Below, piece by piece: positions 1-64,000 of a DNA stretch of 64,000 bases. Below the pieces are notes generated by a model. That model saw only the letters and a list, made by a program, of their open reading frames with translations. It had not been told where the DNA came from and did not search any database. The DNA comes from Polyangiaceae bacterium (GTDB lineage: Bacteria > Myxococcota_A > Polyangia > Polyangiales > Polyangiaceae): contig JABSRN010000003.1 of assembly GCA_013214025.1 (NCBI GenBank), positions 62,001-126,000 of the forward strand, in the 5' to 3' direction. The translations under genes were made by a program, and so were the position numbers. Position 1 is the stretch's first letter. The number at the start of each line of letters is the position of its first letter.

Positions 1-2
1 CG

Positions 3-974
3 TTGCGTAGCGCTCCCACATTTGGCGGTGCCTCTCGTATCTTGGAACGTTACCAGCGCCTCGTGCATACTGGTGCCTCCATGAGTATAGAGATACGGGG
101 CGACCAACTACACTTCTTGCTGCGACCGGGTAATGCGGGCGAGGTCTCTTCTACCCTCGTAGATTTTTTTGTAGCCGCCTGGACGCGAGTGACGCGACAA
201 CTCTTTGAAGAGCCGGTGACGTGGAATCAAGTTCGCTTGCAGCGCCCCGCACCGACCGACCCATCCGAGCACCGCCGTTTTTTTGGAGGCCCCGTCAGTT
301 TCGGTCAGACTCAAGACGAAGTGAGCACTGACGCGAGCTGGGCAGAGCGACCCGTGGTGGCGCGTGGTTCTCACTTCAGCCCAGCGGACCCCTCGGAGCG
401 GTCCGCTGCAGGCAGCCCACCGAATGACCCAAGCTTGACTGACCCCAGTGGGGCCAATCAAGCCGTCGCCAGTCCGACTGGCGACACGCAAGTCGTTAGC
501 AGCCCAGCTGCTAGCCGTCAGAATTCTTGGGGAGTCAGTTCTGACGACAACCAAACCAAACAAAATAGGGGGGATGACGTAATGACAGGGAGGGGAACAG
601 AGCAATGGTTCGCAGAAGAGGTCAGGTCGACCATATCGAAGGAACTCTCGGGCGGTAATCCGTGCGCGGGTAACATCGCGGGTCGTGTAGGAGTGAGTGA
701 ACGAACTCTTCGTCGTAGGCTGCAGGCCGCCGGCACGAGTTATCAGACACTCTTGGACGAGCGACGATACGACGCCGCGTTGCGCTACTTGCGCGACGAC
801 GGTTGCAGTTTGCTGGAGGTCGGCTTTCTGCTTGGGTTCTCGGACTCAAGCGGTTTCGCAAGAGCCTGCAAGCGGTGGACGGGCAAGACGCCCGTTGAAC
901 TGCGTCGTCAGACTCGCGCGAAACAAAGGGAGACCACGGCCTCAGTGGACTTGCCGTCCAGTCCTGGAATGTAA
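3..974 (+). CDS. AraC-family transcriptional regulator, 5' end cut by window edge
   Basis: DNA-binding regulator with a C-terminal AraC-type double helix-turn-helix. The first HTH lies near residues 220-240 (NIAGRVGVSERTLRRRL). The second is near 270-302 and ends in the family-typical GFSDSSGFARACKRWTGKTP. Residues 1-122 resemble the end of the arabinose-binding-type N-terminal domain (SEHRRFFGGPVSFG). The frame is open to the window edge, so the true start lies outside. Residues about 123-198 are an unusually long Ser/Pro/Asp-rich linker encoded by a block of inverted repeats (382-546). An in-frame ATG at 582, preceded by AGGGGGG at 567-573, could start a shorter HTH-only product. Regulated genes are unknown. 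Family call is secure; the linker interpretation is inference. Confidence 0.85.
   Translation: MRSAPTFGGASRILERYQRLVHTGASMSIEIRGDQLHFLLRPGNAGEVSSTLVDFFVAAWTRVTRQLFEEPVTWNQVRLQRPAPTDPSEHRRFFGGPVSFGQTQDEVSTDASWAERPVVARGSHFSPADPSERSAAGSPPNDPSLTDPSGANQAVASPTGDTQVVSSPAASRQNSWGVSSDDNQTKQNRGDDVMTGRGTEQWFAEEVRSTISKELSGGNPCAGNIAGRVGVSERTLRRRLQAAGTSYQTLLDERRYDAALRYLRDDGCSLLEVGFLLGFSDSSGFARACKRWTGKTPVELRRQTRAKQRETTASVDLPSSPGM
382..546 (+). repeat. block of five consecutive hairpins inside the AraC gene linker
   Basis: Seen directly: five adjoining inverted repeats. 382-390/400-408 (9 bp); 433-438/458-463 with inner CCCC/GGGG at 443-453; 465-474/476-485 (10 bp, GTCGCCAGTC/GACTGGCGAC); 495-503/507-515 (9 pairs including one wobble, CCA loop); 516-523/539-546 (8 bp). 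The block is 165 bp, a multiple of three, and codes for low-complexity linker residues. It resembles an in-frame palindromic insertion, but no second copy was found in the window. Confidence 0.6.
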
Positions 975-1351
975 CTCTACCGAATCTGTGCAATCACGCC
1001 CGAGCCCGAAAGGTCTTGGGCGTTTGCTTTTTGTGTTGAGGCCTTTCGCGTCGAGTATTGCTGGTGGCGAGTCTTCGCGCGGATCGATCGGGCGGGGCTC
1101 GAGCCGTTGGTGCTCGGCTGGTTGCGCCGCTCATGGTGCTCGCCACCTAGATTCCTTCCCTCGTGAGCTGCACATAATGCATTTTTTGACGTGCCCATTG
1201 GGTGACGGTGAGGTCGCGATTTCTTGTTTGATTGCCAATGCTTGCAGGCCGAATGGGGGTTGCTGAACTTTCTGCGACGGAATCGACGTCCGACTGCGTT
1301 GAAGGCTTAGAACCCAACGAGCCGTGCGCTCCCAACGAAGGAATCTCCCAA
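975..1351. other. intergenic stretch, 377 bp
   Basis: Holds the terminator-like hairpin at 997-1033 just after the AraC gene and the ribosome-binding region of the EF-hand gene (AAGGA at 1337-1341). I see no convincing ORF or structured RNA between them. A promoter for the EF-hand gene should lie here, but no clear -35/-10 pair could be assigned. Confidence 0.5.
997..1033 (+). terminator. Rho-independent terminator candidate after the AraC gene
   Basis: Stem formed by CGCCCGAG and CTTGGGCG (one G-T wobble) around a short loop, followed by a T-rich run TTTGCTTTTTG. It starts 23 bp after the AraC stop codon. Confidence 0.6.
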
Positions 1352-2005
1352 ATGAAATCTGCTTATCTTGCTTTGAGCCTCGCGGTCGCTGTTGTCTCCA
1401 CTGTCGGCCTATCCAGCGCATCGGGAGGGCATCACGGAATGCGCTTCGAGAAGCTAGACCAGAATGGCGACGGCAAGATCACGCTGCCGGAAATGAGCGG
1501 TCGCGTGAATCAACGATTCGCCCGGCTAGACAAGAATCAAGATGGCGAGATCACGCGAGAAGAGGCTCGCTTTGGCAAACACCACGGCAAGCATCCAGCT
1601 AGGCACCCAGCTAGGCACTACGGCAAGCGGCGCTTTGAAAAACGAGACGTCAACGGCGATGGCCAACTGAGCCGAGACGAGATCCCGCGCATGCCGGACA
1701 AGAAGTTTGCGAAACTAGACCGGAACCAAGATGGCCAGCTCAGCCCCAGCGAGCTGCGTCCCGGGGGAAAAGCCAAGAAGCACCGCCGCTTCGACAAGAT
1801 CGATACCGATGGTGACGGCCGCGTATCGCGAGCTGAGGCAGACAAAGCCAAGAAGCGAAAATTCGCGAAGATGGACACGAATAGCGACGGAGCGGTGGAC
1901 CGGGCGGAGTTCCGCACGAGCAAAGGGCACTGGCCGACGCCCGACGGCGCCAAGAAATCGAAGAAGAACAAACGCCGCAATGCAGGCGAGAAGGCATCGC
2001 GATAG
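1352..2005 (+). CDS. secreted EF-hand calcium-binding protein
   Basis: 217-aa exported protein with a signal peptide (residues 1-24) and six EF-hand loops at about 36-47, 60-71, 99-110, 123-134, 151-162 and 175-186, each of the form DxNxDGxIxxxE. The spacers are rich in Lys, Arg and His; residues 76-92 carry a repeated KHPARHPARH stretch. The start at 1352 is chosen because AAGGA lies about 10 bp upstream and a proper signal peptide follows; a longer frame upstream lacks both. It precedes an ECF sigma factor, anti-sigma candidate and metal-sensor-like gene on the same strand. A periplasmic Ca2+ (or other cation) buffer or sensor for that cassette is inferred. Confidence 0.85.
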   Translation: MKSAYLALSLAVAVVSTVGLSSASGGHHGMRFEKLDQNGDGKITLPEMSGRVNQRFARLDKNQDGEITREEARFGKHHGKHPARHPARHYGKRRFEKRDVNGDGQLSRDEIPRMPDKKFAKLDRNQDGQLSPSELRPGGKAKKHRRFDKIDTDGDGRVSRAEADKAKKRKFAKMDTNSDGAVDRAEFRTSKGHWPTPDGAKKSKKNKRRNAGEKASR

Positions 2006-2017
2006 GTATAGGTGCTT

Positions 2018-2053
2018 CCGCAAGCCGTGGCGGTGTGTGACCACGGCTTGCGG
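2018..2053 (+). terminator. 13-bp intercistronic hairpin between EF-hand and sigma genes
   Basis: Perfect 13-bp inverted repeat (CCGCAAGCCGTGG at 2018-2030 and its complement at 2041-2053) with a 10-nt loop. It begins 12 bp after the EF-hand stop and ends just before the sigma ribosome-binding site. No T-run follows, so an attenuator or mRNA-processing/stability element is as likely as a terminator. Confidence 0.55.
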
Positions 2054-2067
2054 GCCATTAGGAAACT

Positions 2068-2655
2068 GTGAGCGAGCCCACTCCGACAGCCTCTGCGAGC
2101 TCCGACGAATTGTCGGAGCTCGAGCTGGTTACGCGCGTTGCCGGCGGCGACGCGGGGGCGTACCGCGTATTGTCGGACGCTCATTTGGGCCCGATTTATA
2201 ATTACGCTCGCCGGATTTTGAACCACGAAAACGAAGCCGAGGACGTGGCTCAAGAAACCTTCTTGCGCCTTTGGACCGAGGCACAGCGCTGGAAGCCGAC
2301 AGCCCGCTTGAGCACCTACTTGCACAGAATCGCGCACAACCTGTGCATGGATCGATTGCGCCGTGCCCGACCGCACTCCAGCGATGCGGTGGAGGCTCTG
2401 GCGGATTCCAGTGGCCCCCTTCGCTTGGTAGAGCGCAAGCAACTGGCTGAGAGTGTAGAGCGCGCCCTGATGACACTCCCGGCTCGGCAACGGGCGGCTG
2501 TGACGATGGTGCACTACCAAGGTTTGTCGAACCCCGAGGTAGCGGACGTGTTGGACATTGGCGTGGAGGCCGTGGAGTCCTTGTTGGCGCGCGGACGCAG
2601 GGCGCTGCGCGAAATGTTGGCGTTGAGGCGGGCGACCGCTGGAGTATCAGAATGA
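2068..2655 (+). CDS. ECF-family RNA polymerase sigma factor
   Basis: 195-aa extracytoplasmic-function sigma factor. Region 2 lies near residues 38-75 (ARRILNHENEAEDVAQETFLRLW), with the DxAQExFLR signature of sigma-2. Region 4 lies near 125-185 (LPARQRAAVTMVHYQGLSNPEVA) with its HTH. The start is GTG at 2068, with TAGGAA upstream. Its stop overlaps the ATG of the next gene (ATGA), indicating translational coupling to the membrane protein that probably restrains it. It likely directs RNA polymerase to envelope or metal-stress promoters; targets cannot be read from this window. Confidence 0.92.
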   Translation: MSEPTPTASASSDELSELELVTRVAGGDAGAYRVLSDAHLGPIYNYARRILNHENEAEDVAQETFLRLWTEAQRWKPTARLSTYLHRIAHNLCMDRLRRARPHSSDAVEALADSSGPLRLVERKQLAESVERALMTLPARQRAAVTMVHYQGLSNPEVADVLDIGVEAVESLLARGRRALREMLALRRATAGVSE

Positions 2656-3098
2656 CGATATCACTCGAAGAATTCCAGAATTGGCTCGAGCAGCATGGAG
2701 CCAGGTTGCAGGCGTGGCCGGAGGACCGACTGCAGGCGGGCGAGGCTTTGCTGGAACAAGACCCCAAAGCGGTCGCCCATCTCGAGCAGGCACAGGCGCT
2801 AGGGTCGTGGCTCGATGAGTCCCCATCTGTTGTGGTGAGTGCGCAGCTCCGGCGGCGGGTCGCTGAAATACCGATTCAGCAGGCGCGTGATGTAGCGGGT
2901 CTGTCTGGATCTTGGTCCAGCTGGCTGCGAGCCTCGCTGGCGGCCGTGTTTATCGGCATGGCTGGCTTGATGACGGGAGCCTGGACCGCACCGTCGGTGC
3001 CAGCGGCCGATAACACTGAGTTAGACGTGGAGCTGTATTGGGATGAATTTTCTGAACTGGCCTTGGCCGGTGAGTTCGATACTGGGGGGGAGCGATGA
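2652..3098 (+). CDS. single-span membrane protein, probable anti-sigma factor
   Basis: 148 aa with a cytoplasmic N-terminal part (1-90), one transmembrane helix (about 91-111, WLRASLAAVFIGMAGLMTG) and a short acidic extracytoplasmic tail. No classical zinc anti-sigma HxxxCxxC motif is visible, so the assignment rests on position and topology. It overlaps the sigma gene by ATGA and also overlaps the next gene by ATGA, so all three are translationally coupled. Role inferred: holding the sigma factor at the membrane until a periplasmic signal arrives. Confidence 0.65.
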   Translation: MTISLEEFQNWLEQHGARLQAWPEDRLQAGEALLEQDPKAVAHLEQAQALGSWLDESPSVVVSAQLRRRVAEIPIQQARDVAGLSGSWSSWLRASLAAVFIGMAGLMTGAWTAPSVPAADNTELDVELYWDEFSELALAGEFDTGGER

Positions 3099-3787
3099 AT
3101 TCGATCGGTAGCAGACGGCTCGCGGTGGGGCTGGCGGTTTCCTTGGCACTCAACGTGTTCGCATTGGGATTCATCGTGGCGCGTCTGAGCCTAGGGCATC
3201 CGCCGCTGCCTCCGCCGACGCCCAAGCCTGGGTTTGGGGCGCGTCAGTTCCTCCACGCTGAAGAGGGGCCGGCCATGCGTCGCCTGCTGAAGCCCTATGG
3301 GGCGAAATTGCGCCCCCAGCGCCGGGCGATGCGAGAGGCGCGTACCGCTGTTGCAGACGCCGTTGTCTCGGAGCCACTGGACGAAGCCAAGCTGCGGCAA
3401 GCCCTCGATGCACTCCGCGAGCAAACGGCTGAGTCTCAAAAGGCGATGCACGAAAGCCTTTTGGGAGTGGTGGGCGACATGTCACCGACCGAGCGAAAGA
3501 AAATCGCACGCGCCGCGGGCAAGAAGCGCGAACACAAGTTTCGGGAGCGCCGCCGCCGGGAGCGGGCCGAGCGCGATGCTTTGCCCGGAATGGATGCGGG
3601 GGGACGGAAACAGCAGCGGCGGCTTGAGCGCGAGCTTCGCCGTGAAGAGCGCCGTGAGCTTCATCGCAAAGAGCGCCGTGAAGAGCGCCGCCACGATCGC
3701 CCCCGTCAGCCCGGCAAAGCGCGGCACGGTCAGGGTGGTCGGGGACATGCTCCCAACCATCCGGCGCCCGATCGTCGGTCGCCCTGA
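3095..3787 (+). CDS. periplasmic heavy-metal-sensor-like protein (Metal_resist/CnrX-like) with basic tail
   Basis: 230 aa: an N-terminal membrane anchor (about 9-31), a Pro-rich spacer, a helical domain at about 55-135 (LKPYGAKLRPQRRAMREAR ... LREQTAESQKAMHE ... MSPTERKKIA) that matches the CpxP/Spy/CnrX-like helical-hairpin pattern, then about 90 residues dominated by Arg, Lys and Glu (for example ERRELHRKERREERRHDR). Family members sense metals or misfolding in the periplasm and signal to ECF sigma factors. Position directly after the sigma and anti-sigma genes, with overlapping start, supports that role here. The highly basic tail is unusual for the family. Confidence 0.7.
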   Translation: MNSIGSRRLAVGLAVSLALNVFALGFIVARLSLGHPPLPPPTPKPGFGARQFLHAEEGPAMRRLLKPYGAKLRPQRRAMREARTAVADAVVSEPLDEAKLRQALDALREQTAESQKAMHESLLGVVGDMSPTERKKIARAAGKKREHKFRERRRRERAERDALPGMDAGGRKQQRRLERELRREERRELHRKERREERRHDRPRQPGKARHGQGGRGHAPNHPAPDRRSP

Positions 3788-3802
3788 GCCAGCGCTTGTG
3801 GT

Positions 3803-3818
3803 GCGCCAGCACTGGCGC
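3803..3818 (+). terminator. hairpin after the sigma/sensor operon
   Basis: Perfect 7-bp inverted repeat GCGCCAG-CA-CTGGCGC, 15 bp after the sensor gene stop. No T-run follows, so termination strength is uncertain. Confidence 0.4.
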
Positions 3819-4034
3819 GAGTCGGTACTGCCTTCCTTGTGGGCCACTCGCCCTCAATGTGCGCAGAACAGCGCGTATTCCGGCGGCTGACGCTCCGGTT
3901 GACTCGGTTCCTCTGGCCCGATCGTCCATTACCAATCCAGCACGAACACGCTTGCACGGCGCGGTCGTAGTCCTGGCACGTTGATGGTCTTGCCTTGGGC
4001 TTCGTGTTATTATTCCAGTCGCTTTGGTGCGCCT

Positions 4035-4517
4035 ATGGTGATTTCTCCCGACGAAACCCTAGTCATTTTCGACGAGCGCGCCTGGCCTTTGGTAGTGATC
4101 AGTTTTCCGTCCGAGCACGTCGCGCTCGAAGTACTGGAGGAGTATTTTCCTCAGATGGAAGAGCTGATGGCGCGAGGGAAACCCTTTGCGATGATGGTGG
4201 ACGTTCGTTCCGTCACCAGCAGTCTGGACAGCACTATTCGGGGAACTCTCTCGGAATGGTTGAAGAAGACCAGCGCCGACCGTGGTCGTACTAACGCGTG
4301 TGTGGCTCTATTGGTAAAGTCAGCGTTCATTCGAGGCATCGTGACCGGTCTGCTGTGGTTGCGGGATCCATCCGAACGGGATGTCGAACATCGCATGCTG
4401 AGCACGGCCGCCGAGGGAGTGAACTGGTGCATCGAGAAGCTCCAAAATAACGCTGCTGTCGACGATTTTGATCCAGACGAAGTCCGCCGCTTGTTGGCCA
4501 AGTACGACAAGTCCTGA
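4035..4517 (+). CDS. STAS/SpoIIAA-like domain protein
   Basis: 160-aa cytoplasmic protein. The beta-rich start (VISPDETLVIFDERAWPLVVISFP), the central FAMMVDVRSVTSS strand and the alternating helices resemble SpoIIAA/STAS-like proteins that many myxobacteria carry. No catalytic motif is visible. ATG at 4035 is preferred over an upstream in-frame ATG because homology-like sequence begins there. It ends 19 bp before a GreA-C-like gene on the same strand, so the two probably form an operon. Function unknown; fold assignment is by pattern only. Confidence 0.6.
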   Translation: MVISPDETLVIFDERAWPLVVISFPSEHVALEVLEEYFPQMEELMARGKPFAMMVDVRSVTSSLDSTIRGTLSEWLKKTSADRGRTNACVALLVKSAFIRGIVTGLLWLRDPSERDVEHRMLSTAAEGVNWCIEKLQNNAAVDDFDPDEVRRLLAKYDKS

Positions 4518-4536
4518 GCGGTCTGTTGGGCGCCCA

Positions 4537-5019
4537 ATGAACAAGGCCGACATATTTGCGCTCGTGCGCGGGGAGCTGGAGAGTCAGTTGGAGGTCATGA
4601 CGGCATCCCAGCTCGAAGTTCAGGCTGGCATGACCCACGCGGACAACCGCTCCGAAGGCGACAAAGACACGCGGGCGACCGAGTCTTCCTATTTGGCCAG
4701 AGGCCAAGCCAACCGCGTAGTGGAGCTGGGTGCCGAACTCGCCGCGTTGGATGCGGCTAAGCTCCGGGAGTTTGGCGCTGATTCGCCGATTGCTGTGAGT
4801 GCATTGGTGACGCTCGAAGACAGCGATGGTGTGGACTCCCACTACTTCTTGTTGCCAGGAGCCGGTGGCGTCGCGGTGGAGAGTGACGGGCTGCGGGTAA
4901 CCGTGGTGACCAGCCAGTCGCCCATTGGTCGGGCGCTGCTCGGAAAGCGATTGGACGACGACGTGGATATCCGCACGCCTCAGGGCGTACGAGAATGCAC
5001 TGTCGCCGATGTAGCCTAG
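4537..5019 (+). CDS. GreA/GreB C-terminal-domain protein
   Basis: 160 aa. Residues about 80-160 match the FKBP-like C-terminal domain of transcription elongation factors GreA/GreB. The hallmark SPIGRALLGKRLDDDVDIRT, followed by an Arg/Glu-rich strand, is clear near the C-terminus. The N-terminus (MNKADIFALVRGELESQLEVM) is helical but lacks the full GreA coiled coil, so it may be a Gre-like RNA polymerase secondary-channel binder of different function (as seen for Rnk or related factors). Starts close behind the STAS-like gene; converges on the glutaredoxin-fusion gene. Confidence 0.75.
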   Translation: MNKADIFALVRGELESQLEVMTASQLEVQAGMTHADNRSEGDKDTRATESSYLARGQANRVVELGAELAALDAAKLREFGADSPIAVSALVTLEDSDGVDSHYFLLPGAGGVAVESDGLRVTVVTSQSPIGRALLGKRLDDDVDIRTPQGVRECTVADVA

Positions 5020-5136
5020 AGCGCTCCGAAAGTACGGTGCGGGACAGCGCAGCTCAGAGTTGCGACCCAGCGGACCGACCCCATTGAGCTATGCCCCAGA
5101 ACTAGGCTCCAGCGCTGGCCTCAGAGCGATGCTTCC

Positions 5137-6054
5137 TCAATAGCGCGGAACGTTGCTGTCGACTTCTTGGGACCAGGCATCGATGCCGCCCATCAGGTTG
5201 TAGACCATCTTGAAGCCGTGGCTGACGAAGAACTCCGCCGCCTGGGCGCTGCGCCCGCCGTGGTGACAATGAAAGACAATGGGGGTCTCTTTCGGGAGAG
5301 CCATGATCGTCTTCTGGGCATCCGGATCCAGAGCTTTGGCTTCCTGGATCGAGGCGATGTCGCGCTCAGTGGGCGGGCGCACGTCGAACAGGGCTAGATC
5401 GGGGGTCTCGTCAAGTCTGGCGCGTAGCTCCTTGACGGTCATGGGGCGAACCTTGGGCGGCTCGTTGGGGTTCTCGATCTTGAAGCCGGGGCCTTGGGCG
5501 CCGTCCACGTAGTCGATGCTCATGCCTCGGGCGCGGCTGGCGCTGGCCCGGTCCATGTGCAACGTGAGCTCGCCCGCCTTCACGGTGATGTCCTTTGGCT
5601 TGGCGGGGCCGATGCTGAGCCCGGTCTGGAACTTGGGGTCGATCTCCAGGCGAACAAGTTCTTTGTCGCTCTGCAGGGCTTCGGAAAATGCCTTGATGGC
5701 CGAAGCGCTCATGGATATCTCCGGGGGCTCCACCTCGCTGGTTTCCAGTCCTAGGGCTTCTTCCAACTGTCCGTCGGCGTACATGTCCTTGATGATGTCG
5801 CAGCCGCCGATGAACTCGCCCTTGATGTAGAGCTGAGGAATCGTGGGCCAGTCGGAGTACTCTTTGATGCCCTCACGAATCGCGCCGTCGGCGAGCACGT
5901 CCACGGTGGCGTAGCCGGGGATTAGGCCATCGAGGATACCGACGACCTGGGACGAAAAGCCGCACTGCGGCGCTGCCGGGTTGCCCTTCATGAATAGGAC
6001 TACGTCGTTGCCCTTGATGGTTTCGTCGATGAGCTTTCGGGTGGAGTCTTCCAT
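5137..6054 (-). CDS. monothiol glutaredoxin / A-type-like / rhodanese three-domain fusion
   Basis: 305 aa. Residues 1-105 are a Grx4-type monothiol glutaredoxin with active site CGFS at 31-34 and the WPTIPQLY and GGCDI glutathione-binding segments. Residues about 111-195 resemble the IscA/HesB A-type carrier fold ([15 protein letters not shown], later [11 protein letters not shown]) but contain no cysteine. Residues about 205-305 form a rhodanese domain with catalytic loop CHHGGRS at 263. Monothiol glutaredoxins carry [2Fe-2S] clusters, and rhodaneses transfer sulfane sulfur, so a role in Fe-S assembly or sulfur trafficking is inferred. No Shine-Dalgarno precedes the ATG; see the promoter entry. 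Confidence 0.9.
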
Positions 6055-6060
6055 CCGAGG

Positions 6061-6089
6061 TTAATGGGGCCGGCCGGTGACTCTGTCAA
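6061..6089 (-). promoter_or_regulatory. promoter candidate for the glutaredoxin fusion, possibly leaderless
   Basis: On the minus strand: perfect TTGACA, 17-bp spacer, then CATTAA. The -10 ends 6 bp before the ATG at 6054, so transcription would begin at or next to the start codon. No ribosome-binding site precedes that ATG, which fits a leaderless mRNA. Confidence 0.45.
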
Positions 6090-6144
6090 TGGGAAGATGC
6101 AACTGCCATTTCGGTGCGCAGCCCGTGCGCGTTGCTGTACTGAA

Positions 6145-6174
6145 ATGACCTGGCGATTCTGGTGCGGGCATAAT
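6145..6174 (+). promoter_or_regulatory. sigma-70-type promoter candidate for the thioesterase-FHA pair
   Basis: ATGACC (4 of 6 to consensus), 18-bp spacer, CATAAT (5 of 6). It would give a leader of about 75 nt ahead of the ATG at 6256. Confidence 0.4.
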
Positions 6175-6255
6175 GTTCTGCCGGAGAAAAAGCAGTAAGA
6201 GTGGAATATCTCTAAAAGATTCCAGCACGCGGGCCCGATGGTATGACGTGACGCG

Positions 6256-6696
6256 ATGTCGTCTGCTCCGAGTGACCTAGCCGCGGATCTGTCGGGGCTA
6301 GGGGGATTCATTGAATCCCTGGGGCTAAAAGTGATGTCCGTGACTCAGGAAGAGGTCGTGGCGACTTGGGATGTGGCTCCTGCCCACCTGCAGCCCCATG
6401 GGATTGTTCACGGTGGGGTTCATTGCGGTGTTGTGGAGACCGTATGCTCAATCGGCGCGGGGCTGATTGCGGCTGAGCGCGGGCAGATTGTGGTGGGAGT
6501 CGACAATCATACAAACTTTGTCAGACCGGTCCGTTCGGGTCGACTGACAGCGACGGGCACGCCGGTTTCGGTGGGGCGCCGCATGCAAATTTGGCAAGCA
6601 CACATCCGGGACTCAAGTGACAAGCTTGTCGCTCAGGGTCAGGTTCGCTTGTTTTGCACCTCGGGCGAGGGGAAGGACGAGCTTCCGTCGACATGA
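6256..6696 (+). CDS. PaaI-family hotdog thioesterase
   Basis: 146-aa acyl-CoA thioesterase of the PaaI/YbgC-like hotdog family. The central helix motif HGIVHGGVHCGVVETV, at about residues 48-63, is the diagnostic HGG-containing segment, and VDNHTNFVRPVRSG supplies the following substrate-groove strand. Expected to hydrolyse an acyl- or aryl-CoA; substrate not predictable. Its stop overlaps the start of the downstream FHA gene (ATGA), an unusual pairing of an enzyme with a phosphothreonine-binding protein. Confidence 0.88.
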   Translation: MSSAPSDLAADLSGLGGFIESLGLKVMSVTQEEVVATWDVAPAHLQPHGIVHGGVHCGVVETVCSIGAGLIAAERGQIVVGVDNHTNFVRPVRSGRLTATGTPVSVGRRMQIWQAHIRDSSDKLVAQGQVRLFCTSGEGKDELPST

Positions 6697-7295
6697 TCGT
6701 TTACTGGTTGAAACACCGGGGCACCGAATATCCCGTCCACCGTGGTGATTGCATCTTAGGTCGCAGCCCCGCTTGCTTGATTGTATTGAGCGCTCAGCAG
6801 ATTTCGCGCGAGCATGCGGTAATTTGCCTGCGCGGCGAAGCTCTGCAAATCGAAGATCTGGGTAGCCGCAACGGGACCGCCGTCAACGGGCGACTGCTGA
6901 CCGGTATGCGTCGTCTTTACCCGGGTGACATCATCGAGATCGGATCCGAGCGCTTGGAAGTGCTGCGCAAAGTCAGCCGAGAAATTTCCTCCACCGTCGA
7001 TGCTGATAGCGCCGATGAGGATCCTAGTGTCGTCGCGCAGCGTAGTGCGCTGGAACTGGCAGAAGAGTTGTTAGCCCGGGCGGCTGAGGCCGGCGAGCGC
7101 ACAGCCGTCGCTCGCACCATTCAGAGCATGGTGGACGCCGTCGTCAACAACGCAAAAAAGAATGGCCGAGCGCTGACCAAGGGAGAAGTGGTTCGTTTGG
7201 TGTCCGTGGCCCAAGTGGTCGCGACTTGGTTCCGTGATGGTTCGATGAACGACTGGGCCGAAGGGGTTCGGAACGCTCTTGAATCCGACTGTTAG
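6693..7295 (+). CDS. FHA-domain protein
   Basis: 200 aa. Residues 1-95 form a forkhead-associated domain with the conserved motifs GRSP (about 23), SREH (about 38) and SRNGTAVNG (about 59), which bind phosphothreonine peptides. Residues about 110-200 form an uncharacterised helical region (LELAEELLARAAEAGERTAVARTIQSMVDAV). Start at 6693 chosen for the ATGA overlap with the thioesterase stop. Likely a cytosolic reader of Ser/Thr kinase signalling; a kinase gene occurs in the window at 51275, but no direct link can be shown. Confidence 0.88.
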   Translation: MIVYWLKHRGTEYPVHRGDCILGRSPACLIVLSAQQISREHAVICLRGEALQIEDLGSRNGTAVNGRLLTGMRRLYPGDIIEIGSERLEVLRKVSREISSTVDADSADEDPSVVAQRSALELAEELLARAAEAGERTAVARTIQSMVDAVVNNAKKNGRALTKGEVVRLVSVAQVVATWFRDGSMNDWAEGVRNALESDC

Positions 7296-8278
7296 AGTTT
7301 TCGATGTTCCCAGCAGCGCCGCAGGCCGTCTTCGAGGGGGACTTGTGGCGCCCATCCGAGTTCTCGACGAGCGGCACTGTTGTCGCTCAGGCTGTACGGG
7401 AGAACGTTCGAAGTTGACTGGTTGTCGGGGAATGACGGCGAATCGCTGACGGAGGCGATGGTGTCGAGCAGCTGACGGTCGCTGTGGGCGATGCCGCTGG
7501 AGATATTAAATAGCCGTCCGCTCGCGGGGCTGAGCATGGCTCGCACGGCAGCGTCAACGGCATCATCGACGTATACGTAGTCTTCGCAGTCCACGCCGGT
7601 GGTTGTCGGCTGAGCGCCCGTACCCGATGAGCCTGGTACCGATGAGCCTGGATCAGCCAAGAGAGAGTCGAAGCTGTGCGCGATGAGCGGACAGTACAGG
7701 CTGTGGGGGGATTGTCGGGGGCCGTACACGGAGGCGTAGCGCAAGCTCGTAAATTGCATGCCCGCGGCGCACACTTGGGCAAGCAGATGCTCGCCTGTCA
7801 GTTTGGTGATCCCGTAGAGCGTGTTGGGTGCCGGTACGTCGTCTTCGACGTAGGGGCCGCCAGTCCGGGGCCCGTAGGCGTAAAACGAAGAGGCGTACAC
7901 GACACGTTGCACGCCGGCCTTGGCAGCGAGCTCGAATAGCCCGTGAGTACCGTCGACGTGACTGCGCAACACTTGGTTCGTTCGACTGAGTGTGGACACG
8001 CGCGTTTCGGCGGCGAAATGAAAGAGGTAGTCGATGCCGACGAGAGGGGGCTCGATGCGGTTTTTTACGTCAATGCCGAAGCTGATCGGGACCAGCTCCA
8101 CATCAGCGAGTGTGTCACCCAGATTCTCTCGAGTGCCGGAACCGAGGCTATCGAGGACCACTACGCGGGCGGCGCCGAGCGCATAGAGACGCCGCACTAA
8201 GTGGCTACCGATGAAGCCGCAACCTCCTGTGACCATGACCGCTTTGCCTGCAAAGGCGTCGGGGCTGAGAGTGCTCAT
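7292..8278 (-). CDS. NAD-dependent nucleotide-sugar epimerase/dehydratase
   Basis: 328-aa extended short-chain dehydrogenase. The NAD-binding TGGCGFIGSH is at 17-26 and the catalytic YxxxK (YGITK) is near residue 150, with SSFYAYG supplying the serine. The closest pattern is UDP-glucose 4-epimerase/UDP-sugar epimerases of surface polysaccharide synthesis; exact substrate unknown. Residues near 212-228 (SSVPGSSGTGAQPTTTG) are a small insertion encoded partly by a 15-bp tandem duplication (7624-7651). The 3' end overlaps the FHA gene end by 4 bp (convergent). Confidence 0.88.
   Translation of the reverse strand: MSTLSPDAFAGKAVMVTGGCGFIGSHLVRRLYALGAARVVVLDSLGSGTRENLGDTLADVELVPISFGIDVKNRIEPPLVGIDYLFHFAAETRVSTLSRTNQVLRSHVDGTHGLFELAAKAGVQRVVYASSFYAYGPRTGGPYVEDDVPAPNTLYGITKLTGEHLLAQVCAAGMQFTSLRYASVYGPRQSPHSLYCPLIAHSFDSLLADPGSSVPGSSGTGAQPTTTGVDCEDYVYVDDAVDAAVRAMLSPASGRLFNISSGIAHSDRQLLDTIASVSDSPSFPDNQSTSNVLPYSLSDNSAARRELGWAPQVPLEDGLRRCWEHRKL
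7624..7651. repeat. 15-bp tandem duplication in the epimerase gene
   Basis: CCGATGAGCCTGGTA followed by a near-complete second copy; in frame, giving the repeated PGSS residues of a surface-loop insertion. Confidence 0.6.
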
Positions 8279-8300
8279 GAGCTAAGTTTTGCCCTCTCGG

Positions 8301-9356
8301 TTACAGGTTGTCGGACAGCCATGCGCTGACTTTCGCGAGTTTTTTGTAGTGGCTGCGGCAGTAGCCGATGAACTCGGCTTGTTTCGCCTCTTTGGGTATG
8401 GGGATGTCGAGCTCCACGTGCAAGCCGTCGTGTCGGAGCAATTCAGCGCGCAGGTGGTCGGGATCGAATCCCCGCGGGACTTTTTTTCGGCTGGGTGAGC
8501 CCACCGTGTAGCCCTGCTTGGTCGTACTCGCGAGCACGCGCTTGAGTGCCGTGCCGCTCTTGGCGCTGACTACGGCGTCCCGATATTGGGCGAGCGGGGC
8601 TTTCTCGAAGCTGTGCATGCCAGCGCTGAGGATGAGGCGTTTGGGGCCGAGTCGAAGGAAGAAGCCGGGACTTGCCCCCGCTTTCTTTTCGCCCTCCCAG
8701 AACCAAAAATCGATGTGGGCTTTATAGGGGGTTTTGTCTTTGGCGAAGCGCACGTCTCGGTGAATGCGGAACAGCGAGCCATTGACCTTGGCGACGTAGG
8801 AAATGGGGCGAATTTTTTTGAGAACGGGGCCCACCGCCGTGATGAAGGCGAAGGCGGGAGTGAGATAATGTTGCTCGTAGTCCTCGCGGTGTGCATCGAA
8901 CCACTGTTTGTCGTTCTTCTTGTCCAGACCCTCCAAAAAACCCAAGGTCTGCTTAGGAAACCCTGAGAAGGGTTCGGGTTCGCTAGCAGCCTCCTTGGCC
9001 GCCTTGGATAGTTTGGGTGGCTTCGGGGCTTTGGCTGGGAGGGAACCGGCGTAGGCGCTGGCCCTGCCGAGCCATTTGTTGAGCCCGGGTGCGGCTGCCA
9101 TTCCGGTCTCACTGACGTAGATCATGCCCTTGAGAGCACGACCGGTGAAATCCATTTCGCGGGCGTGTTTCTCTTTGAGAAAGCTTTCATATTTCTCTTT
9201 GTCGACCCGCACCATCAGCTCGGCCCCGACGATGCCGCAGCACATATTGCCGTTGAGTAGGAAACACAGCCCGCCGAACATCTTCTTTTCGGAGCAGCCG
9301 GGGAGAGCCTCCAGTTTTTTTCGGGCGCGTCGGGCGAGAGCTACGCTGAATGCCAT
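8301..9356 (-). CDS. TfoX N-terminal domain fused to DUF2461
   Basis: 351 aa. Residues 1-105 match the TfoX N-terminal-like domain (KKMFGGLCFLLNGNMCCGI, GMIYVSE), found alone in many small bacterial proteins. Residues about 130-351 match DUF2461/TIGR02453 (FPKQTLGFLEGLDKKNDKQW, FRIHRDVRFAKDKTPYK, GFFLRL). The two are joined by a Lys/Ala/Pro-rich linker. Neither module has an assigned biochemical role; TfoX in gammaproteobacteria is linked to competence. The reading frame is intact and spans both without a plausible internal restart, so this is a true fusion. Confidence 0.85.
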   Translation of the reverse strand: MAFSVALARRARKKLEALPGCSEKKMFGGLCFLLNGNMCCGIVGAELMVRVDKEKYESFLKEKHAREMDFTGRALKGMIYVSETGMAAAPGLNKWLGRASAYAGSLPAKAPKPPKLSKAAKEAASEPEPFSGFPKQTLGFLEGLDKKNDKQWFDAHREDYEQHYLTPAFAFITAVGPVLKKIRPISYVAKVNGSLFRIHRDVRFAKDKTPYKAHIDFWFWEGEKKAGASPGFFLRLGPKRLILSAGMHSFEKAPLAQYRDAVVSAKSGTALKRVLASTTKQGYTVGSPSRKKVPRGFDPDHLRAELLRHDGLHVELDIPIPKEAKQAEFIGYCRSHYKKLAKVSAWLSDNL

Positions 9357-9458
9357 AGGGGCAGCGTAGCGAAGCTCGCCGTATGCGCAATCAGCGATAT
9401 GGGCAGGCGGTGGGCTAGGAGCGATCCCCGCCGAGCGGCAGAACTGAAAAGCTACCGC

Positions 9459-10958
9459 TTAGAGTGATTGCCAGCTCAGAACGGGCAGAGCGGAGAGCTC
9501 ATTGTCGAACTTCCATACGGCAGTGGCGAAGTCCCACGGAGAGAAGCTGTTCTGGGCTTCCATTTCGAGTTGACTGAGCGGAATGCCGAGCCTGCCGTTC
9601 GGGGTGAGAGTGTCGTTGTAGTAGGACGCGATGATAGTGCCGGGGTCGAGAATGCTGCCGACGAGGCCTTGCGCGTCGGGGAAGGACGGCCCGCTGTCGC
9701 CAGCGTCCCCACCGTCAGGACCAGCATCCACGGGCGGTATTGCGTCCGTGCGTCGTACGCTGGTCGAACTGTAGCAACGGTAGACGTTTCCCTCGTTGAT
9801 GCCCACCAGCCCGCCGAGCTTGTAATCTGGAGCCTCGACGAATTCAGAGAGCGCGTAGGAATTCTCCACTCGCCCGATGGGGGCGTTCAGCTGGTGCTGG
9901 ATGCTGCCGATCAGTCCACCAACGTACGCTTTGCCAGTGACAGAGCCGGTTGCGTAGCTCTGCAAAACAGTGCCGCCGATTTTCTCGGTGCTGCCCAGCA
10001 AGCCACCAACGCGATTGCCTCCGTTGACGGTGGCAGAACTGAAGGAGCGAACGATGGTGCCGCGGGAGCTCCCGACGAGCCCACCGAGCCAGTTTCGGCC
10101 GGAGATGCTGCCGGAAGAACTGGAGTTCTCGATCAGACCTCGGTTGTCGCCGATCAACAGGCCAGCTTTGTTGCCGTTCTGGCCGGTAGTGCCGGTCGTG
10201 ACTTCGCCGCTGGCGTGACAGCGACTGACAGAGCCATTGTTGATGTGGGCGAGTAGGCCGAGGGTTTCCCGGATTTGGGTTGTGCTGTGCACCGAGAGAT
10301 CGTGCACGCTAGCGTCGACGCCCAGTTCCGTAATGAAGGCACGGGTGAGGTTGCTGATGGTGAATCCCGCTCCGTCGAGGGAGCCTTCCAACACAGCCCA
10401 GCTGGACAGCGGGGAGCTGCCGCTGCTGGCGTCGATGTCGCGGCCGAGGCGCAGGTAACAGCTCAGCGGCGGCGACGTGCCGCCGTCAGGCTGCGGTGAG
10501 CCGGTGTCGCAGTTCAGTTGCTGTGGGTTGGTGCGGACCGCGTCTAGGTGGTCGATGAAGCACAGTCGATAGGGATCCTCCTCAGTACCGGCGCCAGGGA
10601 TGAAGTTTGGGTCTGGCAGGGATTCGGCATTTTCCGGATCCGTGCCGCACGACACCTCGTCCTCGTCTTGCCAGCCGTCGCCGTCGCCGTCGCCGGGCAG
10701 TGCCGCATCAGGAGCGCCGTCGACTGTGGCGTCGCTGTCGAGCGTGGCGTCGCTGTCGAGCGTGGCGTCTCCGCTAGCGGCGTCACTGCCAGTGCCGTTA
10801 CCGCTGTCCGTCACGCTGACGTCGGCGCTAGCATCCGTGCCGGCATCAAGAGTGTCGTGAACCGTATCTGACGTACAGCTAGCGAACATGGATAGTGCAG
10901 TCAGGCTGGGAACCAGCAGGGTGAGACATCGGCCGTCGGAACTACGAGACTTAAGCAT
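9459..10958 (-). CDS. GLUG-motif surface lipoprotein
   Basis: 499 aa. Signal peptide ends in FASC with lipid-attachment Cys28. An Asp/Ala/Ser/Thr-rich spacer follows (30-95; part is an exact 18-bp DNA duplication), then a thrombospondin-3-like DGDGDGWQDEDE segment. From about residue 210 there are repeated GLUG-type beta-helix motifs (GGLVGSSRG, VGGLLGST, YVGGLIGS, LGGLVGINEG). Such proteins are displayed on the outer surface and often act in adhesion. Two acidic Gly/Asp insertions (VDAGPDGGDAGDSG) are typical of lineages with many such lipoproteins. Divergent from methionine synthase. Confidence 0.85.
   Translation of the reverse strand: MLKSRSSDGRCLTLLVPSLTALSMFASCTSDTVHDTLDAGTDASADVSVTDSGNGTGSDAASGDATLDSDATLDSDATVDGAPDAALPGDGDGDGWQDEDEVSCGTDPENAESLPDPNFIPGAGTEEDPYRLCFIDHLDAVRTNPQQLNCDTGSPQPDGGTSPPLSCYLRLGRDIDASSGSSPLSSWAVLEGSLDGAGFTISNLTRAFITELGVDASVHDLSVHSTTQIRETLGLLAHINNGSVSRCHASGEVTTGTTGQNGNKAGLLIGDNRGLIENSSSSGSISGRNWLGGLVGSSRGTIVRSFSSATVNGGNRVGGLLGSTEKIGGTVLQSYATGSVTGKAYVGGLIGSIQHQLNAPIGRVENSYALSEFVEAPDYKLGGLVGINEGNVYRCYSSTSVRRTDAIPPVDAGPDGGDAGDSGPSFPDAQGLVGSILDPGTIIASYYNDTLTPNGRLGIPLSQLEMEAQNSFSPWDFATAVWKFDNELSALPVLSWQSL
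10731..10766. repeat. 18-bp tandem duplication in the GLUG lipoprotein spacer
   Basis: Two exact copies of an 18-bp unit beginning GTCGCTGTCGAG, in frame, producing the repeated LDSDAT residues of the acidic spacer. Confidence 0.7.
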
Positions 10959-11323
10959 GGGCGGAGGGTGTCATTTCCGTCCTGGTGTTGACAGTCTCCT
11001 TCGGGAGATTTGGCAGTGGGTAACAATGTGTCCGTCGGGTTTCATGCTTGCCTGCCGAGCTGTCGCCGATCCGAGTGGGAGGCGTGTCGTCGGCCCGGGG
11101 CCGCGGCGTAGTCGCCTTGCCGCCCCACCGCTGACGGAGAATCCCCGTTGGGGCGTGCAGGCCGCCGATCGACGCGTAACCCCCATGACAGTGACAGGTC
11201 GTCCGGCCGGCCCCGGCTTTTTGGCGATTGAGGCGGCTGGTGCTGGTAGGGAGTGCGCACCTGCCCTATCTGGGCGAAAGGCTTGGTTTCCCGAGCTCAC
11301 TACCCCTCGCAAACGGCCCGCTC
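10959..11323. other. divergent intergenic region upstream of metH, 365 bp
   Basis: Contains start regions of the GLUG lipoprotein (minus) and metH (plus). It shows a small TCTCC-TTCG-GGAGA hairpin near 10996 and a GC-rich stem with T-run at 11205-11222. I looked for a cobalamin, SAM or SAH riboswitch and did not find their conserved cores. Confidence 0.5.
11205..11222 (+). promoter_or_regulatory. possible attenuator hairpin in the metH leader
   Basis: GGCCG-GCCC-CGGCT stem followed by TTTT, about 100 nt upstream of the metH start. The stem is short and such motifs arise by chance in GC-rich DNA; low confidence. Confidence 0.25.
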
Positions 11324-14300
11324 ATGCCCGAATCAACAGAAGAACAACTCCGGAAAATCGCCAGCGAACGAATCGTGATGCTCGATGGGGCCATGGGCAC
11401 CATGGTGCAGCTCTACAAGCTCGGCGAGTCCGACTACCGCGGCGATAAGTTTGCGGATCACAAAAAAGATCTCAAGGGCAACAACGATCTGCTGGTGCTA
11501 ACCCGCCCAGACGTCGTCTCCGAAATCCACGATCAGTATCTAGCTGCTGGCTCCGACATCATCGAGACCAACACCTTCAACGGAACGACGGTTGCGCAGA
11601 CGGATTACGACATGCAGCATGTCGTTTACGACATCAACGTGGAGGCAGCGCGCTTGGCCAAGGCCGCGGCGAGCCAGTGGTCCGACAAGACTCCCGACAA
11701 GCCGCGGTTTGTGGCGGGCGCCATCGGGCCGATGAACCGCACGCTGAGCATTTCTCCGGAAGTGGACGATGCCTCCTTCCGAAACTGTACCTACGACGGC
11801 GTGCGCGAATCTTACGCGGAGCAGGTTCGAGCGCTGATCGACGGCGGCGTGGACATCATTTTGGTGGAAACGATTTTCGACAGCTTGAACTCCAAGGCGG
11901 CGTTGCACGCGGTCAACCAGGTACTCGCTGAGAAGAAGCTGGAGATGCCGGTCATGATCAGCGTCACCATCGCGGACTTGAGCGGGCGCACGTTGTCAGG
12001 GCAGACCGTCGAGGCGTTCTGGAACTCGGTGGCGCACGCGCAGCCCTTGAGCGTCGGGCTCAACTGCGGTCTCGGTGCTAAAGACATGCGGGAGTACATC
12101 GCGGAACTAGCTGCCAAGGCGAACACTCTCGTGAGTGCCTACCCAAACGCTGGACTCCCGAACCCGCTGGCGGAGACGGGCTACGATGAGGGCCCTCCCG
12201 AAACCTCAGGGCTGTTAGGCGAATTTGCGACCTCGGGCTTGGTGAACTTCCTGGGCGGTTGTTGCGGAACGACGCCGGACCACATCGCTGCTATTGGGGC
12301 CAAGGTCGCCGAGACACCGCCGCGAGTGATTCCAGACATTCCGTCCGATCGCATGCGCTTGAGTGGACTCGAACCCTATGAGCTTTCCTCGGCGAGCAAT
12401 TTTTCGATGGTCGGTGAACGCACCAATGTGACGGGAAGCGCGAAATTCCGCCGCTTGATCAAGTCCGAGGACTACCAAGAAGCTCTGACGGTGGCCGCAG
12501 ACCAGGTACGGGGCGGCGCGAACATCATCGACATCAATATGGACGAAGCCATGCTCGATTCGGAAGCATGCATGACCAAGTTCCTCAACCTGATTGCCAC
12601 CGAGCCGGAGATCGCTCGTGTGCCCATCATGATCGATAGCTCAAAATGGAGTGTCATCGAGGCGGGGCTCAAGTGTGTGCAGGGCAAGGCCATCGTGAAC
12701 TCGATCAGCCTCAAAGAGGGCGAGAAAGAGTTCATCGAGAAGGCTCGTATGGTTCGTACCTACGGAGCTGCTGCGGTTGTCATGGCTTTTGACGAGGACG
12801 GACAGGCGGATACGCTGGAGCGTAAGTTTTCTATCTGTGAGCGTGCCTACAAGATTTTAACTGAGCAGGTGGGCTTTGATCCCAACGACATCATCTTCGA
12901 TCCGAACATCTTCGCGGTAGCGACCGGCATCGAGGAGCACAACGACTACGCGCTGTGCTTCATTGAGGCCGTACGCATGATCAAGAAACATCTGCCTGGC
13001 GCCAAAGTCAGCGGGGGCGTGAGCAACGTCAGTTTCTCTTTCCGGGGCAACAATCCGGTTCGCGAAGCCTTCCACTCGGTGTTTCTGTATCACGCAATCA
13101 AAGCGGGCATGGATATGGGCATCGTGAATGCCTCCATGCTCGAGGTGTACGAGGAGATCCCCAAAGATCTACTGGAGCGTGTTGAGGATGTGATTTTAAA
13201 TCGGCGCCCGGACGCGACCGAGCGCATGGTGGAGTTCGCGGAAACCGTCAAAGGCGGTACCAAGAAACGCGTGGAGGATCTCTCCTGGCGAGAGAACAGC
13301 GTGGAAAAACGCATCAGCCATGCACTGGTGAAGGGTATCACGGACTACATCGTCGAAGACGTCGAGGAAGCCCGCTTGAAGCTGCCCAAGCCGTTGGACG
13401 TCATTGAAGGACCGATGATGGACGGCATGGGAGTGGTGGGCGATCTATTTGGCGCCGGGAAGATGTTCTTGCCGCAGGTGGTCAAGAGCGCTCGCGTGAT
13501 GAAACAAGGAGTGGCTCACCTGGAGCCCTTCATGGACAAAGAGCGTGCGGCGGGCGAATCCAGCGCTCGCGGCAAGATCGTCATGGCGACGGTGAAGGGC
13601 GACGTTCACGACATCGGCAAGAACATCGTGGGCGTGGTGCTACGTTGTAATAGCTACGAAGTGATCGATCTGGGCGTGATGGTTCCCGTCTCGAAGATAC
13701 TGGACACTGCTGAAGCGGTAAATGCCGATATCATCGGACTCAGTGGCCTGATTACGCCTTCTCTGGAAGAGATGAGTGTCGTGGCGACGGAGATGCAACG
13801 GCGGGGCATGAAACAGCCTTTGCTGATCGGTGGAGCGACCACCAGCCGCCAGCATACGGCGGTCAAGATCGCCCCTCGCTACGAGGCGGGCGGCGTATTT
13901 CATGTGTTGGATGCGTCGCGAGTGGTCAATGTTGCCGCCGCTCTGCTCGATCCCAAGAAGCGTCCCGACTACGCGAAACAGAACGTCGAGCGTCAGGAGC
14001 GACAGCGTAAGCTGTTCGCTGGCGGTGGTGGGCGACCCCTGATCGACATTGGCGATGCTCGAAAGCGTCGCCAGCAGGTTGAGTTCAACAGCGATACCGT
14101 CGTGACCCCCGAGTTCTTGGGATCGAAAGTGCTGGAGTCCTATGCGCTATCGGAAATTGCCACATACATTGACTGGACGTATTTTTTCAGTGCGTGGGAG
14201 CTCAAAGGCAAGTTCCCGAAGATCCTCGAACACCCGGAGCAAGGGGAAGTGGCTCGGGAGTTGTACGATGCGGGCAAGGCGTTGCTCGCGCGCATCATCG

Positions 14301-15019
14301 CCGAGAAACGATTCGAGGCTCGGGCTGTATACGGGTTTTGGCCTGCCGGAAGCGATGGTGACGACATCATTCTGTTCACCGATGAATCGCGACGCCAGGA
14401 GCTGCATCGGTTCCAGATGCTCCGGCAACAGAGTCAGATCTCAGACAAACCTTGTCGCGCCTTGTCCGACTACATTGCGCCCATAGATTCCGGCGTGAAA
14501 GACCACCTGGGCGCTTTCGCCGTGACGGCTGGTATCGGTGCGGAAGTCTTCGCCAAAGAGTTCGAGGACGCGGGCGACGACTATTCGTCCATCATGGTGA
14601 AGTCCTTGGCAGACCGTTTGGCAGAAGCCTTTGCCGAGCTCATGCATCAGCGAGTCCGTCGTGAGTGGGGATACGGCAAGGCGGAGGAGTGCAGCGTCGA
14701 GGATCTCATCGCTGAAAATTATCGAGGCATCCGCCCTGCCTTCGGCTATCCGGCGTGTCCCGACCACACGGAGAAGGGCACCCTGTTCTCACTTCTCGGG
14801 GCCGACAAAGCCGGTATCGCTCTGACCGAAAGCTTTGCGATGACTCCTGCCGCTAGCGTGAGCGGCATCTACTTCGCCCATCCAGATGCCCAATATTTCA
14901 ACGTCGGGCGTATCGGTAAGGACCAAGTGACTGACTACGCGGCGCGCAAGAGCATGACCGTGGAAGACACGGAGCGTTGGTTGGCTCCGAGTCTGGGCTA
15001 CGATCCAGCGGCGGATTAG
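11324..15019 (+). CDS. metH: cobalamin-dependent methionine synthase
   Basis: 1231 aa, the full length of MetH. Residues 1-330 are the homocysteine-binding domain with zinc ligands in GLNCG and [10 protein letters not shown]. About 345-620 is the methyltetrahydrofolate (pterin) domain ([17 protein letters not shown]). About 640-730 is the cap, and 740-880 the B12 domain with DVHDIG at 760-765, whose His762 is the lower axial cobalt ligand. About 920-1231 is the AdoMet reactivation domain ([16 protein letters not shown]). It methylates homocysteine to methionine in the cytosol. Start at 11324 fits the family N-terminus; an upstream in-frame ATG at 11228 would add 32 unlikely residues. Confidence 0.98.
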
Positions 15020-15033
15020 GCGCTGGATCGTAG
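14998..15033 (+). terminator. 13-bp hairpin enclosing the metH stop codon
   Basis: CTACGATCCAGCG (14998-15010) and its exact complement (15021-15033) with a 10-nt loop that contains the TAG stop at 15017-15019. Followed by AATTTCC rather than a T-run. Probable 3'-end stabiliser or terminator. Confidence 0.55.
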
Positions 15034-15126
15034 AATTTCCAAGTCCCGGGCGCCCTGGCCCAAGGGCTGGCCGTTCCAGTCCGGCAACCTATCGAAAATC
15101 CGCGGGAAATTGCGGTCACGGCGGCG

Positions 15127-15155
15127 TTGATTCGGCGCTCGCTCTTCACTATTGT
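15127..15155 (+). promoter_or_regulatory. promoter candidate for the ferredoxin gene
   Basis: TTGATT, 17-bp spacer, TATTGT (4 of 6 matches in each box), about 140 nt upstream of the ferredoxin ATG. Confidence 0.28.
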
Positions 15156-15295
15156 CCGCGGCGCGGCAGAGGCAATGGGCCACCCGCCGAACCGAACACG
15201 GGTCTTCCCCGTCCCGCATCTCTCTCCACCGCACCGCATCGATCCACGCGAGCGGCATACTTTTTCGCCGAATCTCGGCTCTTCAGAGGAACATC

Positions 15296-15601
15296 ATGAC
15301 CTTCATCGTAATCGACAATTGCAAGGATTGCCGTTTCACCGACTGTGTTGCGGTCTGTCCCGTGGACTGCTTCCACAGCGACAACGATATGCTCTACATC
15401 GATCCCGAGGAGTGCATCGACTGTGGCGCCTGTGTCCCTGAGTGTCCCGTCGAGGCTATCTACGAAGAGTCTCAGGTACCCGAAGACAAGGTTGAGTGGA
15501 TCGCTATCAACGCGGAGAAGGCCCCCAAGCTTCCGGTCATCAACGAGACTGGCGATCCCCTGCCAACCGCTGAAGAACGTAAGACCAAGCTGGGCTTCTA
15601 G
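15296..15601 (+). CDS. fdxA: 7Fe ferredoxin ([3Fe-4S][4Fe-4S])
   Basis: 101 aa with two cluster-binding motifs. The first is an incomplete set typical of a [3Fe-4S] site (CKDCRFTDCVAVCPVDC). The second is a classical CIDCGACVPECP. The C-terminal extension (about 60-101, ending AEERKTKLGF) is characteristic of FdxA-type ferredoxins of Azotobacter and Mycobacterium type. Soluble low-potential electron carrier. ATG at 15296 is selected because AGAGGA lies 8 bp upstream and the family N-terminus MTFIVIDNCKDC begins there. Confidence 0.95.
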   Translation: MTFIVIDNCKDCRFTDCVAVCPVDCFHSDNDMLYIDPEECIDCGACVPECPVEAIYEESQVPEDKVEWIAINAEKAPKLPVINETGDPLPTAEERKTKLGF

Positions 15602-15613
15602 CTTCGAGCTTTT

Positions 15614-15630
15614 GGCATCTGCGGGATGCC
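15614..15630 (+). terminator. hairpin after the ferredoxin gene
   Basis: GGCATC-TGCGG-GATGCC, 13 bp after the stop; no downstream T-run. A second inverted repeat (GGCCGGC/GCCGGCC, 15682-15705) lies further on. Confidence 0.4.
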
Positions 15631-15821
15631 TGGCCCGGTCGGGGCGTTGAGAATATCGCCCATCTAGGGTGGGCACGGCATGGCCGGCTGCTTTGATGGC
15701 CGGCCTGTGTCGTTTGTACCGCCACCGCTTCGGACACCTGCTTCGCGAGACTGTTCGCTTCGCGACGCTTGGCGTGGAGCCAGCGAGACGGGCATCGGCT
15801 TGCTCAGCCAACGAGGCCCTA

Positions 15822-16526
15822 TCAGCTGGGCGGGGCACTGTCGGTGCGACGAGGTCGCACCGTAGGCGCTTCGTTCGCGTAGTTGCCTTGCAACGGGGGG
15901 ATCCCACCGGCCGCTCTTCGGCGGACGGGCTCCTCAATGGTCGGTGGATTTTCCCGAGGCTGATTTCGGCGCGGTTGGATGCCAGAGCTTCGCACCACTA
16001 TGGGCGGATTCGACATGGCACCACTGGGAGCGTCCATGGACTCGAGAATAAGTCTCGCGGTGTCGAGCTCGGAACGTAGATGTTGGTTCTCGTCTCGGGC
16101 ATTGCGATTCTCGTTCCGCAACTCCATGAGCTGATCGTCGAGTCGCTCTAGTTCCCGGGTGTCACGTTTGGTGGTCCGTTCCGCTTCACGGAACTGACCT
16201 TGGGCTCGGGCCATCTTGAGCTGCGTCTTGTCGAGCTCGGTTTGCATCTCGTTGATCTTTTGCCCGTCCTTGATACCGCGGCTCTTGGCGCGCGCGAGGG
16301 CGAGCTCCACATGCAAGCCGCTGCCCTCTTGTTCGCGTCGCTTGGAGTCGTAGCCCAAGCGCATCTGCTTGAGCTCGTCGGCGTGAGCTTGCTTGAGCTC
16401 ATTTAAGACCTTGTCGGCTTCGGCTGTTTTCTCGAGCAGATATTGCACCTGGGATCGCAGAGCGCCCACTACGGCGAGATTTTTTTGAGATGTAGAGCTT
16501 GCAGCCATCAGAGAACAGTCCAGCAC
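15822..16526 (-). CDS. coiled-coil protein of unknown function
   Basis: 234 aa (or 228 from the ATG at 16508). Residues about 20-165 form one long charged coiled coil (for example VLNELKQAHADELKQMRLGY, ELDKTQLKMARAQGQFREAE). The C-terminal 65 residues are Pro/Arg-rich and disordered-looking. No signal peptide or catalytic motif. Could be a cytoskeletal, motility or polarity scaffold; nothing in the sequence decides. Neighbouring genes give no clear functional link. Confidence 0.7.
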   Translation of the reverse strand: MLDCSLMAASSTSQKNLAVVGALRSQVQYLLEKTAEADKVLNELKQAHADELKQMRLGYDSKRREQEGSGLHVELALARAKSRGIKDGQKINEMQTELDKTQLKMARAQGQFREAERTTKRDTRELERLDDQLMELRNENRNARDENQHLRSELDTARLILESMDAPSGAMSNPPIVVRSSGIQPRRNQPRENPPTIEEPVRRRAAGGIPPLQGNYANEAPTVRPRRTDSAPPS

Positions 16527-17039
16527 ACCAGGGATTGGTGGCTCGTTAGGGGCGCGTCGTCAGCGGGGACCGACGAACAGACGCAACTTGAGTCTACTGC
16601 CGTTCACGGCTTAGTTCCAGGTTGTCAGCGAAGACCGCGCACTTCAGTAGGTTCTCATAGCCTCTGTGGGTGAACGGTGCTGAGCGCTGCGCGGTGTGGT
16701 GAACGGGCCGCGTATGTAGGTTCCCTTGGTTTGACGTTGTCTACCGAACAACGTTGGGGCCGCTACTGACGAGCTATCGATCGACCACTCGTCAGCCGTT
16801 GCATGGGCGAAACTAGTTAGTGAACTGACCCGTAACTGGTGGCCGGTGCGGGCGCGATTCATTGCGATCGTGGCGGGTTCTATGGCTGTGGAAAACTTGA
16901 GGGAGACGGGCTCTAGATGTTTGTTTTCGAACAGGAATGCTGTGCACACTCTGTGGGACTACGGACGTCGCATTCGGGCGTATTTTCCAGCCTTGCCCGT
17001 GGAACGACGGACAAGGCAAAGTGTCCCGAAATGAAACAT
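16527..17039. other. gene-poor intergenic region, 513 bp
   Basis: Longest stretch without a gene in the window, between two minus-strand genes. Short frames here look like random open frames without ribosome-binding sites. It contains a 7-bp hairpin ACGTTGT-N7-ACAACGT (16734-16754). I compared it by eye with tmRNA, SRP RNA, RNase P and 6S cores and saw no match. Confidence 0.45.
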
Positions 17040-18362
17040 CTAGAGGAGGCAAGGCGGCGGCGTGCCGTCCCCTTGGCTGAGTCGGTTCATGTAGCGGGCG
17101 AGGCACTCGGCGTTGCCCATGCGCTGGCGCGCCCGGCCACGAAAGTTTCGTAGTTGAAGCGGTAAGCGCAGGCGGTTCATGATGACCTCCAGGGAGCCCT
17201 GACCAGCGCCCGTCACGCTGCCAAACGCGGCTTTGAGCAGCACGGTGGTGGGTCGGTCGGTGTGCAGTGCGGCGACAAAATCTAGGCTGCTTTGGTTCCA
17301 CGCGCTGATGATGTCGTCCGGCGCGCGAAAACGAGTCCATTCATTCACTAGCTCAGCGCGGGGGAGGGCCGACCGAAAGTCGGACTCGACAAATCCCATG
17401 TGGCCCAGATGGGACTCCCTTGGCTGATGGCGAGCGGGCTGAACGAAGCGTTCGAAACATTCTCCGGTCGCGATGCGCACGGCGGCGACATAGACCAGGT
17501 CGCGGTCGGCGGGGTCGTCTTGGGGGCGAGGCGTGGGGCAGCGGGGAGCATGGTCCCGACCGCTGGTGGACTCGGCATATACGACGACGAGCCGTTCGAA
17601 ATATTCCACGAGTCCTTTGGGCAATCGACGCCAGGGAGCTGGCCGTCGGGTGCGCTCCCTGGGGGTGGTGTCGCCGCGTTCGATGTACTCGATCTGAGTG
17701 TCGATCATTGCCCGAAAGCCTTCGAGCAAGCTCTCCAAGTTCGCCGTGTCGGGCTCGATGATGCGCAGCGCGTGCACGATGGACTCGATGGTCGACACGG
17801 CGAGCTCGTTGGGCTCTCGGCGGATGCGATATTCGCTCGGAGTGCTCGGGCTCAATCTTACGCAGGGCAAGGACTGCAACCAGGCGTGGTCTCGGTACAG
17901 AGTCTTGGCGTGGTGCCAAGTCCCGTCGAGTACCACCAGGTGCCGGGGGTGGTCCTCCGGGGCGAGGCTTTCCAAACTCACAGCATTGCTGCTGGGGTAC
18001 AGAATGGCGGTGCCCGGAGCGAAACTAGGCACATGCTCTTTGTGGTGGTTCTTGTAAGGGATGTAGAGCTGACAGTTAGACAGCCCGAGTTCGGCGATTC
18101 GGGCAGTGCCCAGAGGGTGTGCACGCTCCCGAGGGTGTTGCACGATGGTGATCTCGGTCCGGTTGTCGACCGATTGCAGTGCCCCACAAATGCACACTTG
18201 GCGCGGCTTGAAGCAGCGGTAACACTCGTCCCGAGGAACAGCTGATTCTGGGCTACTGGGCGCTTCGGTCAACATGGGCCGAGCGGGGTGTAGCCGAGGA
18301 GACAGGGCCGAGTCGACAATAAAGGCCGGGTCTCGTGGTGCCCGCGGCATAGGGGGCACCAC
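17040..18362 (-). CDS. DTW-domain protein (tRNA-uridine aminocarboxypropyltransferase-like) with extra C-terminal domain
   Basis: 440 aa. Residues about 45-235 are a DTW domain: zinc-type CYRCFKPRQVCIC, the TIVQHPRERAHPLGTARIAEL segment, and the signature LDGTWHHAKTL with PSEYRIRREP after it. Characterised relatives (TapT/DTWD) install acp3U in tRNA from S-adenosylmethionine. Residues about 255-440 resemble a DnaQ-type exonuclease fold (LVVVYAESTSG, VAAVRIATGECFERFVQP, HLGHMGF, AWNQSSLDF, RARQRMGNAECLARYM), but the DEDDh residues are only partly kept. GTG at 18362 is taken as start, 3 bp after the upstream gene's stop; a start at 18275 is also possible. Confidence 0.82.
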   Translation of the reverse strand: MVPPMPRAPRDPAFIVDSALSPRLHPARPMLTEAPSSPESAVPRDECYRCFKPRQVCICGALQSVDNRTEITIVQHPRERAHPLGTARIAELGLSNCQLYIPYKNHHKEHVPSFAPGTAILYPSSNAVSLESLAPEDHPRHLVVLDGTWHHAKTLYRDHAWLQSLPCVRLSPSTPSEYRIRREPNELAVSTIESIVHALRIIEPDTANLESLLEGFRAMIDTQIEYIERGDTTPRERTRRPAPWRRLPKGLVEYFERLVVVYAESTSGRDHAPRCPTPRPQDDPADRDLVYVAAVRIATGECFERFVQPARHQPRESHLGHMGFVESDFRSALPRAELVNEWTRFRAPDDIISAWNQSSLDFVAALHTDRPTTVLLKAAFGSVTGAGQGSLEVIMNRLRLPLQLRNFRGRARQRMGNAECLARYMNRLSQGDGTPPPCLL

Positions 18363-18365
18363 GAG

Positions 18366-19958
18366 TTAGCGTCTAACGAGGAAAATGGTGGCGTTTTCCT
18401 TCTTCGGCAACCAACGAACTCCGTGCCAACCGCGCGGCACTGCGGGTTCGGTCCATTCGAATAGATGTTTGCCATCGATGGGGGAGACGTTGACACAGCC
18501 GCCGCTCTTTTTCTCCCCCCACTCGTTGTGCCAATACGCTCCGTGAAGAGCGTGAGGTCCGCTGAAATTCTGTGCCCAGGGCACGTCGGAATGCACCAAT
18601 TCGCCGGGTGCGACCATCGTTGCCGTGGCGAACTTGCCGGTGATTTTGTACTGACCGGTTGGAGTGGATGCGGTTTCGATCGCGTCCTTGCCGGGGACGG
18701 GAACTCCGCCGCGGCCTGGCGACATCAGCGTTACGAATACGGCTCGTTGCCCTTCGTAGGCAAGCAGCCAACCGCCCAGCACGCTGACGTCAATCCAGGT
18801 CTTGCGCCCACTAGGCGTCCTGCCAGTCGTATCTTCCGCGTCGCCGAGGGGCGCCCCCCATGGTGTCTTGTCCCTCAACTTGGGGACCACCGCATCTTTC
18901 TCTCGTGTGTACAGCCCGTGGTCTCGGGTCTCCAGGTAATGATGAGCGCCTGCACGGAGGGATTCCCCGGTTAGCTCCACATGGCTGAGACGGCGAAACC
19001 GCTGCTCGGTCTGTTCGAACTCGGTGTCGGATATGCGTTTGTATTTTGCATGGTCCTGACCACGGAAGAACGCCAGCGGCATCTTGGCGTCGCGCGGGAG
19101 CTGGAGTCCGGCGAAGGTGACCTTCGGGTATGCGGTCAAACGATCCTTGGGGATCCACGCGTAGTCGGCTGTCAGAAGAAAGGGGCGACCTTCGTGTTCG
19201 ACTTCTGCCGACCAGGCCACGGTGGAGCGAGCTCGCATCCGCTGTCGCTCCATCCGGAGGGTGCGGGGTAGCTTAGGGAGCAGTACCGGACCCTGGGGAC
19301 GCACGGCCAGCTCGGCCGCTTTCGTGCTGTCGACGGGGGGGCCACCGTCCGCCAAAGCGGCGGCTCGGCTCAAGTGCGATTCGAGATCCCACTCCCGGCG
19401 CCGTTGCAACTTTTGGCTTGGGAGCTCTTGGTATCGCTGGGCCTCGTTGGATTTGGCGTAGTGATGGGGCCAAGCAGTATCGAGCTTCGGCGCGTAGGGC
19501 ATGAGACCGAGGCGCACGGGATCGTCCGGATCGATCGTAGCGCGTTTGCCCATCGCGCAGACGAAGCCCCGGGGTTTGACCGCGTACCACTTCTGACATC
19601 CTGGTCCGGCTTTCGGTTCTTCATCGACGAGTTTGGCAGAGCCTCCGACCCACAGAAAACCGAGCCACTGGGAATTCGAATCCCTGCGTTCGCGCACCCA
19701 GACGTTGCGGGTAAGTGCGTACACTCGTGGCATGAGCGCTATCGAAGGAGCCGCTTCGGCTTCGGCATCCGCCTCGGTCGCTGAGGCGTCGGCACTCGGA
19801 GTGGGCGCGTCGGCCTGCGTCGCTCGCTGGCCGCTGGGCGTGCTGGCCGACGCCGGGACAGCTTCGGATGAGTTGCAGCGGGTCAGCGCCGTCGCGATCA
19901 CAGCCAGCCACGGCCAAGCGGTTGCCCCGACGCGAGAGAACAAGGAAGCGAAATTCAT
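18366..19958 (-). CDS. L,D-transpeptidase (YkuD family), envelope protein
   Basis: 530 aa. A membrane or secretion signal (1-28) is followed by an Ala/Ser/Asp-rich spacer. The C-terminal 130 residues hold the YkuD catalytic domain with HGAYWHNEWG and SGGCVNVSP; the Cys is the nucleophile, the His is in HG. It would cross-link or modify peptidoglycan in the periplasm. The central 270 residues (90-360) have no clear match; SH3-like segments are possible. Cys28 lies in TRCNSS, a poor lipobox, so lipidation is doubtful. Upstream of and almost touching the DTW gene. Confidence 0.88.
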   Translation of the reverse strand: MNFASLFSRVGATAWPWLAVIATALTRCNSSEAVPASASTPSGQRATQADAPTPSADASATEADAEAEAAPSIALMPRVYALTRNVWVRERRDSNSQWLGFLWVGGSAKLVDEEPKAGPGCQKWYAVKPRGFVCAMGKRATIDPDDPVRLGLMPYAPKLDTAWPHHYAKSNEAQRYQELPSQKLQRRREWDLESHLSRAAALADGGPPVDSTKAAELAVRPQGPVLLPKLPRTLRMERQRMRARSTVAWSAEVEHEGRPFLLTADYAWIPKDRLTAYPKVTFAGLQLPRDAKMPLAFFRGQDHAKYKRISDTEFEQTEQRFRRLSHVELTGESLRAGAHHYLETRDHGLYTREKDAVVPKLRDKTPWGAPLGDAEDTTGRTPSGRKTWIDVSVLGGWLLAYEGQRAVFVTLMSPGRGGVPVPGKDAIETASTPTGQYKITGKFATATMVAPGELVHSDVPWAQNFSGPHALHGAYWHNEWGEKKSGGCVNVSPIDGKHLFEWTEPAVPRGWHGVRWLPKKENATIFLVRR

Positions 19959-19980
19959 GGGGCGAAAGCCTGGCGGATAG

Positions 19981-20000
19981 CTAGCGCACGCTAGCGCACG
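19981..20000. repeat. 10-bp direct repeat in the LDT-mutH divergent promoter region
   Basis: CTAGCGCACG twice in tandem, directly ahead of the L,D-transpeptidase start. Possible operator or chance duplication. Confidence 0.4.
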
Positions 20001-20097
20001 GTTTGAAGGAACACGACATTTCCCCTAGAAAGCCGTGTGATTTGGGCAATACGGACACCGCCCCACTACCCGGCAGCAGCTCCCCTATGATGGGGCC

Positions 20098-20787
20098 ATG
20101 CCCGTAGCTCCGCCGATCTCCGAGGATGAGTTGATGAGCCGAGCTCGTGCCGTTTCGGGACAGCGACTGGGCGATTTGGGCGCCGCTCACGGCGTGTCCG
20201 TTCCACCTGATTTGCGTCGAGCCAAGGGCTGGGTCGGCAACTTGATGGAACGGTTGTTGGGCGCTACGGCGACGAGTCGTTCGGTGCCGGATTTCGAAAA
20301 AATTGGAGTTGAGCTAAAAACCTTGCCGGTGAGCTCACGGGGAGTTCCGCTGGAGTCGACCTTCGTCTGCACGATTCCGCTGGGCGAAGTGGGCGACGTG
20401 GAATGGGAGGAGTCCCGAGTGTTCCGCAAGATCCGACGGGTCTTGTGGATGCCTGTACAAGGGGAACGCCAGATCCCGGTAGGGGAACGTATGGTGGGGG
20501 CACCGCTATTGTGGAGCCCGAGTGACGCTCAATGTGCGCAGTTGCGTTTCGACTGGGAAGAGCTAGCGGGGGTGATCGGTCGCGGGGATGTCGAGTCGAT
20601 TACTGGGCATCTAGGCGTGGTGTTGCAAGTGCGTCCCAAAGCCGCCAACGCTGCGTCTCGACGCCGGGGCGTGGACCAAGACGGAGCGAATTTTGCGACC
20701 TTGCCCCGGGGCTTCTACCTACGAAGCAGTTTCACCCGGGGGATTCTTGCGGATAATTTTTCGCTGCCGGAAGTCCGGCGGCCCTGA
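20098..20787 (+). CDS. mutH: DNA mismatch repair endonuclease MutH
   Basis: 229 aa, the same length as E. coli MutH, and collinear with it through the whole protein. Seen: KGWVGNLMERLLGA, FEKIGVELKTLPV, PLESTFVC, VPVQGER-like MPVQGERQIPVGER, GAPLLWSPSD, RFDWEEL, RPKAANA, TLPRGFYLRSSFT. The metal-binding catalytic residues are intact: Glu51, Asp65, Glu72 and Lys74 (the DxnExK nuclease motif). In gammaproteobacteria MutH nicks the unmethylated strand at GATC, guided by MutL. MutS, MutL and Dam are not in this window. No close operon partner. Confidence 0.96.
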   Translation: MPVAPPISEDELMSRARAVSGQRLGDLGAAHGVSVPPDLRRAKGWVGNLMERLLGATATSRSVPDFEKIGVELKTLPVSSRGVPLESTFVCTIPLGEVGDVEWEESRVFRKIRRVLWMPVQGERQIPVGERMVGAPLLWSPSDAQCAQLRFDWEELAGVIGRGDVESITGHLGVVLQVRPKAANAASRRRGVDQDGANFATLPRGFYLRSSFTRGILADNFSLPEVRRP

Positions 20788-20809
20788 GCCGCTCCAGGTG
20801 CGGTGAAGA

Positions 20810-21538
20810 TCAGTTTGGCGGCAACCCGAGGTGAAGGTGGTCGTGGTGGTCCGCGTTGTGATCAGGAGTGATCAATTCTTTGAACATCCCTAGGTTTCGC
20901 AGGCGACAGCTGGCTTGGTTCAGTAGGGGGGCATCGGTGTCGCAGCCGTCGCCTAGCTCTTTTTCGAAGTGCTTTTTTACCGTGTAGCGCGCGTTCGCAG
21001 TGCTCACGCCATGTACATCGATGGCGAGGCCTCGGGCATGTAAGCTGGGCCGGCCGCTGCGGGTGGTGCGGTACACGTAGGCGCCGGAGTAGCGGACCGT
21101 ATGCACACCCAGGGCTTTGAAGCGGGCGGACGCGTAATACAGAGCGACCGCCAGCCGGCAATCGCAGCTCATCGGATTTTCCGTGCCGTTGGCATAACGC
21201 ACCCCTCGGATCGGGCCTGTTACGCTGATCGGAGTCTCCATTCCACGGGTGGGCGGCAGAGCCTCGTAAGGCACGCCGTAGCTAGCGAGCCAGTCCAAGC
21301 AGGGCTGCCCGCCGCCCAAATCAGAGCCGAAGGGATGGTGACGGGTCCAAGGAACCGGCACGGCATCACTTCGCGGGACGACCATCTGGCTGCGGCGAGG
21401 CGGCGGAGGCGCTGAGTCCGAATTCCACGCGGAGTAGCTGGCATAACCGTAGCCCTGGGGCCAGGCCGGCGCCGGTTCTCGGGCACAGCCAATCAAACTG
21501 AAAAGAGCGAGCAGCAGAACGGCGCGGGTCATTGGCAA
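20810..21538 (-). CDS. extensin-like lipoprotein, probable D-Ala-D-Ala-type peptidase
   Basis: 242 aa. Lipoprotein signal ending LIGC (Cys18). Residues about 75-242 match the extensin-like C-terminal family: [38 protein letters not shown] and a C-terminal HHDHLHLGL. The HxxxxxxD and HxH residues mirror the zinc site of M15 (VanY/MepA-like) peptidases. Role in peptidoglycan trimming is inferred. Converges on mutH, and is divergent from the glutathione reductase gene. Confidence 0.88.
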
Positions 21539-21652
21539 ATGTTGGCATTATTGGGCCCAATCACCCAAGAAAGCCGGGGTCGCGAGAGGGTCGGCAGGCC
21601 GGTGATACTTCTCGGGTGGGGATCTCGTAGTCTGCCCCGAGGACGGAGTCGA

Positions 21653-23011
21653 ATGACCGAGAAAGAGACAACCTGGGACTATTTGGTGATTGGCGGGGGC
21701 AGCGGCGGCATCGCTTCGGCGCGGCGGGCAGCGAAACACGGGGCCAAGGTCGCGCTAGTCGAGGCGGCCCGTCTAGGAGGTACCTGCGTCAACGTCGGTT
21801 GTGTGCCGAAGAAGGTGATGGTGAACGCAGCGACCCTGCGTGAGTCACTGATTGATGCTGGCGGCTACGGCATGCGCCTAGGGCCCGTGGGGTTCGATTG
21901 GTCCGAGCTCAAGCGTGGGCGCGATAGCTATGTGGCTCGGCTCAACGGCATCTACGCGCGAAATCTGAGGTCCAGTGGCATCACCCAGATATCGGGTTTT
22001 GCTCGTTTCGTAGGGCCGCGGACCATTGAGGTGGGCGGCGAGCGATTGACGGGTGAACACATATTGATTGCAACCGGGGGCAGACCGCATCTGCCGGATG
22101 TTCCTGGGGCGGACTTGGGGATCAACTCGGATGGTTTTTTTGAGCTAGAGAGAATGCCGTCACGGGTGGCTGTGATCGGTGCTGGTTACATCGGTGTTGA
22201 AATCGCTGGGGTATTGAACGCACTGGGGTCAGACGTGACCATGATGGTGCGGGGCGACGCCCTTCTTCGAGGCTTTGATGAAGCCATGCAGTCGAGCTTG
22301 CTAGAGCAGATGCGCGCGGACGGCGTGACGATTCGGTTTGGTCATGCGACGACCGGTATCACCGCGGCATCTTCCGGCGAGCGCTCCATCAGCGTGAAGG
22401 ACAAACCTAGCTGTGGCCCCTTCGACTGCGTGCTCTGGGCGACCGGCAGGCGCCCACTAGTGGACGGCCTCGATCTCGGACAGGCGGGCATCGAACAGCA
22501 CAAACACGGGAGCATTGTCACTGATGAGTGGCAGCAGACATCCGCGGAAAAGATTTACGCGGTCGGCGATGTGACAGGCCGAGTTGAGTTAACCCCCGTT
22601 GCCATCGCCGCCGGACGCCGATTAGCGGACAGAGTGTTCGACGGGCAGAGCTCAGCCAAATTGGATTACGAGAATGTACCGACGGTAGTTTTCAGTCATC
22701 CGCTGATTGGCACCGTCGGCATGACGGAGGCCGGGGCGCGAGCGAAGTTTGGCGATGCCGTCCGCGTCTACAATTCGCGATTTACGAATATGTATTATGC
22801 TTTGACCGAACGTCGGCCCAAGACCGTTATGAAGTTGGTGGTGACGGGCGACGACGAGCGAGTTGTCGGTATTCATGTGGCGGGCCTGGGGGCGGATGAG
22901 ATGATCCAAGGATTTGCTGTGGCTCTGCGCATGGGCGCGACCAAGGCCGATCTAGATCGCACTGTGGCGATACACCCGACCGCAGCCGAAGAGCTAGTGA
23001 CACTGAGCTGA
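21653..23011 (+). CDS. gor: glutathione-disulfide reductase
   Basis: 452-aa FAD disulfide reductase. FAD-binding GGGSGG at 14-19, redox-active pair Cys45/Cys50 ([13 protein letters not shown]), NAD(P)H-binding [11 protein letters not shown], and C-terminal His441/Glu446 (HPTAAEEL) from the partner subunit. Arginine after the second beta strand ([12 protein letters not shown]) favours NADPH. Reduces glutathione disulfide in the cytosol. ATG at 21653 matches the family start; longer upstream frames do not. Glutathione use here fits the monothiol glutaredoxin fusion elsewhere in the window. Confidence 0.93.
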
Positions 23012-23162
23012 GCTGGTGGCACTGAGCCGAGTTGGCGCAGCGGAGTTTCCTGTACTGTCGGCAAGCTGGGACGTGCGACCGTTCGCCGGGTTGACTTTTC
23101 GTCTAGCTAGCTAGCTGGCCGCTCCGGCGTGGCGGGTGCGTGAGTGTTAGACTGCCAGGAGC

Positions 23163-23876
23163 ATGACAAACAGGACAGCGTTCTTCAGCTGGAGAGCTCG
23201 CCAAAACCCGGTTTCGGTGTCGGTCCGGCGAAGCCGCCGTCGGTCGTGCTGGATCTCGGTTATGGCCGCTGGGCTTGTATTGCAGGTGGCGGGGCCGTTG
23301 CCGGTCGAGGCCCTACGGTCGAGCCAGCCTGACTCGGAATACGCGGGTGTCTGGCTCGAACGATGGGAGGCCAAGCCGGTTGCAGCACCGAGCGCCGCTC
23401 CCGGGATATTCGAACGCAAGCTGCTGCGCACTCATTCGGACACTCTGACCTCCTTGGCCCAGGAGGCCGGCGGAAAGCGGCTGCTCGTAGTCGTCGCCAA
23501 GGGCAATTACTGTCCTGTTTGCTTGAGTCAAATACTGCGTCTGGAACGACACTCGGCGCGGCTAGCCCAATTGGGGGCCCGGCTTGTGGGGCTCACGGTG
23601 GACTCACCCGCTAGTAACCAAAAGGCGCGAAAGAAACACGGCGTTACGAGCGGCTTGCTCAGCGATGCTTCCACGCGCGTAGTGCGTGCGCTCGGCTTGT
23701 GGTCGCCCGAGGTGCAGCACCCGACTCCGGCCATTGTGCTGTTCGATGAATGCGGGAGCGAGGCGGGTCGTTGGATGGGGCGTTATCCAGGTCATCGCCC
23801 CGATGCGGCGGTATGGGAAAAGCTGGAGACGCTATCCAAGAACCCGCCCCGTTGCTCGGCGTCGCCGAATACCTAG
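23163..23876 (+). CDS. exported peroxiredoxin/redoxin-like protein
   Basis: 237 aa. Arg-rich start then a hydrophobic stretch (about 31-50, ISVMAAGLVLQVAGPLPVEA) that acts as signal peptide or anchor. Residues about 85-220 form an AhpC/TSA-like thioredoxin fold with KGNYCPVCLSQI (Cys117/Cys120), followed by VGLTVDSPASNQ and the cis-Pro-like HPTPAIVLFD. Probably a periplasmic thiol-disulfide or peroxide-reducing protein. No clear operon partners. Confidence 0.72.
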   Translation: MTNRTAFFSWRARQNPVSVSVRRSRRRSCWISVMAAGLVLQVAGPLPVEALRSSQPDSEYAGVWLERWEAKPVAAPSAAPGIFERKLLRTHSDTLTSLAQEAGGKRLLVVVAKGNYCPVCLSQILRLERHSARLAQLGARLVGLTVDSPASNQKARKKHGVTSGLLSDASTRVVRALGLWSPEVQHPTPAIVLFDECGSEAGRWMGRYPGHRPDAAVWEKLETLSKNPPRCSASPNT

Positions 23877-23924
23877 ACGAGCATGGTTGAGCTAGCGCGC
23901 TCGGGCAGTGCTCACGGCAGAATT

Positions 23925-23969
23925 AAGCCCGCCGGACAGACGCCGAGAGGGTGACGTCGGGATGGGCTT
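23925..23969. terminator. bidirectional terminator candidate between convergent genes
   Basis: AAGCCC (23925-23930) pairs with GGGCTT (23964-23969). Plus strand continues TTGTT; minus strand continues AATT. The stem is short and the loop large. Confidence 0.3.
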
Positions 23970-23971
23970 TG

Positions 23972-24394
23972 TTAGCTGGACAGTTCGCTGACAAGATCCG
24001 CGGCCGTTGCGCCGTCGATATCCAAGGCATCAGCGGTTTCCATGATCAGTTCTCGCTCACTGGTTCGGATGATGCCGTCTGCGGCGGTCATCTTGATAGC
24101 GAGTGTCAGAGCTAGCTTTCGCGTGCCCTGATCGGGCAGGCGGCTCTTCACGGACGCCAGGCGGCTCTCTCGTCCGAACTCCTCCAGAGCGGCGGCGGCC
24201 TTTTTGATCATCTCGTCGATGACGGATTCGCTGAGCAGCTTGGCCGTCATGGTCATTACGTTCACTCGAAATTCGTCCCGTTCGCGCGGGCTGAAGTCGC
24301 CATCCGACGCTGCGGCGAGAAACATCATCTCGATCAAAGCTTCGATCTGGACTTCGTCGAGATCCGCAACAAACGCAGGATAGGTGTCGGGCAT
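23972..24394 (-). CDS. TerB-like (tellurite resistance B family) helical protein
   Basis: 140-aa all-helical protein with two acidic segments: MMFLAAASDGDFSPRERDEF near residues 23-43 and KMTAADGIIRTSERELI near 101-118. These are the duplicated DG-x-x-(S/T)-x-x-E metal-binding motif of the TerB/DjlA-N family. Function of isolated TerB proteins is unclear, though metal binding or envelope stress is proposed. Sits after TruD on the same strand with 60 bp between. Confidence 0.78.
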   Translation of the reverse strand: MPDTYPAFVADLDEVQIEALIEMMFLAAASDGDFSPRERDEFRVNVMTMTAKLLSESVIDEMIKKAAAALEEFGRESRLASVKSRLPDQGTRKLALTLAIKMTAADGIIRTSERELIMETADALDIDGATAADLVSELSS

Positions 24395-24454
24395 GCGCTG
24401 AAGTATAGCCTCGCGCGGTCAAGAAGAGCTAGTGCGTAGGGAGCCGTTCCGCAC

Positions 24455-25585
24455 TCAGTCGGAATCAGCCGTAGTTAAGCTGCTCTCGGCCTGTTTTTTC
24501 GCGGGCTCGCCTTCTGGGGGTGGTGGGGGGAAGGCTCGAGCTTCCAGCAATCCAGCTCCAGTAAACTGTCGTAACACTTCTGTGGCGTAGCTCCCCGAGG
24601 GCAGCGCAAATCTCACGATCAGCTCTCGAGCCCCGTCTGGGCTCAGTTGCAGACTCTCAGGAAAGAGTCGTAGATCCCTCCGGGTGCCTTGGGCGAGCTT
24701 ACCGAGGGCGGCGAAGTCGTCGATGCTCAGCTCGAGCTCTTGGAGGATTCGCGCTTCTAATTCACCGGCGACACCTGTGGCGGCCTTCATCTTCGGGCCC
24801 GGCATAGGGCCCAGCAGGTGGATTTGTCCAGCGTCCAGACGCGGCTGCTCGGCGCTCAGATCTTCCACGACAAAGCTGGAGCGTGTCTCCGAGAGTCGGA
24901 CGACTTCGCCTTGGATCAACACTGCCGGATCCAAAGCGTAACGGGCAGTTAGGTATCGGTTAAAAATCTCCGATTGCAGCACGCTGGGGTACAGCTTGCG
25001 TTTGTGGCGCGGCGTGCGTTTGTGGGCCCGGGGGTTGCCTATCCAATAGTGAGCATCCCGCAGGTTTCGACCCTCTCGCCCGAAGCGTTGTCCGCTGTAG
25101 TAGTTGGGCAGGCCTTGTTGCTGGAGTCGCTCGGCCATCGCGGTGGCCGCCGGCAAGTAGTCCTCAGGTAGCTCGACCAATCGAATTTCAAATCGATTGC
25201 CCACTAGGTGCCCGGTACGCAGCTTGTTGCCGTGACGGCTGTGCTCCAACAGCTCGATGTCCGAGGGTAGTTCCCAGCTAGCGGGTTCCGGCGAGTTCAG
25301 TACCGGGACGGATAGCCACTGGCTGGTGATGGCATGTTTGTCTTTCATGCCGGCACTGCCGATATCTCGGTCGGAGGCTCCGGTGATATCCCGGAGCTTG
25401 CCGATCAGCTGTTGGGTAGTGAGCCCCCGCTTTCGCAGGCGCACATACCAGTGGTCACCCTCGCCTGAAGCCGGGTAGAGCGGCACCTCGTCGACTCGAA
25501 AATCTTCGAGTTTCGAGCCGATACGCCCGCCGACGACAGATAAATCCCCGTGGGCGAACGGCGGTTCGTGAGGGGTTAGCTGCAC
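24455..25585 (-). CDS. truD: tRNA pseudouridine(13) synthase TruD
   Basis: 376 aa, slightly longer than E. coli TruD. Catalytic motif GMKDKHAITSQW with nucleophile Asp82. FxVxExxxY-type N-terminus (LEDFRVDEVPLYPASGEGDHWYVRLRKRGLTT), NYYSGQRFGREGRN, and C-terminal FALPSGSYATEVLRQF all conform. Converts U13 of tRNA-Glu (and others) to pseudouridine. It starts with GTG one base after the stop of the upstream VWA lipoprotein gene, so the two are probably cotranscribed. The last 25 residues are Pro/Glu/Ala-rich and family-unlike. Confidence 0.95.
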   Translation of the reverse strand: MQLTPHEPPFAHGDLSVVGGRIGSKLEDFRVDEVPLYPASGEGDHWYVRLRKRGLTTQQLIGKLRDITGASDRDIGSAGMKDKHAITSQWLSVPVLNSPEPASWELPSDIELLEHSRHGNKLRTGHLVGNRFEIRLVELPEDYLPAATAMAERLQQQGLPNYYSGQRFGREGRNLRDAHYWIGNPRAHKRTPRHKRKLYPSVLQSEIFNRYLTARYALDPAVLIQGEVVRLSETRSSFVVEDLSAEQPRLDAGQIHLLGPMPGPKMKAATGVAGELEARILQELELSIDDFAALGKLAQGTRRDLRLFPESLQLSPDGARELIVRFALPSGSYATEVLRQFTGAGLLEARAFPPPPPEGEPAKKQAESSLTTADSD

Positions 25586-25586
25586 G

Positions 25587-26555
25587 TCAGTTGATGAGGC
25601 AGCTGCCGATTTCGGACTGGATTACTGTCAGAGCTTCGGTCAACCCCGAGACAAAATCACCGGTAGTCATGTCGAAGTGGCAGATCTCTCCGCCAGCGGC
25701 GTCGCATTCGGTGTTGCCACCGGCCTGGGCGAGTTTAGACAAGTTCATGATGTTGCCTTCGCTGCCCGGGGCACCCAGCACGAAGGTACGGATGTTGTGG
25801 TCAGCTACAGCTGAGGCAGCCAGGTTGAGCAGCTCGGTGTCGAAGTCATAGTCTTCGGATTTGTTTTGGGTCTCCGCGTAGTGCGATTGGCAGCTGTCAG
25901 TGCCGTCGGTAACGAGAATGACATACCGTCGCTTAGACTCAGTGGTGATTAGCTCTTGGTAGGCGGTGGCGGCCGCGCCTACGATAGGTGTTCCGCCGAA
26001 GGGCACGACCAGATCGAGAGCCGCAGACATCTGAGTGAGGTGGTCGTCGGTCAGATCCCAGCGGGTGATATCCGATTCGGCTTGGGTTCCGCAGATGTTG
26101 TCGGTGTTGAAGTACCGGACACCCACGCGGAGGGCCTCGGGCTCGTATTCGGCGTGCATAGTCGTCAGCGCCGCCTTGATCTCGCCCGTTACGACGTCCC
26201 ACTTGCGGGGCTTGTTCAAATCGACCTGCACCGGATCGGATTCGCAGGTGGCTGATGGGGTGATGGCCGGCAGGTTGCAGTTCATGCTGCCGCTCTTGTC
26301 GATAACGAAGAGCAATTCGACGACATCGTCGCAGCCCAGCTCAACAGTCTCGACTAAGCTGCCGGGGTCGAAGTACTGCTCGGGGGGGGCGACCTGGCCG
26401 GAGCCGCCGGAGCCGCCGGTTGAGCCGCCGCCGCTACCGCTGGTGCCGTTATTGGCCCCCACCGCTTCGGTGGAATCAGGTTCACAGCCCCACGCAACCG
26501 AGAGCGCGATAGAACCAATGGTGATGAGTCGTAGCCGTGGGGATGTTTTGAGCAT
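25587..26555 (-). CDS. von Willebrand factor A-domain lipoprotein
   Basis: 322 aa. Signal peptide to Cys24 (AWGC, imperfect lipobox), Gly/Ser-rich spacer 37-53, then a VWA domain with complete metal-ion-dependent adhesion site: DKSGS at 86-90, GGTP for the Thr and VTDGTDSC for the Asp. Several cysteines suggest disulfides and extracytoplasmic location. Probable adhesion or protein-protein interaction at the cell surface. ATG at 26555 chosen because AGGA lies 8 bp upstream and the signal peptide begins there. Confidence 0.87.
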   Translation of the reverse strand: MLKTSPRLRLITIGSIALSVAWGCEPDSTEAVGANNGTSGSGGGSTGGSGGSGQVAPPEQYFDPGSLVETVELGCDDVVELLFVIDKSGSMNCNLPAITPSATCESDPVQVDLNKPRKWDVVTGEIKAALTTMHAEYEPEALRVGVRYFNTDNICGTQAESDITRWDLTDDHLTQMSAALDLVVPFGGTPIVGAAATAYQELITTESKRRYVILVTDGTDSCQSHYAETQNKSEDYDFDTELLNLAASAVADHNIRTFVLGAPGSEGNIMNLSKLAQAGGNTECDAAGGEICHFDMTTGDFVSGLTEALTVIQSEIGSCLIN

Positions 26556-26842
26556 GGTGTTCCTATTGAGCCTCAAGGGTCGGGCAGCGCCGCCTGGAAC
26601 GCGACCCTGAGGTGGCAGATAGCAGTTTTCAGCAGCCTCCCACCAGGAATGGGGCAATGCAACGTCGTGTGAGGATATTCCGCACGCCGGGTCAGCTTGC
26701 AGCCGTCCCGGAATGCGTCCGCTGCACTGTCGATGTAAATTGTACGGGCGTATGGTAATCGTCTGTCCTGAGCGGAATATTCTGCTGGGGTTATTGCACG
26801 CCCCGCATCGCCCTTGGGAGTTCGCACGCGCGTGCCCAAGCC

Positions 26843-26861
26843 GCCGGCGAGGCGAGCCGGC
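26843..26861 (-). terminator. hairpin after the YfbK-type VWA gene
   Basis: GCCGGC-N7-GCCGGC self-complementary arms just downstream (minus strand) of the stop at 26876; no T-run. Weak. Confidence 0.3.
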
Positions 26862-26875
26862 CCGCTCTGGGGTGT

Positions 26876-28999
26876 TTAGAGGCCCAGGCTCTTTGCTTGG
26901 TCCATCAACCCGAGCAGTTCTTTGCGGTCGCCGTAAGGATCTTTTCCGATGGCGGCCTGGGCAAGCTTTCGAGCGGACGCCAGTGTTGCGGTGCCGCGGT
27001 GTTGAGACCCTCGTAACAACATGCCGTAGGACGCGACAGCCGCGCTGAATCGGAAGTCGTCACTCGACTGCTTCAAGCTCCGGCCTGTGTCGGTGACCGT
27101 GTAGCTGATCTTGCGGCTCTTGGACCCGGTGGGGGACTTGTAGCGCAGCTTGAGCGTCAAGAGTTCACCTGAGTTGGCCAGCTTGGTGGACGCGCGTTCG
27201 GCCTGGTAGCGCAACTTGTCCACCCCCGTCGGCGCCTCTGCTGCTGATTTTGTCGGGATGATTTCGTAGAGAGCCGTGACTGTGTGTCCTGCGCCGATCT
27301 CGCCGGCGTCGATCTTGTCGTTGTTGAAGTCCTGCTTCTTCAGGATCCGGTTTTCGTAGCCAATGAGCCGGTAGCGGGCGACGAGCTTCGGGTTGAACTC
27401 GACTTGGATCTTCACGTCCTTGGCGATGGTGACGAGGGTGGAGCCGCCTTCGCGAACGAGTACCTTTTGGGCTTCGGCGATGGAGTCGATGTAGGAATAA
27501 TTTCCGTTCCCCTTGTCCGCCAGGGTTTCCATGGGAGCGTCCTTCAGGTTTCCACGGCCGAAGCCCAGCACGGACAAGGACACGCCGCTCTTGCGTTGCC
27601 CCTCGATGAGGCGCGTCAAGTCTCCTTGGTTGGTGGTGCCGACGTTGAAATCGCCGTCGGTCGCCAGGATTACGCGATTGACGCCACCTGATTGGTAGTT
27701 GCGGCGAGCGACATTGTAAGCGAGCTGGATGCCGCTCGCGCCGTTGGTGCTTCCGCCGGCGTGAAGTCGTTCCAGAGCGGAGAGGATCTTGCCCTGTTGA
27801 TTGCCGGGGGTAGGGGGCAAGACCGTACCGGACGAGCCAGCGTAGACCACCATCGCGAGACTATCCTGAGGGCGTAACTCGCGTGCGAGCAGGGACAGAC
27901 CGCGCTTGAGCAACGGGAGCTTATTGGCGCTGCCCATAGAACCCGATACATCGATTAGGAACACCAGGTTTTGAGGTGATTGATCGTTACGGCTGATAGC
28001 CTTGCCGCGTAGGCCAATGTGTACCAGTCGGGCTTTGGGGTTCCAGGGCGCGTCCGATACTTCGCTGTACACGGAGAAGGGGATGTCGCCTTTCGGTGGG
28101 GGGTAAGAGTAGGAGAAATAATTGAGCATCTCCTCGATCCGAACCGCGTCTTTGGGCGGCAGCCGTCCGTGCCCTAGAAGTCTGCGTGCGTTGCTATAGG
28201 AGGCGGTGTCGACGTCGATCGAGAACGTAGAGAGCGGAGTTTGTTTGGCTGAAAAGAACGGGTTGTCCCCGATGTGCGAGTAATTTTCTGTGTTGTGCTG
28301 GGGGGCCTGGCTGCGGGCGGGCCGATGTTGAAAGACCCCAAGCTTAGGCGCCGAGGGCGCCGAACGCATTGCCAATGGGTGGCCTCCGCCGCCGCCTACG
28401 CCACTGAAGCCCTGGCCAGAGCCGTCGCTTTGGGCGGTAGCTCCCGGGTGGGAGCGTCCAGCGCGCATGGCCTCCATTGAGGACATGCGGGGGTCGCCCG
28501 AAGTTTTCCTCTTCGCCCTTTTCTTTTTCTTCATTCTAGACACCGGGGCCTTGGACGCGACTCGGTTAGACGTGGTGGATCGCGACGCGCGGGTGGGTGC
28601 CATCCGTGCGGTGGATTTTTTCTTAGGTCGCCAGGTCGTTGGCGGCGACGCCGCTGTTGGCGCCTCGTCAGCCGGGTCGTCGAGATTGCGCTTTGGCATC
28701 GCGGGCGGCACCAAGGGAGCCTCCTGGGGCACAGCTTCTCGACTGAGCTCGGAGAGCTCATAGCTGGGGATCGTGGCTGGGGCGGTTTGCTGTTTCGTCG
28801 ATTCCGACTCGACCGCCGCTGTCCTTTCGGAGTTGTCCTTGGCGGTCGTTTGGTTGCCCTTTTTGGCTGACGCTGTGTCAGCACCGGTAGACGAGTTCTG
28901 GTGGGTGCACCCCCCGAGGAGCCCGAACACCAAGGCGAGGGTGAACGCTGAAGTGAATGAACGCCGCACGGCGGGCGTTAACGTGACTTGACTGAACAT
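26876..28999 (-). CDS. VWA-domain lipoprotein of the YfbK type
   Basis: 707 aa. Lipoprotein signal ending LLGGC (Cys31). A 200-residue Lys/Ser/Pro/Ala-rich region follows. Next come the von Willebrand factor-type N-terminal segment (NPFFSAKQTPLSTFSIDVDT, IEEMLNYFSYSYPPP), a VWA domain with MIDAS DVSGSMGS, and the YfbK C-terminal domain (FRFSAAVASYGMLLRGS, KELLGLMDQAKSLGL). Probably anchored in the outer membrane. ATG at 28999 has GGAGG directly upstream. Role in this organism unknown; relatives occur with redox or sigma-factor loci. Confidence 0.92.
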   Translation of the reverse strand: MFSQVTLTPAVRRSFTSAFTLALVFGLLGGCTHQNSSTGADTASAKKGNQTTAKDNSERTAAVESESTKQQTAPATIPSYELSELSREAVPQEAPLVPPAMPKRNLDDPADEAPTAASPPTTWRPKKKSTARMAPTRASRSTTSNRVASKAPVSRMKKKKRAKRKTSGDPRMSSMEAMRAGRSHPGATAQSDGSGQGFSGVGGGGGHPLAMRSAPSAPKLGVFQHRPARSQAPQHNTENYSHIGDNPFFSAKQTPLSTFSIDVDTASYSNARRLLGHGRLPPKDAVRIEEMLNYFSYSYPPPKGDIPFSVYSEVSDAPWNPKARLVHIGLRGKAISRNDQSPQNLVFLIDVSGSMGSANKLPLLKRGLSLLARELRPQDSLAMVVYAGSSGTVLPPTPGNQQGKILSALERLHAGGSTNGASGIQLAYNVARRNYQSGGVNRVILATDGDFNVGTTNQGDLTRLIEGQRKSGVSLSVLGFGRGNLKDAPMETLADKGNGNYSYIDSIAEAQKVLVREGGSTLVTIAKDVKIQVEFNPKLVARYRLIGYENRILKKQDFNNDKIDAGEIGAGHTVTALYEIIPTKSAAEAPTGVDKLRYQAERASTKLANSGELLTLKLRYKSPTGSKSRKISYTVTDTGRSLKQSSDDFRFSAAVASYGMLLRGSQHRGTATLASARKLAQAAIGKDPYGDRKELLGLMDQAKSLGL

Positions 29000-29126
29000 G
29001 GATCCTCCGCTGGAGGGGCCGCGCTGGTGCGGTCCGCCCGGACTTGTGGTCGTGAGCGTCAGACACGGGCACCTGCGGAGCCATTGGGTCGCCTGCCGCG
29101 AAACCCGCAGAACGTCCCCGCAGGCT

Positions 29127-31019
29127 TTAGAAGCGCAAGCTGGCGTTCAGCCGCACGCCCTCGAAAGGCGGAAAAACGCGGCATATTCCCGCGATGCATC
29201 GGAGCCCTCCCTGACGTTGACCGACAAATAGACTTAGGCTGGAGGCCGAATCGAGATTGTAACGGAGTGACGCGTTGTAATAACGGTCAGGGAACTGCGG
29301 GTTCTGGTCGTACTCGATGCCGATGGCGACGGTGCCGTAGGGTGCCAATGTCAGAGCGGTCTGGGTGAAGCCCTGCATCCACGGTTCCGCCGGACCCCCG
29401 AGACGTTGATGGCGACGCCTGTGCCACCCCTGGGTTTGCAGCGAAAAGCCCCGTCCGAGCCAGCGCACGAAGTCGTAGCGCACGTAGACTTCTGTGTACG
29501 ACAGTTGGGATACATAACCGTCGGCCGTCTCCATCTGGCGATCGGTGTAGTCCAGGCGGGTGCCAATGCGACCGACCTGACGGGACCTCCCTTTATCGCT
29601 GGTCACTTCGCTGCCGACAGCGATATCCCACACACGGTTCAGGTTTTCGTCTACTGTGATGCAGCTCTCGTTGGCGACGGTCTCCGCCCAGGTATTGTAG
29701 CGGGCGAGTCGCAGAAAGCTCAGCACCTTTCGGCTCAGCGAGACGTCTATGCGGGCTCTGCCGCCGGTGACACAGGTGTTGAACGATTCGAACTGGGTGT
29801 CGTTCCAAACCGGTTCCGTCGTTGGCGGTGTGCTGTATTGGACTCCGATAAATTCGCGGGCTTGCCCGGTGTCGATGTTGGCTCGAAGGGGATAGAAGCG
29901 CCGGTAGGATTTGGCTTCGATGTCGATGTTGACCGGATCCAGATCGATGTTGGCGCTCAGATACGCGGCGTGCCCTGTCTCCAACGACACGCCGTTGTCG
30001 TGAGCCATGGATTGAACCGCGAACTCGCCGTACAGACTTGTGCGCTCGCCTACGTGGGGAAGGTCGACGGACACACTACCGTTGTTGATGGAACGTGCGG
30101 CCCGCGCGATGCTGCCGCCGAAACTGTCGGTGCAGTCGTCTGAGCCATCACAGCGAAAACGGACGAGCCTGACGCCGTGTAGCCCCAGGCGCAGATTTTT
30201 GGCGCCGGCTTCCGCCTGGGCGCCGATCAGTTGGTCCGGAGCATAGCTTGCCTGCGGGCGCGGCACGAACTCGTTGCCCACCGGTTGGGGCATGCCCGCC
30301 TCGGTGAGAGTGAGCCAGCCTGGCGTCACGCTGGAGTCGGTGCCGAGGTGTCGGCCCGACGCGGTGTCGATTCGAAGGGGGTTGCCGCTGCCCGCCAGCC
30401 CGGTCAGGGCGAAACGCCAGTCCCCGGCACGGAAACGTCCCGTGCTCTTCAGTCCCCGCAGGGACGTGTCGCCGGCGAGAGCGTCGCGTTTTCGGACGCT
30501 GAGCACGAGTCCGCGGCCGAACTGAGCGTAGAAGTCACCGGCGCGTACATCGAAGTGACGACTGCTGTAGCGTGCGTAATATTTCGCGGGGTAAACCCAA
30601 TTTCGAAAGCGATTGGAGGTTTCGTCGCCGGCGCGCTGGTACTGTTGGAGAAAGTATGTGGCGTCAGCATCGGAATAGTTAGCGGGCAGTTGTCCGCCGT
30701 TTTCGATCTGCAACAGTTCGAGTGCGATGCGTTCGGGCGATGGTGAGCTCGGATACCATGCGCCGTCGAGTTGCAGCCCGGCTCGCCACTCTCCGCGGGC
30801 CAGCTGTGTGTCGATTCGGTTGTGAGCTACGCTAAAATCGTCGTCGGCAAGACTGGCGACTCCGGAGGGGCGGGTGTTGCGGTTGTCGCCGCGTACCGTC
30901 AGGGTGGAGGAGGTACTGACTTCGGCACTCCACTCGTCTTGAGCCCCGGCTGACGCCGATACAAAACAGCTGGTGACTGCTAGCAATACGCGGCAGCTCC
31001 GGAGAGGGGAGACGGGCAT
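29127..31019 (-). CDS. outer-membrane beta-barrel protein, DUF6029-like
   Basis: 630 aa. Cleavable signal peptide (ends SASAGA, about 26). The rest alternates short hydrophobic-aromatic strands and polar turns and ends in LNASLRF, the terminal Phe expected of BAM-inserted barrels. The early segment YPAKYYARYSSRHFDVRAGDFYAQFGRGLVLS resembles DUF6029-type proteins, often next to TlpA/Omp28-like redoxins, as here: the redoxin lipoprotein gene ends 4 bp before this start. Function inferred as partner barrel in an envelope redox or secretion pair; not experimentally fixed. Confidence 0.75.
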   Translation of the reverse strand: MPVSPLRSCRVLLAVTSCFVSASAGAQDEWSAEVSTSSTLTVRGDNRNTRPSGVASLADDDFSVAHNRIDTQLARGEWRAGLQLDGAWYPSSPSPERIALELLQIENGGQLPANYSDADATYFLQQYQRAGDETSNRFRNWVYPAKYYARYSSRHFDVRAGDFYAQFGRGLVLSVRKRDALAGDTSLRGLKSTGRFRAGDWRFALTGLAGSGNPLRIDTASGRHLGTDSSVTPGWLTLTEAGMPQPVGNEFVPRPQASYAPDQLIGAQAEAGAKNLRLGLHGVRLVRFRCDGSDDCTDSFGGSIARAARSINNGSVSVDLPHVGERTSLYGEFAVQSMAHDNGVSLETGHAAYLSANIDLDPVNIDIEAKSYRRFYPLRANIDTGQAREFIGVQYSTPPTTEPVWNDTQFESFNTCVTGGRARIDVSLSRKVLSFLRLARYNTWAETVANESCITVDENLNRVWDIAVGSEVTSDKGRSRQVGRIGTRLDYTDRQMETADGYVSQLSYTEVYVRYDFVRWLGRGFSLQTQGWHRRRHQRLGGPAEPWMQGFTQTALTLAPYGTVAIGIEYDQNPQFPDRYYNASLRYNLDSASSLSLFVGQRQGGLRCIAGICRVFPPFEGVRLNASLRF

Positions 31020-31023
31020 CGGG

Positions 31024-31698
31024 CTAGTTGGGCGTCAACGCCTGGTCCACCGCGCTCCACAGCACTTCGGGATTGTCGCCCTCTAGCTGAGTGATGATGG
31101 TCATCGTGGTGGTGTCGATCAGCATGTTGAAGGGCTGAACGCTTTCGTCCGCGTAAAGGCCGAGCTGGAAGCTTGGGTCCACCGCAAAGGGGAAGTCGAC
31201 GTTGTACAGCTCGGTCCAGATCGATGCGTCTGCGGGAGTGGCTGGGTTTTCGTTGTTGTCCTGGAAGAGGGTGCCCAGTACGGCAAAGCCCTGAGCGCGG
31301 CGTTGCTGCCAGCGCGCGCTCAGGGACGGTCGACTTGCTGTACCCTGGTATTCGGTACCGCAGGATGCACACCAGCCCGCGCTCGTGCTGATGTGCAGGA
31401 TACGGCTGGTATTGCCAGTGGGGTCGTAGAAATCAGAGAGGCAGATCTCCGACATGGATTCCGAGTCAAACTGTGCGGCTGAGGGATCCTGCCAACCGTC
31501 GAAGCAGTGCTCGGCGATCACATCTCCGGTGCGGTTGCCGTAGGGGCCTTCCCAGGCTGTGGTAGCGCTGCCCGCGTTGGCAATAGCCGACAGTAGGCCA
31601 TCGGGAATGTCGTCATGTTCTTTGCTGCCGCAGCCGACGGTCGCAAGCAACATCAACAGCGCGAATCGTTGACGGACAAGCTGACGAAAGGAAGGCAT
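31024..31698 (-). CDS. redoxin/thioredoxin-fold lipoprotein
   Basis: 224 aa. Lipoprotein signal with Cys23 (ATVGC). Thioredoxin-like domain about 95-224 with AGWCASCGTE (Cys110/Cys113), VLGTLFQDN, and a Pro segment QPFNMLI. Related lipoproteins in myxobacteria carry similar long inserts between the Cys pair and the rest of the fold. GGAGATAC lies upstream of the start. Cotranscribed with the following barrel gene. Likely acts on thiols in the periplasm or at the cell surface. Confidence 0.8.
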   Translation of the reverse strand: MPSFRQLVRQRFALLMLLATVGCGSKEHDDIPDGLLSAIANAGSATTAWEGPYGNRTGDVIAEHCFDGWQDPSAAQFDSESMSEICLSDFYDPTGNTSRILHISTSAGWCASCGTEYQGTASRPSLSARWQQRRAQGFAVLGTLFQDNNENPATPADASIWTELYNVDFPFAVDPSFQLGLYADESVQPFNMLIDTTTMTIITQLEGDNPEVLWSAVDQALTPN

Positions 31699-31823
31699 GT
31701 ATCTCCATCCACCGTGGTGGGGGGCTGCTGCTGAGTCTACCGCTTCTCGCCGCTCATCACCAGTCGGCGCCAGGGGAAGGAATCATGGCTGTCCGGTTCC
31801 CCGAGTTGCCCAACGCTGGGGGG

Positions 31824-34217
31824 CTAGCCCTTGGGGGGGCGTACGATATTGAGCTGCCGGCGAAACTCCGCCGCCGAGGTGGTGGGCAGTTCGCAGCTGC
31901 CCTGCTCACAAACATAGGCTGTCGGCTTCTCGTCCCTCGCCGGCTTGCCCTCCGCCCAGGGAATCAGTTTTTTTATCTTGGCGCTGATCTCGGATTGTTT
32001 GGCGCGGACAAACACACGGTTAGGAATGAAGGTCATCGAAAAGGCCTTCAGCAAATCGTCGCTAGCGGTTGCGGGGCCTTCCGACTCCGGAAGTACAATC
32101 ACGATCTCTTTCGGCGTATCGACGTGGAAATCCACCGCTAGCAGCATTTGATCCAGAGCGGTGGGGCGCCGCTTGAGGGCGGAGCTGAAGGCTCGGAGAG
32201 TCATTTCGGCCCGCTCTCGGAATCGGTCGTCGGTGGTGAACTCGTGGAGCCGGAGTAACGTCATCAGAGCGTAGGAGTTGCCACCGGGGATGGCTTTGTC
32301 AAACGCGGGTTTTTCCCGGGCCAGCAGTATTTCGCCGCCTGTGGGCGTCAGGTAATAGCCCCCATTGGCACTGTCGACGAAGGACTTTTCCAGCTCGTCC
32401 ATGAGCGCAATCGCCTCGCGTAGATAGCGCGGCTCGGATGTGACCTCGAAGAGATCGAGCAGGGCTGATGCAAAGAAGGAGTAGTCCTCGAGGAACGCGG
32501 ATTGGGACGCCTTGCCTCCGATGTGCGTGTGGTGAAGTCGCCCGCCGGGCCGTAGATCGCTCAGGATAAAATCGGCGGCACGGCGAGCGGCACGTCGATA
32601 CTCGGGCTTGCCGAGCACGAGTGCTCCTCGGCTCAAGGCGGTGATCATCAGGCCGTTCCAGGAAACCTGAACCTTGTCGTCACGAAGCGGTTGTGCCCGT
32701 TCGTTTCGCTTCGTCAGCAGCTTCGGGCGTGCGCGGTCGATGGCAGCGGCGAGGCTTTCGACGGAGATATTTTTCTTTTGCGAAAATTGTGCTCGGCTGA
32801 ACGCAGTGTTGAGAATCGTGCGCCCCTCGAAGTTTCCGCGCTTTCGGACACCGTAAAAACCACCCAATAATTGGGCGTCTTCCGCGCCCAAAGTTTGCTC
32901 CAGCTCGGCTGGTGTCCAGGTGAAGAAGTAGCCTTCTTCGCGGTGCCCTTTGGGACCGATGCTATCGGCATCCGTGGCGGAATAAAAGCCGCCCTGGGGC
33001 GACGTCATGTCGCGCAAGACGTAGTCCAGCGTCTCCGTGGCGATACGCCGGAAGTTCGTGTCGCCGGTGATCTGGTAGGCCTCCAAGTAGCTCGGCACCA
33101 ACAAGGCGTTGTCGTAGAGCATTTTCTCGAAGTGCGGGACGAGCCAGCGCGCATCGGTGGAGTAGCGGTGGAATCCGCCGCCAATTTGGTCGTACATGCC
33201 GCCGCCGGCCATTTGCGTGAGTGTGTCGGTGGCCATGTCGAGGCTGCCTTGAGCCTTTGTCGTTCGGTAGTGACGCAGCAGCAACGCGATCGGGAAGCTT
33301 GAGGGGAACTTCGGGGCGCCCCGGGCTCCACCGTTTCTGTGGTCGTATCGGGAGGCGGCGGAACTGACAGCTCGGGTGAGGGTTTCCGCGCCTGCGATTC
33401 CCGCCGGCTCCGATGGCTTCAGCGCCGACTTGATCTTGGCGGCCAGCTTTCGCGCCTTGTCGGCGATTCCACCCCCGCTCTGGAACTCGTCGTGTTGTTC
33501 CGTGAGGATGGTGAGAAATCCCTTCGCGCGGCCGCGGGCGCCGTCCCGGGGCGGGAAATATGTGCCGCCGAAAAACGGTTCGAGTTCCGGAGTCAGCCAG
33601 ACACTCATTGGCCAGCCGCCGCGGCCTGCCATCACATGCACAGCCGTCATGTAGATCGAATCGACGTCTGGTCGTTCCTCGCGGTCTACTTTGATGGGAA
33701 TGTAGTGCGCGTTGATGTAGTTGGCGATCTCTTCGTCTTCGAAGCTCTCCTCCTCCATGACGTGGCACCAGTGACAGGTGGAGTAGCCAACGCTGAGGAA
33801 AATGGGTCGTCCTGTTTCGCGAGCCATCTTGAACGCCTCATCGCCCCAAGAGAACCAGTTCACTGGGTTGTGCGCGTGTTGCAGCAAGTACGGGCTGGAC
33901 TCGCGGATCAGGCGATTGGTGTACTTCGGAGTGCCGTCGGCGTTCTTATGGCGAGTCCGAGGGGCGTAGCTCGCCCCTTTCGCCGAGAGCTCCTTGGCGA
34001 GACTTATCTCTAGTTCGTCATCAATATCGGGAGATGGAATTGGTTCTATGGGAATTGTCGTGGTCGTCGTAGATTGGGTGCCGGAACACCCGCCGTCGCA
34101 CGCCCCCACCAACAAGCCAACCGCGAGGATAGCTGTGGACCGTGGTTGCGTGTTGCCTCGGCGTGGGAGGGAGCGAGAACGGCCGAATTTGGCCAACGGG
34201 TCGATTGTGGCTGCCAT
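31824..34217 (-). CDS. thioredoxin-domain YyaL/DUF255 (SPATA20-like) lipoprotein
   Basis: 797 aa. N-terminal signal, lipobox LVGAC near residue 40, Thr-rich spacer, then the DUF255 thioredoxin-like domain ([35 protein letters not shown]) and a C-terminal alpha/alpha-barrel like N-acylglucosamine 2-epimerase (about 290-720; [30 protein letters not shown]). Most family members are cytosolic; the lipoprotein signal places this one outside. Catalytic activity of the family is not established. Start region is 48 bp from the divergent PfkB gene. Confidence 0.9.
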
Positions 34218-34265
34218 GAGACATGGAGCATTACACGACCGGTGGCGCTGACTAAACTCCCGCGC

Positions 34266-35189
34266 GTGGGGTACTTAGTGGAAAACTTGTCCGTGGAGCG
34301 GCGCAGGCCCTCTCCGTTCGTCTTGAGCTTTGGTGAGCTGGTTTGGGATCTGTATCCAGACGAGCGGAGGCTTGGTGGCTGCGCTGCCAACCTGGCCTAT
34401 CATAGCACGAGACTCGGAACTCACACCGCCCTGGTTAGTCGCGTGGGTGATGACAAGCTCGGCAACGAGGCGCGAGCCTGGCTCGAAGACGCCGGTGTCG
34501 ATGTCAGTGAGCTGCAGCGAGATGATGATGCTCCGACGGGGGAAGTCAGTGTTCGGGGCGGGGCGAATCCAAGTTTCGAAATCGCTAGCCTAGCGGCTTG
34601 GGATCGCATCGAGGCCACCCCTGCCGCCATTGGATTCGCCCAGCGCGCGAGCGTTATTGCCTTCGGTACTTTGGCTCAACGAACTCCACTAGCGGGCAAC
34701 GCGCTCAGCGACATTCTCGCTGTGGCGGCCAAAGACACTTGGTGTTTGTGCGACCTCAACATTCGACCGCCTTTTGACGACGCCAACGTGATCGAGCGGA
34801 GTTTACGGCTCTCGAACGTCGTGAAGCTGAATATTGAGGAGAGCGAACGGCTCGCCAAGATCCTCAATACTCAGGCGCCGCTTGAGATGTTGATCGATCG
34901 CTACGGGATCGAATTGGTGGCTCTGACCCGCGGCGACAACGGCAGCCTACTGCTCACAGCGGACGAGATGCTGGAACATCCAGGTGTGCCGCTATCCACC
35001 CCAGGTGGCGGCGATGCAGTCGGAGCCGGCGACGCCTTTTCGGCCGCTTTGGCCCATTTGTTATCTCGTGGCGCCAGCCTGGGAGCTATCAGCGAGGGCG
35101 CGAACCGCTACGCTGCGCATGTCGCCAGTTTTCCAGGCGCGATGCCCAAGGCCCACGACGAGCTCGTTCGCAGCGTCACCGCCATATAA
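34266..35189 (+). CDS. PfkB-family carbohydrate kinase
   Basis: About 307 aa. Ribokinase-type fold: N-terminal [25 protein letters not shown], the sugar site [11 protein letters not shown], and the C-terminal catalytic [16 protein letters not shown] (GxGD; Asp is the base). The acceptor sugar (fructose or similar) is not readable. Start is uncertain among GTG codons at 34266, 34278 and 34293; none has a strong ribosome-binding site. The family N-terminus begins around PFVLSFGE, so all are workable. Ends in a convergent arrangement with a Cys-rich lipoprotein. Confidence 0.85.
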
Positions 35190-35237
35190 GCTCGCCAGGA
35201 GCACCGAATTCACATCGCTCGGAGCACAAACGACGTG

Positions 35238-35260
35238 TGGCCCACTCCAGGAGTGAGCCA
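35238..35260. terminator. hairpin between convergent PfkB and Cys-rich lipoprotein genes
   Basis: TGGCCCACTCC / GGAGTGAGCCA, 10 of 11 positions paired around a very small loop; probable bidirectional terminator, with no long T-run on either side. Confidence 0.5.
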
Positions 35261-35283
35261 CGGCCATGCGGGTAACTAGAAAG

Positions 35284-35601
35284 CTACTTGGGGCAATGAT
35301 GGTTGCAACCACCCTTGCCCTTGCACTCGTTCTTGCCGGAGCAATCGTTGGAGTCCGTATGACAGCCGCCTTTGCCCTTGCACTCGTTGGTGCCCTTGCA
35401 GCAGGCCTTGTCGCCCTCGGCGGACTCGCTCTCTTCGGCGGATGCTTCTCCGTCGCCTTCTTCACCTTCGGCGGCTTCTTCGGCGGCTTCGGCTGCCGGG
35501 GCTTCCGGTGCTTCGGCTTCGGGGGTGGAGCCTCCACAGGCGACGCTCATCAGGCCAGCAGCGGCGGCTGCGGCAATTGTACGGCTTAGTTCAATTTTCA
35601 T
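35284..35601 (-). CDS. small lipoprotein with repeated Cys-rich motif
   Basis: 105 aa. Signal peptide to a lipobox (SVACGG, Cys22). An acidic Glu/Ala-rich spacer (26-62) is followed by a 40-residue Cys-rich end that repeats CKGTNECKGKGGC and CSGKNECKGKGGC, plus an N-terminal CC pair and a terminal CNHHC. The evenly spaced Cys and His suggest metal binding or post-translational modification. The motif resembles proteins discussed as copper-binding bufferin-like peptides, but no MNIO-type maturation enzyme is visible nearby, so that link is a guess. Opposite-strand frames here are shadows. Confidence 0.8.
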   Translation of the reverse strand: MKIELSRTIAAAAAAGLMSVACGGSTPEAEAPEAPAAEAAEEAAEGEEGDGEASAEESESAEGDKACCKGTNECKGKGGCHTDSNDCSGKNECKGKGGCNHHCPK

Positions 35602-35842
35602 ATCTGTACTCTCCCGGGTGGATTTGATGCTTTATTTCGGCGGAGCCTAGCGGAGACTTTGCGCTGTGCCGAGCTTTCAGCTTTGGTGGAGTCTTACGGC
35701 GCAGTCGGCGGTCTGGTTTCTTGCGGAAGCGATTTGTATGAGTGATCTGGCCGATTTTGCTGGTGTCGGGCCGCATTCCCAACGATTCGTGTAGTCCGCA
35801 CCCGGACGTGGCCGTCTGGTAGTCTTTTCTCAGCCGATCCAC

Positions 35843-37186
35843 GTGCCCGCTTTGCCCCCCACCCGTCCCCCCACGCCACACCACGGGTTGGCGGTCGTTT
35901 CGGTCGCACTCGCCTGTTGCTTGGGCAGCGTCAGTCACGCGGGGGAGAGTCCTGCTGCGTCAGCCGACAAAATCACCGCGCGGGAAGCGGCGACCGAGGG
36001 TATTCGGCTGTATCGCGCTGGCCAGTTCCGCGCGGCCCTGGAACAGCTGGAACGCGCGCAGAAACACTACCAAGCGCCAGTTCACCACCTGTACATCGCG
36101 CGATCTCAAAAGCAGATCGGACAGTGGGTCGAAAGCTTTGAAAGCTATCAGGTTCTGCTCCGTTCTCCCCCGCAGGTTGATGCGCCAGCCCCCGTCGTCA
36201 ACGCCTTTCGGGATGGCAAGACTGAGCTCGAAGCCCTGAAGCTCGTGTTGCCGAGCATTCGGCTGCAGTTCAGCCCGCGCGATGCCGCCGTATCTGTGGC
36301 CATCGACGGAGTGGAGATCCCCGCGGATGTTGTCGGCACGAAGCGGGCGATCAACCCCGGTGCTCACTCTGTGCGAGTCACGGCGCCGGGTTACCAAGTC
36401 GCTGAGCAGTCGCTGATGATTGGTTCCGGAGAGAGCCAAACTCTTAGTTTGGTGCTGACGCCCGCCGTGGGGCCAAGCGCGGTGTCTCGGCATTCTGCAC
36501 CCCCGGTAGATCCGGAGACGAACCATCACGAAGACTACGGATTCTTGTTTGGGCTACGTCTGCACGGCGTCCTACCCGGTGGTGAAGTTTATCAAGACCT
36601 GCCCATGGGGGATTTTTTCCAAGCGGGCGCAGGCTTCGAGTTTCGCGCCGGGTTCCGCTTCATGCGTTATCTCACAGGCGTCGCGTACACCGGCGTCGCG
36701 GGATTGGGCGATGGCAGTCAAATCAACCATCAGCCCGCCTGGAGTGACGATTCGGTGGAGATCGGAGCGGTCTGGAGTGGACTGGGTGTGGTGTTCAGTA
36801 CTCCCCGGGACGAGTGGGGTGGTTTCGGCGAATTAGGCATGGCGAGTCGCTCCGTGTCGCTGAAGTTGGATGATGGTGCCGGATGCCGGGTCGACGTTTC
36901 GGGAACGGCAACCGATCTCCGTATCGGCGGGGGCGCACACTTGCCTATCAGCAAATCCCTACGGCTTACCCCTTACATGCTTTTGAGCTTGGGAGGTTTC
37001 AAGTCGCTGTCCGACGATAGCGATTGCGATTCGCCGTTTCGGCAGGGTGACAGCTCCGTCGAGAAGCTGCTGGGCGGTATCGATTCCAAGATCCAGGCGG
37101 ACGGATCGATCCCGTCAGATGATCAGAGTGGGCATCTTTTGTTTCTGTTCGGTCTGGGCGGAGAATATCTTTTCGGCGATTTCTGA
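35843..37186 (+). CDS. TPR/PEGA-domain envelope protein with barrel-like C-terminus
   Basis: 447 aa. Signal peptide (1-32), then tetratricopeptide-like helices (AATEGIRLYRAGQFRAALEQLERAQ, HHLYIARSQKQIGQWVESFE), a PEGA-like beta domain (about 140-215: VSVAIDGVEIP, GAHSVRVTAPGY) and an aromatic, strand-rich C-terminus of about 220 residues ending LGGEYLFGDF, consistent with an outer-membrane barrel. Start GTG at 35843. Function unknown; the architecture is common in Myxococcota. Convergent with the small lipoprotein at 37327, separated by a large inverted repeat. Confidence 0.75.
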   Translation: MPALPPTRPPTPHHGLAVVSVALACCLGSVSHAGESPAASADKITAREAATEGIRLYRAGQFRAALEQLERAQKHYQAPVHHLYIARSQKQIGQWVESFESYQVLLRSPPQVDAPAPVVNAFRDGKTELEALKLVLPSIRLQFSPRDAAVSVAIDGVEIPADVVGTKRAINPGAHSVRVTAPGYQVAEQSLMIGSGESQTLSLVLTPAVGPSAVSRHSAPPVDPETNHHEDYGFLFGLRLHGVLPGGEVYQDLPMGDFFQAGAGFEFRAGFRFMRYLTGVAYTGVAGLGDGSQINHQPAWSDDSVEIGAVWSGLGVVFSTPRDEWGGFGELGMASRSVSLKLDDGAGCRVDVSGTATDLRIGGGAHLPISKSLRLTPYMLLSLGGFKSLSDDSDCDSPFRQGDSSVEKLLGGIDSKIQADGSIPSDDQSGHLLFLFGLGGEYLFGDF

Positions 37187-37286
37187 TCGCGGTACGAGCA
37201 GGTACGCGAGAGCTCTCAGCGGATTCGCGAAAGCCTCAGCGGATTTCGACGAGAAGCCAGGCTCACTGCGCGGTATCGACCCGCGT

Positions 37287-37362
37287 GGCACTCCCCCGGG
37301 CGGCGGCAACGCTAGCCGCTATCTCGCTAACGGCCAGCGTTGCCGCCGCCCGGGGGAGTGCC
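37287..37362. repeat. perfect 27-bp inverted repeat with 22-nt loop
   Basis: Left arm 37287-37313 begins GGCACTCCCCCGGGCGG; right arm 37336-37362 is its exact reverse complement. The stop of the minus-strand lipoprotein gene (37327-37329) lies in the loop, and the right arm codes for its last residues (about DSGTPPGGGN). Very stable GC-rich stem; probable bidirectional terminator for the convergent pair, or a former mobile or palindromic element. Confidence 0.65.
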
Positions 37363-37626
37363 GCTGTCTTCTACCTGGCTGGCTCCCGTGTCGCTACGCG
37401 CGCTACCCCCGCTACCCCCGCTGCTAGTGCCGCCGCTGCTGGTGCCGCCGGTACTCGTACCACTAGCGGCTGTGCCGCCTGTGCCTCCACCGTCGGTAGT
37501 GCGCGGCGACGCATCTCCGTCGAGGAAACTATATTGGCTGTAGTCATTGGTGCACGCGCCCAACGCCAGGGCGACCCAGCTGAGAGCGACCACACCGAAC
37601 CCGATTCGAACGCTAATTCGTTTCAT
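37327..37626 (-). CDS. small Gly/Ser/Thr-rich lipoprotein
   Basis: 99 aa. Lipoprotein signal to LALGAC (Cys25). From residue 45 the protein is almost all Gly, Ser and Thr (TGGTAASGTSTGGTSSGG). No domain is recognisable; a short surface tail. Its ATG overlaps the stop of the upstream TPR gene by one base (TGATG), so it is translationally coupled. The C-terminal codons lie inside the large inverted repeat. Confidence 0.65.
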   Translation of the reverse strand: MKRISVRIGFGVVALSWVALALGACTNDYSQYSFLDGDASPRTTDGGGTGGTAASGTSTGGTSSGGTSSGGSGGSARSDTGASQVEDSGTPPGGGNAGR

Positions 37627-38684
37627 CAGAATTGCCCCCAGACGGAAACCGAGCGGGGCCCGAAGGCAATACTCGGCATGTCATGGTCTTTCGCTTTGTC
37701 CGACTTTGGATTGGTAGTTAGGCTTGCGCTAGCCGAGCCGTTGTGGCGGAACCAGAGCACGGTGGCCGTGCCGATGCCGATGAGACCGACACCGAGACCC
37801 ACGTTAGCGACGGTTTGGTACAAGCGACCGTCCTCCGCGTCTTCCCATTGATGGCCCTGACAACGCCTGCCGGGGCAGCTGCTTTCTAGGTCGTCGGATA
37901 CTTGATTGTTCATGTAGCCAAAGATTCCGAAGGTGGCGAGGCCCGCAACGCCGACTCCAGCGCTGATGTAGCTCAGGGTCTTGAGCTCCGCGTGAGGAGG
38001 GGTGTTGTCACTATTCGGTGCGGCGACCACGGTCTCGGCATTCGGCTTGGGTACCGACAGATGCGTCAAGGTTTCCGATCCTGCTTTCGCTTCGAAACTG
38101 ATTCGCGTTTCCCGGCCGTCATCCGTTCGGAGCGTGTAGGTGTGGGAGCCGGGACTGACGACCCGTGCCTTGCCCCAATCCGCCGACTCGATCGTTTCGT
38201 CGTCGAGTTGTAGTTCGACGCCGACGCTAGGTTTGACGATGGCGATTTTGGCTTTCAACTCATCGAACTCGTGATTCGCGGCTTCGAGCGTCTTGGCGTA
38301 TTTTTTCGCTATTTTGGCGGCGTCCGCTGCCTCATCGATGACCAGTAGCAACTCGGCGTGGGCTTCGAGCAGATCCCCCATCTTGATCTGCACGCGGGCG
38401 ATCATGAGGTGGGAGTTAGGGCTCGCCACGGCGTCGTAAGATGCGTGAAACCCCTTGAGGGCCTTCTCGTAGCGCTCGCCCTCGAAATCTTTCATCGCTG
38501 AGCGATAGTGTTTCTTGGCCTGGTTTTTTTGTTGGTAGGTCGCTTTCCCGACGGCCGCTCCGGCGGCCAAGGCGGGGGCGGGGCTGAGCAGGCAACAGCT
38601 CAAACTGACGGCGAGAAGAGCGCCCGCTAGACCGGGACTATACTTCCTAAGAGCCGGGGGCGTCATTCGTTCAATATCGGACAT
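37626..38684 (-). CDS. TPR/PEGA-like membrane protein
   Basis: 352 aa from the ATG at 38684 (a start at 38729 or 38666 is possible; none has a clear ribosome-binding site). Signal segment (about 13-40), tetratricopeptide-like helices with KKHYRSAMKDFEGERYEKALKGFHASYD, a PEGA-like beta region (VELQLDDETIE, PGSHTYTLRT), then two transmembrane helices near 235-255 and 285-310 and a short tail. Same overall plan as the gene at 35843, suggesting paralogues. Leads into the small lipoprotein gene by one-base overlap. Confidence 0.7.
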   Translation of the reverse strand: MSDIERMTPPALRKYSPGLAGALLAVSLSCCLLSPAPALAAGAAVGKATYQQKNQAKKHYRSAMKDFEGERYEKALKGFHASYDAVASPNSHLMIARVQIKMGDLLEAHAELLLVIDEAADAAKIAKKYAKTLEAANHEFDELKAKIAIVKPSVGVELQLDDETIESADWGKARVVSPGSHTYTLRTDDGRETRISFEAKAGSETLTHLSVPKPNAETVVAAPNSDNTPPHAELKTLSYISAGVGVAGLATFGIFGYMNNQVSDDLESSCPGRRCQGHQWEDAEDGRLYQTVANVGLGVGLIGIGTATVLWFRHNGSASASLTTNPKSDKAKDHDMPSIAFGPRSVSVWGQF

Positions 38685-38944
38685 GGGGGAGGGGCGCCGA
38701 CGGGTTGGGGAGCCGGCGCGAGAATCCAATCCTAATCCAGCTTGGTCGAGAGCGGGGCAGTAAGGGCAGGGGTGCCCGCCGATTCATCCGGCGAGGGCAG
38801 GAGGCTGGATTTGGGGAGTTTTGCCCTGGTTGGGCAGCCGCATGGGCTGGTCTTGAGCTAAGGGAGACGGCGCTTGAAGTTTACCCGACGTGAGGCACCA
38901 TGCCCCCGAGGTCCCGTCCAGCGGTCCTCGGGATAGGAAAGTTC

Positions 38945-40900
38945 ATGAAGTGTAGGCATTGGTTCGATACGTCCGTTCCCCGCGTCCGCAGCAGAAGGTC
39001 GGGGCGATGGCACTGGGTTTCCTTGAGCTGGGTTTCCTTGAGCTGGGCTTTGTTGGCTGTGCCGCTGGCTTGCTCCCCAGCGAAGCCAAGCGCGTCCCGC
39101 CCGCGCGAACCCGGCCCTACGAAGCCAGTTCCCGAGCCAGCGGCGGAGGCTGAGGCCCCCCAACCGACCCCGCCCCGGGATCCGCTTGTTCTTGTGGTGG
39201 CGCCGCCGCTGCTCTCGGCACTGGAAGCTGCTGGATACGATCTCGGCAGTACAGGATTTGGCGAGCCGGCGCGTCGAGCGGCCGAGCTCATGAAAAATGC
39301 TGACTACCAGCGAGTGCTCGCCACCATCGCCGAGGATCTCGGCGCGGACCGGGCTCGCGATCCCCATGCCGGCGTCGGAATGCGGTTCGCTCATCGTCAA
39401 TTTGACGTGAATTGGCTTTCGTCGCCCCACTCGCATTTCGAATTGGTAGCGGTCGTCAATCGCCTCGACCGCGAGGCCTTCGATTCTCGCTACTGCGGCG
39501 AGCTGCGATTTCTTTATCGCTTAGCCTACGACACCCGCGAACAAGCTGGTGGCGTTCGTTCTCGCTTGCCCATGACAGTGAACGTCGTGCACTGGATTCT
39601 GAAAGATTCCGGCTGCCAGACGGTTGTCCGGAAGCTGGCTTACCCAGGCGAGCTGGGCGACGCGTCACGGCAGTCGTGGCTGATGGGTCCAGACGGTCCC
39701 TTTGGCCAGAACCCGCTGGCGACGCAGCTGAAAGCCGTGGAGGTGAATTTTCAGAGCGTTCGTTGGCCGTCGACGGTGCGCCCGAACCTGGCGGGTCACG
39801 CGGAGTACACTTTGCGAGTGTTCGAGGCGGGTAGCTACGCGCCCGTGCCGCTGGAGAATACGCCCAACGAGGCGAAGCTCCGGGGAAATCCTGCTCTGGC
39901 GCGGGAGCTCGCCAAGTGGTTGTCCGAGCCCGAGCAGCTTCGAAAGATCGACCAAGGCGATATTCAGATCCCTACGGAGTATTTAGCCCACCGGGCGATA
40001 TCGGTGGCCCCCCACGGCTTGGCCCGATTGGGCAATCGCCCGTTCACCAGCGCCCTCGGAAAACGTTTTGCCAAGCTGGATGTCAGCGCGCCCATAGGCA
40101 AGCCCTACGAGACATTCACGAGCAGCCGCGGGGTCCTGCGTCGTTTGGATGGCCTCAGCTGTCAGGGCTGTCACCAGAGCCGTAGCATCGCCGGTTTTCA
40201 TCTGTTGGGCATCGACCCGGCGAGTCAGGCAGTGGACGCCATTCGAGTCCCCATGTCGGTGCACTTTCACGATGATTTGGATCGGCGGGCTCGCTATTTG
40301 AGAGCACGACTCGACGGCGAGACACCGCCGCGCATGCGGCCGCCAGCGGAGCGGGCCCACACAGAGGGTGCCGTGGGCGATCCCTGTGCGTTGCCAGACG
40401 CCGTGGATAACCAAAAATGGACCTGTGGCGACGGGCTGCGTTGTGAGCCTTATATGGACGACTTTTTTGGGATCTGCATCCCTGCGACAGGGCCGAGTTT
40501 TGGCGATCCCTGCGAGTTTGGCATTCCGAGCGCGAACCGGAATGTGCACCGAGACTACTCGCGATTGGATCGAAGCCTTCCCTGCGCGGACGCGGGTGTT
40601 TGTGAATCGAACGCCGTCGGATTTCCCGGGGGTATGTGCTCGGGGGCGTGCACTGATTTGCCCGTGGGAGCTGTCTGCGGAGAAATAGCCGAGCTCGGAC
40701 CGTTCAATCACTGTCTGGCATCGGGCGCACCGTTTCCCGAATGTATTACCGAGAAGACTCGACCGGGCGCCCTTCGAGCTTGCGATCCTCACCACCCGTG
40801 TCGGGAAGATTACATTTGTGCGCGGCTAGCGGACGGTGGCGGTGCCTGCCTGCCGCCCTACTTCTTGTTTCAGATGCGAGTGGACGGACACGCCCTGTGA
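38945..40900 (+). CDS. lipoprotein with c-type haem motif
   Basis: 651 aa. N-terminal signal with a tandem WVSLSWVSLSWALL stretch and a lipobox-like PLACSP near residue 42. A Pro/Ala/Glu-rich spacer precedes a 300-residue body without a recognised domain. One cytochrome c haem site CQGCH lies at 406-410 (LSCQGCHQSRS), followed by a Cys-rich C-terminus (CGDGLRCEPYMDDFFGICI, CADAGVCES, CSGACTDLPVGAVC) resembling EGF-like or disulfide modules. ATG at 38945 is preferred because AGGAAAGTTC sits directly upstream. Probable surface or periplasmic redox protein; no partner visible. Confidence 0.72.
   Translation: MKCRHWFDTSVPRVRSRRSGRWHWVSLSWVSLSWALLAVPLACSPAKPSASRPREPGPTKPVPEPAAEAEAPQPTPPRDPLVLVVAPPLLSALEAAGYDLGSTGFGEPARRAAELMKNADYQRVLATIAEDLGADRARDPHAGVGMRFAHRQFDVNWLSSPHSHFELVAVVNRLDREAFDSRYCGELRFLYRLAYDTREQAGGVRSRLPMTVNVVHWILKDSGCQTVVRKLAYPGELGDASRQSWLMGPDGPFGQNPLATQLKAVEVNFQSVRWPSTVRPNLAGHAEYTLRVFEAGSYAPVPLENTPNEAKLRGNPALARELAKWLSEPEQLRKIDQGDIQIPTEYLAHRAISVAPHGLARLGNRPFTSALGKRFAKLDVSAPIGKPYETFTSSRGVLRRLDGLSCQGCHQSRSIAGFHLLGIDPASQAVDAIRVPMSVHFHDDLDRRARYLRARLDGETPPRMRPPAERAHTEGAVGDPCALPDAVDNQKWTCGDGLRCEPYMDDFFGICIPATGPSFGDPCEFGIPSANRNVHRDYSRLDRSLPCADAGVCESNAVGFPGGMCSGACTDLPVGAVCGEIAELGPFNHCLASGAPFPECITEKTRPGALRACDPHHPCREDYICARLADGGGACLPPYFLFQMRVDGHAL
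39013..39042. repeat. 15-bp tandem duplication in a lipoprotein signal sequence
   Basis: Two exact copies of CTGGGTTTCCTTGAG, with a partial third; in frame, lengthening the hydrophobic core of the signal peptide (WVSLS repeated). Confidence 0.75.
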
Positions 40901-40930
40901 GCTACGAACGCCGCCGCGGCTGACGCAGGG

Positions 40931-42130
40931 TCAGGCGTTGCCAAAGTCGAGTTTAAGATTGTCGGCCATGTATCGTTTTATAAACCATTTCGACACTCCG
41001 GGGAGCATGACGGCGTTGGACAGCTTGTTGCGCGTCCATAGACTGAGTGGTGTCTTGGGCACGAAGGACTTGGCAAATCCCTCTGCCATGCGCTGCTTCC
41101 GTTCAATCTCGGGTCGCAGAGCGCTCTCGTATCGCACGAGGGATTCCGCTTGCCCGCCCCCGCTAGCGCCGTCGTCGCGAGCGAGCTCTTGAGCCAGTAT
41201 GTAGGCTCCCGCCATAGCGAGCGCCGCGCCTTGGCCCCCTACGAGTGACACGGACTGACAGGCATCCCCCACCAGGCCGATCCTACCCTGACTCCATTTC
41301 GGCATGCGGATCTGGCTCACCGCATCGAAGTAGTAGTCGTTGGCGGAGTCCATGTTTTCCAGCAACTCCGGACAGCGCCAGCCCAGGTCACCGAACTCGC
41401 GTCGCAGTAAAGCTTCAGGACCGCCGCAGGTTTCCACGTTCAGCTCTTCACTTTCGAAGAGAAAAAATGCGGCGCGGGTATTCTTTCCGACTGGGTATAT
41501 CGCTGCTTGTTTGCCAGGTACCGTGAACATGCGGATGCCATCCACCTCGCTCTGACTCCCGCGGTAGGTGAATGAAGCGGTGTAATAACCTAAGAAATGT
41601 TCCACGTCGGAGTCTTCGCCGAAACACAAGTTTCGGACGTGGGAGTGCAGTCCGTCCGCGCCGATGCAGAAGTCGAAGCCGAGAGATTTCCCATCGCTGA
41701 GCGTGGCTGTCACCCCAGCATCTGAGCCGTTCAAATTTTCGATTGACGTGTCAAATAGGATCTCGACGTTGTCTTTGACACGTCGGTACAACACGGCGGC
41801 GAGAGCGGAACGTAAGATGTTGTAGTGCCGAAAACTAACGGCCATGCGCAGACGGGGCACGTTGAATCCCCCGACTCGTTCGTCGGCTTCGTTCACGAAT
41901 GTGAGTTCGGCCATGTCGATGTGATGGGCCAGCAGCTCGTCGAGCAGCCCCATTTTTTCGGCGACGTCGAAACCCGCTCCCCAAAAGTCGATCATGTAGC
42001 CACCCCGGCGCAGAGCCGCGGCTTTCTCCACGACGGTGACGGCAAAGCCGCGTTGATGCAGCCAATACGCCAGGGTCAGCCCCGCGACTCCGGCTCCGGA
42101 TATCAGAACGCTGGTAGGGGGAGCCGACAT
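40931..42130 (-). CDS. FAD-dependent monooxygenase
   Basis: 399-aa flavoprotein aromatic hydroxylase type. N-terminal dinucleotide site ISGAGVAGLTLAYWLHQRG, the DG motif IGADGLHSHVR near 150, and the flavin-contacting GLVGDACQSVSLVGGQGAALAMAGA (GD motif). Similar proteins include TetX-like and polyketide monooxygenases. It hydroxylates a small aromatic or polyketide-like substrate with NAD(P)H and O2; substrate unknown. Soluble. The C-terminal extension (FIKRYMADNLKLDF) is basic and possibly membrane-interacting. Gene stands alone between oppositely oriented and same-strand genes. Confidence 0.88.
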   Translation of the reverse strand: MSAPPTSVLISGAGVAGLTLAYWLHQRGFAVTVVEKAAALRRGGYMIDFWGAGFDVAEKMGLLDELLAHHIDMAELTFVNEADERVGGFNVPRLRMAVSFRHYNILRSALAAVLYRRVKDNVEILFDTSIENLNGSDAGVTATLSDGKSLGFDFCIGADGLHSHVRNLCFGEDSDVEHFLGYYTASFTYRGSQSEVDGIRMFTVPGKQAAIYPVGKNTRAAFFLFESEELNVETCGGPEALLRREFGDLGWRCPELLENMDSANDYYFDAVSQIRMPKWSQGRIGLVGDACQSVSLVGGQGAALAMAGAYILAQELARDDGASGGGQAESLVRYESALRPEIERKQRMAEGFAKSFVPKTPLSLWTRNKLSNAVMLPGVSKWFIKRYMADNLKLDFGNA

Positions 42131-42205
42131 AGTGCGGCGAGCTTATACCACTTCTGGTCAAGAGGGGGGCGGCGCACTGGCGATGCCGTGGGCTCTCGCG
42201 ATGGC

Positions 42206-44071
42206 TTAGGCCGTTTTGGGTCGCGATGCTTGGTAGAAACAGACGATGATTCCAACCGCGGCGGCTGCGGTGAGGGCGGTGCTGACGCCATAGCTCATGC
42301 CGAGATTGGGCCCCTTGAGTCCGAGCACCGCGAGGCAGGCTAATGCGATGCCGACCAGCGACTCTCCGGCGATCACCCCCGAAGAAAACAGCACACCGCG
42401 TTCCAGAGCGGCATTGACCTGATCGGGGGAGCCGGCGCCCTGCTTCGACACCCGATTGGAGATCCGTTCGGCGATGAAGCCGCCGAGCAGGATTGGTGGC
42501 GCGAGGCCAAAGGGCAAGTACATGCCCACGGCGATGGGCATGATGTGGGCGCGAAATTGGCTGCCAGATTTCTTGAGGAACGAATCGCATATGAGCACCG
42601 CGATGCCAATCATCGCCCCCACGGCGAGCAGATCTTTGGGTAACTCTCCGTCGCCGAAGATCCCGCGCACCAGGTTCGCGAATAGGTTGGCTTGGGGTGC
42701 CGGCAGGTGCCGTCCTCCGATCCCTCCCTCGGTGCCGTGGTGCAGGAGGGTGAGCACGGGAGCCATCACCAAGGACGCGATGGCGACCCCGGCAATTTGC
42801 ATGATTTGTTGTTGTCGCGGTTGGGCGCCGACGATCTGACCTGTCTTGAGATCGTTGCAGACGTCCCCGGATGTACACGCGACGCAACACACGATGGCGG
42901 CGACGCCGAGGGTGGCGACCATGCCCTGCATTCCGGCAAACCCCAGTACACTCAGTACGCCGCCCGTAAACAATACGGCTGTGATCGTCATGCCGGAGAC
43001 CGGGCTGTTGGAGTTCCCGACGAGTCCGACGATGTAGCTGGCAACAGCGCTAAACAGGAAGCTCATGACGATGAGGCAGATGGTGGCGATGCCCGCGGCG
43101 ACGAGGGAGCCAGTGAAGCCCCAGTACAGCCAGGCACTGATCCACAGAGCCCCACCGCCGGCGGCCAAGATCGTAGAAGGCAAGATGTCCTCTCGGTCCC
43201 CTGGGTCTCCGGAATCGGCGTTGCGACCTCGCAATTCGCGGATGGCGGCTGCCAGGCCGCTGCGGACCGCGAAAATCGAATGCACGCCACCGACCACCAT
43301 GGCGCCGACTCCGACGTAGCGGATTTTGGTCGACCAGAGGCTCCACGCTTGCTCCAGCGCTGGGGTTCCGGGCTGGGCTTCCAACAGGGGAATGCCGATC
43401 AACCACGCCATGGCGCCGCCAATGAAAATGAGAATCGCGACGTTGAGTCGGACAATGAAGCCCACCGCCACCAACATCGGGGAGACGTCGCCGCCAAGAT
43501 ACACCACTCGAGCTCCGAGCCAGGTGGCGCCTTCTAGAGAGTGTGCGATCGCGTGCAGCCAGCCTCCGAGGATCTTGATCAAGGCGCCCAGTCCCGCGCC
43601 GCTGAGCAAGCCTTTGACTGCGACTCGAGAGTCTGTGCTGTCGCCGGCCCTGAGCACCGCCGCGCACGCGACCCCCTCGGGATAGGGTAGCTCTTCGTTG
43701 CCGACGATGAAGACGCGGCGCATGGGGATCATGAGCAGAACGCCTAGGAGTCCGCCGGCGAAGGCGATGAGCGTGACCGTCTGGTAGTCGAACTCGGTCC
43801 AAAATCCGATCATCACGAGGGCCGGCATCGTGAAGATGATGCCAGCAGCCAGGGATTCACCGGCTGAGGCTGCGGTCTGGACTTGGTTGGCTTCCAGAAT
43901 ATTCGACGATCCAAACAGACCCCGAAGCACCACCAGAGCCATGACTGCCGCCGGAATAGAGGCGGAAACGGTCATGCCCGCGGTCAGGCCAACGTAGACA
44001 TTGGCCGCGCCCATCACGACGGCGAGGACCAAGCCCAGCAGAAGCGTGCGGAGATTGAGCTCGGAGGGCAT
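42206..44071 (-). CDS. OPT-family oligopeptide/metal-chelate transporter
   Basis: 621 aa with about 14-16 hydrophobic helices. Diagnostic segments include NVYVGLTAGMTVSASIPAAVMAL near the start, EELPYPEGVACAAVLRAGD, GNSNSPVSGMTITAVL and GGFIAERISN. OPT proteins import peptides or metal-siderophore complexes across the inner membrane. Faces the oligopeptide ABC operon (44281 onward) head to head across a 209-bp region, suggesting a shared peptide-uptake locus. Ligand not determined. Confidence 0.93.
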   Translation of the reverse strand: MPSELNLRTLLLGLVLAVVMGAANVYVGLTAGMTVSASIPAAVMALVVLRGLFGSSNILEANQVQTAASAGESLAAGIIFTMPALVMIGFWTEFDYQTVTLIAFAGGLLGVLLMIPMRRVFIVGNEELPYPEGVACAAVLRAGDSTDSRVAVKGLLSGAGLGALIKILGGWLHAIAHSLEGATWLGARVVYLGGDVSPMLVAVGFIVRLNVAILIFIGGAMAWLIGIPLLEAQPGTPALEQAWSLWSTKIRYVGVGAMVVGGVHSIFAVRSGLAAAIRELRGRNADSGDPGDREDILPSTILAAGGGALWISAWLYWGFTGSLVAAGIATICLIVMSFLFSAVASYIVGLVGNSNSPVSGMTITAVLFTGGVLSVLGFAGMQGMVATLGVAAIVCCVACTSGDVCNDLKTGQIVGAQPRQQQIMQIAGVAIASLVMAPVLTLLHHGTEGGIGGRHLPAPQANLFANLVRGIFGDGELPKDLLAVGAMIGIAVLICDSFLKKSGSQFRAHIMPIAVGMYLPFGLAPPILLGGFIAERISNRVSKQGAGSPDQVNAALERGVLFSSGVIAGESLVGIALACLAVLGLKGPNLGMSYGVSTALTAAAAVGIIVCFYQASRPKTA

Positions 44072-44280
44072 GGCGGCTCGAACCTACTCGGTTGGCGGCT
44101 GGGCGTCTGCCCGCACCCTAGGCAGCGAACCGACCATGCGGACCGTCGTCCGGAACTGCCGAGATCCTTGGCCCCGGTTGCCCGTTTATTGCGTATTCTC
44201 CAGCCGGCATGGCGCGCCTAGCGGAATCCCTCACCACCGGTAGCGGCTCTGGCAGCGACTTGAGCCGGCGCTGCCAGGCT

Positions 44281-46287
44281 ATGGCGTGGCGCTCCTTGCT
44301 GGGCCTCGTCGCCTTCGCCTGTTTCGGATGCTCCAACAGCCCCTATCCCGAGGAAGATAGCGACACCAAGATCCTGTATCGCTCTTTTGAGGAAGCGCCG
44401 AAGAATCTGGACCCCGCCTACGCCTACACCACGAGCGCCACAGCGATTCTGGGTCGGGTTTACGATACTCTGTTAGAGTACCACTATCTCAAGCGCCCCT
44501 ACCAACTGATCGGTGGCATCGCTAAGGAGGTCCCCACCGCGGAGGTGCTGGACGATGGGACGATTCGCTATGGCTTCGAGCTCCGCGGCGAGATGCTCTA
44601 TCAGGACGATCCGTGTTTCGCTGCCTACGGAGGCGGGGCGACCCGTCAGGTCTTGGCTGGCGACTTGGTGTTCGCGTTTCAGCGCCTGGCCGATCCCCTT
44701 GTAAACAGTCCCGTTTTTCAATCCTTCGCCAATCTGAAAGGCTTCGCAGAATTCGCCAAAGCTTTGGCCGAGCGTCGGAAGCGCGATCCTGCGTTCCGCA
44801 AGCTGCCCCCCCGTGAACAGTATCGGGCCGTGGGAGGCATCAGTGGTGTGGTCAGCGAAGGGCCCCACCATTTTGAACTGGTGTTGGCGCGGCCCTACCC
44901 GCAAATCCTCGAATGGCTCGCGATGCATTTTAGCGCGCCGGTTCCGTGGGAAGCCGTGCAGCACTACGACGGCAAGGAGGGGCGTGACCACTTCAAGGAC
45001 CATCCGGTCGGCTCAGGCCCGTATTACCTGTCGGAGTACGCAAAAGAGAGTCGCTACGTTCTCGAAAAAAATCTCAATTGGTACGGAGTCAAACATCCGG
45101 AGTGGAAAGCAGCCGGCGCGGTTTATCCCACCAGTGGCGCCCCCGGAGACGAGGCACATGGCCTGCTCCCGGCGGAGTACGTAGGTAAGCCGCTTCCCTT
45201 TATTGAGCGCATTGTTACCGTGCGGGACAAAGAGTCGATTCCGGCGTTCGGGAAATTTTTGCAGGGTTACTACGATTCGAGCGGAATCGTGAAAGAGAGC
45301 TTCGACCAGCTGGTGCGTGGGGACGCGCTCAGCGAGGAGATGTCTGCCCGGGGAATGAAGCTGGAGAAGTCTGCGAAGAGCGACATCTTCTATCTCGGCT
45401 TCAACATGGATGACCCCGTTGTGGGCTCTGCCAAAGGCGCGCGGTCTCGTGCACTGAGGCAGGCAATGAGCTTGATGGTGGACGTGCTGGAATACACTCG
45501 GGTGTTCACCAATGGTCGCGGGATCCCCGCTCAGTCGCCGTTGCCACCGGGTATTTTTGGCTACGACGCCGAATACAAGAACCCCTTTCGTACGGTGGAC
45601 CTCAAGCGCGCGCAGGCCCTGATGGTGGAGGCGGGCTACCCTGGCGGGATCGATCCCAAGACGAATAAGCCCCTGCGACTGAGCTTCGATACATCAGACA
45701 CGAGTCCAGATGGTGGTGCGCGATTCAAGTTTTTCGTCAAAGCGTGGCGTCAGCTTGGCATCTCAGTGGAAGTATCCGCCACTGACTACAACCGCTTCCA
45801 AAAGAAGATGCGGGAGGGGGCATTTCAGATTTTTCAGTGGGGTTGGGTAGCGGATTATCCCGATCCGGAAAACTTCATGTTCTTGCTTTGGTCAAAGATG
45901 AGCCGAAAGAAGAGTGGCGGACCCAACACCGCGAATTTTTCTAACGCCAAGTACGACGAGCTCTTCCTGAAAATGGCCACACGGGAAAACGATGATCGGC
46001 GTATGGAGATCATGAAGGAAATGCGCACCTTACTGGAGCACGAACGCCCCTGGATCGAGCTGTACCATCGAGAGAGTTACGTGCTGCGACACGGCTGGCT
46101 AAAGAACGTGAAGGCGCCCGGGCTGTCTCTGCCGGTGAGCAAGTATTGGGACCTGGACGCCGCCGAGCGCGGCCGGCGTCGGACGGAATGGAATCGGCCC
46201 ATCTATTGGCCGGCGTTCCTATTGCTCTTCATGGGGCTGGCTATCATCGCTCCCGGTATCCGAACCTTCTACCAGGAGCGACAGTAA
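44281..46287 (+). CDS. oligopeptide ABC transporter substrate-binding lipoprotein
   Basis: 668 aa from the ATG at 44281, which gives an ideal lipoprotein signal (MAWRSLLGLVAFACFGCSNS). SBP family 5 features: SFEEAPKNLDPAYAYTT, AGDLVFAFQRLADP, GSGPYYLSEY, and NANFSNAKYDELF-like TANFSNAKYDELFLKM. The C-terminus carries a hydrophobic helix (PAFLLLFMGLAIIAPGI) that is uncommon for such proteins. First gene of a five-gene operon; its TAA stop overlaps the permease ATG (TAATG). Longer start at 44209 also open. Confidence 0.92.
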   Translation: MAWRSLLGLVAFACFGCSNSPYPEEDSDTKILYRSFEEAPKNLDPAYAYTTSATAILGRVYDTLLEYHYLKRPYQLIGGIAKEVPTAEVLDDGTIRYGFELRGEMLYQDDPCFAAYGGGATRQVLAGDLVFAFQRLADPLVNSPVFQSFANLKGFAEFAKALAERRKRDPAFRKLPPREQYRAVGGISGVVSEGPHHFELVLARPYPQILEWLAMHFSAPVPWEAVQHYDGKEGRDHFKDHPVGSGPYYLSEYAKESRYVLEKNLNWYGVKHPEWKAAGAVYPTSGAPGDEAHGLLPAEYVGKPLPFIERIVTVRDKESIPAFGKFLQGYYDSSGIVKESFDQLVRGDALSEEMSARGMKLEKSAKSDIFYLGFNMDDPVVGSAKGARSRALRQAMSLMVDVLEYTRVFTNGRGIPAQSPLPPGIFGYDAEYKNPFRTVDLKRAQALMVEAGYPGGIDPKTNKPLRLSFDTSDTSPDGGARFKFFVKAWRQLGISVEVSATDYNRFQKKMREGAFQIFQWGWVADYPDPENFMFLLWSKMSRKKSGGPNTANFSNAKYDELFLKMATRENDDRRMEIMKEMRTLLEHERPWIELYHRESYVLRHGWLKNVKAPGLSLPVSKYWDLDAAERGRRRTEWNRPIYWPAFLLLFMGLAIIAPGIRTFYQERQ

Positions 46288-47270
46288 TGCTGGCCTATGT
46301 ACTGAGAAAACTCGCCTACGGTGGGCTCACTGTGCTCGGCGTGTTGCTGTTGATATTTGTGATCTTTTTCGCGATGGCTCGCCCGGATGATGTCGCTCGT
46401 CGCGCCCTGGGCGAGAAAGCCCAGGGCGCCCAGATTGAAAAATGGAAGGCGAAACACGGCTACGATAAACCACTCTGGCCAACCCTAGCCAAGCCGGGAG
46501 GCAGCCTGCTGCAGGCCCATTACGTGAGCCTGTTGAGCTTCGAGTTCGGTAATAGCGACTTGAACGACTCGCCTATCGGCACAACCATTCGGGACGGCAT
46601 GGGGGCGAGCCTGGCCCTCACGATTCCGATGTTCCTCAGCGGTTTGGTGCTGGGTTTGGTGCTGGCGCTGTTTGTGGCGTTCTTCCGCGAAACCTACATC
46701 GACACCATGGGAGTGTTCCTCTGCGTGCTGGGGATGAGCGTCTCGATACTGATCTACATTATCGGATCCCAGTTTGTGTTCGCGAAGATGCTGCGCTGGT
46801 TCCCCATCTCTGGCTTCGATACCGACGTCATCGCTGACGGTAACTGGAATCTATTGCTTCGTTTCTTGGCGCTACCGGTCACTGTGGGAGTGTTGAGCTC
46901 CTTCGGGGGCGATACGCGATTCTATCGGACGGTGTTTGTGGAAGAGGTGAATCGCGACTACGTACGCACCGCACGGGCCAAAGGAGCCGGCGAGATGCGA
47001 GTGATGTTGCGCCATGTGTTGCGCAACGCCATGATCCCCATCCTCACGCGGGTGGTCGTTGCCATCCCGTTTTTGTTTACCGGCTCCCTGCTGTTGGAAG
47101 CCTTCTTCGGTATCCCGGGCTTGGGTTCGATAACGGTCGACGCCATCGCCGGTAACGACTTTTCTGTCTTGCGGGTCATGGTGTACATCTTTGCGCTGCT
47201 GTTTATTCTCGCTCAGATTGCGACGGACATCAGCTACACCTTGGTGGATCCCCGGGTGAGGCTCGAGTGA
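46287..47270 (+). CDS. oligopeptide ABC transporter permease (DppB/OppB-like)
   Basis: 327 aa, six predicted membrane helices. N-terminal helix (GGLTVLGVLLLIFVIFFAMA), then the inner-membrane core, and the permease EAA-like segment RTARAKGAGEMRVMLRHVLRNAMIPILT that contacts the ATPase. Starts inside the stop of the substrate-binding gene and its own stop overlaps the next permease start, a tightly coupled operon. Confidence 0.93.
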   Translation: MLAYVLRKLAYGGLTVLGVLLLIFVIFFAMARPDDVARRALGEKAQGAQIEKWKAKHGYDKPLWPTLAKPGGSLLQAHYVSLLSFEFGNSDLNDSPIGTTIRDGMGASLALTIPMFLSGLVLGLVLALFVAFFRETYIDTMGVFLCVLGMSVSILIYIIGSQFVFAKMLRWFPISGFDTDVIADGNWNLLLRFLALPVTVGVLSSFGGDTRFYRTVFVEEVNRDYVRTARAKGAGEMRVMLRHVLRNAMIPILTRVVVAIPFLFTGSLLLEAFFGIPGLGSITVDAIAGNDFSVLRVMVYIFALLFILAQIATDISYTLVDPRVRLE

Positions 47271-48289
47271 TGGAATCCTGGATGGTCTCCAATCTGGTGG
47301 TGGCAGTGCTCTTGGTAGGGGGCGCGTGGATTGCTGTGGCTGTTTCTCGCCACGACATCTGGCGGGCGGCGGTCCAACAAGTGTGGAAGCGGCGGCCGGG
47401 AGCTGTGCTGGTGGTGTGCGTGTACGTGTTATTGGCGCTGCTTGATTCCGTGGCATGGCGTGGCAACGTAGATACCGGGAGTGACGTTGTGGCTCAGCAT
47501 GAAGCGGTGACCCTGCTCGAGCGGTTGTTCGGCGACGCGCAAGAGAAGAGCTACTCGGCACCGCTGGCGGATATCGAATTCTACGATCACTCGCCACTCA
47601 AACACCCGGGATCCCATCTGTTCGGTACCGACATTCTTGGGGGCGACGTGTTCTTGATGACGCTCAAAGGCGCTCGGGTGGCACTGTTAATCGGCGGACT
47701 GACGAGCCTCATTGCCATCCCACTGGCGCTCTTGTTTGGCATCCCCGCCGGATATTTCGGCAAACGAATTGACGACGTGGTGTTCTTCATTATGTCCACC
47801 TTGGCGAGCATTCCGACGTTACTGCTGCTGATATCGATCACGGTGGCTCTGGGTCGCAGCACTCTGGTCGTGTGTTTCGCCCTCGCCGTCACGAGTTGGG
47901 TAGGATTTTGCCGTATCGCCCGCGGGGAGACCATGAAGCTTAGGGAGATGGATTATGTTCATGCCGCGCGGCTGATGGGGGCATCCGAGACGACCATCAT
48001 CCTGAGGCACATCCTGCCGAATCTGATGCACCTGGTGGTCATCACCTTTGTCCTGATGTTTTCCGGACTGGTGCTCTCCGAGGCCGTGCTGGCATGGCTG
48101 GGCATCGGCGTGAACGGGAGCTGGGGATTGATGATCGCTAAGGCCAAGGACGAGCTCAGCCGGGATCCGGCGGTGTGGTGGAATGTTGGCGGGGCCGGAG
48201 TGGGCCTGTTCGGTCTGCTGTTGGCGGTGAACTTCCTGGGGGATGCCGTACGCGATGCCCTCGATCCGCGGACGCGGAAAGAGTCATAA
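47270..48289 (+). CDS. oligopeptide ABC transporter permease (DppC/OppC-like)
   Basis: 339 aa. An extra N-terminal helix (about 5-25) precedes the OppC core. Cytoplasmic HLFGTDILGGDVF near 120 is typical of the DppC family, as is the EAA-type loop VHAARLMGASETTIILRHILPNL. ATG at 47270 shares bases with the preceding TGA; a GTG at 47267 is an alternative. Forms the second half of the transmembrane channel with the upstream permease. Confidence 0.92.
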   Translation: MESWMVSNLVVAVLLVGGAWIAVAVSRHDIWRAAVQQVWKRRPGAVLVVCVYVLLALLDSVAWRGNVDTGSDVVAQHEAVTLLERLFGDAQEKSYSAPLADIEFYDHSPLKHPGSHLFGTDILGGDVFLMTLKGARVALLIGGLTSLIAIPLALLFGIPAGYFGKRIDDVVFFIMSTLASIPTLLLLISITVALGRSTLVVCFALAVTSWVGFCRIARGETMKLREMDYVHAARLMGASETTIILRHILPNLMHLVVITFVLMFSGLVLSEAVLAWLGIGVNGSWGLMIAKAKDELSRDPAVWWNVGGAGVGLFGLLLAVNFLGDAVRDALDPRTRKES

Positions 48290-48293
48290 GATC

Positions 48294-49271
48294 ATGAGTG
48301 AGTTCCTACTAGAGGTGCAAGATCTGGTGACGAGTTTCCCCGGCAGCGGGAGCGAACGCGCCCGAGTGGTGGACGGCGTGAGCTTCAACATTCGCCCGGG
48401 TGAGGTGATGGCGCTCGTGGGCGAAAGTGGCTGCGGTAAATCCGTTAGTGCCTTGTCGTTGCTTCGGCTCGTCCCGAAGCCTGGTGCGATCGAGTCCGGG
48501 AGCGTCTTGCTCGATGGCAAAGACATCCTGTCCCTGAGCGTGCCTGATATGAGGAAAGTACGTGGACACGAAATGTCCATGATCTTCCAGGAACCCATGA
48601 CGAGCCTGAATCCGGTCGTTCGAGTGGGCGACCAAGTGGTCGAGGCCATTCGCCTTCATGAGGATGTGAGTGTCAAAGCGGCGCGATCGAGGACTTTGGA
48701 GTTGTTTAAACAAGTCCGTATTCCCGATCCCGAGGTGCGGCTTGACGCCTACCCGCACCACCTCTCCGGCGGGCTCAAGCAACGTATCATGATCGCGATG
48801 GCGCTGGCGACGCGACCAAAACTGATCATCGCTGACGAACCGACCACGGCGCTAGATGTAACGATTCAGGCGCAAATCTTGTCCCTGCTTCGTCAGTTGC
48901 AGCAGGAACTCGACACGGCCGTTCTGCTCATCACTCACGATCTGGGCGTGGTGAACGAGCTCGCCGATCGTATCAGCGTGATGTACGCGGGCCGCATCGT
49001 GGAGCAGGGCGATCGCCGCGAAGTGCTGGCCAATCCTGGGCATCCGTACACCCGCGGATTGCTTCGATCGATGCCGGGTCTGGGTCGTCCCGGCGAGCCA
49101 CTAGCAGAAATTTCTGGCATGGTCCCGGCGCCTGCGGATTGGCCCCGTGGCTGCCGCTTTTGTACGCGCTGTTCCGAGGTGCTCGATATTTGCGAGTCGG
49201 AAGTACCCGCGAGGCGACGCCTTTCGCTCACTCACCATGTGGCTTGTCATGCGGTGGAGGCGACAGAATGA
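48294..49271 (+). CDS. oligopeptide ABC transporter ATPase (OppD/DppD-like)
   Basis: 325 aa. Walker A GESGCGKS, Q-loop, signature LSGGLKQRIMIAMAL, Walker B LIIADEPTTALDV and H-loop THD, plus the oligopeptide-type C-terminal domain with PAGCRF-like GCRFCTRCSEVLDICES. Hydrolyses ATP at the inner membrane together with the following ATPase. Stop overlaps the next ATG. Confidence 0.94.
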   Translation: MSEFLLEVQDLVTSFPGSGSERARVVDGVSFNIRPGEVMALVGESGCGKSVSALSLLRLVPKPGAIESGSVLLDGKDILSLSVPDMRKVRGHEMSMIFQEPMTSLNPVVRVGDQVVEAIRLHEDVSVKAARSRTLELFKQVRIPDPEVRLDAYPHHLSGGLKQRIMIAMALATRPKLIIADEPTTALDVTIQAQILSLLRQLQQELDTAVLLITHDLGVVNELADRISVMYAGRIVEQGDRREVLANPGHPYTRGLLRSMPGLGRPGEPLAEISGMVPAPADWPRGCRFCTRCSEVLDICESEVPARRRLSLTHHVACHAVEATE

Positions 49272-50290
49272 GCGGCGATAGCAGTCAAACAGCGCCCGGC
49301 GAGCCCCTGCTCCGAGTGGAGGGACTGCGCACTTGGTTCCCGATTAAATCCGGTGTGTTTCAAAGAACCGTGGGGCATGTTCGCGCGGTGGACGGAGTCG
49401 ACATCACCGTGCACGCTGGTGAAACGGTGGCGCTAGTGGGAGAGAGCGGATGTGGCAAGACTACGGCCGGGCGCTCGCTGCTCAGATTGATCGAACCCCG
49501 GGAAGGTGTCGTCTTCTTCGAGGGGCGCGATCTGTTAAAGCTTCCCAAGAAGGAGCTGAGGGACGCACGTCGAACGGCCCAAATGGTCTTTCAGGATCCC
49601 ATGAGTTCACTCAACCCGCGTTTGCGAGTTCGGGATATCATCGCTGAGGGCATGGACTCTTTCGGCATCGGCCGGGACAAAGCGGAACGCACCGAGCGAG
49701 TGGCCGAGCTGCTGGAACGGGTACAGCTCAAGGCGGACCATATGTCACGCTACCCTCATGAGTTCTCGGGAGGTCAGCGCCAGCGCATCGGTATCGCGCG
49801 GGCGCTCTCGGTGGAGCCCAGATTGCTGGTGCTGGACGAAGCGGTGTCTGCGTTGGATGTATCGATTCAGGCTCAGGTGCTGAACCTACTGAGTGAGCTC
49901 CAGCGCGACTTGGCCCTCGCCTACCTATTCATCACTCACGATCTGTCAGTGGTACGATATCTCGCAAAACGGGTATGTGTCATGTACCTCGGGCAGGTAG
50001 TCGAAGAGGCCAGCGCCGAAGAGCTGTTTCGGGACCCCCAGCACCCTTACACACGAGGACTGCTCTCCGCGATTCCGTCCATTGATCCGGACCGGCGCGG
50101 ATTGGATGTGAGCTTCGAAGGTGACGTTCCGAGTTCCGCCAATCCTCCCAGTGGCTGTCGCTTCCATACACGTTGTCCCCAGGTCATGGATCGATGCCGT
50201 GTCGAGGAGCCGCAGCTGATTCAGCTATCCGGCCGTCAGAGTCGGTGCTTTCTCAGCGAGGAGGGGAGCTGTGGAGTCTCGCTTGGCTAG
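49268..50290 (+). CDS. oligopeptide ABC transporter ATPase (OppF/DppF-like)
   Basis: 340 aa. Walker [10 protein letters not shown], signature [15 protein letters not shown], Walker [14 protein letters not shown] and C-terminal [15 protein letters not shown]. Overlaps the preceding gene by ATGA and its 3' end overlaps the start of the thioredoxin lipoprotein gene by 20 bp. Last transporter component of the operon. Confidence 0.94.
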
Positions 50291-50822
50291 GCAGCGGCAT
50301 GGCGTCGCGAGGGTCTGGGGAGTCGCCTGGGTCTGGGGAGCAGGACTGCTGGCGTGTCAGTCAGGGAGCCCGGGCGCAGCCAGTCGAGAGGAAGCCCGGG
50401 GAGTGAGCGCATCTCCCCCCGCGAGCAGTCCCCCGCCGTTTTTGTTGCCTGGTCAACAGAGCTCCCTCGCAAGCCATTTACAAATGGTAACGGCCAAGTA
50501 CCCGAAGCGGGATGTACTAGTCTACGTGGGCGCATCCTGGTGTGAGCCCTGTCGATACTTCCACCAAGCCGTCGTGGATGGAGTGGTGGCTCAGCAACTC
50601 GCTGGCTTTACCTTCGTTGAGTACGATGTCAGCGAGCATCGAGACGCGTTGGCAGCCGCGGGCTACGGCTCGAAACTGGTTCCTCTCTTCGTCTACCCAG
50701 ATGAGGACGGGCGGGCCTCATCGTTTCGAATAGAGGGCAGCGTAAAAGGTACGACGGCGGTCGCTCGCAATTTGGTGCCGCGGCTATTGCAGCTGAAGCA
50801 ACGGCGACGGCGGAGCCGCTAG
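50271..50822 (+). CDS. thioredoxin-fold lipoprotein
   Basis: 183 aa. GTG start at 50271 with GAGGGGAG just upstream, overlapping the ATPase gene end. Signal to lipobox GLLAC (Cys29), Ser/Pro-rich spacer, then a thioredoxin domain with GASWCEPCRYF (Cys91/Cys94) and the cis-Pro strand SKLVPLFVYPDEDG. Envelope thiol-disulfide exchange protein. Cotranscription with the oligopeptide transporter suggests a joint role, for example keeping a periplasmic cysteine peptide or binding protein reduced; inference only. Confidence 0.85.
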   Translation: MESRLARQRHGVARVWGVAWVWGAGLLACQSGSPGAASREEARGVSASPPASSPPPFLLPGQQSSLASHLQMVTAKYPKRDVLVYVGASWCEPCRYFHQAVVDGVVAQQLAGFTFVEYDVSEHRDALAAAGYGSKLVPLFVYPDEDGRASSFRIEGSVKGTTAVARNLVPRLLQLKQRRRRSR

Positions 50823-50886
50823 GGCCCGGGCCAAGGCGGACTGCCCCGTGCACATTCGCTCGGTCAGACGGGCCAGGCCCGCTGGC

Positions 50887-51207
50887 TCATCCCGTGCGGG
50901 TGATTAGATGATAGCCGAAGGGCGTCTCGATCACGCCGCTGCGACCGCCGACGTCCATACCGAAGGCGGATTCCTCGAAGGCGCCGACCATTTGTCCGCG
51001 GCCGAAGGGGCCCAGGTCACCGCCGGACTTAGCGGAGGGACAATCCGAGTGTTTCTTGGCGAGCTCGGAGAAGTCTGCGCCGCCCTCAAGTTGCGTGTTG
51101 ATCTCGTTGATGAGGGTTTTCGCCTCCTCCTGACTGCGTGTCGCCGTCGACCGTTCGGAGCCTTGGTACATGAGGAGAATGTGGGATGCGCGTACTTGAT
51201 CAGCCAT
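50887..51207 (-). CDS. parvulin-type peptidyl-prolyl isomerase (PpiC-like)
   Basis: 106 aa, a single free-standing parvulin domain: RASHILLMY near the start, FSELAKKHSDCPSAKSGGDLGPFGRGQMV, and C-terminal ETPFGYHLITRTG. No signal peptide, so cytosolic. ATG at 51207 gives the standard PpiC length; upstream codons in the frame do not match the family. Converges on the thioredoxin gene and follows the kinase gene on the same strand. Confidence 0.9.
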   Translation of the reverse strand: MADQVRASHILLMYQGSERSTATRSQEEAKTLINEINTQLEGGADFSELAKKHSDCPSAKSGGDLGPFGRGQMVGAFEESAFGMDVGGRSGVIETPFGYHLITRTG

Positions 51208-51274
51208 ATACGAGCGATAAGCTCCCCGACGGGGGGATGCAAGGGCGCGGGCCGCCAGGGCGCGTCGATGCAGT

Positions 51275-53314
51275 CTAAAATTCCACCCAACCCAAGGCAT
51301 GTCCGATGACGATGGCGGAGTTCGCTTCGTTTTCCGAAACTCGGCGGCGTCCGGCGATGCCGTCCTCGATCAGTTCATTCCGAGTGGTGGCGACCGAAAG
51401 GTGCATGCGAGCGAGGCTTGGGATCTGCTGCAGGCTAGCGGGCGCTGTCCCGCGTTCTCGGCGATCCCGAGCGCTCGGAAATCGCGGTCCGGGTTTGAGC
51501 AGGAGCTGATCGTCCGGGAGTTCGACAGGCAGCCCGGAAGAAATGCGACGCACGATGCCCGCCATCATGGTGACGGCTAGGTCTAGATCCAGAGGGAATT
51601 GCACATGCCCAGGGGCGGTCCCTCGGTAGAAGGCGATGCTGCCGTGGCTCCAAGTACAGATGTCGGCGACGCGGTCGCGCCCTTGTTCCCGCAGCGCTCG
51701 GAACACCTGCATGGCGCTGAGGGTTTCCAGTCCGACTAGCGTATCTCCCAGCTTACCGCCGTAGCGACTCAACATGGTGAGCGCTAGCTCGAGCTGGTCG
51801 CGGGTGAGGATCTTGCGGCGCACTAGGTATTCGCCCAGCAGTTCGGCTTTTTCTGAAGAGGCAACATGGGTGAGACGCCCGCCGCGCAAGTACAATTCTT
51901 TGCGTTGTCGGGTTCCAGAACGATCGTCGTACACGACGAAGAGTCCGCCGGTTTCTCGCTGTACTCGCATGCGAGTGAGCACCTCGACCATGCTGGAAAC
52001 GTTCAATTCGGCGGCGAAGTCGGGAGCCCCGGGGGCAAACAGCACGCCGGTGGTGCCGGTGGTTGACGGCAGCACATGGCGAGCGAGCTCCTCGATTTCG
52101 CTGATGGGACGGAGCGAAGCGCCCATGAGAGATACGTGATCTTCCCCGCAGAGCTCGCCGGTTGCGATCATCTCCACCAACTTGGCGAATCCGAGGTTCT
52201 CCAGGACCTTTCCGCTGGTCATGCGCACACGAGAGTCTTCGCAAGTCGGAGCCATCCCCCGGGAGCGAGCGCGAATGCCCGAGTCGAGTTTGGCCCGTAG
52301 ATCGAGGGAGGCCGAGCTCCGAACACGAGCTTTCAATCGTTCGGCGAATTTGGCTGAGTCTCGGCCCCAGCTCACCCATTCCGCGAGGGCAGCTTGCAGC
52401 ACCTCGGGCGATGGTTGCTCGTAGACCTTCAAGGCTTGGCTGAGCTCGGCAGCGGTGAGGTAGCGATCACCGGGTTCCCGCGCGAGAATTTTTTGGCAAA
52501 TGTCGAAAAGCCCAGCGGGCAGCTGACTTCGCACAGCGCGCAGCGGTTCGATGTCTGCGTCACGGATGCTCAGCAGTACCGCCAATTGTCCACTGCCGGA
52601 GAACACGCGAGCACCGAGCAGTAGCTCGCCGAAGACCGCACCGAGTGCGAATAGGTCGGCGCGATGATCCACCGGCTCTCCCGCAAGTTGCTCAGGGGCC
52701 AAGTAGCCAAATTTGCCTTTGACTGAGTCGGCCGTGCGGCGAGATTGCGGTTCCGGAGCGTCTTGGCGAGCGATCCCAAAATCGCCCAGTTTTACCTCTC
52801 CGTCTAAGGACAGGTAAATGTTCGAGGGGGACACGTCGGCATGAACGATCCTGAGCGGCGTGCCGTGCTCGTCCTCGGCCTCGTGAACGGCGCTCAGAGC
52901 GTCCGCGATGCAGCGCGCGATGTAGACGGCGAGAGCAGGAGGGAACGCGCGCTGATCAGCGGCAGCCCGACGGGCGAGCCGATGCAGGTCGACGCCTTCC
53001 ACGTACTCCAGGGCCAGGTACGGCTCGTTGCGTACCATGCCTGCGCCATACACCTTCACCACATTGGGGTGGTGGATCGCTTGCAGTAGTTGGGCTTCGT
53101 GATTGAGGTGAGCGAAGTCCGCTGCGCCTTCGTCATCAGGCAGTGGGCGTTTGATGACGAGTTCAGGGGCGGGTTTGTCCCCCGAGGTCGGGCGCGCGAG
53201 AAACACCTCGGCGGATCCGCCGACGGCAATCCTACGCTCCAATATGAAGGGACCAAACGGCTCCGACGACGGAACTACGGTGGTCCGGTCGGGCTCCTTC
53301 TCAGTTGCCCCCAT
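51275..53314 (-). CDS. Ser/Thr protein kinase with C-terminal DUF4388 region
   Basis: 679 aa from ATG 53314. Kinase domain about 20-285: glycine loop IAVGGSAEVF, Lys55 (VIKRP), catalytic loop IVHADVSPSN (HAD instead of HRD, Asp160), DFG at 178-180, APE-type YLAPEQLAG. About 380-600 contains DUF4388-like sequence (GLFVVYDDRSGTRQRKELYLRGGRLTHVASSEKAELLGEYLVRRKILTRDQLELAL region). No transmembrane helix, so cytosolic. A TTG at 53386 would add 24 residues. Typical myxobacterial signalling kinase; targets unknown. Confidence 0.88.
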   Translation of the reverse strand: MGATEKEPDRTTVVPSSEPFGPFILERRIAVGGSAEVFLARPTSGDKPAPELVIKRPLPDDEGAADFAHLNHEAQLLQAIHHPNVVKVYGAGMVRNEPYLALEYVEGVDLHRLARRAAADQRAFPPALAVYIARCIADALSAVHEAEDEHGTPLRIVHADVSPSNIYLSLDGEVKLGDFGIARQDAPEPQSRRTADSVKGKFGYLAPEQLAGEPVDHRADLFALGAVFGELLLGARVFSGSGQLAVLLSIRDADIEPLRAVRSQLPAGLFDICQKILAREPGDRYLTAAELSQALKVYEQPSPEVLQAALAEWVSWGRDSAKFAERLKARVRSSASLDLRAKLDSGIRARSRGMAPTCEDSRVRMTSGKVLENLGFAKLVEMIATGELCGEDHVSLMGASLRPISEIEELARHVLPSTTGTTGVLFAPGAPDFAAELNVSSMVEVLTRMRVQRETGGLFVVYDDRSGTRQRKELYLRGGRLTHVASSEKAELLGEYLVRRKILTRDQLELALTMLSRYGGKLGDTLVGLETLSAMQVFRALREQGRDRVADICTWSHGSIAFYRGTAPGHVQFPLDLDLAVTMMAGIVRRISSGLPVELPDDQLLLKPGPRFPSARDRRERGTAPASLQQIPSLARMHLSVATTRNELIEDGIAGRRRVSENEANSAIVIGHALGWVEF

Positions 53315-53397
53315 ACTCCGATTAGTATGAAGACTGTTCTCGCCTGGCGCAGGTGTTCGGCCGGAGATACTTCCTTTATGCGTCAAAAGGGCGCGAC

Positions 53398-53562
53398 TTA
53401 TGCGGCCTCGTTATTGTTGAGAGCCTCGTCGCTGATCTCATCTTCGTGACGCTGGCGCTCGATTTCCCATAGGGTTCGGTCGAACATGTCCACCAGTTCC
53501 AATTGGGGAACAAATCGTTGGGAGCGGGGCTTCACTGCCCCTGGTTCTGAGCTGTCTGCCAT
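53398..53562 (-). CDS. 54-aa acidic small protein upstream of the kinase
   Basis: Starts MADSSEPGAVKPRSQRFVPQ and ends with a Glu/Asp/Asn-rich tail ending NNNEAA. A strong GGAGG lies 6 bp before the ATG, and the gene ends 83 bp before the kinase ATG (11 bp before the alternative TTG). The central LELVDMFDRTLWEIERQRHED could form an amphipathic helix. No match recognised. Possible kinase regulator by position only. Confidence 0.6.
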   Translation of the reverse strand: MADSSEPGAVKPRSQRFVPQLELVDMFDRTLWEIERQRHEDEISDEALNNNEAA

Positions 53563-53787
53563 GACGGCCTCCGTTGTTTAGTGTGACTCTTCTCGGATCG
53601 GCACCAATCAGCGTTCCTTGAACGAACTCCGCCGTACCGTCGAAATCGAGAAATATCGTTTAAGGTTGGGCGTCAATCGCCGTTCAGTGGTTGCTCTGGC
53701 GACTATCGGCCGGTTAGGAAGAGCTCAGCGAGCTGGTTTGCTGGGATCCGGAATGCGCAGTCACGTCTGTTGAGTTCGGCTTCCAGA

Positions 53788-53985
53788 GTGAACAAGGCGA
53801 CCGCCGAGTTTTCTAAGGCCGCCAACGTGTCCGGGTCCCCGGATGCTCGCGCGTTGGTGGAAGCCGATCTGATTGGCGCAACAGCCGCCCGCCTGCTGGC
53901 TCAAACGGAGTTGGCGGCCGCGCTGAAGCCGGTAGACGAGGCGACCGACGAGCTGTTGAAATTGGGCCGTGACTCCGACGAGTGA
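53788..53985 (+). CDS. small helical protein of unknown function
   Basis: 65 aa from a GTG at 53788 (a TTG at 53770 would add six). Ala/Leu-rich helical sequence (VNKATAEFSKAANVSG, ALVEADLIGATAARLLAQTE, VDEATDELLKLGRD). Pattern resembles short Ala-rich proteins with DEATDELL ends common in this lineage, but no family can be named. Coding status moderately supported; the opposite-strand open frame reads like a shadow. Confidence 0.45.
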   Translation: MNKATAEFSKAANVSGSPDARALVEADLIGATAARLLAQTELAAALKPVDEATDELLKLGRDSDE

Positions 53986-54050
53986 GGCTCCGGCTCCCGC
54001 CGCGCGCTTTGGCTGGCAGTGGGGTGGACTCGGAGTAGCAGCCGGGGGCT

Positions 54051-54075
54051 CAGTTACGCGTAACTGGTCTGACCA
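54051..54075. promoter_or_regulatory. double palindrome upstream of the KAS III gene, operator candidate
   Basis: CAGTTACGCGTAACTG (54051-54066) is a perfect 16-bp palindrome and runs directly into CTGGTC-T-GACCAG (54063-54075), a 13-bp inverted repeat. It lies 157 bp before the KAS III start. Shape fits a dimeric repressor (TetR/FadR/LuxR-like) operator. Confidence 0.5.
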
Positions 54076-54231
54076 GCGGGATCGTGGCCCAGACACTTTC
54101 GCCAGTCCGCAGGCATTTTGCCCCTCTAGAGGGCATATTTTTGGGCCCCACGGCCGAAGTCGTACCGAAGCCGTACTTGAGGTGTGACGAATGGCCTCAA
54201 GTTGGCTAGGTAGAGTCAACCTTCGAGAAAA

Positions 54232-55287
54232 ATGGCTGGTTTTCGCATAATTGGATCGGGTCGGTATCTGCCCGGAGAGCCGTACACCAACGACATGCTC
54301 TCTCGTGTTTTGGATACGAGCGATGAGTGGATCTACAAACGCACGGGCATCCGTCAGCGGCACTATTGTCCGGAGGGGCAGGGCCCGTCGGACCTAGCCG
54401 TGCCGGCTGCCCGCAACGCCATCGAAGACGCAGGCATCGAGCCATCCAGCATCGATTTCATTCTCTTTAACACGATGACGCCGGACTACCTGCTGCCGGG
54501 TTCCGGCGCGGAGTTCGCGGCGAAGCTGGGTATCCCCGGTGTGCCGGCTCTCGACATGCGCCAGCAGTGCGCGGCCTTCGTCTATAGCTTTCAGATCGCC
54601 AGCGCCATGCTGACGTCGGGAGCAGCCAAGCGGATCTTGATCGTGGGTTCCGAAGCCCACGCTGGTTACATGCCTTGGCACGAGTGGGATGTGTTGGACG
54701 GCAAGACCGACAAGCCCCAGAGCCAGGAAGATCGCGAACGGGCCACACGCCATAGAGGCTTTTGCATCATCTTCGGCGACGGAGCTGGCGCCTTACTGCT
54801 GGAAGCCACCAGCGAGGGCGACGCGGGATTGTTGTCGGCTGAACTTCATTCCGATGGCAGTCAGATCGAACAGTTACGAATTCCCGCGGGATTCAAGGAA
54901 CGCCCCTTCATCAACCAAAAGGTCGTCGATGAAGAGCGTATGTTTCTGTTCATGAACGGCAAAGAGGTTTTCAAGCACGCCATCAGCAAGGTGCCCCAAG
55001 CGGTGAGAGCCGCTTGCAAAAAGGCCTCCGTCAGCTTGGACGACATCGACTGGTTCGTGGCTCATCAAGCCAACGACCGCATCAACATTGCCATCCGTGA
55101 GCGCATGAAGCTCGCTCCCGCCAAGGTGCCGTCAAACATCAAGAATTACGGCAATACTTCCGGCGGCACCATTCCGATCCTGATGGACGAAATGCGCCGA
55201 GACGGCCGGATGAAAGCCGGCCAGTTGATCTGCGTTTTTGCTCTAGGTGCCGGAATGCACTGGGGCGCCGTCATCATCCGTCTCTGA
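54232..55287 (+). CDS. 3-oxoacyl-ACP synthase III-like (KAS III/FabH family)
   Basis: 351 aa. Thiolase-fold condensing enzyme with catalytic Cys113 (DMRQQCAAFVYS), His278 (FVAHQAND) and Asn308 (NYGNTSGGTIP), the complete KAS III triad. N-terminal GRYLPGEPYTN and GAGALLLEA are family-typical. A loop near 155-175 (DGKTDKPQSQEDRERATRHR) is longer than in FabH, so a variant with different acyl donor, as in secondary metabolism or hydrocarbon synthesis, cannot be ruled out. ATG at 54232 follows GAGAAAA. Confidence 0.9.
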   Translation: MAGFRIIGSGRYLPGEPYTNDMLSRVLDTSDEWIYKRTGIRQRHYCPEGQGPSDLAVPAARNAIEDAGIEPSSIDFILFNTMTPDYLLPGSGAEFAAKLGIPGVPALDMRQQCAAFVYSFQIASAMLTSGAAKRILIVGSEAHAGYMPWHEWDVLDGKTDKPQSQEDRERATRHRGFCIIFGDGAGALLLEATSEGDAGLLSAELHSDGSQIEQLRIPAGFKERPFINQKVVDEERMFLFMNGKEVFKHAISKVPQAVRAACKKASVSLDDIDWFVAHQANDRINIAIRERMKLAPAKVPSNIKNYGNTSGGTIPILMDEMRRDGRMKAGQLICVFALGAGMHWGAVIIRL

Positions 55288-55501
55288 GCGTGAGCTGGCT
55301 GTAGAGCGCCGGGCGATGCCGGGCGTCTATTTCTCGTGTGGACGCCGGACCGACAGGGGCCTGAGGCTCCGGTGTTGTTCGGCCGAGGCTCGCTCTTGCG
55401 CAGAACCGCGGAGATTGGACCCTGTTGTTACTTGCGCGTGATACTATTTGTATGCCGCAAGATGTTGATATCACTGCGAATGGCCAGATTTCGCGACACG
55501 T

Positions 55502-55552
55502 TGTGACACAATCTCATGACCATAGGCAACACGGCGTGATACATGTGACACA
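55502..55552. repeat. duplicated TGTGACACA motif upstream of the UbiB-like gene
   Basis: TGTGACACA at 55502-55510 and again at 55544-55552, 42 bp apart (about four helix turns). Each is itself near-palindromic (TGTG-A-CACA). A related TGACACAATTGTGAC stands at 57371-57385 ahead of the desaturase. Confidence 0.4.
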
Positions 55553-55575
55553 TAAATCTCCCACCAAGGAACCCG

Positions 55576-57237
55576 ATGGATCCCATGCAGTCAGCCAGCC
55601 CCGACCCCACCCAAGCCCAGATGCCGCCCCCGGGGCCTCCCCCATTTTCCGAGGGCGAAACGGCTAGCAGAAAGCAGCCACCGCTCATCGTCGGCATGCT
55701 CCGGGACGGCGCCAGTGGCGGGCAGCGAGCTCAGTTCACCGCGGTCCTCGCCTTCATCGACGCTATTCTTCGGGGGGTCGAGCAAACGGCGTGGGCCTTC
55801 CGAGATGTTGCCGATAGCGCTGTCGACGTTTGGGACTCTGCCCAGACGGATTGGCAACGACTGAGCGATAGCGTGTCGACAACTGCTGGGAAGCTGGCAC
55901 CGATGCCGGCACGACTGGCGCGACTCACGAGCGCGGGCTGGACGCTGACGAAGATCGCTTCGAGCTATCGACTCTACCCGACGCGGGCAGCGTTCCTTCC
56001 TCGCAAAGTGGGCAAGCGCTTGTTGGAATCCATCCACCGGAAAAACGCCAAGCGATTCTTGGACACTGCCATCTCGGAGGGTGGGGGCTTTCTGAAGCTG
56101 GGTCAGTTGATCTCTTCGCGACCGGACATGATGCCCGCCATCTGGGTAGACGAGCTGTCCTCTCTGCAGGATGCAGTGCCTACGGAGGAGTTCGAACCCC
56201 TAAAAGCGATCATCGAAGAGGATCTAGGCGCCTCGCTTGAGGAGCTGTTCTTGAGCTTCGATGAAGAACCGTTGGCAGCCGCGAGCATCGGCCAGGTGCA
56301 CCGAGCGGTCACTCTTGCGGGCTTGCCCGTCGCGGTGAAAATCCAGCGCCCGAATATTCGCGCAGCCTTCGAGATCGATCTCGATCTGTTCGAGATATTC
56401 ATCGACAGCATGAAATCGATGTTTCCGCCCACGGACTACGACACCATCATGCGGGAATCACGCGCGATGATCTTAGCCGAGCTCGACTACGAAGCGGAGG
56501 CCGGGCATCTCGGTCGCGCTTCGCGATTCTTCGAAGGCTTGGAGGGGATCTCTTCGCCGCGGCCCGTGGTCGCGCTCTGTGGGCCCCGCGTGATGACAGC
56601 CGAGTTCGTCGAGGGACGTAACATCAGCGTGGTGCTGGACGAGTTGGCCTTGGGGCGGGAAGCGGGAGACCCAGCGACGGAAGCTCGGCTGTCGTTGATT
56701 CTCAATCGTCTATTTGAGGGCTACGTAAAACAAATTCTAGATGCGGGATTGTTCCAGGCAGATCCCCATCCCGGGAACTTGCTCGTTACGGACGACGATG
56801 AGCTGGTGGTGCTGGACTTCGGTTGCACCAAGACCATCACTCGGGAGACTAGTGATCTGTACTTGAAGTTGGTGCAGCTTATGGTGTTGGGTGACGTGGA
56901 CGGCATGACGGCGGCGTTGGGGAAACTCGGATTCAAGACCGCCAGCGGCGATACCAAAAGTCTTCGAGGACTATCCGAGCGATTGGTAAAAAAGCTCAGC
57001 GAGCTAGCGACCCCGGGCAAGGGCCGCGCCATGCCCACCAGCATCGAGGACATGCTGAACGAAGCGGCGGACATCCTTGAGGAGATCAGCGAGGATCCGG
57101 TGACGAGTCTGCCGGATGAGTTCATCATGCTCGGTCGTGTGATGGGCACTTTGGGAGGGCTGTTCGCGCACTACAAACCGGAGATCGACTACTCTGCGGT
57201 TCTGATGCCTATTTTGGGGCGGGCGATGGCCAACTGA
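55576..57237 (+). CDS. ABC1/UbiB-AarF family atypical kinase
   Basis: 553 aa. Pro-rich N-terminus (1-35) and hydrophobic or amphipathic region, then the ABC1 domain: KxGQ-type GGGFLKLGQLISSRPD, AAASIGQVHRA, VAVKIQRP, DPHPGNLLV and VLDFGCT. The family regulates quinone or lipid metabolism by ATP binding. ATG at 55576 has AAGGA upstream. Flanked by KAS III and a desaturase, pointing to a lipid or isoprenoid role. Soluble or peripheral; no clear C-terminal membrane helices. Confidence 0.9.
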   Translation: MDPMQSASPDPTQAQMPPPGPPPFSEGETASRKQPPLIVGMLRDGASGGQRAQFTAVLAFIDAILRGVEQTAWAFRDVADSAVDVWDSAQTDWQRLSDSVSTTAGKLAPMPARLARLTSAGWTLTKIASSYRLYPTRAAFLPRKVGKRLLESIHRKNAKRFLDTAISEGGGFLKLGQLISSRPDMMPAIWVDELSSLQDAVPTEEFEPLKAIIEEDLGASLEELFLSFDEEPLAAASIGQVHRAVTLAGLPVAVKIQRPNIRAAFEIDLDLFEIFIDSMKSMFPPTDYDTIMRESRAMILAELDYEAEAGHLGRASRFFEGLEGISSPRPVVALCGPRVMTAEFVEGRNISVVLDELALGREAGDPATEARLSLILNRLFEGYVKQILDAGLFQADPHPGNLLVTDDDELVVLDFGCTKTITRETSDLYLKLVQLMVLGDVDGMTAALGKLGFKTASGDTKSLRGLSERLVKKLSELATPGKGRAMPTSIEDMLNEAADILEEISEDPVTSLPDEFIMLGRVMGTLGGLFAHYKPEIDYSAVLMPILGRAMAN

Positions 57238-57615
57238 TGGTGCTACTTGCCCGTACCGCGCGCGGCTCGTGCGAAGCTGTAGAAGGCGTTCCACGGCGGT
57301 ATGGGAGTCTCTCTCGACGCGCTGCAACATCGTGAAATAGCAGCACAATGCGGTGCGCCATGACGGCCCATGACACAATTGTGACTCCTGCCCCGGTCTT
57401 GTGACCAGCTTCTGGTGCAGAGTTGTAGGAAAGCTGCGCTACACAGAGTTTCTCTGTTAGAGCGCGACTAACAGCGATTGGTAGCTCGGTCCTTTGGGCC
57501 TCCAGCATTATCAGCTCCGCGCGAACTCGAACCCACCCTGTCATCTCCGACGCACTCTGTAATCTCCTACCCAAGCGATCTCGAACCCGGCGCTCGCGTC
57601 GATTAGGTACCCACC
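57238..57615. other. intergenic region before the desaturase, 378 bp
   Basis: No gene seen. Contains two dyads: CACAATTGTG at 57374-57383 and CTGTTAG-N7-CTAACAG at 57454-57474. These could be operators or leader structure for the desaturase gene. Confidence 0.45.
57454..57474. promoter_or_regulatory. 7-bp dyad upstream of the desaturase gene
   Basis: CTGTTAG and CTAACAG separated by 7 nt, a typical operator geometry; the bound factor is unknown. Confidence 0.35.
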
Positions 57616-58440
57616 GTGGCGATACAATCCTTTATTTTGGCAAACTGGCCGATCCTGGCCTTCTTCGCGGTGCACTGGCAGCTGTCGGTGTTTGTGCAGA
57701 CGTTCTTCCTGCATCGTTACGGCGCCCACCGCATGTTCACGATGAGCCACGGTTGGGAGCGTTTCTTCCACCTGCTGACTTATGTCTCTCAAGGTTCGGG
57801 ATACTTGTCGCCGCGGGGCTACGCGATTTTGCATCGCATGCATCACGCCTTTTCTGACACCGAAAAAGATCCGCACTCCCCGATTTTCCACACCAATGCC
57901 ATGGCGATGATGCTGAAGACGAAGCACATCTATGACGGCTTCGCCTACGGCAAAGTTCAGCCCGAGCCGCGTTTTGAGGGCGGATATCCCGAGTGGGACG
58001 CCCTAGATAAGCTGGGACAGAATTGGTTCGCCCGAATCGGTTGGGGAGCAGCCTACGTGCTCTTCTACATGGCCTTCGTGCAAGACATGTGGCTGTACGC
58101 CTTGTTGCCGGTCCACTTCATTATGGGTCCCGTTCACGGCGCTATCGTCAACTGGGGCGGCCACAAGTACGGCTACCGCAACTACGACGACGTCCCCGAT
58201 GTCTCGGTGAACTCACTGCCCTTCGATTTTCTCACAGGCGGTGAGCTCTTCCAGAACAACCACCACAAGTTCGGCGCTTCGGTGAACTTCGCCGCTCGGA
58301 AGTGGGAGCTCGATCCCACCTACCCGGTCATTCGCGTACTGGCCGCAGTCGGCATCATCACGCTGAAGAACGAACAAAAAATGCGTTACCCCGCGCCGGC
58401 TCAGGGAGCGAGCGAAGCCCCCACCGCCGCTGTCGCCTGA
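57616..58440 (+). CDS. acyl-CoA/lipid fatty acid desaturase
   Basis: 274 aa. Membrane diiron desaturase with three His boxes: HRYGAH near 33-38, HRMHH near 73-77 and NNHHKFG near 214. Hydrophobic helices surround them (ILANWPILAFFAVHWQLSVF, YALLPVHFIMGPVHGAIVNW). Introduces a double bond into acyl chains with O2. GTG at 57616 is the only start after an in-frame TAG at 57604-57606. Homologous to stearoyl-CoA-type delta-9 desaturases; regiospecificity not predicted. Confidence 0.93.
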   Translation: MAIQSFILANWPILAFFAVHWQLSVFVQTFFLHRYGAHRMFTMSHGWERFFHLLTYVSQGSGYLSPRGYAILHRMHHAFSDTEKDPHSPIFHTNAMAMMLKTKHIYDGFAYGKVQPEPRFEGGYPEWDALDKLGQNWFARIGWGAAYVLFYMAFVQDMWLYALLPVHFIMGPVHGAIVNWGGHKYGYRNYDDVPDVSVNSLPFDFLTGGELFQNNHHKFGASVNFAARKWELDPTYPVIRVLAAVGIITLKNEQKMRYPAPAQGASEAPTAAVA

Positions 58441-58741
58441 CTTCGGTCGGAGCGGTTCGGTAAGTTACATTCGGTAAGTTACATTCGGTAAGTTAGGCGG
58501 TATTTCCGTAGGCGTCTCTCGCCGGCTCCGAATTTGGGTTTGGGGCGTCGTCAGCACGTCGCCTCGGGCTCGGTTCCCCCCGCCCGTCCCGACGGCTGAG
58601 TTTTCGCTAGTCGTGGAAAAACCGGCCGCGGAGTCCTCGCGCAGCGTTCGGTTCGCCCCTTGCGCAGTGCTCGTTGAGTCCCGCCGGTGGTGTACGGCCT
58701 GGCCTTGATTCCCACTGGGATGCCGCCGTATAGATTCGGGT
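58441..58741. other. intergenic region with tandem repeats, 301 bp
   Basis: Opens with a 14-bp tandem repeat (58456-58495), then GC-rich sequence without any supported gene or clear promoter box. Confidence 0.45.
58456..58495. repeat. 14-bp tandem repeat after the desaturase gene
   Basis: TTCGGTAAGTTACA in two complete copies plus 12 bases of a third, starting 16 bp after the desaturase stop. Confidence 0.8.
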
Positions 58742-59617
58742 ATGCCCATCGATCCAAAAGTAGCCCTAGGCCAAATCGTCGATCCCACGGAAACCACCTG
58801 GGATAAACAAGCTCTCATCCTGTACGCCCTCGGTCTGGGTGTCGGAGTCGGACAGAGCCAAGTCGATCAGAAGCGGGTACTTCAGTACACCTACGAGAAA
58901 GATCTCAAGGCCATGCCGACCTACGCGGTGTGCCCGGTTTACTCGTCGTTGATGAATATTTTCAACATCGAGGGCATGAGTTTTAACCCGATGATGTTGC
59001 TTCACGGTGAGCAATGCACCGAGATCGTGAAGGGGCCGCTCCCCCTCGAAGCCACGGTGATCACTGAAGGCAAGGTCACCGGCGTCTACGACAAGGGCAA
59101 GGCCGCCATCGTGACGATGGACTTTATCAGCAAGGACAAAGAATCCGGAGACGTGCTCATCAAGAATACCTTTACGGCATTCATTCGTGGAGAGGGTGGC
59201 TTTGGCGGTGACGCGAAGGCGCCGGCTCCGGGCAACGAAGCGCCGGACCGCGCCCCCGATGAAGTGATCGAATACGGGACAACGACTTCCCAGGCGCTGC
59301 TTTTCCGCCTTAGTGGCGATCCCAACCCGCTGCATTGTGATCCGGATATGGCCAAGATGGCGGGCTTCGACATCCCCATCCTTCACGGGCTTTGCACCTA
59401 CGGCAATGTCGGGCGTGGCGTCATCGAAGCCTACGCGGATAACGATCCGGAGCGCTTCAAGAGCATCCGCTGCCGCTTCAGCAAACCCGTGTTCCCCGGG
59501 GAAACCGTCGTGGTGGAGATGTGGAAAGAGAGCGACACGAAGATCATTTGCCAGGCGAAAGCTAAAGAGCGCGATGTGTTGGTGATGAGCAACGGTTGCG
59601 TCGAGCTGTTGGGCTGA
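58742..59617 (+). CDS. MaoC-like enoyl-CoA hydratase
   Basis: 291 aa, double hotdog of the peroxisomal MFE-2/PhaJ type. N-terminal half lacks catalytic residues (about 1-150). C-terminal half contains the hydratase-2 signature LSGDPNPLHCDPDMAKMAGF followed by PILHGLCTYG (Asp and His of the active site). Catalyses (R)-specific hydration of 2-enoyl-CoA. Its place beside KAS III and desaturase genes fits fatty-acid metabolism. ATG at 58742. Confidence 0.92.
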   Translation: MPIDPKVALGQIVDPTETTWDKQALILYALGLGVGVGQSQVDQKRVLQYTYEKDLKAMPTYAVCPVYSSLMNIFNIEGMSFNPMMLLHGEQCTEIVKGPLPLEATVITEGKVTGVYDKGKAAIVTMDFISKDKESGDVLIKNTFTAFIRGEGGFGGDAKAPAPGNEAPDRAPDEVIEYGTTTSQALLFRLSGDPNPLHCDPDMAKMAGFDIPILHGLCTYGNVGRGVIEAYADNDPERFKSIRCRFSKPVFPGETVVVEMWKESDTKIICQAKAKERDVLVMSNGCVELLG

Positions 59618-59669
59618 GCTGTCCTAGGCGCAGACCACTTTACCGACTACTCAATGCACAGAGCTACGG

Positions 59670-59694
59670 GAGGCGCTCCATCCGGTGGCGCCTC
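59670..59694. terminator. terminator candidate between MaoC-like and msrB genes
   Basis: GAGGCGC (59670-59676) and GCGCCTC (59688-59694) form a 7-bp stem with an 11-nt loop, followed by TGTTAACTT. Convergent genes on both sides. Confidence 0.5.
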
Positions 59695-59749
59695 TGTTAA
59701 CTTGCGGGGCAGGAAGCCGCTGTCCGCTGCCATGTCTCGTCGGGGGCGT

Positions 59750-60142
59750 CTATTCCTTGTCGAGATCCAACGATGCTGAGTTGATGCAGTAGCGCAGGCC
59801 GGTCGGCGCGGGACCGTCCTCGAACACGTGTCCCAGGTGGCTGCCGCATTTTTTGCACATGACCTCGGTTCGAACCACGCCGAAGGAGCTGTCCTTTTCC
59901 TCCTCGATGACGTGGCCGTCCACAGGGGAGTTGTAGCTAGGCCAGCCGGAGCCAGAATCGTATTTGGCCGCGGAATGAAATAAGCCTTCCCCGCAGGCCA
60001 CACATCGATAGGTACCGGGGTCCTTGCAGTCGGCGTATTTACCGGTGAAGGCCGGTTCGGTGCCCTTTTTGCGGCAGATAGCGAACTGTTCGGCGGTCAG
60101 CTGCTCTTTCCATTCGGCGTCGGTTTTTGTGATTTTCGGCAT
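59750..60142 (-). CDS. msrB: peptide-methionine (R)-S-oxide reductase
   Basis: 130 aa. Catalytic Cys119 in RYCINSASL, zinc-binding CxxC pairs at 47/50 and 96/99, and the SGWPSYNSP substrate segment. Reduces methionine-R-sulfoxide in proteins. No signal peptide, so cytosolic. Complete and typical. Confidence 0.96.
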
Positions 60143-60251
60143 GGGCCCATGACAATAGTGCAGTTGGTCCCTTTGGGGAGTCCCCTAAAAAGCGAACTCT
60201 GATGTCGACAACGGGCCGGGTCAGCCTATGTTTGCCCGGTCCGGAACCGCT

Positions 60252-61571
60252 ATGTCTTCGACCTCTTCAAAAAACTCAAGCCGAGCCGCAGCCCCCCGGG
60301 CTGCGGCCGCCGTCGAATCCCTGAAGGCCGATCTCAAGAGCTCCCAACAGCGCCGTTGGGTAACGCCGCTCGCGATCGTGCTGCTGCTGGGCGGAGGTGG
60401 CTTGGGTTTCGCCAAGTATCGGGCCGCCAACGCACCGGCGGAAAAATCCGCGTACATCACGCAGTCGGTGGAACGTCGAGACATTCTCGAGCTTGTGCAG
60501 TCCACGGGCAAGATTCGCCCGCTACGGGAAGTGCAAATCGGGGCTCAAGTTTCCGGTCGCGTCGTGGAGGTAAATGTGGATTTTAATTCCGAGGTCAAGA
60601 AGGGTGATCTCCTTGCGAAGATCGATCCGACACTGTTGGGCGCCCAGGTACATCAGACGACAGCTCAGATCGACGCGGCCCGCGCCGCCATTGAGCGCGC
60701 GAAGGCCAACGTTGCTGTCAACAAGACGCAGTTCGAGCGACTCCGAAAACTAGGCGCAGAGAATTTGGCGAGTCAGGCCGATATCGACACCGCCGAGGCG
60801 CGGGTGAGCGTGACCACTGCGGAGCTAGCGAGCGCCCGAGCGCAGCTAAAACAGCTGACAGCCCAGTTGTCGCAGGCGCGAACGACCTTGGACTACACGG
60901 TGATACGATCCCCCATCGATGGCGTCGTGATCGCCCGGTCGGTCGATCCCGGTCAGACTGTCGCGGCTAGTTTTTCCGCACCCGTGTTATTCGTAATCGC
61001 CGAAGACTTGTCCAAGATGCAGGTGCTCGCCGGCATCGACGAGGCGGATGTCGGAAAACTAAAGGAAGGCATGCCCGCGGAGATCGTCGTGGACGCCTTC
61101 CCGGGTGAAAAATTCACCGGCACCGTCACGCAGATCCGTTACAGCCCGACTGAGCTTCAGGGGGTTGTCACCTACGCGGCTGTGGTGGACGTGGCGAACC
61201 CAGATCTCAAGCTCCGTCCGGGCATGACGGCGACCGCCAGCATCGTCACTCGAAAAGCGGAGAAAGCCTTGGCCGTGCCCAACGCGGCTCTGCGTTTCAA
61301 GCCCAATACGAAGTCTAAGGAATCGACTGGCAAAGCCAAAGCCCCGGTGCCCCTCAGCTTCGGCCAAGGACGCCTCTACACAGTGGTGGCGACCGATCTA
61401 GGCTCCGACGAAGAGGGCGCCAAAGAGAGAGCTGAAGCGCGCATTACGCCGACGGGAATCACCGACGGTATGTGGACCGAGTTGCGCGGGGACAACGTGA
61501 GCGAGGGGCTCTCGGTGATTACCAGTCAGCGTGATTCAAAGAGGCGTAAGAAGATTCTGGGCGTCTTCTAA
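60252..61571 (+). CDS. MacA-like periplasmic adaptor (HlyD family)
   Basis: 439 aa from the ATG at 60252 (60228 also possible). Short cytoplasmic tail, one membrane helix (about 36-55, WVTPLAIVLLLGGGGLGFA), biotinyl-lipoyl-like hairpin (IGAQVSGRVVEVNVDFNSEVKKGDLLAKIDP), long helical coiled region with repeated Ala/Thr (EARVSVTTAELASARAQL), and beta-barrel (FTGTVTQIRYSP). Bridges an inner-membrane MacB-type exporter to an outer-membrane channel. Upstream of the ATPase gene by 9 bp. Confidence 0.92.
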   Translation: MSSTSSKNSSRAAAPRAAAAVESLKADLKSSQQRRWVTPLAIVLLLGGGGLGFAKYRAANAPAEKSAYITQSVERRDILELVQSTGKIRPLREVQIGAQVSGRVVEVNVDFNSEVKKGDLLAKIDPTLLGAQVHQTTAQIDAARAAIERAKANVAVNKTQFERLRKLGAENLASQADIDTAEARVSVTTAELASARAQLKQLTAQLSQARTTLDYTVIRSPIDGVVIARSVDPGQTVAASFSAPVLFVIAEDLSKMQVLAGIDEADVGKLKEGMPAEIVVDAFPGEKFTGTVTQIRYSPTELQGVVTYAAVVDVANPDLKLRPGMTATASIVTRKAEKALAVPNAALRFKPNTKSKESTGKAKAPVPLSFGQGRLYTVVATDLGSDEEGAKERAEARITPTGITDGMWTELRGDNVSEGLSVITSQRDSKRRKKILGVF

Positions 61572-61580
61572 GCGGGGTTC

Positions 61581-62312
61581 GTGACCGACTCGATTATTTC
61601 TCTGAGTGGCGTGCACAAGGACTACGTCAGTGGTCCGGAGCTCGTGCACGCTCTGATTGACGTGAATCTGGAGATCGCTCAGGGGGAGTCGGTGGCAATC
61701 ATCGGCCAAAGTGGCTCCGGGAAGAGCACGCTGATGAACATCCTGGGTTGTTTGGACCGCCCCACGGCCGGCGTTTACAAACTCGGTGGCATCGATGTCA
61801 CGGAAAGTTCAGCGGATGAGCGAGCCCTCGTCCGCAACCGACTGATCGGCTTTGTATTCCAGGGGTTCAACTTGTTGCCCCGCACTAGCGCGTTGGAGAA
61901 CGTCGAGTTACCGCTGGTGTATCGCGGGGTCTCCCGGCGACGTCGACGGGAGTTGGCCGCCGCCGCTCTCGAGAAGGTGGGGCTCGCAGACCGTGCCGGT
62001 CACAATCCGAGTCAGTTGTCGGGGGGCCAGCAGCAGCGGGTCGCCATCGCGCGCGCCCTGGTGACAGAGTCGCCGGTGTTGTTGGCGGATGAGCCGACGG
62101 GCAATCTCGATTCGCGCACCAGCCTCGAAGTGTTGGCGTTGTTGCAGACGCTGGTTGCCGATCAGGGTATTTCCCTCGTGTTGGTGACGCACGAAGACCA
62201 AATTGCCAGATGTGCTTCCCGGATCTTGACGGTGAGCGACGGCCGAGTGCAGCGGGATGAACCCAACCCAGAGATACTGGACGCGGCAGAGCTCCGGGCG
62301 GAGATGGGGTGA
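61581..62312 (+). CDS. MacB-type ABC transporter ATPase
   Basis: 243 aa. Walker [10 protein letters not shown], signature [15 protein letters not shown], Walker [13 protein letters not shown] and H-loop THED. A LolD/MacB-type nucleotide-binding domain as a separate protein, not fused to the permease as in E. coli MacB. GTG start at 61581; stop overlaps the following GTG start (GTGA). Confidence 0.93.
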
Positions 62313-63532
62313 ACTCGCTGCTCACGGCACTACGCTTGGCGTTTCGGGCGATCACTCGTTCTGCTTTGCGTTCGGCACTGACGGCGTTGGGGATCCTCGT
62401 CGGGGTGGCCTCCGTCGCGATCGTTGTGTCTTTGGGGCGGGCAGCCACCGAGCAGGTAGGTTCTCGGATCCAGAGTCTGGGCTCCAACGTGATCTACGTA
62501 TTCAATCGGAGTGTCGCTAAGAGTGGGGCACGCGGTGCCGCGGGAACCGGCGGGGGACTCACTGAAGGGGACGCGCGCGCCATCGCGCGGGAAGTGCCCT
62601 CGGTCTCTCAAGTCACTGTTTATTCCGACGTGGGCATGCAGGTGAGCAGTAGCTTCGAGAATACTCGGACCAAAGTCGTCGGTGCCGACGTCAATTATTT
62701 CGATGTGCGGGGTTACACGATAAACGGCGGACGGAATTGGACGCCATCTGAGGAACTCACGCGGGCTAAGGTCTGTTTGATCGGGACGACCGCCGCTGGT
62801 GCGCTGTTCGAGAATATGGATCCCATCGGTCAGACACTGCGTGTGGGCAAGCACCCGTACCGAGTGATCGGTACGCTCGCGTCGAAGGGGCAATCACCCT
62901 TCGGAACGGATCAGGACGATCGCATTGTGATGCCCATCGGCTCCTTTCGTGCTCGAGTAGCGCCGTCTCCAGGCCGTCGAGTTGAGATGATCATGGCTTC
63001 CGCCCCGCCGGGTTCAGAATCTGCAGCTGTGCGCGACATGGAAGCCCTGATGTCTCAGCGTCATCACATCGCGGAGGGCGCGGAAGCGGATTTTAGAGTG
63101 CGGTCCCAGGCGGGTTTCCAAAAACGTCAGGCCGAGGTGTTGAATATTCTGAGCGTGTTGTTGCTCAGCGTTGCTGCCATCGCCCTCTTCGTCGGTGGCG
63201 TTGGCGTAATGAACATCATGTTGGTCAGCGTCACCGAACGAAAGCGTGAGATCGGCATCCGCATGGCCATCGGCGCTCGCGCATCCGACATCCGCGCCCA
63301 GTTTCTCGCCGAGGCCGCAGCCATTGCGCTATTCGGAGGCGTGCTCGGTCTCGCATTGGCGGGCGGGCTCACCTTTGCACTCAGCGCGGCGCTGGGCTGG
63401 GACCTTCAGCTCAGTCGGGACGCGATCCTGACGGGGCTAGCGACCAGTGTGGTGACGGGACTATTATTCGGCATCTGGCCGGCGGCCCGCGCCGCCTCGC
63501 TCGAACCCATCGAGGCCTTGCGCCATGAGTGA
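62309..63532 (+). CDS. MacB-type ABC transporter permease (FtsX fold), first of two
   Basis: 407 aa. N-terminal helix near 20-45 (LRSALTALGILVGVASVAIVV), large periplasmic domain, then three helices at about 285-310, 335-355 and 375-400 (LSVLLLSVAAIALFVGGVGVMNIMLVSVTERKREIGIRMAIGA is the FtsX hallmark). Moves macrolide-like, lipid or peptide substrates via the MacA-type adaptor. Coupled to the ATPase by overlap and followed by a second permease by 8-bp overlap. Confidence 0.92.
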   Translation: MNSLLTALRLAFRAITRSALRSALTALGILVGVASVAIVVSLGRAATEQVGSRIQSLGSNVIYVFNRSVAKSGARGAAGTGGGLTEGDARAIAREVPSVSQVTVYSDVGMQVSSSFENTRTKVVGADVNYFDVRGYTINGGRNWTPSEELTRAKVCLIGTTAAGALFENMDPIGQTLRVGKHPYRVIGTLASKGQSPFGTDQDDRIVMPIGSFRARVAPSPGRRVEMIMASAPPGSESAAVRDMEALMSQRHHIAEGAEADFRVRSQAGFQKRQAEVLNILSVLLLSVAAIALFVGGVGVMNIMLVSVTERKREIGIRMAIGARASDIRAQFLAEAAAIALFGGVLGLALAGGLTFALSAALGWDLQLSRDAILTGLATSVVTGLLFGIWPAARAASLEPIEALRHE

Positions 63533-64000
63533 GCGGCCAGAGCCCACCGGTTGGCAGGCGCGCTCGCCCAATACTGGGTGGGTCAGCATTCTGCTCACTG
63601 CGGTGGGACTGGCTTTCGGGGCATTGCTGAAGCACCCTCTGCGTGCCTTCCTCACCGCCTTTGGTATTTTGGTAGGGGTGGCGGCGGTCACTGTGGTGGT
63701 CGCCCTAGCCGAGGGCGCGAAGCTGGCGATCGGCGCCAAGATCGATGCGATGGGCACCAATTCCCTGGTCGTGACCCCTCGGGACGTGAGTCGCAGCGGT
63801 GTCCGAGGCAGTGCCGCCCTGCCACCGCTAACCGTAAACGACGGCATCGCGCTGCAGAGGGAGTCGACTGCGATCGAGCGTGTCGCCCCGTTGTTAGAGA
63901 CCGGCGCTCAGGTTACGTTTTTCGAGGACAACGTCGCGACCGCCATCACCGGTACTACACCGGATTTTTTTAGCATTCGCGCTTGGACCCTGGAGTCCGG
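63525..64000 (+). CDS. second MacB-type permease, 3' end cut by window
   Basis: Starts MSERPEPTGWQARSPNTGWV with an ATG at 63525 inside the first permease gene end (overlap 8 bp) and stays open to the window edge. N-terminal helix about 45-65 (LTAFGILVGVAAVTVVVALA) and beginning periplasmic domain (LVVTPRDVSRSGVRG) match the first permease. The two would form a heterodimeric channel. Confidence 0.85.
   Translation, partial: MSERPEPTGWQARSPNTGWVSILLTAVGLAFGALLKHPLRAFLTAFGILVGVAAVTVVVALAEGAKLAIGAKIDAMGTNSLVVTPRDVSRSGVRGSAALPPLTVNDGIALQRESTAIERVAPLLETGAQVTFFEDNVATAITGTTPDFFSIRAWTLES

Follow-up and report, generated by a model that had tools for sequence, protein, structure and literature searches.

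A single-copy row of coding hairpins inserted in frame between the two domains of an AraC-type regulator of a Polyangiaceae bacterium, next to a possible internal start

In-frame palindromic insertions into protein-coding genes are known chiefly from Rickettsia and its relatives, where they have been described as selfish repeats. The palindromic elements of Rickettsia (RPEs) measure about 150-170 bp and lie in frame in tolerated, unstructured protein segments (PMC10969869; PMC6649704). Together with the protein-coding palindromes of Wolbachia and Methanocaldococcus they represent dispersed families with a shared sequence. Coding palindromes of another type are the palindromic amphipathic repeat coding elements (PARCELs; DUF285/TIGR02167), tracts of short palindromes within one gene that encode amphipathic tandem repeats, each 25 residues long, in membrane proteins. 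The translated mitochondrial genes of nematomorphs contain hairpin-forming inverted repeats that are long (mean 43 bp), perfect and distributed genome-wide, encode conserved residues and possibly originate from template switching. A single event of replication template switching can produce perfect stems, as has been documented (PMC8794818), and the mechanism has been invoked for coding palindromes (PMC6649704). At the level of translation, N-terminal proteoform pairs such as those of CheA-S, SsaQ-S and InfB depend on an in-frame internal ATG with a strong Shine-Dalgarno (SD) sequence that gives rise to a shorter product, and in Salmonella the SD context is stronger at alternative internal starts than at annotated starts (PMC11005335).

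We have analyzed a stretch of 64,000 nt (hereafter, the window) of a Polyangiaceae bacterium (GenBank assembly GCA_013214025.1, contig JABSRN010000003.1, positions 62,001 to 126,000), in which positions 382-546 (the block) carry five near-perfect inverted repeats inside an intact gene for an AraC-type regulator (Table 1). Counted from an assumed GTG start, this gene has 425 codons within a stop-free open frame of 429 codons and begins 303 nt before the window (G000:C108:61697 = window -303; locus L039, 1697-2974). A Pfam scan assigns it an N-terminal Arabinose_bd domain (PF12625) and an HTH_18 domain (PF12833), and the top matches among solved structures, located over the HTH domain, are the AraC-type regulators PDB 5chh (AraC family regulator) and VirS (8rcx). 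The gene is preceded by a SprT/DUF2786-like ORF upstream of the window (L039, 1-885) and followed by an EF-hand-type gene at about 1352-2005, both named by eye. Between the EF-hand-type gene and one that is ECF-sigma-like (gene names again by eye), positions 2018-2122 hold two further long hairpins with 13 and 11 perfect pairs; the first is terminator-like and the second lies where the sigma-like gene begins.

Table 1. Position of the regulator gene, its interdomain hairpins and the candidate internal start in the window
Feature	Position	Strand	Details
AraC-type regulator gene	1-974	+	PF12625, E 7.9e-22; PF12833, E 7.1e-20
Inserted interdomain linker, predicted disordered	369-539	+	Residues 225-281, 57 residues, pLDDT < 50
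Hairpin 1	382-408		Arms 13 nt, 12/13 pairs
Hairpin 2	433-463		Arms 15 nt, 13/15 pairs
Hairpin 3	465-485		Arms 10 nt, 10/10 pairs, 1-nt centre
Hairpin 4	495-515		8/10 Watson-Crick pairs and 1 G.U
Hairpin 5	516-546		9/10 Watson-Crick pairs and 1 G.U, 11-nt loop
Unstructured A/C-rich leader ACAACCAAACCAAACAAAAT	547-566	+	Unpaired probability 0.63-0.80 at 550-569
SD-like AGGGGGG	567-573	+	8 nt before ATG
Possible internal start ATG (Met296) and predicted 130-residue HTH-only product	582-974	+	SD/accessibility
HTH_18 DNA-binding domain	675-911	+	Pfam PF12833, residues 225-303 of the window ORF

The five hairpins are confirmed, yet they do not all abut as the original prediction had it: hairpins 2-5 are closely packed, whereas hairpin 1 is set off by 24 nt (successive spacers of 24, 1, 9 and 0 nt). 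Their sequences are all mutually different, and in four of the five repeats a single central nucleotide separates the arms. Watson-Crick pairs make up 52 of the 58 pairs. The six others comprise one C.C, two G.U pairs on the mRNA strand and three A.C pairs, which correspond to G.U on the opposite strand; both mismatches of hairpin 2 are of the C.A type and thus G.U on the minus strand. The RNA of the block is predicted to fold at -75 kcal/mol, beyond chance (z = -4.3 versus dinucleotide shuffles). The local-hairpin energy reaches z values of -4.7 on the plus and -5.9 on the minus strand when synonymous codons are permuted within the block (0/1000 permutations as good), and of -3.9 and -4.5 against synonymous codons drawn at genome-like usage (0/1000 as strong). 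The block thus folds 4-6 standard deviations more strongly than the encoded protein demands. Inverted 6-mer pairs are in excess (15 versus 4.9 expected, 1/1000), while direct k-mer pairs in the block are not. A comparison of the block with Rfam gave no match above the gathering score, and a search for a promoter inside it found none.

To place the block within its genome, inverted repeats with a score of 7 or more and a loop of 3-15 nt, clustered within 172 nt, were counted in a sample of 2,092,438 bases, i.e., 36% of the own genome (assembly of 5.77 Mb in 184 contigs). The block, with five repeats and a summed score of 41, is the sole cluster of more than three repeats; 29 other clusters have three and none has four. 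Ten local codon shuffles of the sample (about 21 Mb) peak at four repeats with scores of at most 30, so that the shuffled sequence of equal composition proposed as a refutation falls short of the block. Control windows of the same sample with z of -4 or lower were likewise absent, both among 121 linker-like and among 342 random coding windows. In absolute RNA stability alone, the block lies in the tail of the genome sample but is not unique; what sets it apart is how densely near-perfect inverted repeats are packed in it.

The next-best clusters that were inspected correspond to terminators, a tRNA region and a tandem protein repeat (KKAPVR), none of them an insert comparable to the block. At L076 780-1110 (G000:C97:100780-101110), mirrored repeats composed of the palindromes ACTCCCCAAGGGAGT and TGCTGCAAAGCAGC in both orientations directly follow a tRNA-like stretch and a terminator-like hairpin, with the appearance of a REP/BIME-like array. 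The KKAPVR repeat at L095 15038-17696 (G000:C141:95038-97696) is tandem, histone-H1-like and partly masked with N, and continues into an ORF with, by eye, a helicase-like C-terminal part. Elsewhere in the window, a nearly perfect 35-bp inverted repeat with a 6-nt loop at 37270-37370 forms the window's strongest fold (z -7.1 on the minus strand for 37180-37460) and overlaps a small lipoprotein-like ORF (37327-37626, minus strand) at its 3' end.

The block had been proposed to cover, in frame, an extra stretch between the N-terminal domain and the HTH, and the comparison with homologues bears this out. We measured the interdomain distance between matched domains in 50 distinct AraC-type homologues from the family and the order; all 50 lack the hairpin-coding linker, being shorter by 44-62 residues between the two domains, with a median and a mode of 57. 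Even the best of these homologues share only 25-33% identity over the whole protein, and searches of the family (108 genomes), the order (183 genomes) and the genome contigs brought up no closer one. An AlphaFold2 model, built on an alignment of 33 sequences, points to the same segment: both domains are predicted with confidence, and the one low-confidence interdomain stretch coincides with the linker given in Table 1. The linker is rich in Ser, Pro, Asp, Asn, Gln and Ala, and its third codon positions have the same GC content (0.59) as those of the N-terminal part. Judging from the homologue comparison and the predicted structure, the extra segment is an in-frame insertion of about 57 codons, with endpoints that cannot be fixed exactly because the rest of the linker is poorly conserved. 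The homologues' own linkers show no hairpin excess, with a mean z of about 0 and none of the 50 at -3 or lower, versus -5.1 and -6.4 for the block in the same test. We also considered a frameshifted remnant of a normal linker and rejected it: the other plus-strand frames hold stops and there is no linker-like helix motif.

With respect to the known coding palindromes, the block resembles the elements of Rickettsia, Wolbachia and Methanocaldococcus in being some 150 bp of palindromic DNA in frame within an unstructured part (pLDDT < 50, between two confident domains) of an ordinary protein, and in being absent from all 50 homologues. Those elements, however, are dispersed families with shared sequence, and repetition is the defining feature of RPEs (PMC10969869), whereas the block is single-copy and consists of five separate, unrelated short hairpins rather than a single element-wide palindrome. 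The genome search that the original prediction called for returned no second copy in the own genome, neither by DNA (best other match 20 nt) nor by peptide, only matches of 25-31 nt of chance strength in 182 other genomes of the order, and none in plasmids; the short matches at L198, L199, L002 and L005 were chance-like on inspection. A dispersed element was rejected on these grounds, and membership of a Rickettsia-like family is not supported. PARCELs are similar in that short coding palindromes are gathered in one gene, but the host of the block is a cytoplasmic regulator; this candidate was discarded, as the Pfam scan gives AraC-type domains only and no DUF285, and TRF finds no tandem repeat. 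Nor does a tandem-repeat origin hold. A degenerate repeat of 30 nt or 10 residues was suggested by eye (SLTDPSGANQ / AVASPTGDTQ / VVSSPAASRQ), yet TRF reports none, direct k-mers are not in excess and autocorrelation at lags of 15 and 30 is weak. The palindromes of nematomorph mitochondria share with the block the formation of hairpins within translated genes, but those of the block are short, confined to one gene and located in a non-conserved linker. The block is best read as a single-copy coding palindromic insertion outside the Rickettsia family.

Downstream of the hairpins, the gene contains an exceptional start-like site. ATG 582 is in frame, 36 nt past the end of the block, so that the densest hairpin cluster of the genome sample and its most start-like internal codon are direct neighbours. 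The region upstream of this ATG forms a duplex of -9.9 kcal/mol with the anti-SD, the strongest SD among the in-frame start codons of the gene, and its accessibility is in the 99th percentile within the gene. Among about 15,380 internal in-frame ATG/GTG codons sampled in the genome, 433 have an SD of -8.5 or lower, and ATG 582 alone (occurring twice in the set because two loci overlap) combines this with an accessibility of at least 0.6, both thresholds having been picked after the site was seen. The linker zones of the 50 homologues contain 165 ATG/GTG codons, of which the eight with the strongest SD are all closed (accessibility 0.26-0.36). The alternative raised in the original prediction, in which a structured mRNA segment precedes an internal SD and ATG, is strengthened by this combination of SD and open leader. 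Accessibility of the leader amounts to 0.60 with the real block, 0.49 +/- 0.06 with synonymously shuffled blocks (9/200 as high) and 0.45 with the block deleted; the gain due to the hairpins is of marginal significance. When longer stretches are folded, accessibility drops (0.48 if 400 nt of upstream sequence are included). Judged by 90 single-candidate starts with a mean of -2.9 kcal/mol, the own genome seems to make weak use of the SD, and the strong SD at ATG 582 is therefore no proof of its use. Like the internal starts of CheA-S, SsaQ-S and InfB, ATG 582 offers an in-frame start with an initiation context, but it is a prediction, and its leader is placed where a row of inserted hairpins ends.

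We tentatively favor, with a probability of about 0.4, the interpretation that the in-frame hairpin insert provides the leader for an internal start, from which a free HTH protein is made. In this view, an AraC-type regulator gene acquired about 57 extra codons, in frame, where its sensor-like domain joins the HTH. At the protein level the insert would be tolerated as a disordered linker. At the mRNA level, five self-contained hairpins are followed by the unstructured A/C-rich leader, the strong SD and the in-frame ATG; by folding on themselves, the hairpins would leave the leader free for 30S binding. The gene may thereby produce a second, shorter protein, i.e., next to the full-length regulator a free, 130-residue HTH protein, which would bind DNA without the sensor domain and might take part in regulation.

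Among the competing interpretations, one holds that the inverted repeats came together by chance in a disordered, GC-rich linker and were noticed because many windows were read. The comparable absolute hairpin stability found elsewhere in the genome would agree with this, but five repeats are never reached in the ten-fold shuffles of 2.09 Mb and neither the 463 control windows nor the 1000 synonymous shuffles contain an equivalent, which makes chance highly improbable. A mobile palindrome of the Rickettsia kind, inserted in frame, is very unlikely as well: its size of about 150-170 bp, its palindromic nature and its tolerated, unstructured position would suit the block, yet a second copy is missing from the own genome, the 182 other genomes of the order and plasmids, five different small palindromes replace one spanning element, and no target-site duplication was noted. 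Unlikely, too, is a structured mRNA that slows ribosomes at the domain boundary and allows the N-terminal domain to fold before the HTH, or another RNA role on either strand. In favor of it, the hairpins occupy the very junction of two well-folded domains and go beyond what coding demands; against this, 50 homologues with the same two domains manage without such structure, the imperfect pairs have no strand bias and Rfam gives no match.

The main rival, a distinct possibility, holds that replication template switching built a neutral linker through successive short reverse-complement copies, with hairpins and start-like site being without function. The excess of inverted but not direct short repeats, the single central nucleotide in most of the repeats, their differing sequences and a disordered protein segment in which extra residues are tolerated are all in line with it. 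The same applies to the pairing deviations, which show no preference for the mRNA strand (two G.U versus three A.C), so that the mRNA fold bears no visible sign of selection; maintenance of an mRNA structure is accordingly not favored and palindromes at the DNA level fit, in numbers too small to decide. A neutral linker, however, demands that five independent events fell within the same 165 nt and none elsewhere in the 2.09 Mb, and thus a local cause; it leaves the neighbouring start-like site unexplained, and its intermediate steps appear in no ancestral or sister sequence. As to origin alone, the hairpins probably arose by local inverted duplication through template switching.

Returning to the preferred interpretation of a leader for an internal start, its most elaborate form holds that the row of five hairpins doubles as a protein linker and as a structured leader insulating an internal ribosome-binding site, and thus converts a one-product gene into a two-product gene with a sensor-controlled and a sensor-free HTH; in this form the proposal is somewhat doubtful. 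The occurrence of a single-copy multi-hairpin insert in a free-living lineage with a large genome would indicate that no dispersed repeat family is needed for rows of coding hairpins to arise. Use of the internal start, if it takes place, would provide the regulator gene with a concrete one-step route to a second, sensor-free product.

What the first reader, a model, noticed from the sequence alone, without database searches (positions are those of the whole stretch)
20098..20787. MutH homologue in an apparently deltaproteobacterial genome
MutH is largely confined to Dam-containing gammaproteobacteria. Here the sequence is collinear with E. coli MutH and keeps Glu51, Asp65, Glu72 and Lys74. 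That implies either methyl-directed mismatch repair in this lineage or lateral transfer. The divergent promoter region has a 10-bp tandem repeat.
Basis: partly seen in the sequence, partly recalled or inferred. Interest (0 to 1): 0.62.

Follow-up and report, generated by a model that had tools for sequence, protein, structure and literature searches.

The report
MutH mismatch-repair nickase in a myxobacterium
This myxobacterium carries a genuine MutH, the enzyme that tells E. coli which DNA strand to correct, together with the matching DNA-marking enzyme Dam, and many relatives in its phylum do too, so judging by gene content this repair strategy is not limited to the relatives of E. coli.

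Summary
Window 20098-20787(+) encodes a 229-aa MutH that passes both curated MutH cut-offs, is 50% identical to an E. coli MutH stretch and keeps all catalytic, GATC-reading and methyl-sensing residues tested. The genome is a Polyangiaceae-like Myxococcota assembly and also has Dam, MutS and MutL but no SeqA. Recent transfer is not supported: 116 of 377 sampled genomes of the phylum have MutH, its neighbourhood is shared with relatives, and the nearest MutHs are from the same family. MutH co-occurs with Dam (99 of 116). MutL nuclease motifs are lost in 49 of 108 MutH+ against 8 of 66 MutH- genomes, as expected if MutH replaced MutL's nick; within families p is 0.016, in independent pairs it is not significant. 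Unlike E. coli, this MutL keeps its nuclease ligands, as do 54 of 108 MutH+ genomes. Best reading: Dam-directed mismatch repair with a MutL that may also nick. This conflicts with reviews that confine the pathway to gammaproteobacteria. All evidence is sequence.

The parts
20098..20787 (+). mutH, 229 aa, GATC-specific nickase of methyl-directed mismatch repair
20224..20319 (+). nuclease core within mutH: K43-G44, E51, D65, E72-L-K74
   Evidence: K43, E51, D65, E72 and K74 invariant in 58 of 58 Myxococcota and 67 of 67 gammaproteobacterial rows
20632..20640 (+). GATC-contact loop R179-P180-K181 (E. coli R184-P185-K186)
   Evidence: invariant in the same 125 rows; R184A abolishes activity in PMC10940147 (passages)
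20716..20718 (+). Y207 (E. coli Tyr212, senses adenine methylation)
   Evidence: invariant in the same 125 rows; role from PMC3848065 (passages)
19959..20097 (.). 139-bp divergent intergenic region between the L,D-transpeptidase gene and mutH
   Evidence: no sigma-70-like promoter found
19980..20000 (.). 10-bp tandem repeat GCTAGCGCAC x2.1, function unknown
18366..19958 (-). divergent neighbour: L,D-transpeptidase (YkuD) protein; context only, conserved next to mutH in relatives
   Evidence: synteny
20810..21538 (-). convergent neighbour: extensin-like C-terminal domain protein; context only, conserved near mutH in relatives
   Evidence: synteny

Best explanation
The gene is a true mutH, inherited within its own family of Myxococcota. 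Dam (elsewhere in the genome) methylates GATC; just after replication the new strand is unmethylated; MutS finds a mismatch, MutL is recruited and switches on MutH, which nicks the unmethylated strand at a nearby GATC so that the new strand is removed. Shown here: the genes, their active-site residues, their co-occurrence and the pattern of MutL change across the phylum. Inferred: GATC methylation, MutL-MutH contact, nicking, and a role in repair. Because this genome's MutL keeps its own nuclease ligands, I infer with less confidence (about one half) that MutL can also nick, so that methyl-directed and MutL-nuclease repair coexist here.
For: MutH over curated equivalog cut-offs; 10 of 11 tested functional positions invariant across 58 Myxococcota and 67 gammaproteobacterial rows. 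One Dam (261 bits, cut-off 114.85), one MutL and a MutS1 (860 bits, cut-off 641.7) in the same genome. Dam has DPPY and NVPFG motifs and no gene of restriction-enzyme kind was recognised in its 1.4-kb flanks (neighbours judged by eye, not family-scanned). Phylum: MutH+Dam+ 99, MutH+Dam- 17, MutH-Dam+ 127, neither 134; odds ratio 6.1, p 3.7e-12, not corrected for relatedness. MutL nuclease core lost in 49, partial in 5, kept in 54 of 108 MutH+ genomes; 8, 2 and 56 of 66 MutH- genomes; odds ratio 5.6 for lost or partial; within families p 0.016. Losses in MutH+ genomes fall in 11 families, e.g. f29: 16 of 16 MutH+ lost, 2 of 2 MutH- kept. Positive control: 25 of 25 gammaproteobacterial MutH+ genomes lost the core by the same script. 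363 GATC in 64 kb, one per about 176 bp.
Against: No activity or methylation data. 17 of 116 MutH+ genomes lack a Dam match, 11 of them in one family, f25, so MutH need not always work with this Dam type. The independent-pairs test is not significant (same way 4.7, opposite 0.9, median p 0.22). Half of the MutH+ genomes, this one included, keep the MutL nuclease core, so MutH has not replaced MutL here. The last Glu of the MutL motif is His here, so its nuclease may be impaired; but that position also varies in genomes without MutH. SeqA is absent from 377 of 377 genomes, so the E. coli gene set is incomplete.
Confidence: 0.75

Rival explanations
1. MutH is present but mismatch repair in this lineage is driven by the MutL nuclease; MutH is a minor, redundant or differently used GATC nickase (for example in restriction of unmethylated DNA).
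For: This MutL keeps D, H, E of motif DQHAxxE, the AC motif and CPHGRP; 52 of 54 core-kept MutH+ MutLs match the strict pattern; 9 of 9 MutH- genomes read in the same family also keep it.
Against: MutH residues for GATC reading and methyl sensing are invariant; MutL cores are lost mainly where MutH is present; weak match to restriction enzymes only (PADLOC 22.8 bits; Sau3AI 47.2 bits, cut-off 300).
Confidence: 0.15
2. Recent lateral transfer of mutH from a gammaproteobacterium.
For: MutH is best known from gammaproteobacteria; identity to E. coli MutH is still 50%.
Against: Best identity is to Myxococcota (65-67%); nearest rows all belong to the same family f1 or to identical named records; neighbours conserved in 7 of 12 f1 loci and 7 of 10 named Myxococcota loci but 0 of 9 gammaproteobacterial loci; mutH GC 0.61 against window 0.61.
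Confidence: 0.03
3. A Sau3AI-type restriction enzyme rather than MutH.
For: Sau3AI is a relative: NCBIfam 47.2 bits, PDB 4pxg 7e-6.
Against: Far below the Sau3AI cut-off of 300 bits, well over both MutH cut-offs; 229 aa with one domain; none of the seven neighbours scanned is a methylase.
Confidence: 0.04

Closest known systems
E. coli / H. influenzae MutH in Dam-directed mismatch repair
   Same: Full-length collinear protein, same catalytic and GATC/methyl-reading residues, Dam, MutS and MutL in the genome.
   Different: Host is Myxococcota; no SeqA; MutL keeps nuclease ligands that 25 of 25 gammaproteobacterial controls have lost.
Nuclease-type MutL of MutH-less bacteria (B. subtilis, N. gonorrhoeae)
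   Same: This genome's MutL has DQHAAAER, AC and CPHGRP; N. gonorrhoeae has DMHAAAERVNYE (PMC2965676, passages).
   Different: Coexists with MutH and Dam; last Glu of the motif is His.
Sau3AI restriction endonuclease
   Same: Related nuclease by sequence.
   Different: Sub-threshold score, 229 aa instead of about 500 (4pxg chain 509 aa), no methylase among the neighbours scanned.

Membership tests
MutH | Passes curated MutH equivalog models | tested here: met
   NF003458 291.9 of 243 bits; TIGR02248 255.6 of 229.9 bits
MutH | Catalytic E/D/E/K, K48, K116, R184-P185-K186, Y212 equivalents | tested here: met
   all present
MutH | Nicks unmethylated strand of hemimethylated GATC when activated by MutL | not testable with these tools
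   needs biochemistry
Dam-directed (methyl-directed) mismatch repair | Dam, MutS, MutL and MutH in one genome | tested here: met
Dam-directed (methyl-directed) mismatch repair | GATC sites are methylated genome-wide | not testable with these tools
   no methylation data
Dam-directed (methyl-directed) mismatch repair | MutL without nuclease motif (a trait of the known gammaproteobacterial systems) | tested here: not met
   own MutL keeps DQHAxxE, AC and CPHGRP, last Glu changed to His; lost in 25 of 25 gammaproteobacterial controls
E. coli Dam-associated gene set | SeqA present | tested here: not met
   0 of 377 genomes, own included
E. coli Dam-associated gene set | MukBEF present | not tested
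   no search run
Sau3AI restriction endonuclease | Passes Sau3AI model | tested here: not met
   47.2 of 300 bits

The most novel reading that the evidence does not exclude
Dam-MutH mismatch repair is an old trait of Myxococcota, and it runs there in a two-nickase form: MutH reads the methyl mark while MutL keeps its own selected nuclease. In many lineages MutL then lost its nuclease, as in gammaproteobacteria. Two further families (f35, f46) do the same with a much diverged MutH. The gammaproteobacterial system would be one late, reduced version of a wider theme, and one family (f13) that has lost the MutL nuclease without any MutH found would use a nicking enzyme not yet known.
Probability: 0.35. 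Interest if true: 0.8.

Novelty: new variant of a known kind. Interest (0 to 1): 0.58.

Why it matters
Reviews state that methyl-directed repair is restricted to E. coli-related gammaproteobacteria (PMC8235422, passages), that only a few gammaproteobacteria have it and that MutL lacks the nuclease domain where MutH exists (PMC8744996, passages). If the reading is right, those generalisations are wrong: MutH is common in a second phylum, and MutH and a nuclease-type MutL coexist in half of the MutH+ genomes read. That gives natural intermediates for asking how strand choice by methylation replaced MutL nicking, and a phylum with cultured members in which both nickases could be removed one at a time.

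Tried and rejected
Rejected: contaminant or gammaproteobacterial contig; Sau3AI-type enzyme; a defence gene (weak match only). A role for the tandem repeat was not found: no promoter or terminator pattern. GATC is neither strongly avoided nor enriched (observed/expected 0.89). The direction of any ancient transfer between the phyla could not be settled: held as one clade, Myxococcota gave a tree at least as good, p-AU 0.655; many forks of the MutH tree are open. A survey of MutH across Pseudomonadota was planned and could not be run. Literature: searches listed no paper that I recognised as reporting MutH in Myxococcota (titles and abstract starts seen; passages read in seven papers); the library holds open-licence PubMed Central papers only. 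[quoted passage not shown]

Rows dropped or changed before counts: 10 weak MutH-like hits of family f35 were taken out of the 126 matches, leaving 116. MutH and Dam lists were copied by hand from the listings; their sizes (126, 226) agree with the tallies. MutL was read for 181 genomes: 109 of 116 MutH+ and 72 of 261 others, the latter chosen by me mainly from the same families, not at random; G286 and G081 were set aside as cut off, leaving 179. The script wrongly called six C-terminal fragments (G306, G104, G174, G295, G312, G141) motif-less, and gave three more fragments (G145, G234, G362) only one motif, because it looked only past residue 250; these were reset by hand from the motifs, with one of them (G295) scored partial. 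A chance match in G057 was scored as lost. L017 was left out of the residue counts (frame misread), L017 and L245 out of the test, near-identical gammaproteobacterial rows out of the trees.

Full report
What is there. The ORF at 20098-20787(+) encodes 229 aa. It matches Pfam MutH over 54-152 and both NCBIfam MutH equivalog models over their cut-offs along nearly the whole length, and aligns without a gap to E. coli MutH 11-230. In an alignment with 22 other Myxococcota MutHs and stretches of the E. coli and H. influenzae proteins it is 50% and 48% identical to the latter two. Eleven functional positions were checked in 129 rows: ten (equivalents of E. coli K48, E56, D70, E77, K79, K116, R184, P185, K186, Y212; choice of positions partly recalled) are invariant in 58 of 58 Myxococcota and 67 of 67 gammaproteobacterial rows; the F94 position varies in both. 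K48A, R184A and Y212S abolish editing by a MutH-based editor and D70A is described as endonuclease-inactivated (PMC10940147, passages); Tyr212 is important for determining the methylation state (PMC3848065, passages).

Host. The nearest named records are 'Myxococcales', 'Polyangiaceae' and 'Polyangia' MAGs, best 67% identical.

Partners in the genome (5.77 Mb, 184 contigs, 97% complete). One MutH; one Dam, 261 bits over a cut-off of 114.85, with DPPY and NVPFG motifs and without a recognised restriction gene in the 1.4-kb flanks seen (the neighbours were judged by eye, not scanned against family models); one MutL over the cut-off; one MutS1 of 860 bits. SeqA is absent here and in all 377 genomes of the phylum sample, while E. 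coli rings as control. MukBEF was not searched.

Not a recent arrival. Of 377 genomes drawn evenly from the phylum, 126 match TIGR02248; 10 are weak, diverged hits in family f35, leaving 116. The mutH neighbours, the divergent L,D-transpeptidase and/or the convergent extensin-like gene, are found in the flanks of 7 of 12 family f1 loci and 7 of 10 named Myxococcota loci (L215-L224, three of them the same genes as f1 loci by identity), and in 0 of 9 gammaproteobacterial loci. In the MutH tree the nearest rows to this MutH are family members or named records identical to them; gammaproteobacterial rows form one side of a weakly supported branch (60), inside Myxococcota diversity when rooted on f35. 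That rooting proves nothing: Myxococcota as one clade is not rejected (p-AU 0.655).

Is it used in repair? Two comparative signals. First, co-occurrence with Dam: MutH+Dam+ 99, MutH+Dam- 17, MutH-Dam+ 127, neither 134 (Fisher p 3.7e-12, not corrected for relatedness). Second, MutL. MutH-less bacteria nick with a nuclease in MutL marked by DQHA(X)2E(X)4E and helper motifs; a review says that this motif is in all MutL homologues except those of some gammaproteobacteria with MutH (PMC3848065, passages). I read MutL in 181 genomes (loci). After two unreadable ones, core lost/partial/kept is 49/5/54 of 108 MutH+; 8/2/56 of 66 MutH-; 5/0/0 of 5 in f35. Of the 8 lost without MutH, 5 are family f13, the others are G105, G260 and G373, the last two from less complete assemblies (73% and 90%) in families where MutH is common. 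Stratified by family the link has p 0.016 (7 informative families, partial cores dropped). On a MutL N-domain tree of 155 rows core state changes at least 17 times; in independent pairs the link goes the expected way 4.7 times and the opposite way 0.9 times, median p 0.22, not significant. By the same script 25 of 25 MutH-bearing gammaproteobacteria have lost the core (30 controls were read, the other five being Myxococcota or unnamed records: three kept, two lost).

The twist. This genome's MutL reads DQHAAAERVNFH ... ACHGSI ... CPHGRP: the D, H and E, the AC and the C-H pair of the nuclease site are kept, and only the last Glu of the motif is His. In N. gonorrhoeae MutL (DMHAAAERVNYE) that Glu pairs with an Arg; in B. 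subtilis the His and the first Glu help to hold Zn, and D462N abolishes activity (PMC2965676, passages). The last position varies in this phylum with or without MutH (Glu in 16 of 52 MutH+ and 25 of 54 MutH- strict-core MutLs), so its change says little. Thus 54 of 108 MutH+ genomes, in 13 families, carry MutH and an apparently nuclease-competent MutL. A review states that MutL of organisms with MutH lacks this domain; the same review notes that P. aeruginosa MutL, of the nuclease type, can still interact with E. coli MutH in vitro (PMC8744996, passages), so the two functions need not exclude each other.

How it most likely works. Dam marks GATC; MutS and MutL activate MutH at hemimethylated GATC; the unmethylated strand is nicked and removed. 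GATC is frequent enough (363 in 64 kb, about one per 176 bp). In this lineage MutL may add nicks of its own. The steps of methylation, contact and nicking are inferred.

Exceptions that the model must face. Family f25 has MutH without a Dam match in 11 of 13 MutH+ genomes, and keeps the MutL core in 11 of 11 MutH+ genomes read in full. Whether another GATC methylase serves there is unknown. Among MutH+ genomes core loss, partial loss included, is commoner with Dam (51 of 95) than without (3 of 13), p 0.07.

Diverged MutHs. Family f35 has a MutH-like protein (L344-L346) that passes Pfam MutH but falls far below the MutH equivalog cut-off (L346: 64.7 of 243 bits); it keeps the K, E and D, an ELK two residues closer to the D, RP(K/R) and the Tyr (the alignment sets the ELK out of register). 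A profile with it found the type in 10 of 13 f35 genomes and in 3 of 3 f46 genomes, which I had picked only because their MutL C-domain was weak or missing, and in 0 of 11 f13 genomes. So f13, with MutL core lost in 5 of 5 read, no Dam and no MutH, remains without a known nicking enzyme.

Verdict. All of this is sequence evidence.

Noticed in passing
L344, L345, L346:3144-3815(-); families f35 and f46: Strongly diverged MutH-like proteins (20-25% identical to four ordinary MutHs) in 10 of 13 f35 and 3 of 3 f46 genomes; f35 MutL has lost its nuclease core in 5 of 5 read. Possibly a second MutH subtype.
   Followed up: partly
family f13 genomes (e.g. L125, L145, L147, L148, L149): MutL nuclease core lost in 5 of 5 read, yet no Dam and no MutH, diverged MutH included, in 11 of 11: no known nicking enzyme.
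   Followed up: partly
family f25 genomes (e.g. L002, L011, L029): MutH without a Dam match in 11 of 13 MutH+ genomes, with MutL nuclease core kept in 11 of 11 read in full.
   Followed up: partly
377 genomes of the phylum: Dam in 226 of 377 genomes but SeqA in none: Dam must have roles here that do not involve SeqA.
   Followed up: no
19980-20000: 10-bp tandem repeat (2.1 copies) just upstream of the divergent L,D-transpeptidase gene; conservation in relatives not checked.
   Followed up: partly
L345, G057 and G212: The diverged MutH and MutL genes lie about 10 kb apart on one contig in G057 and in G212.
   Followed up: no
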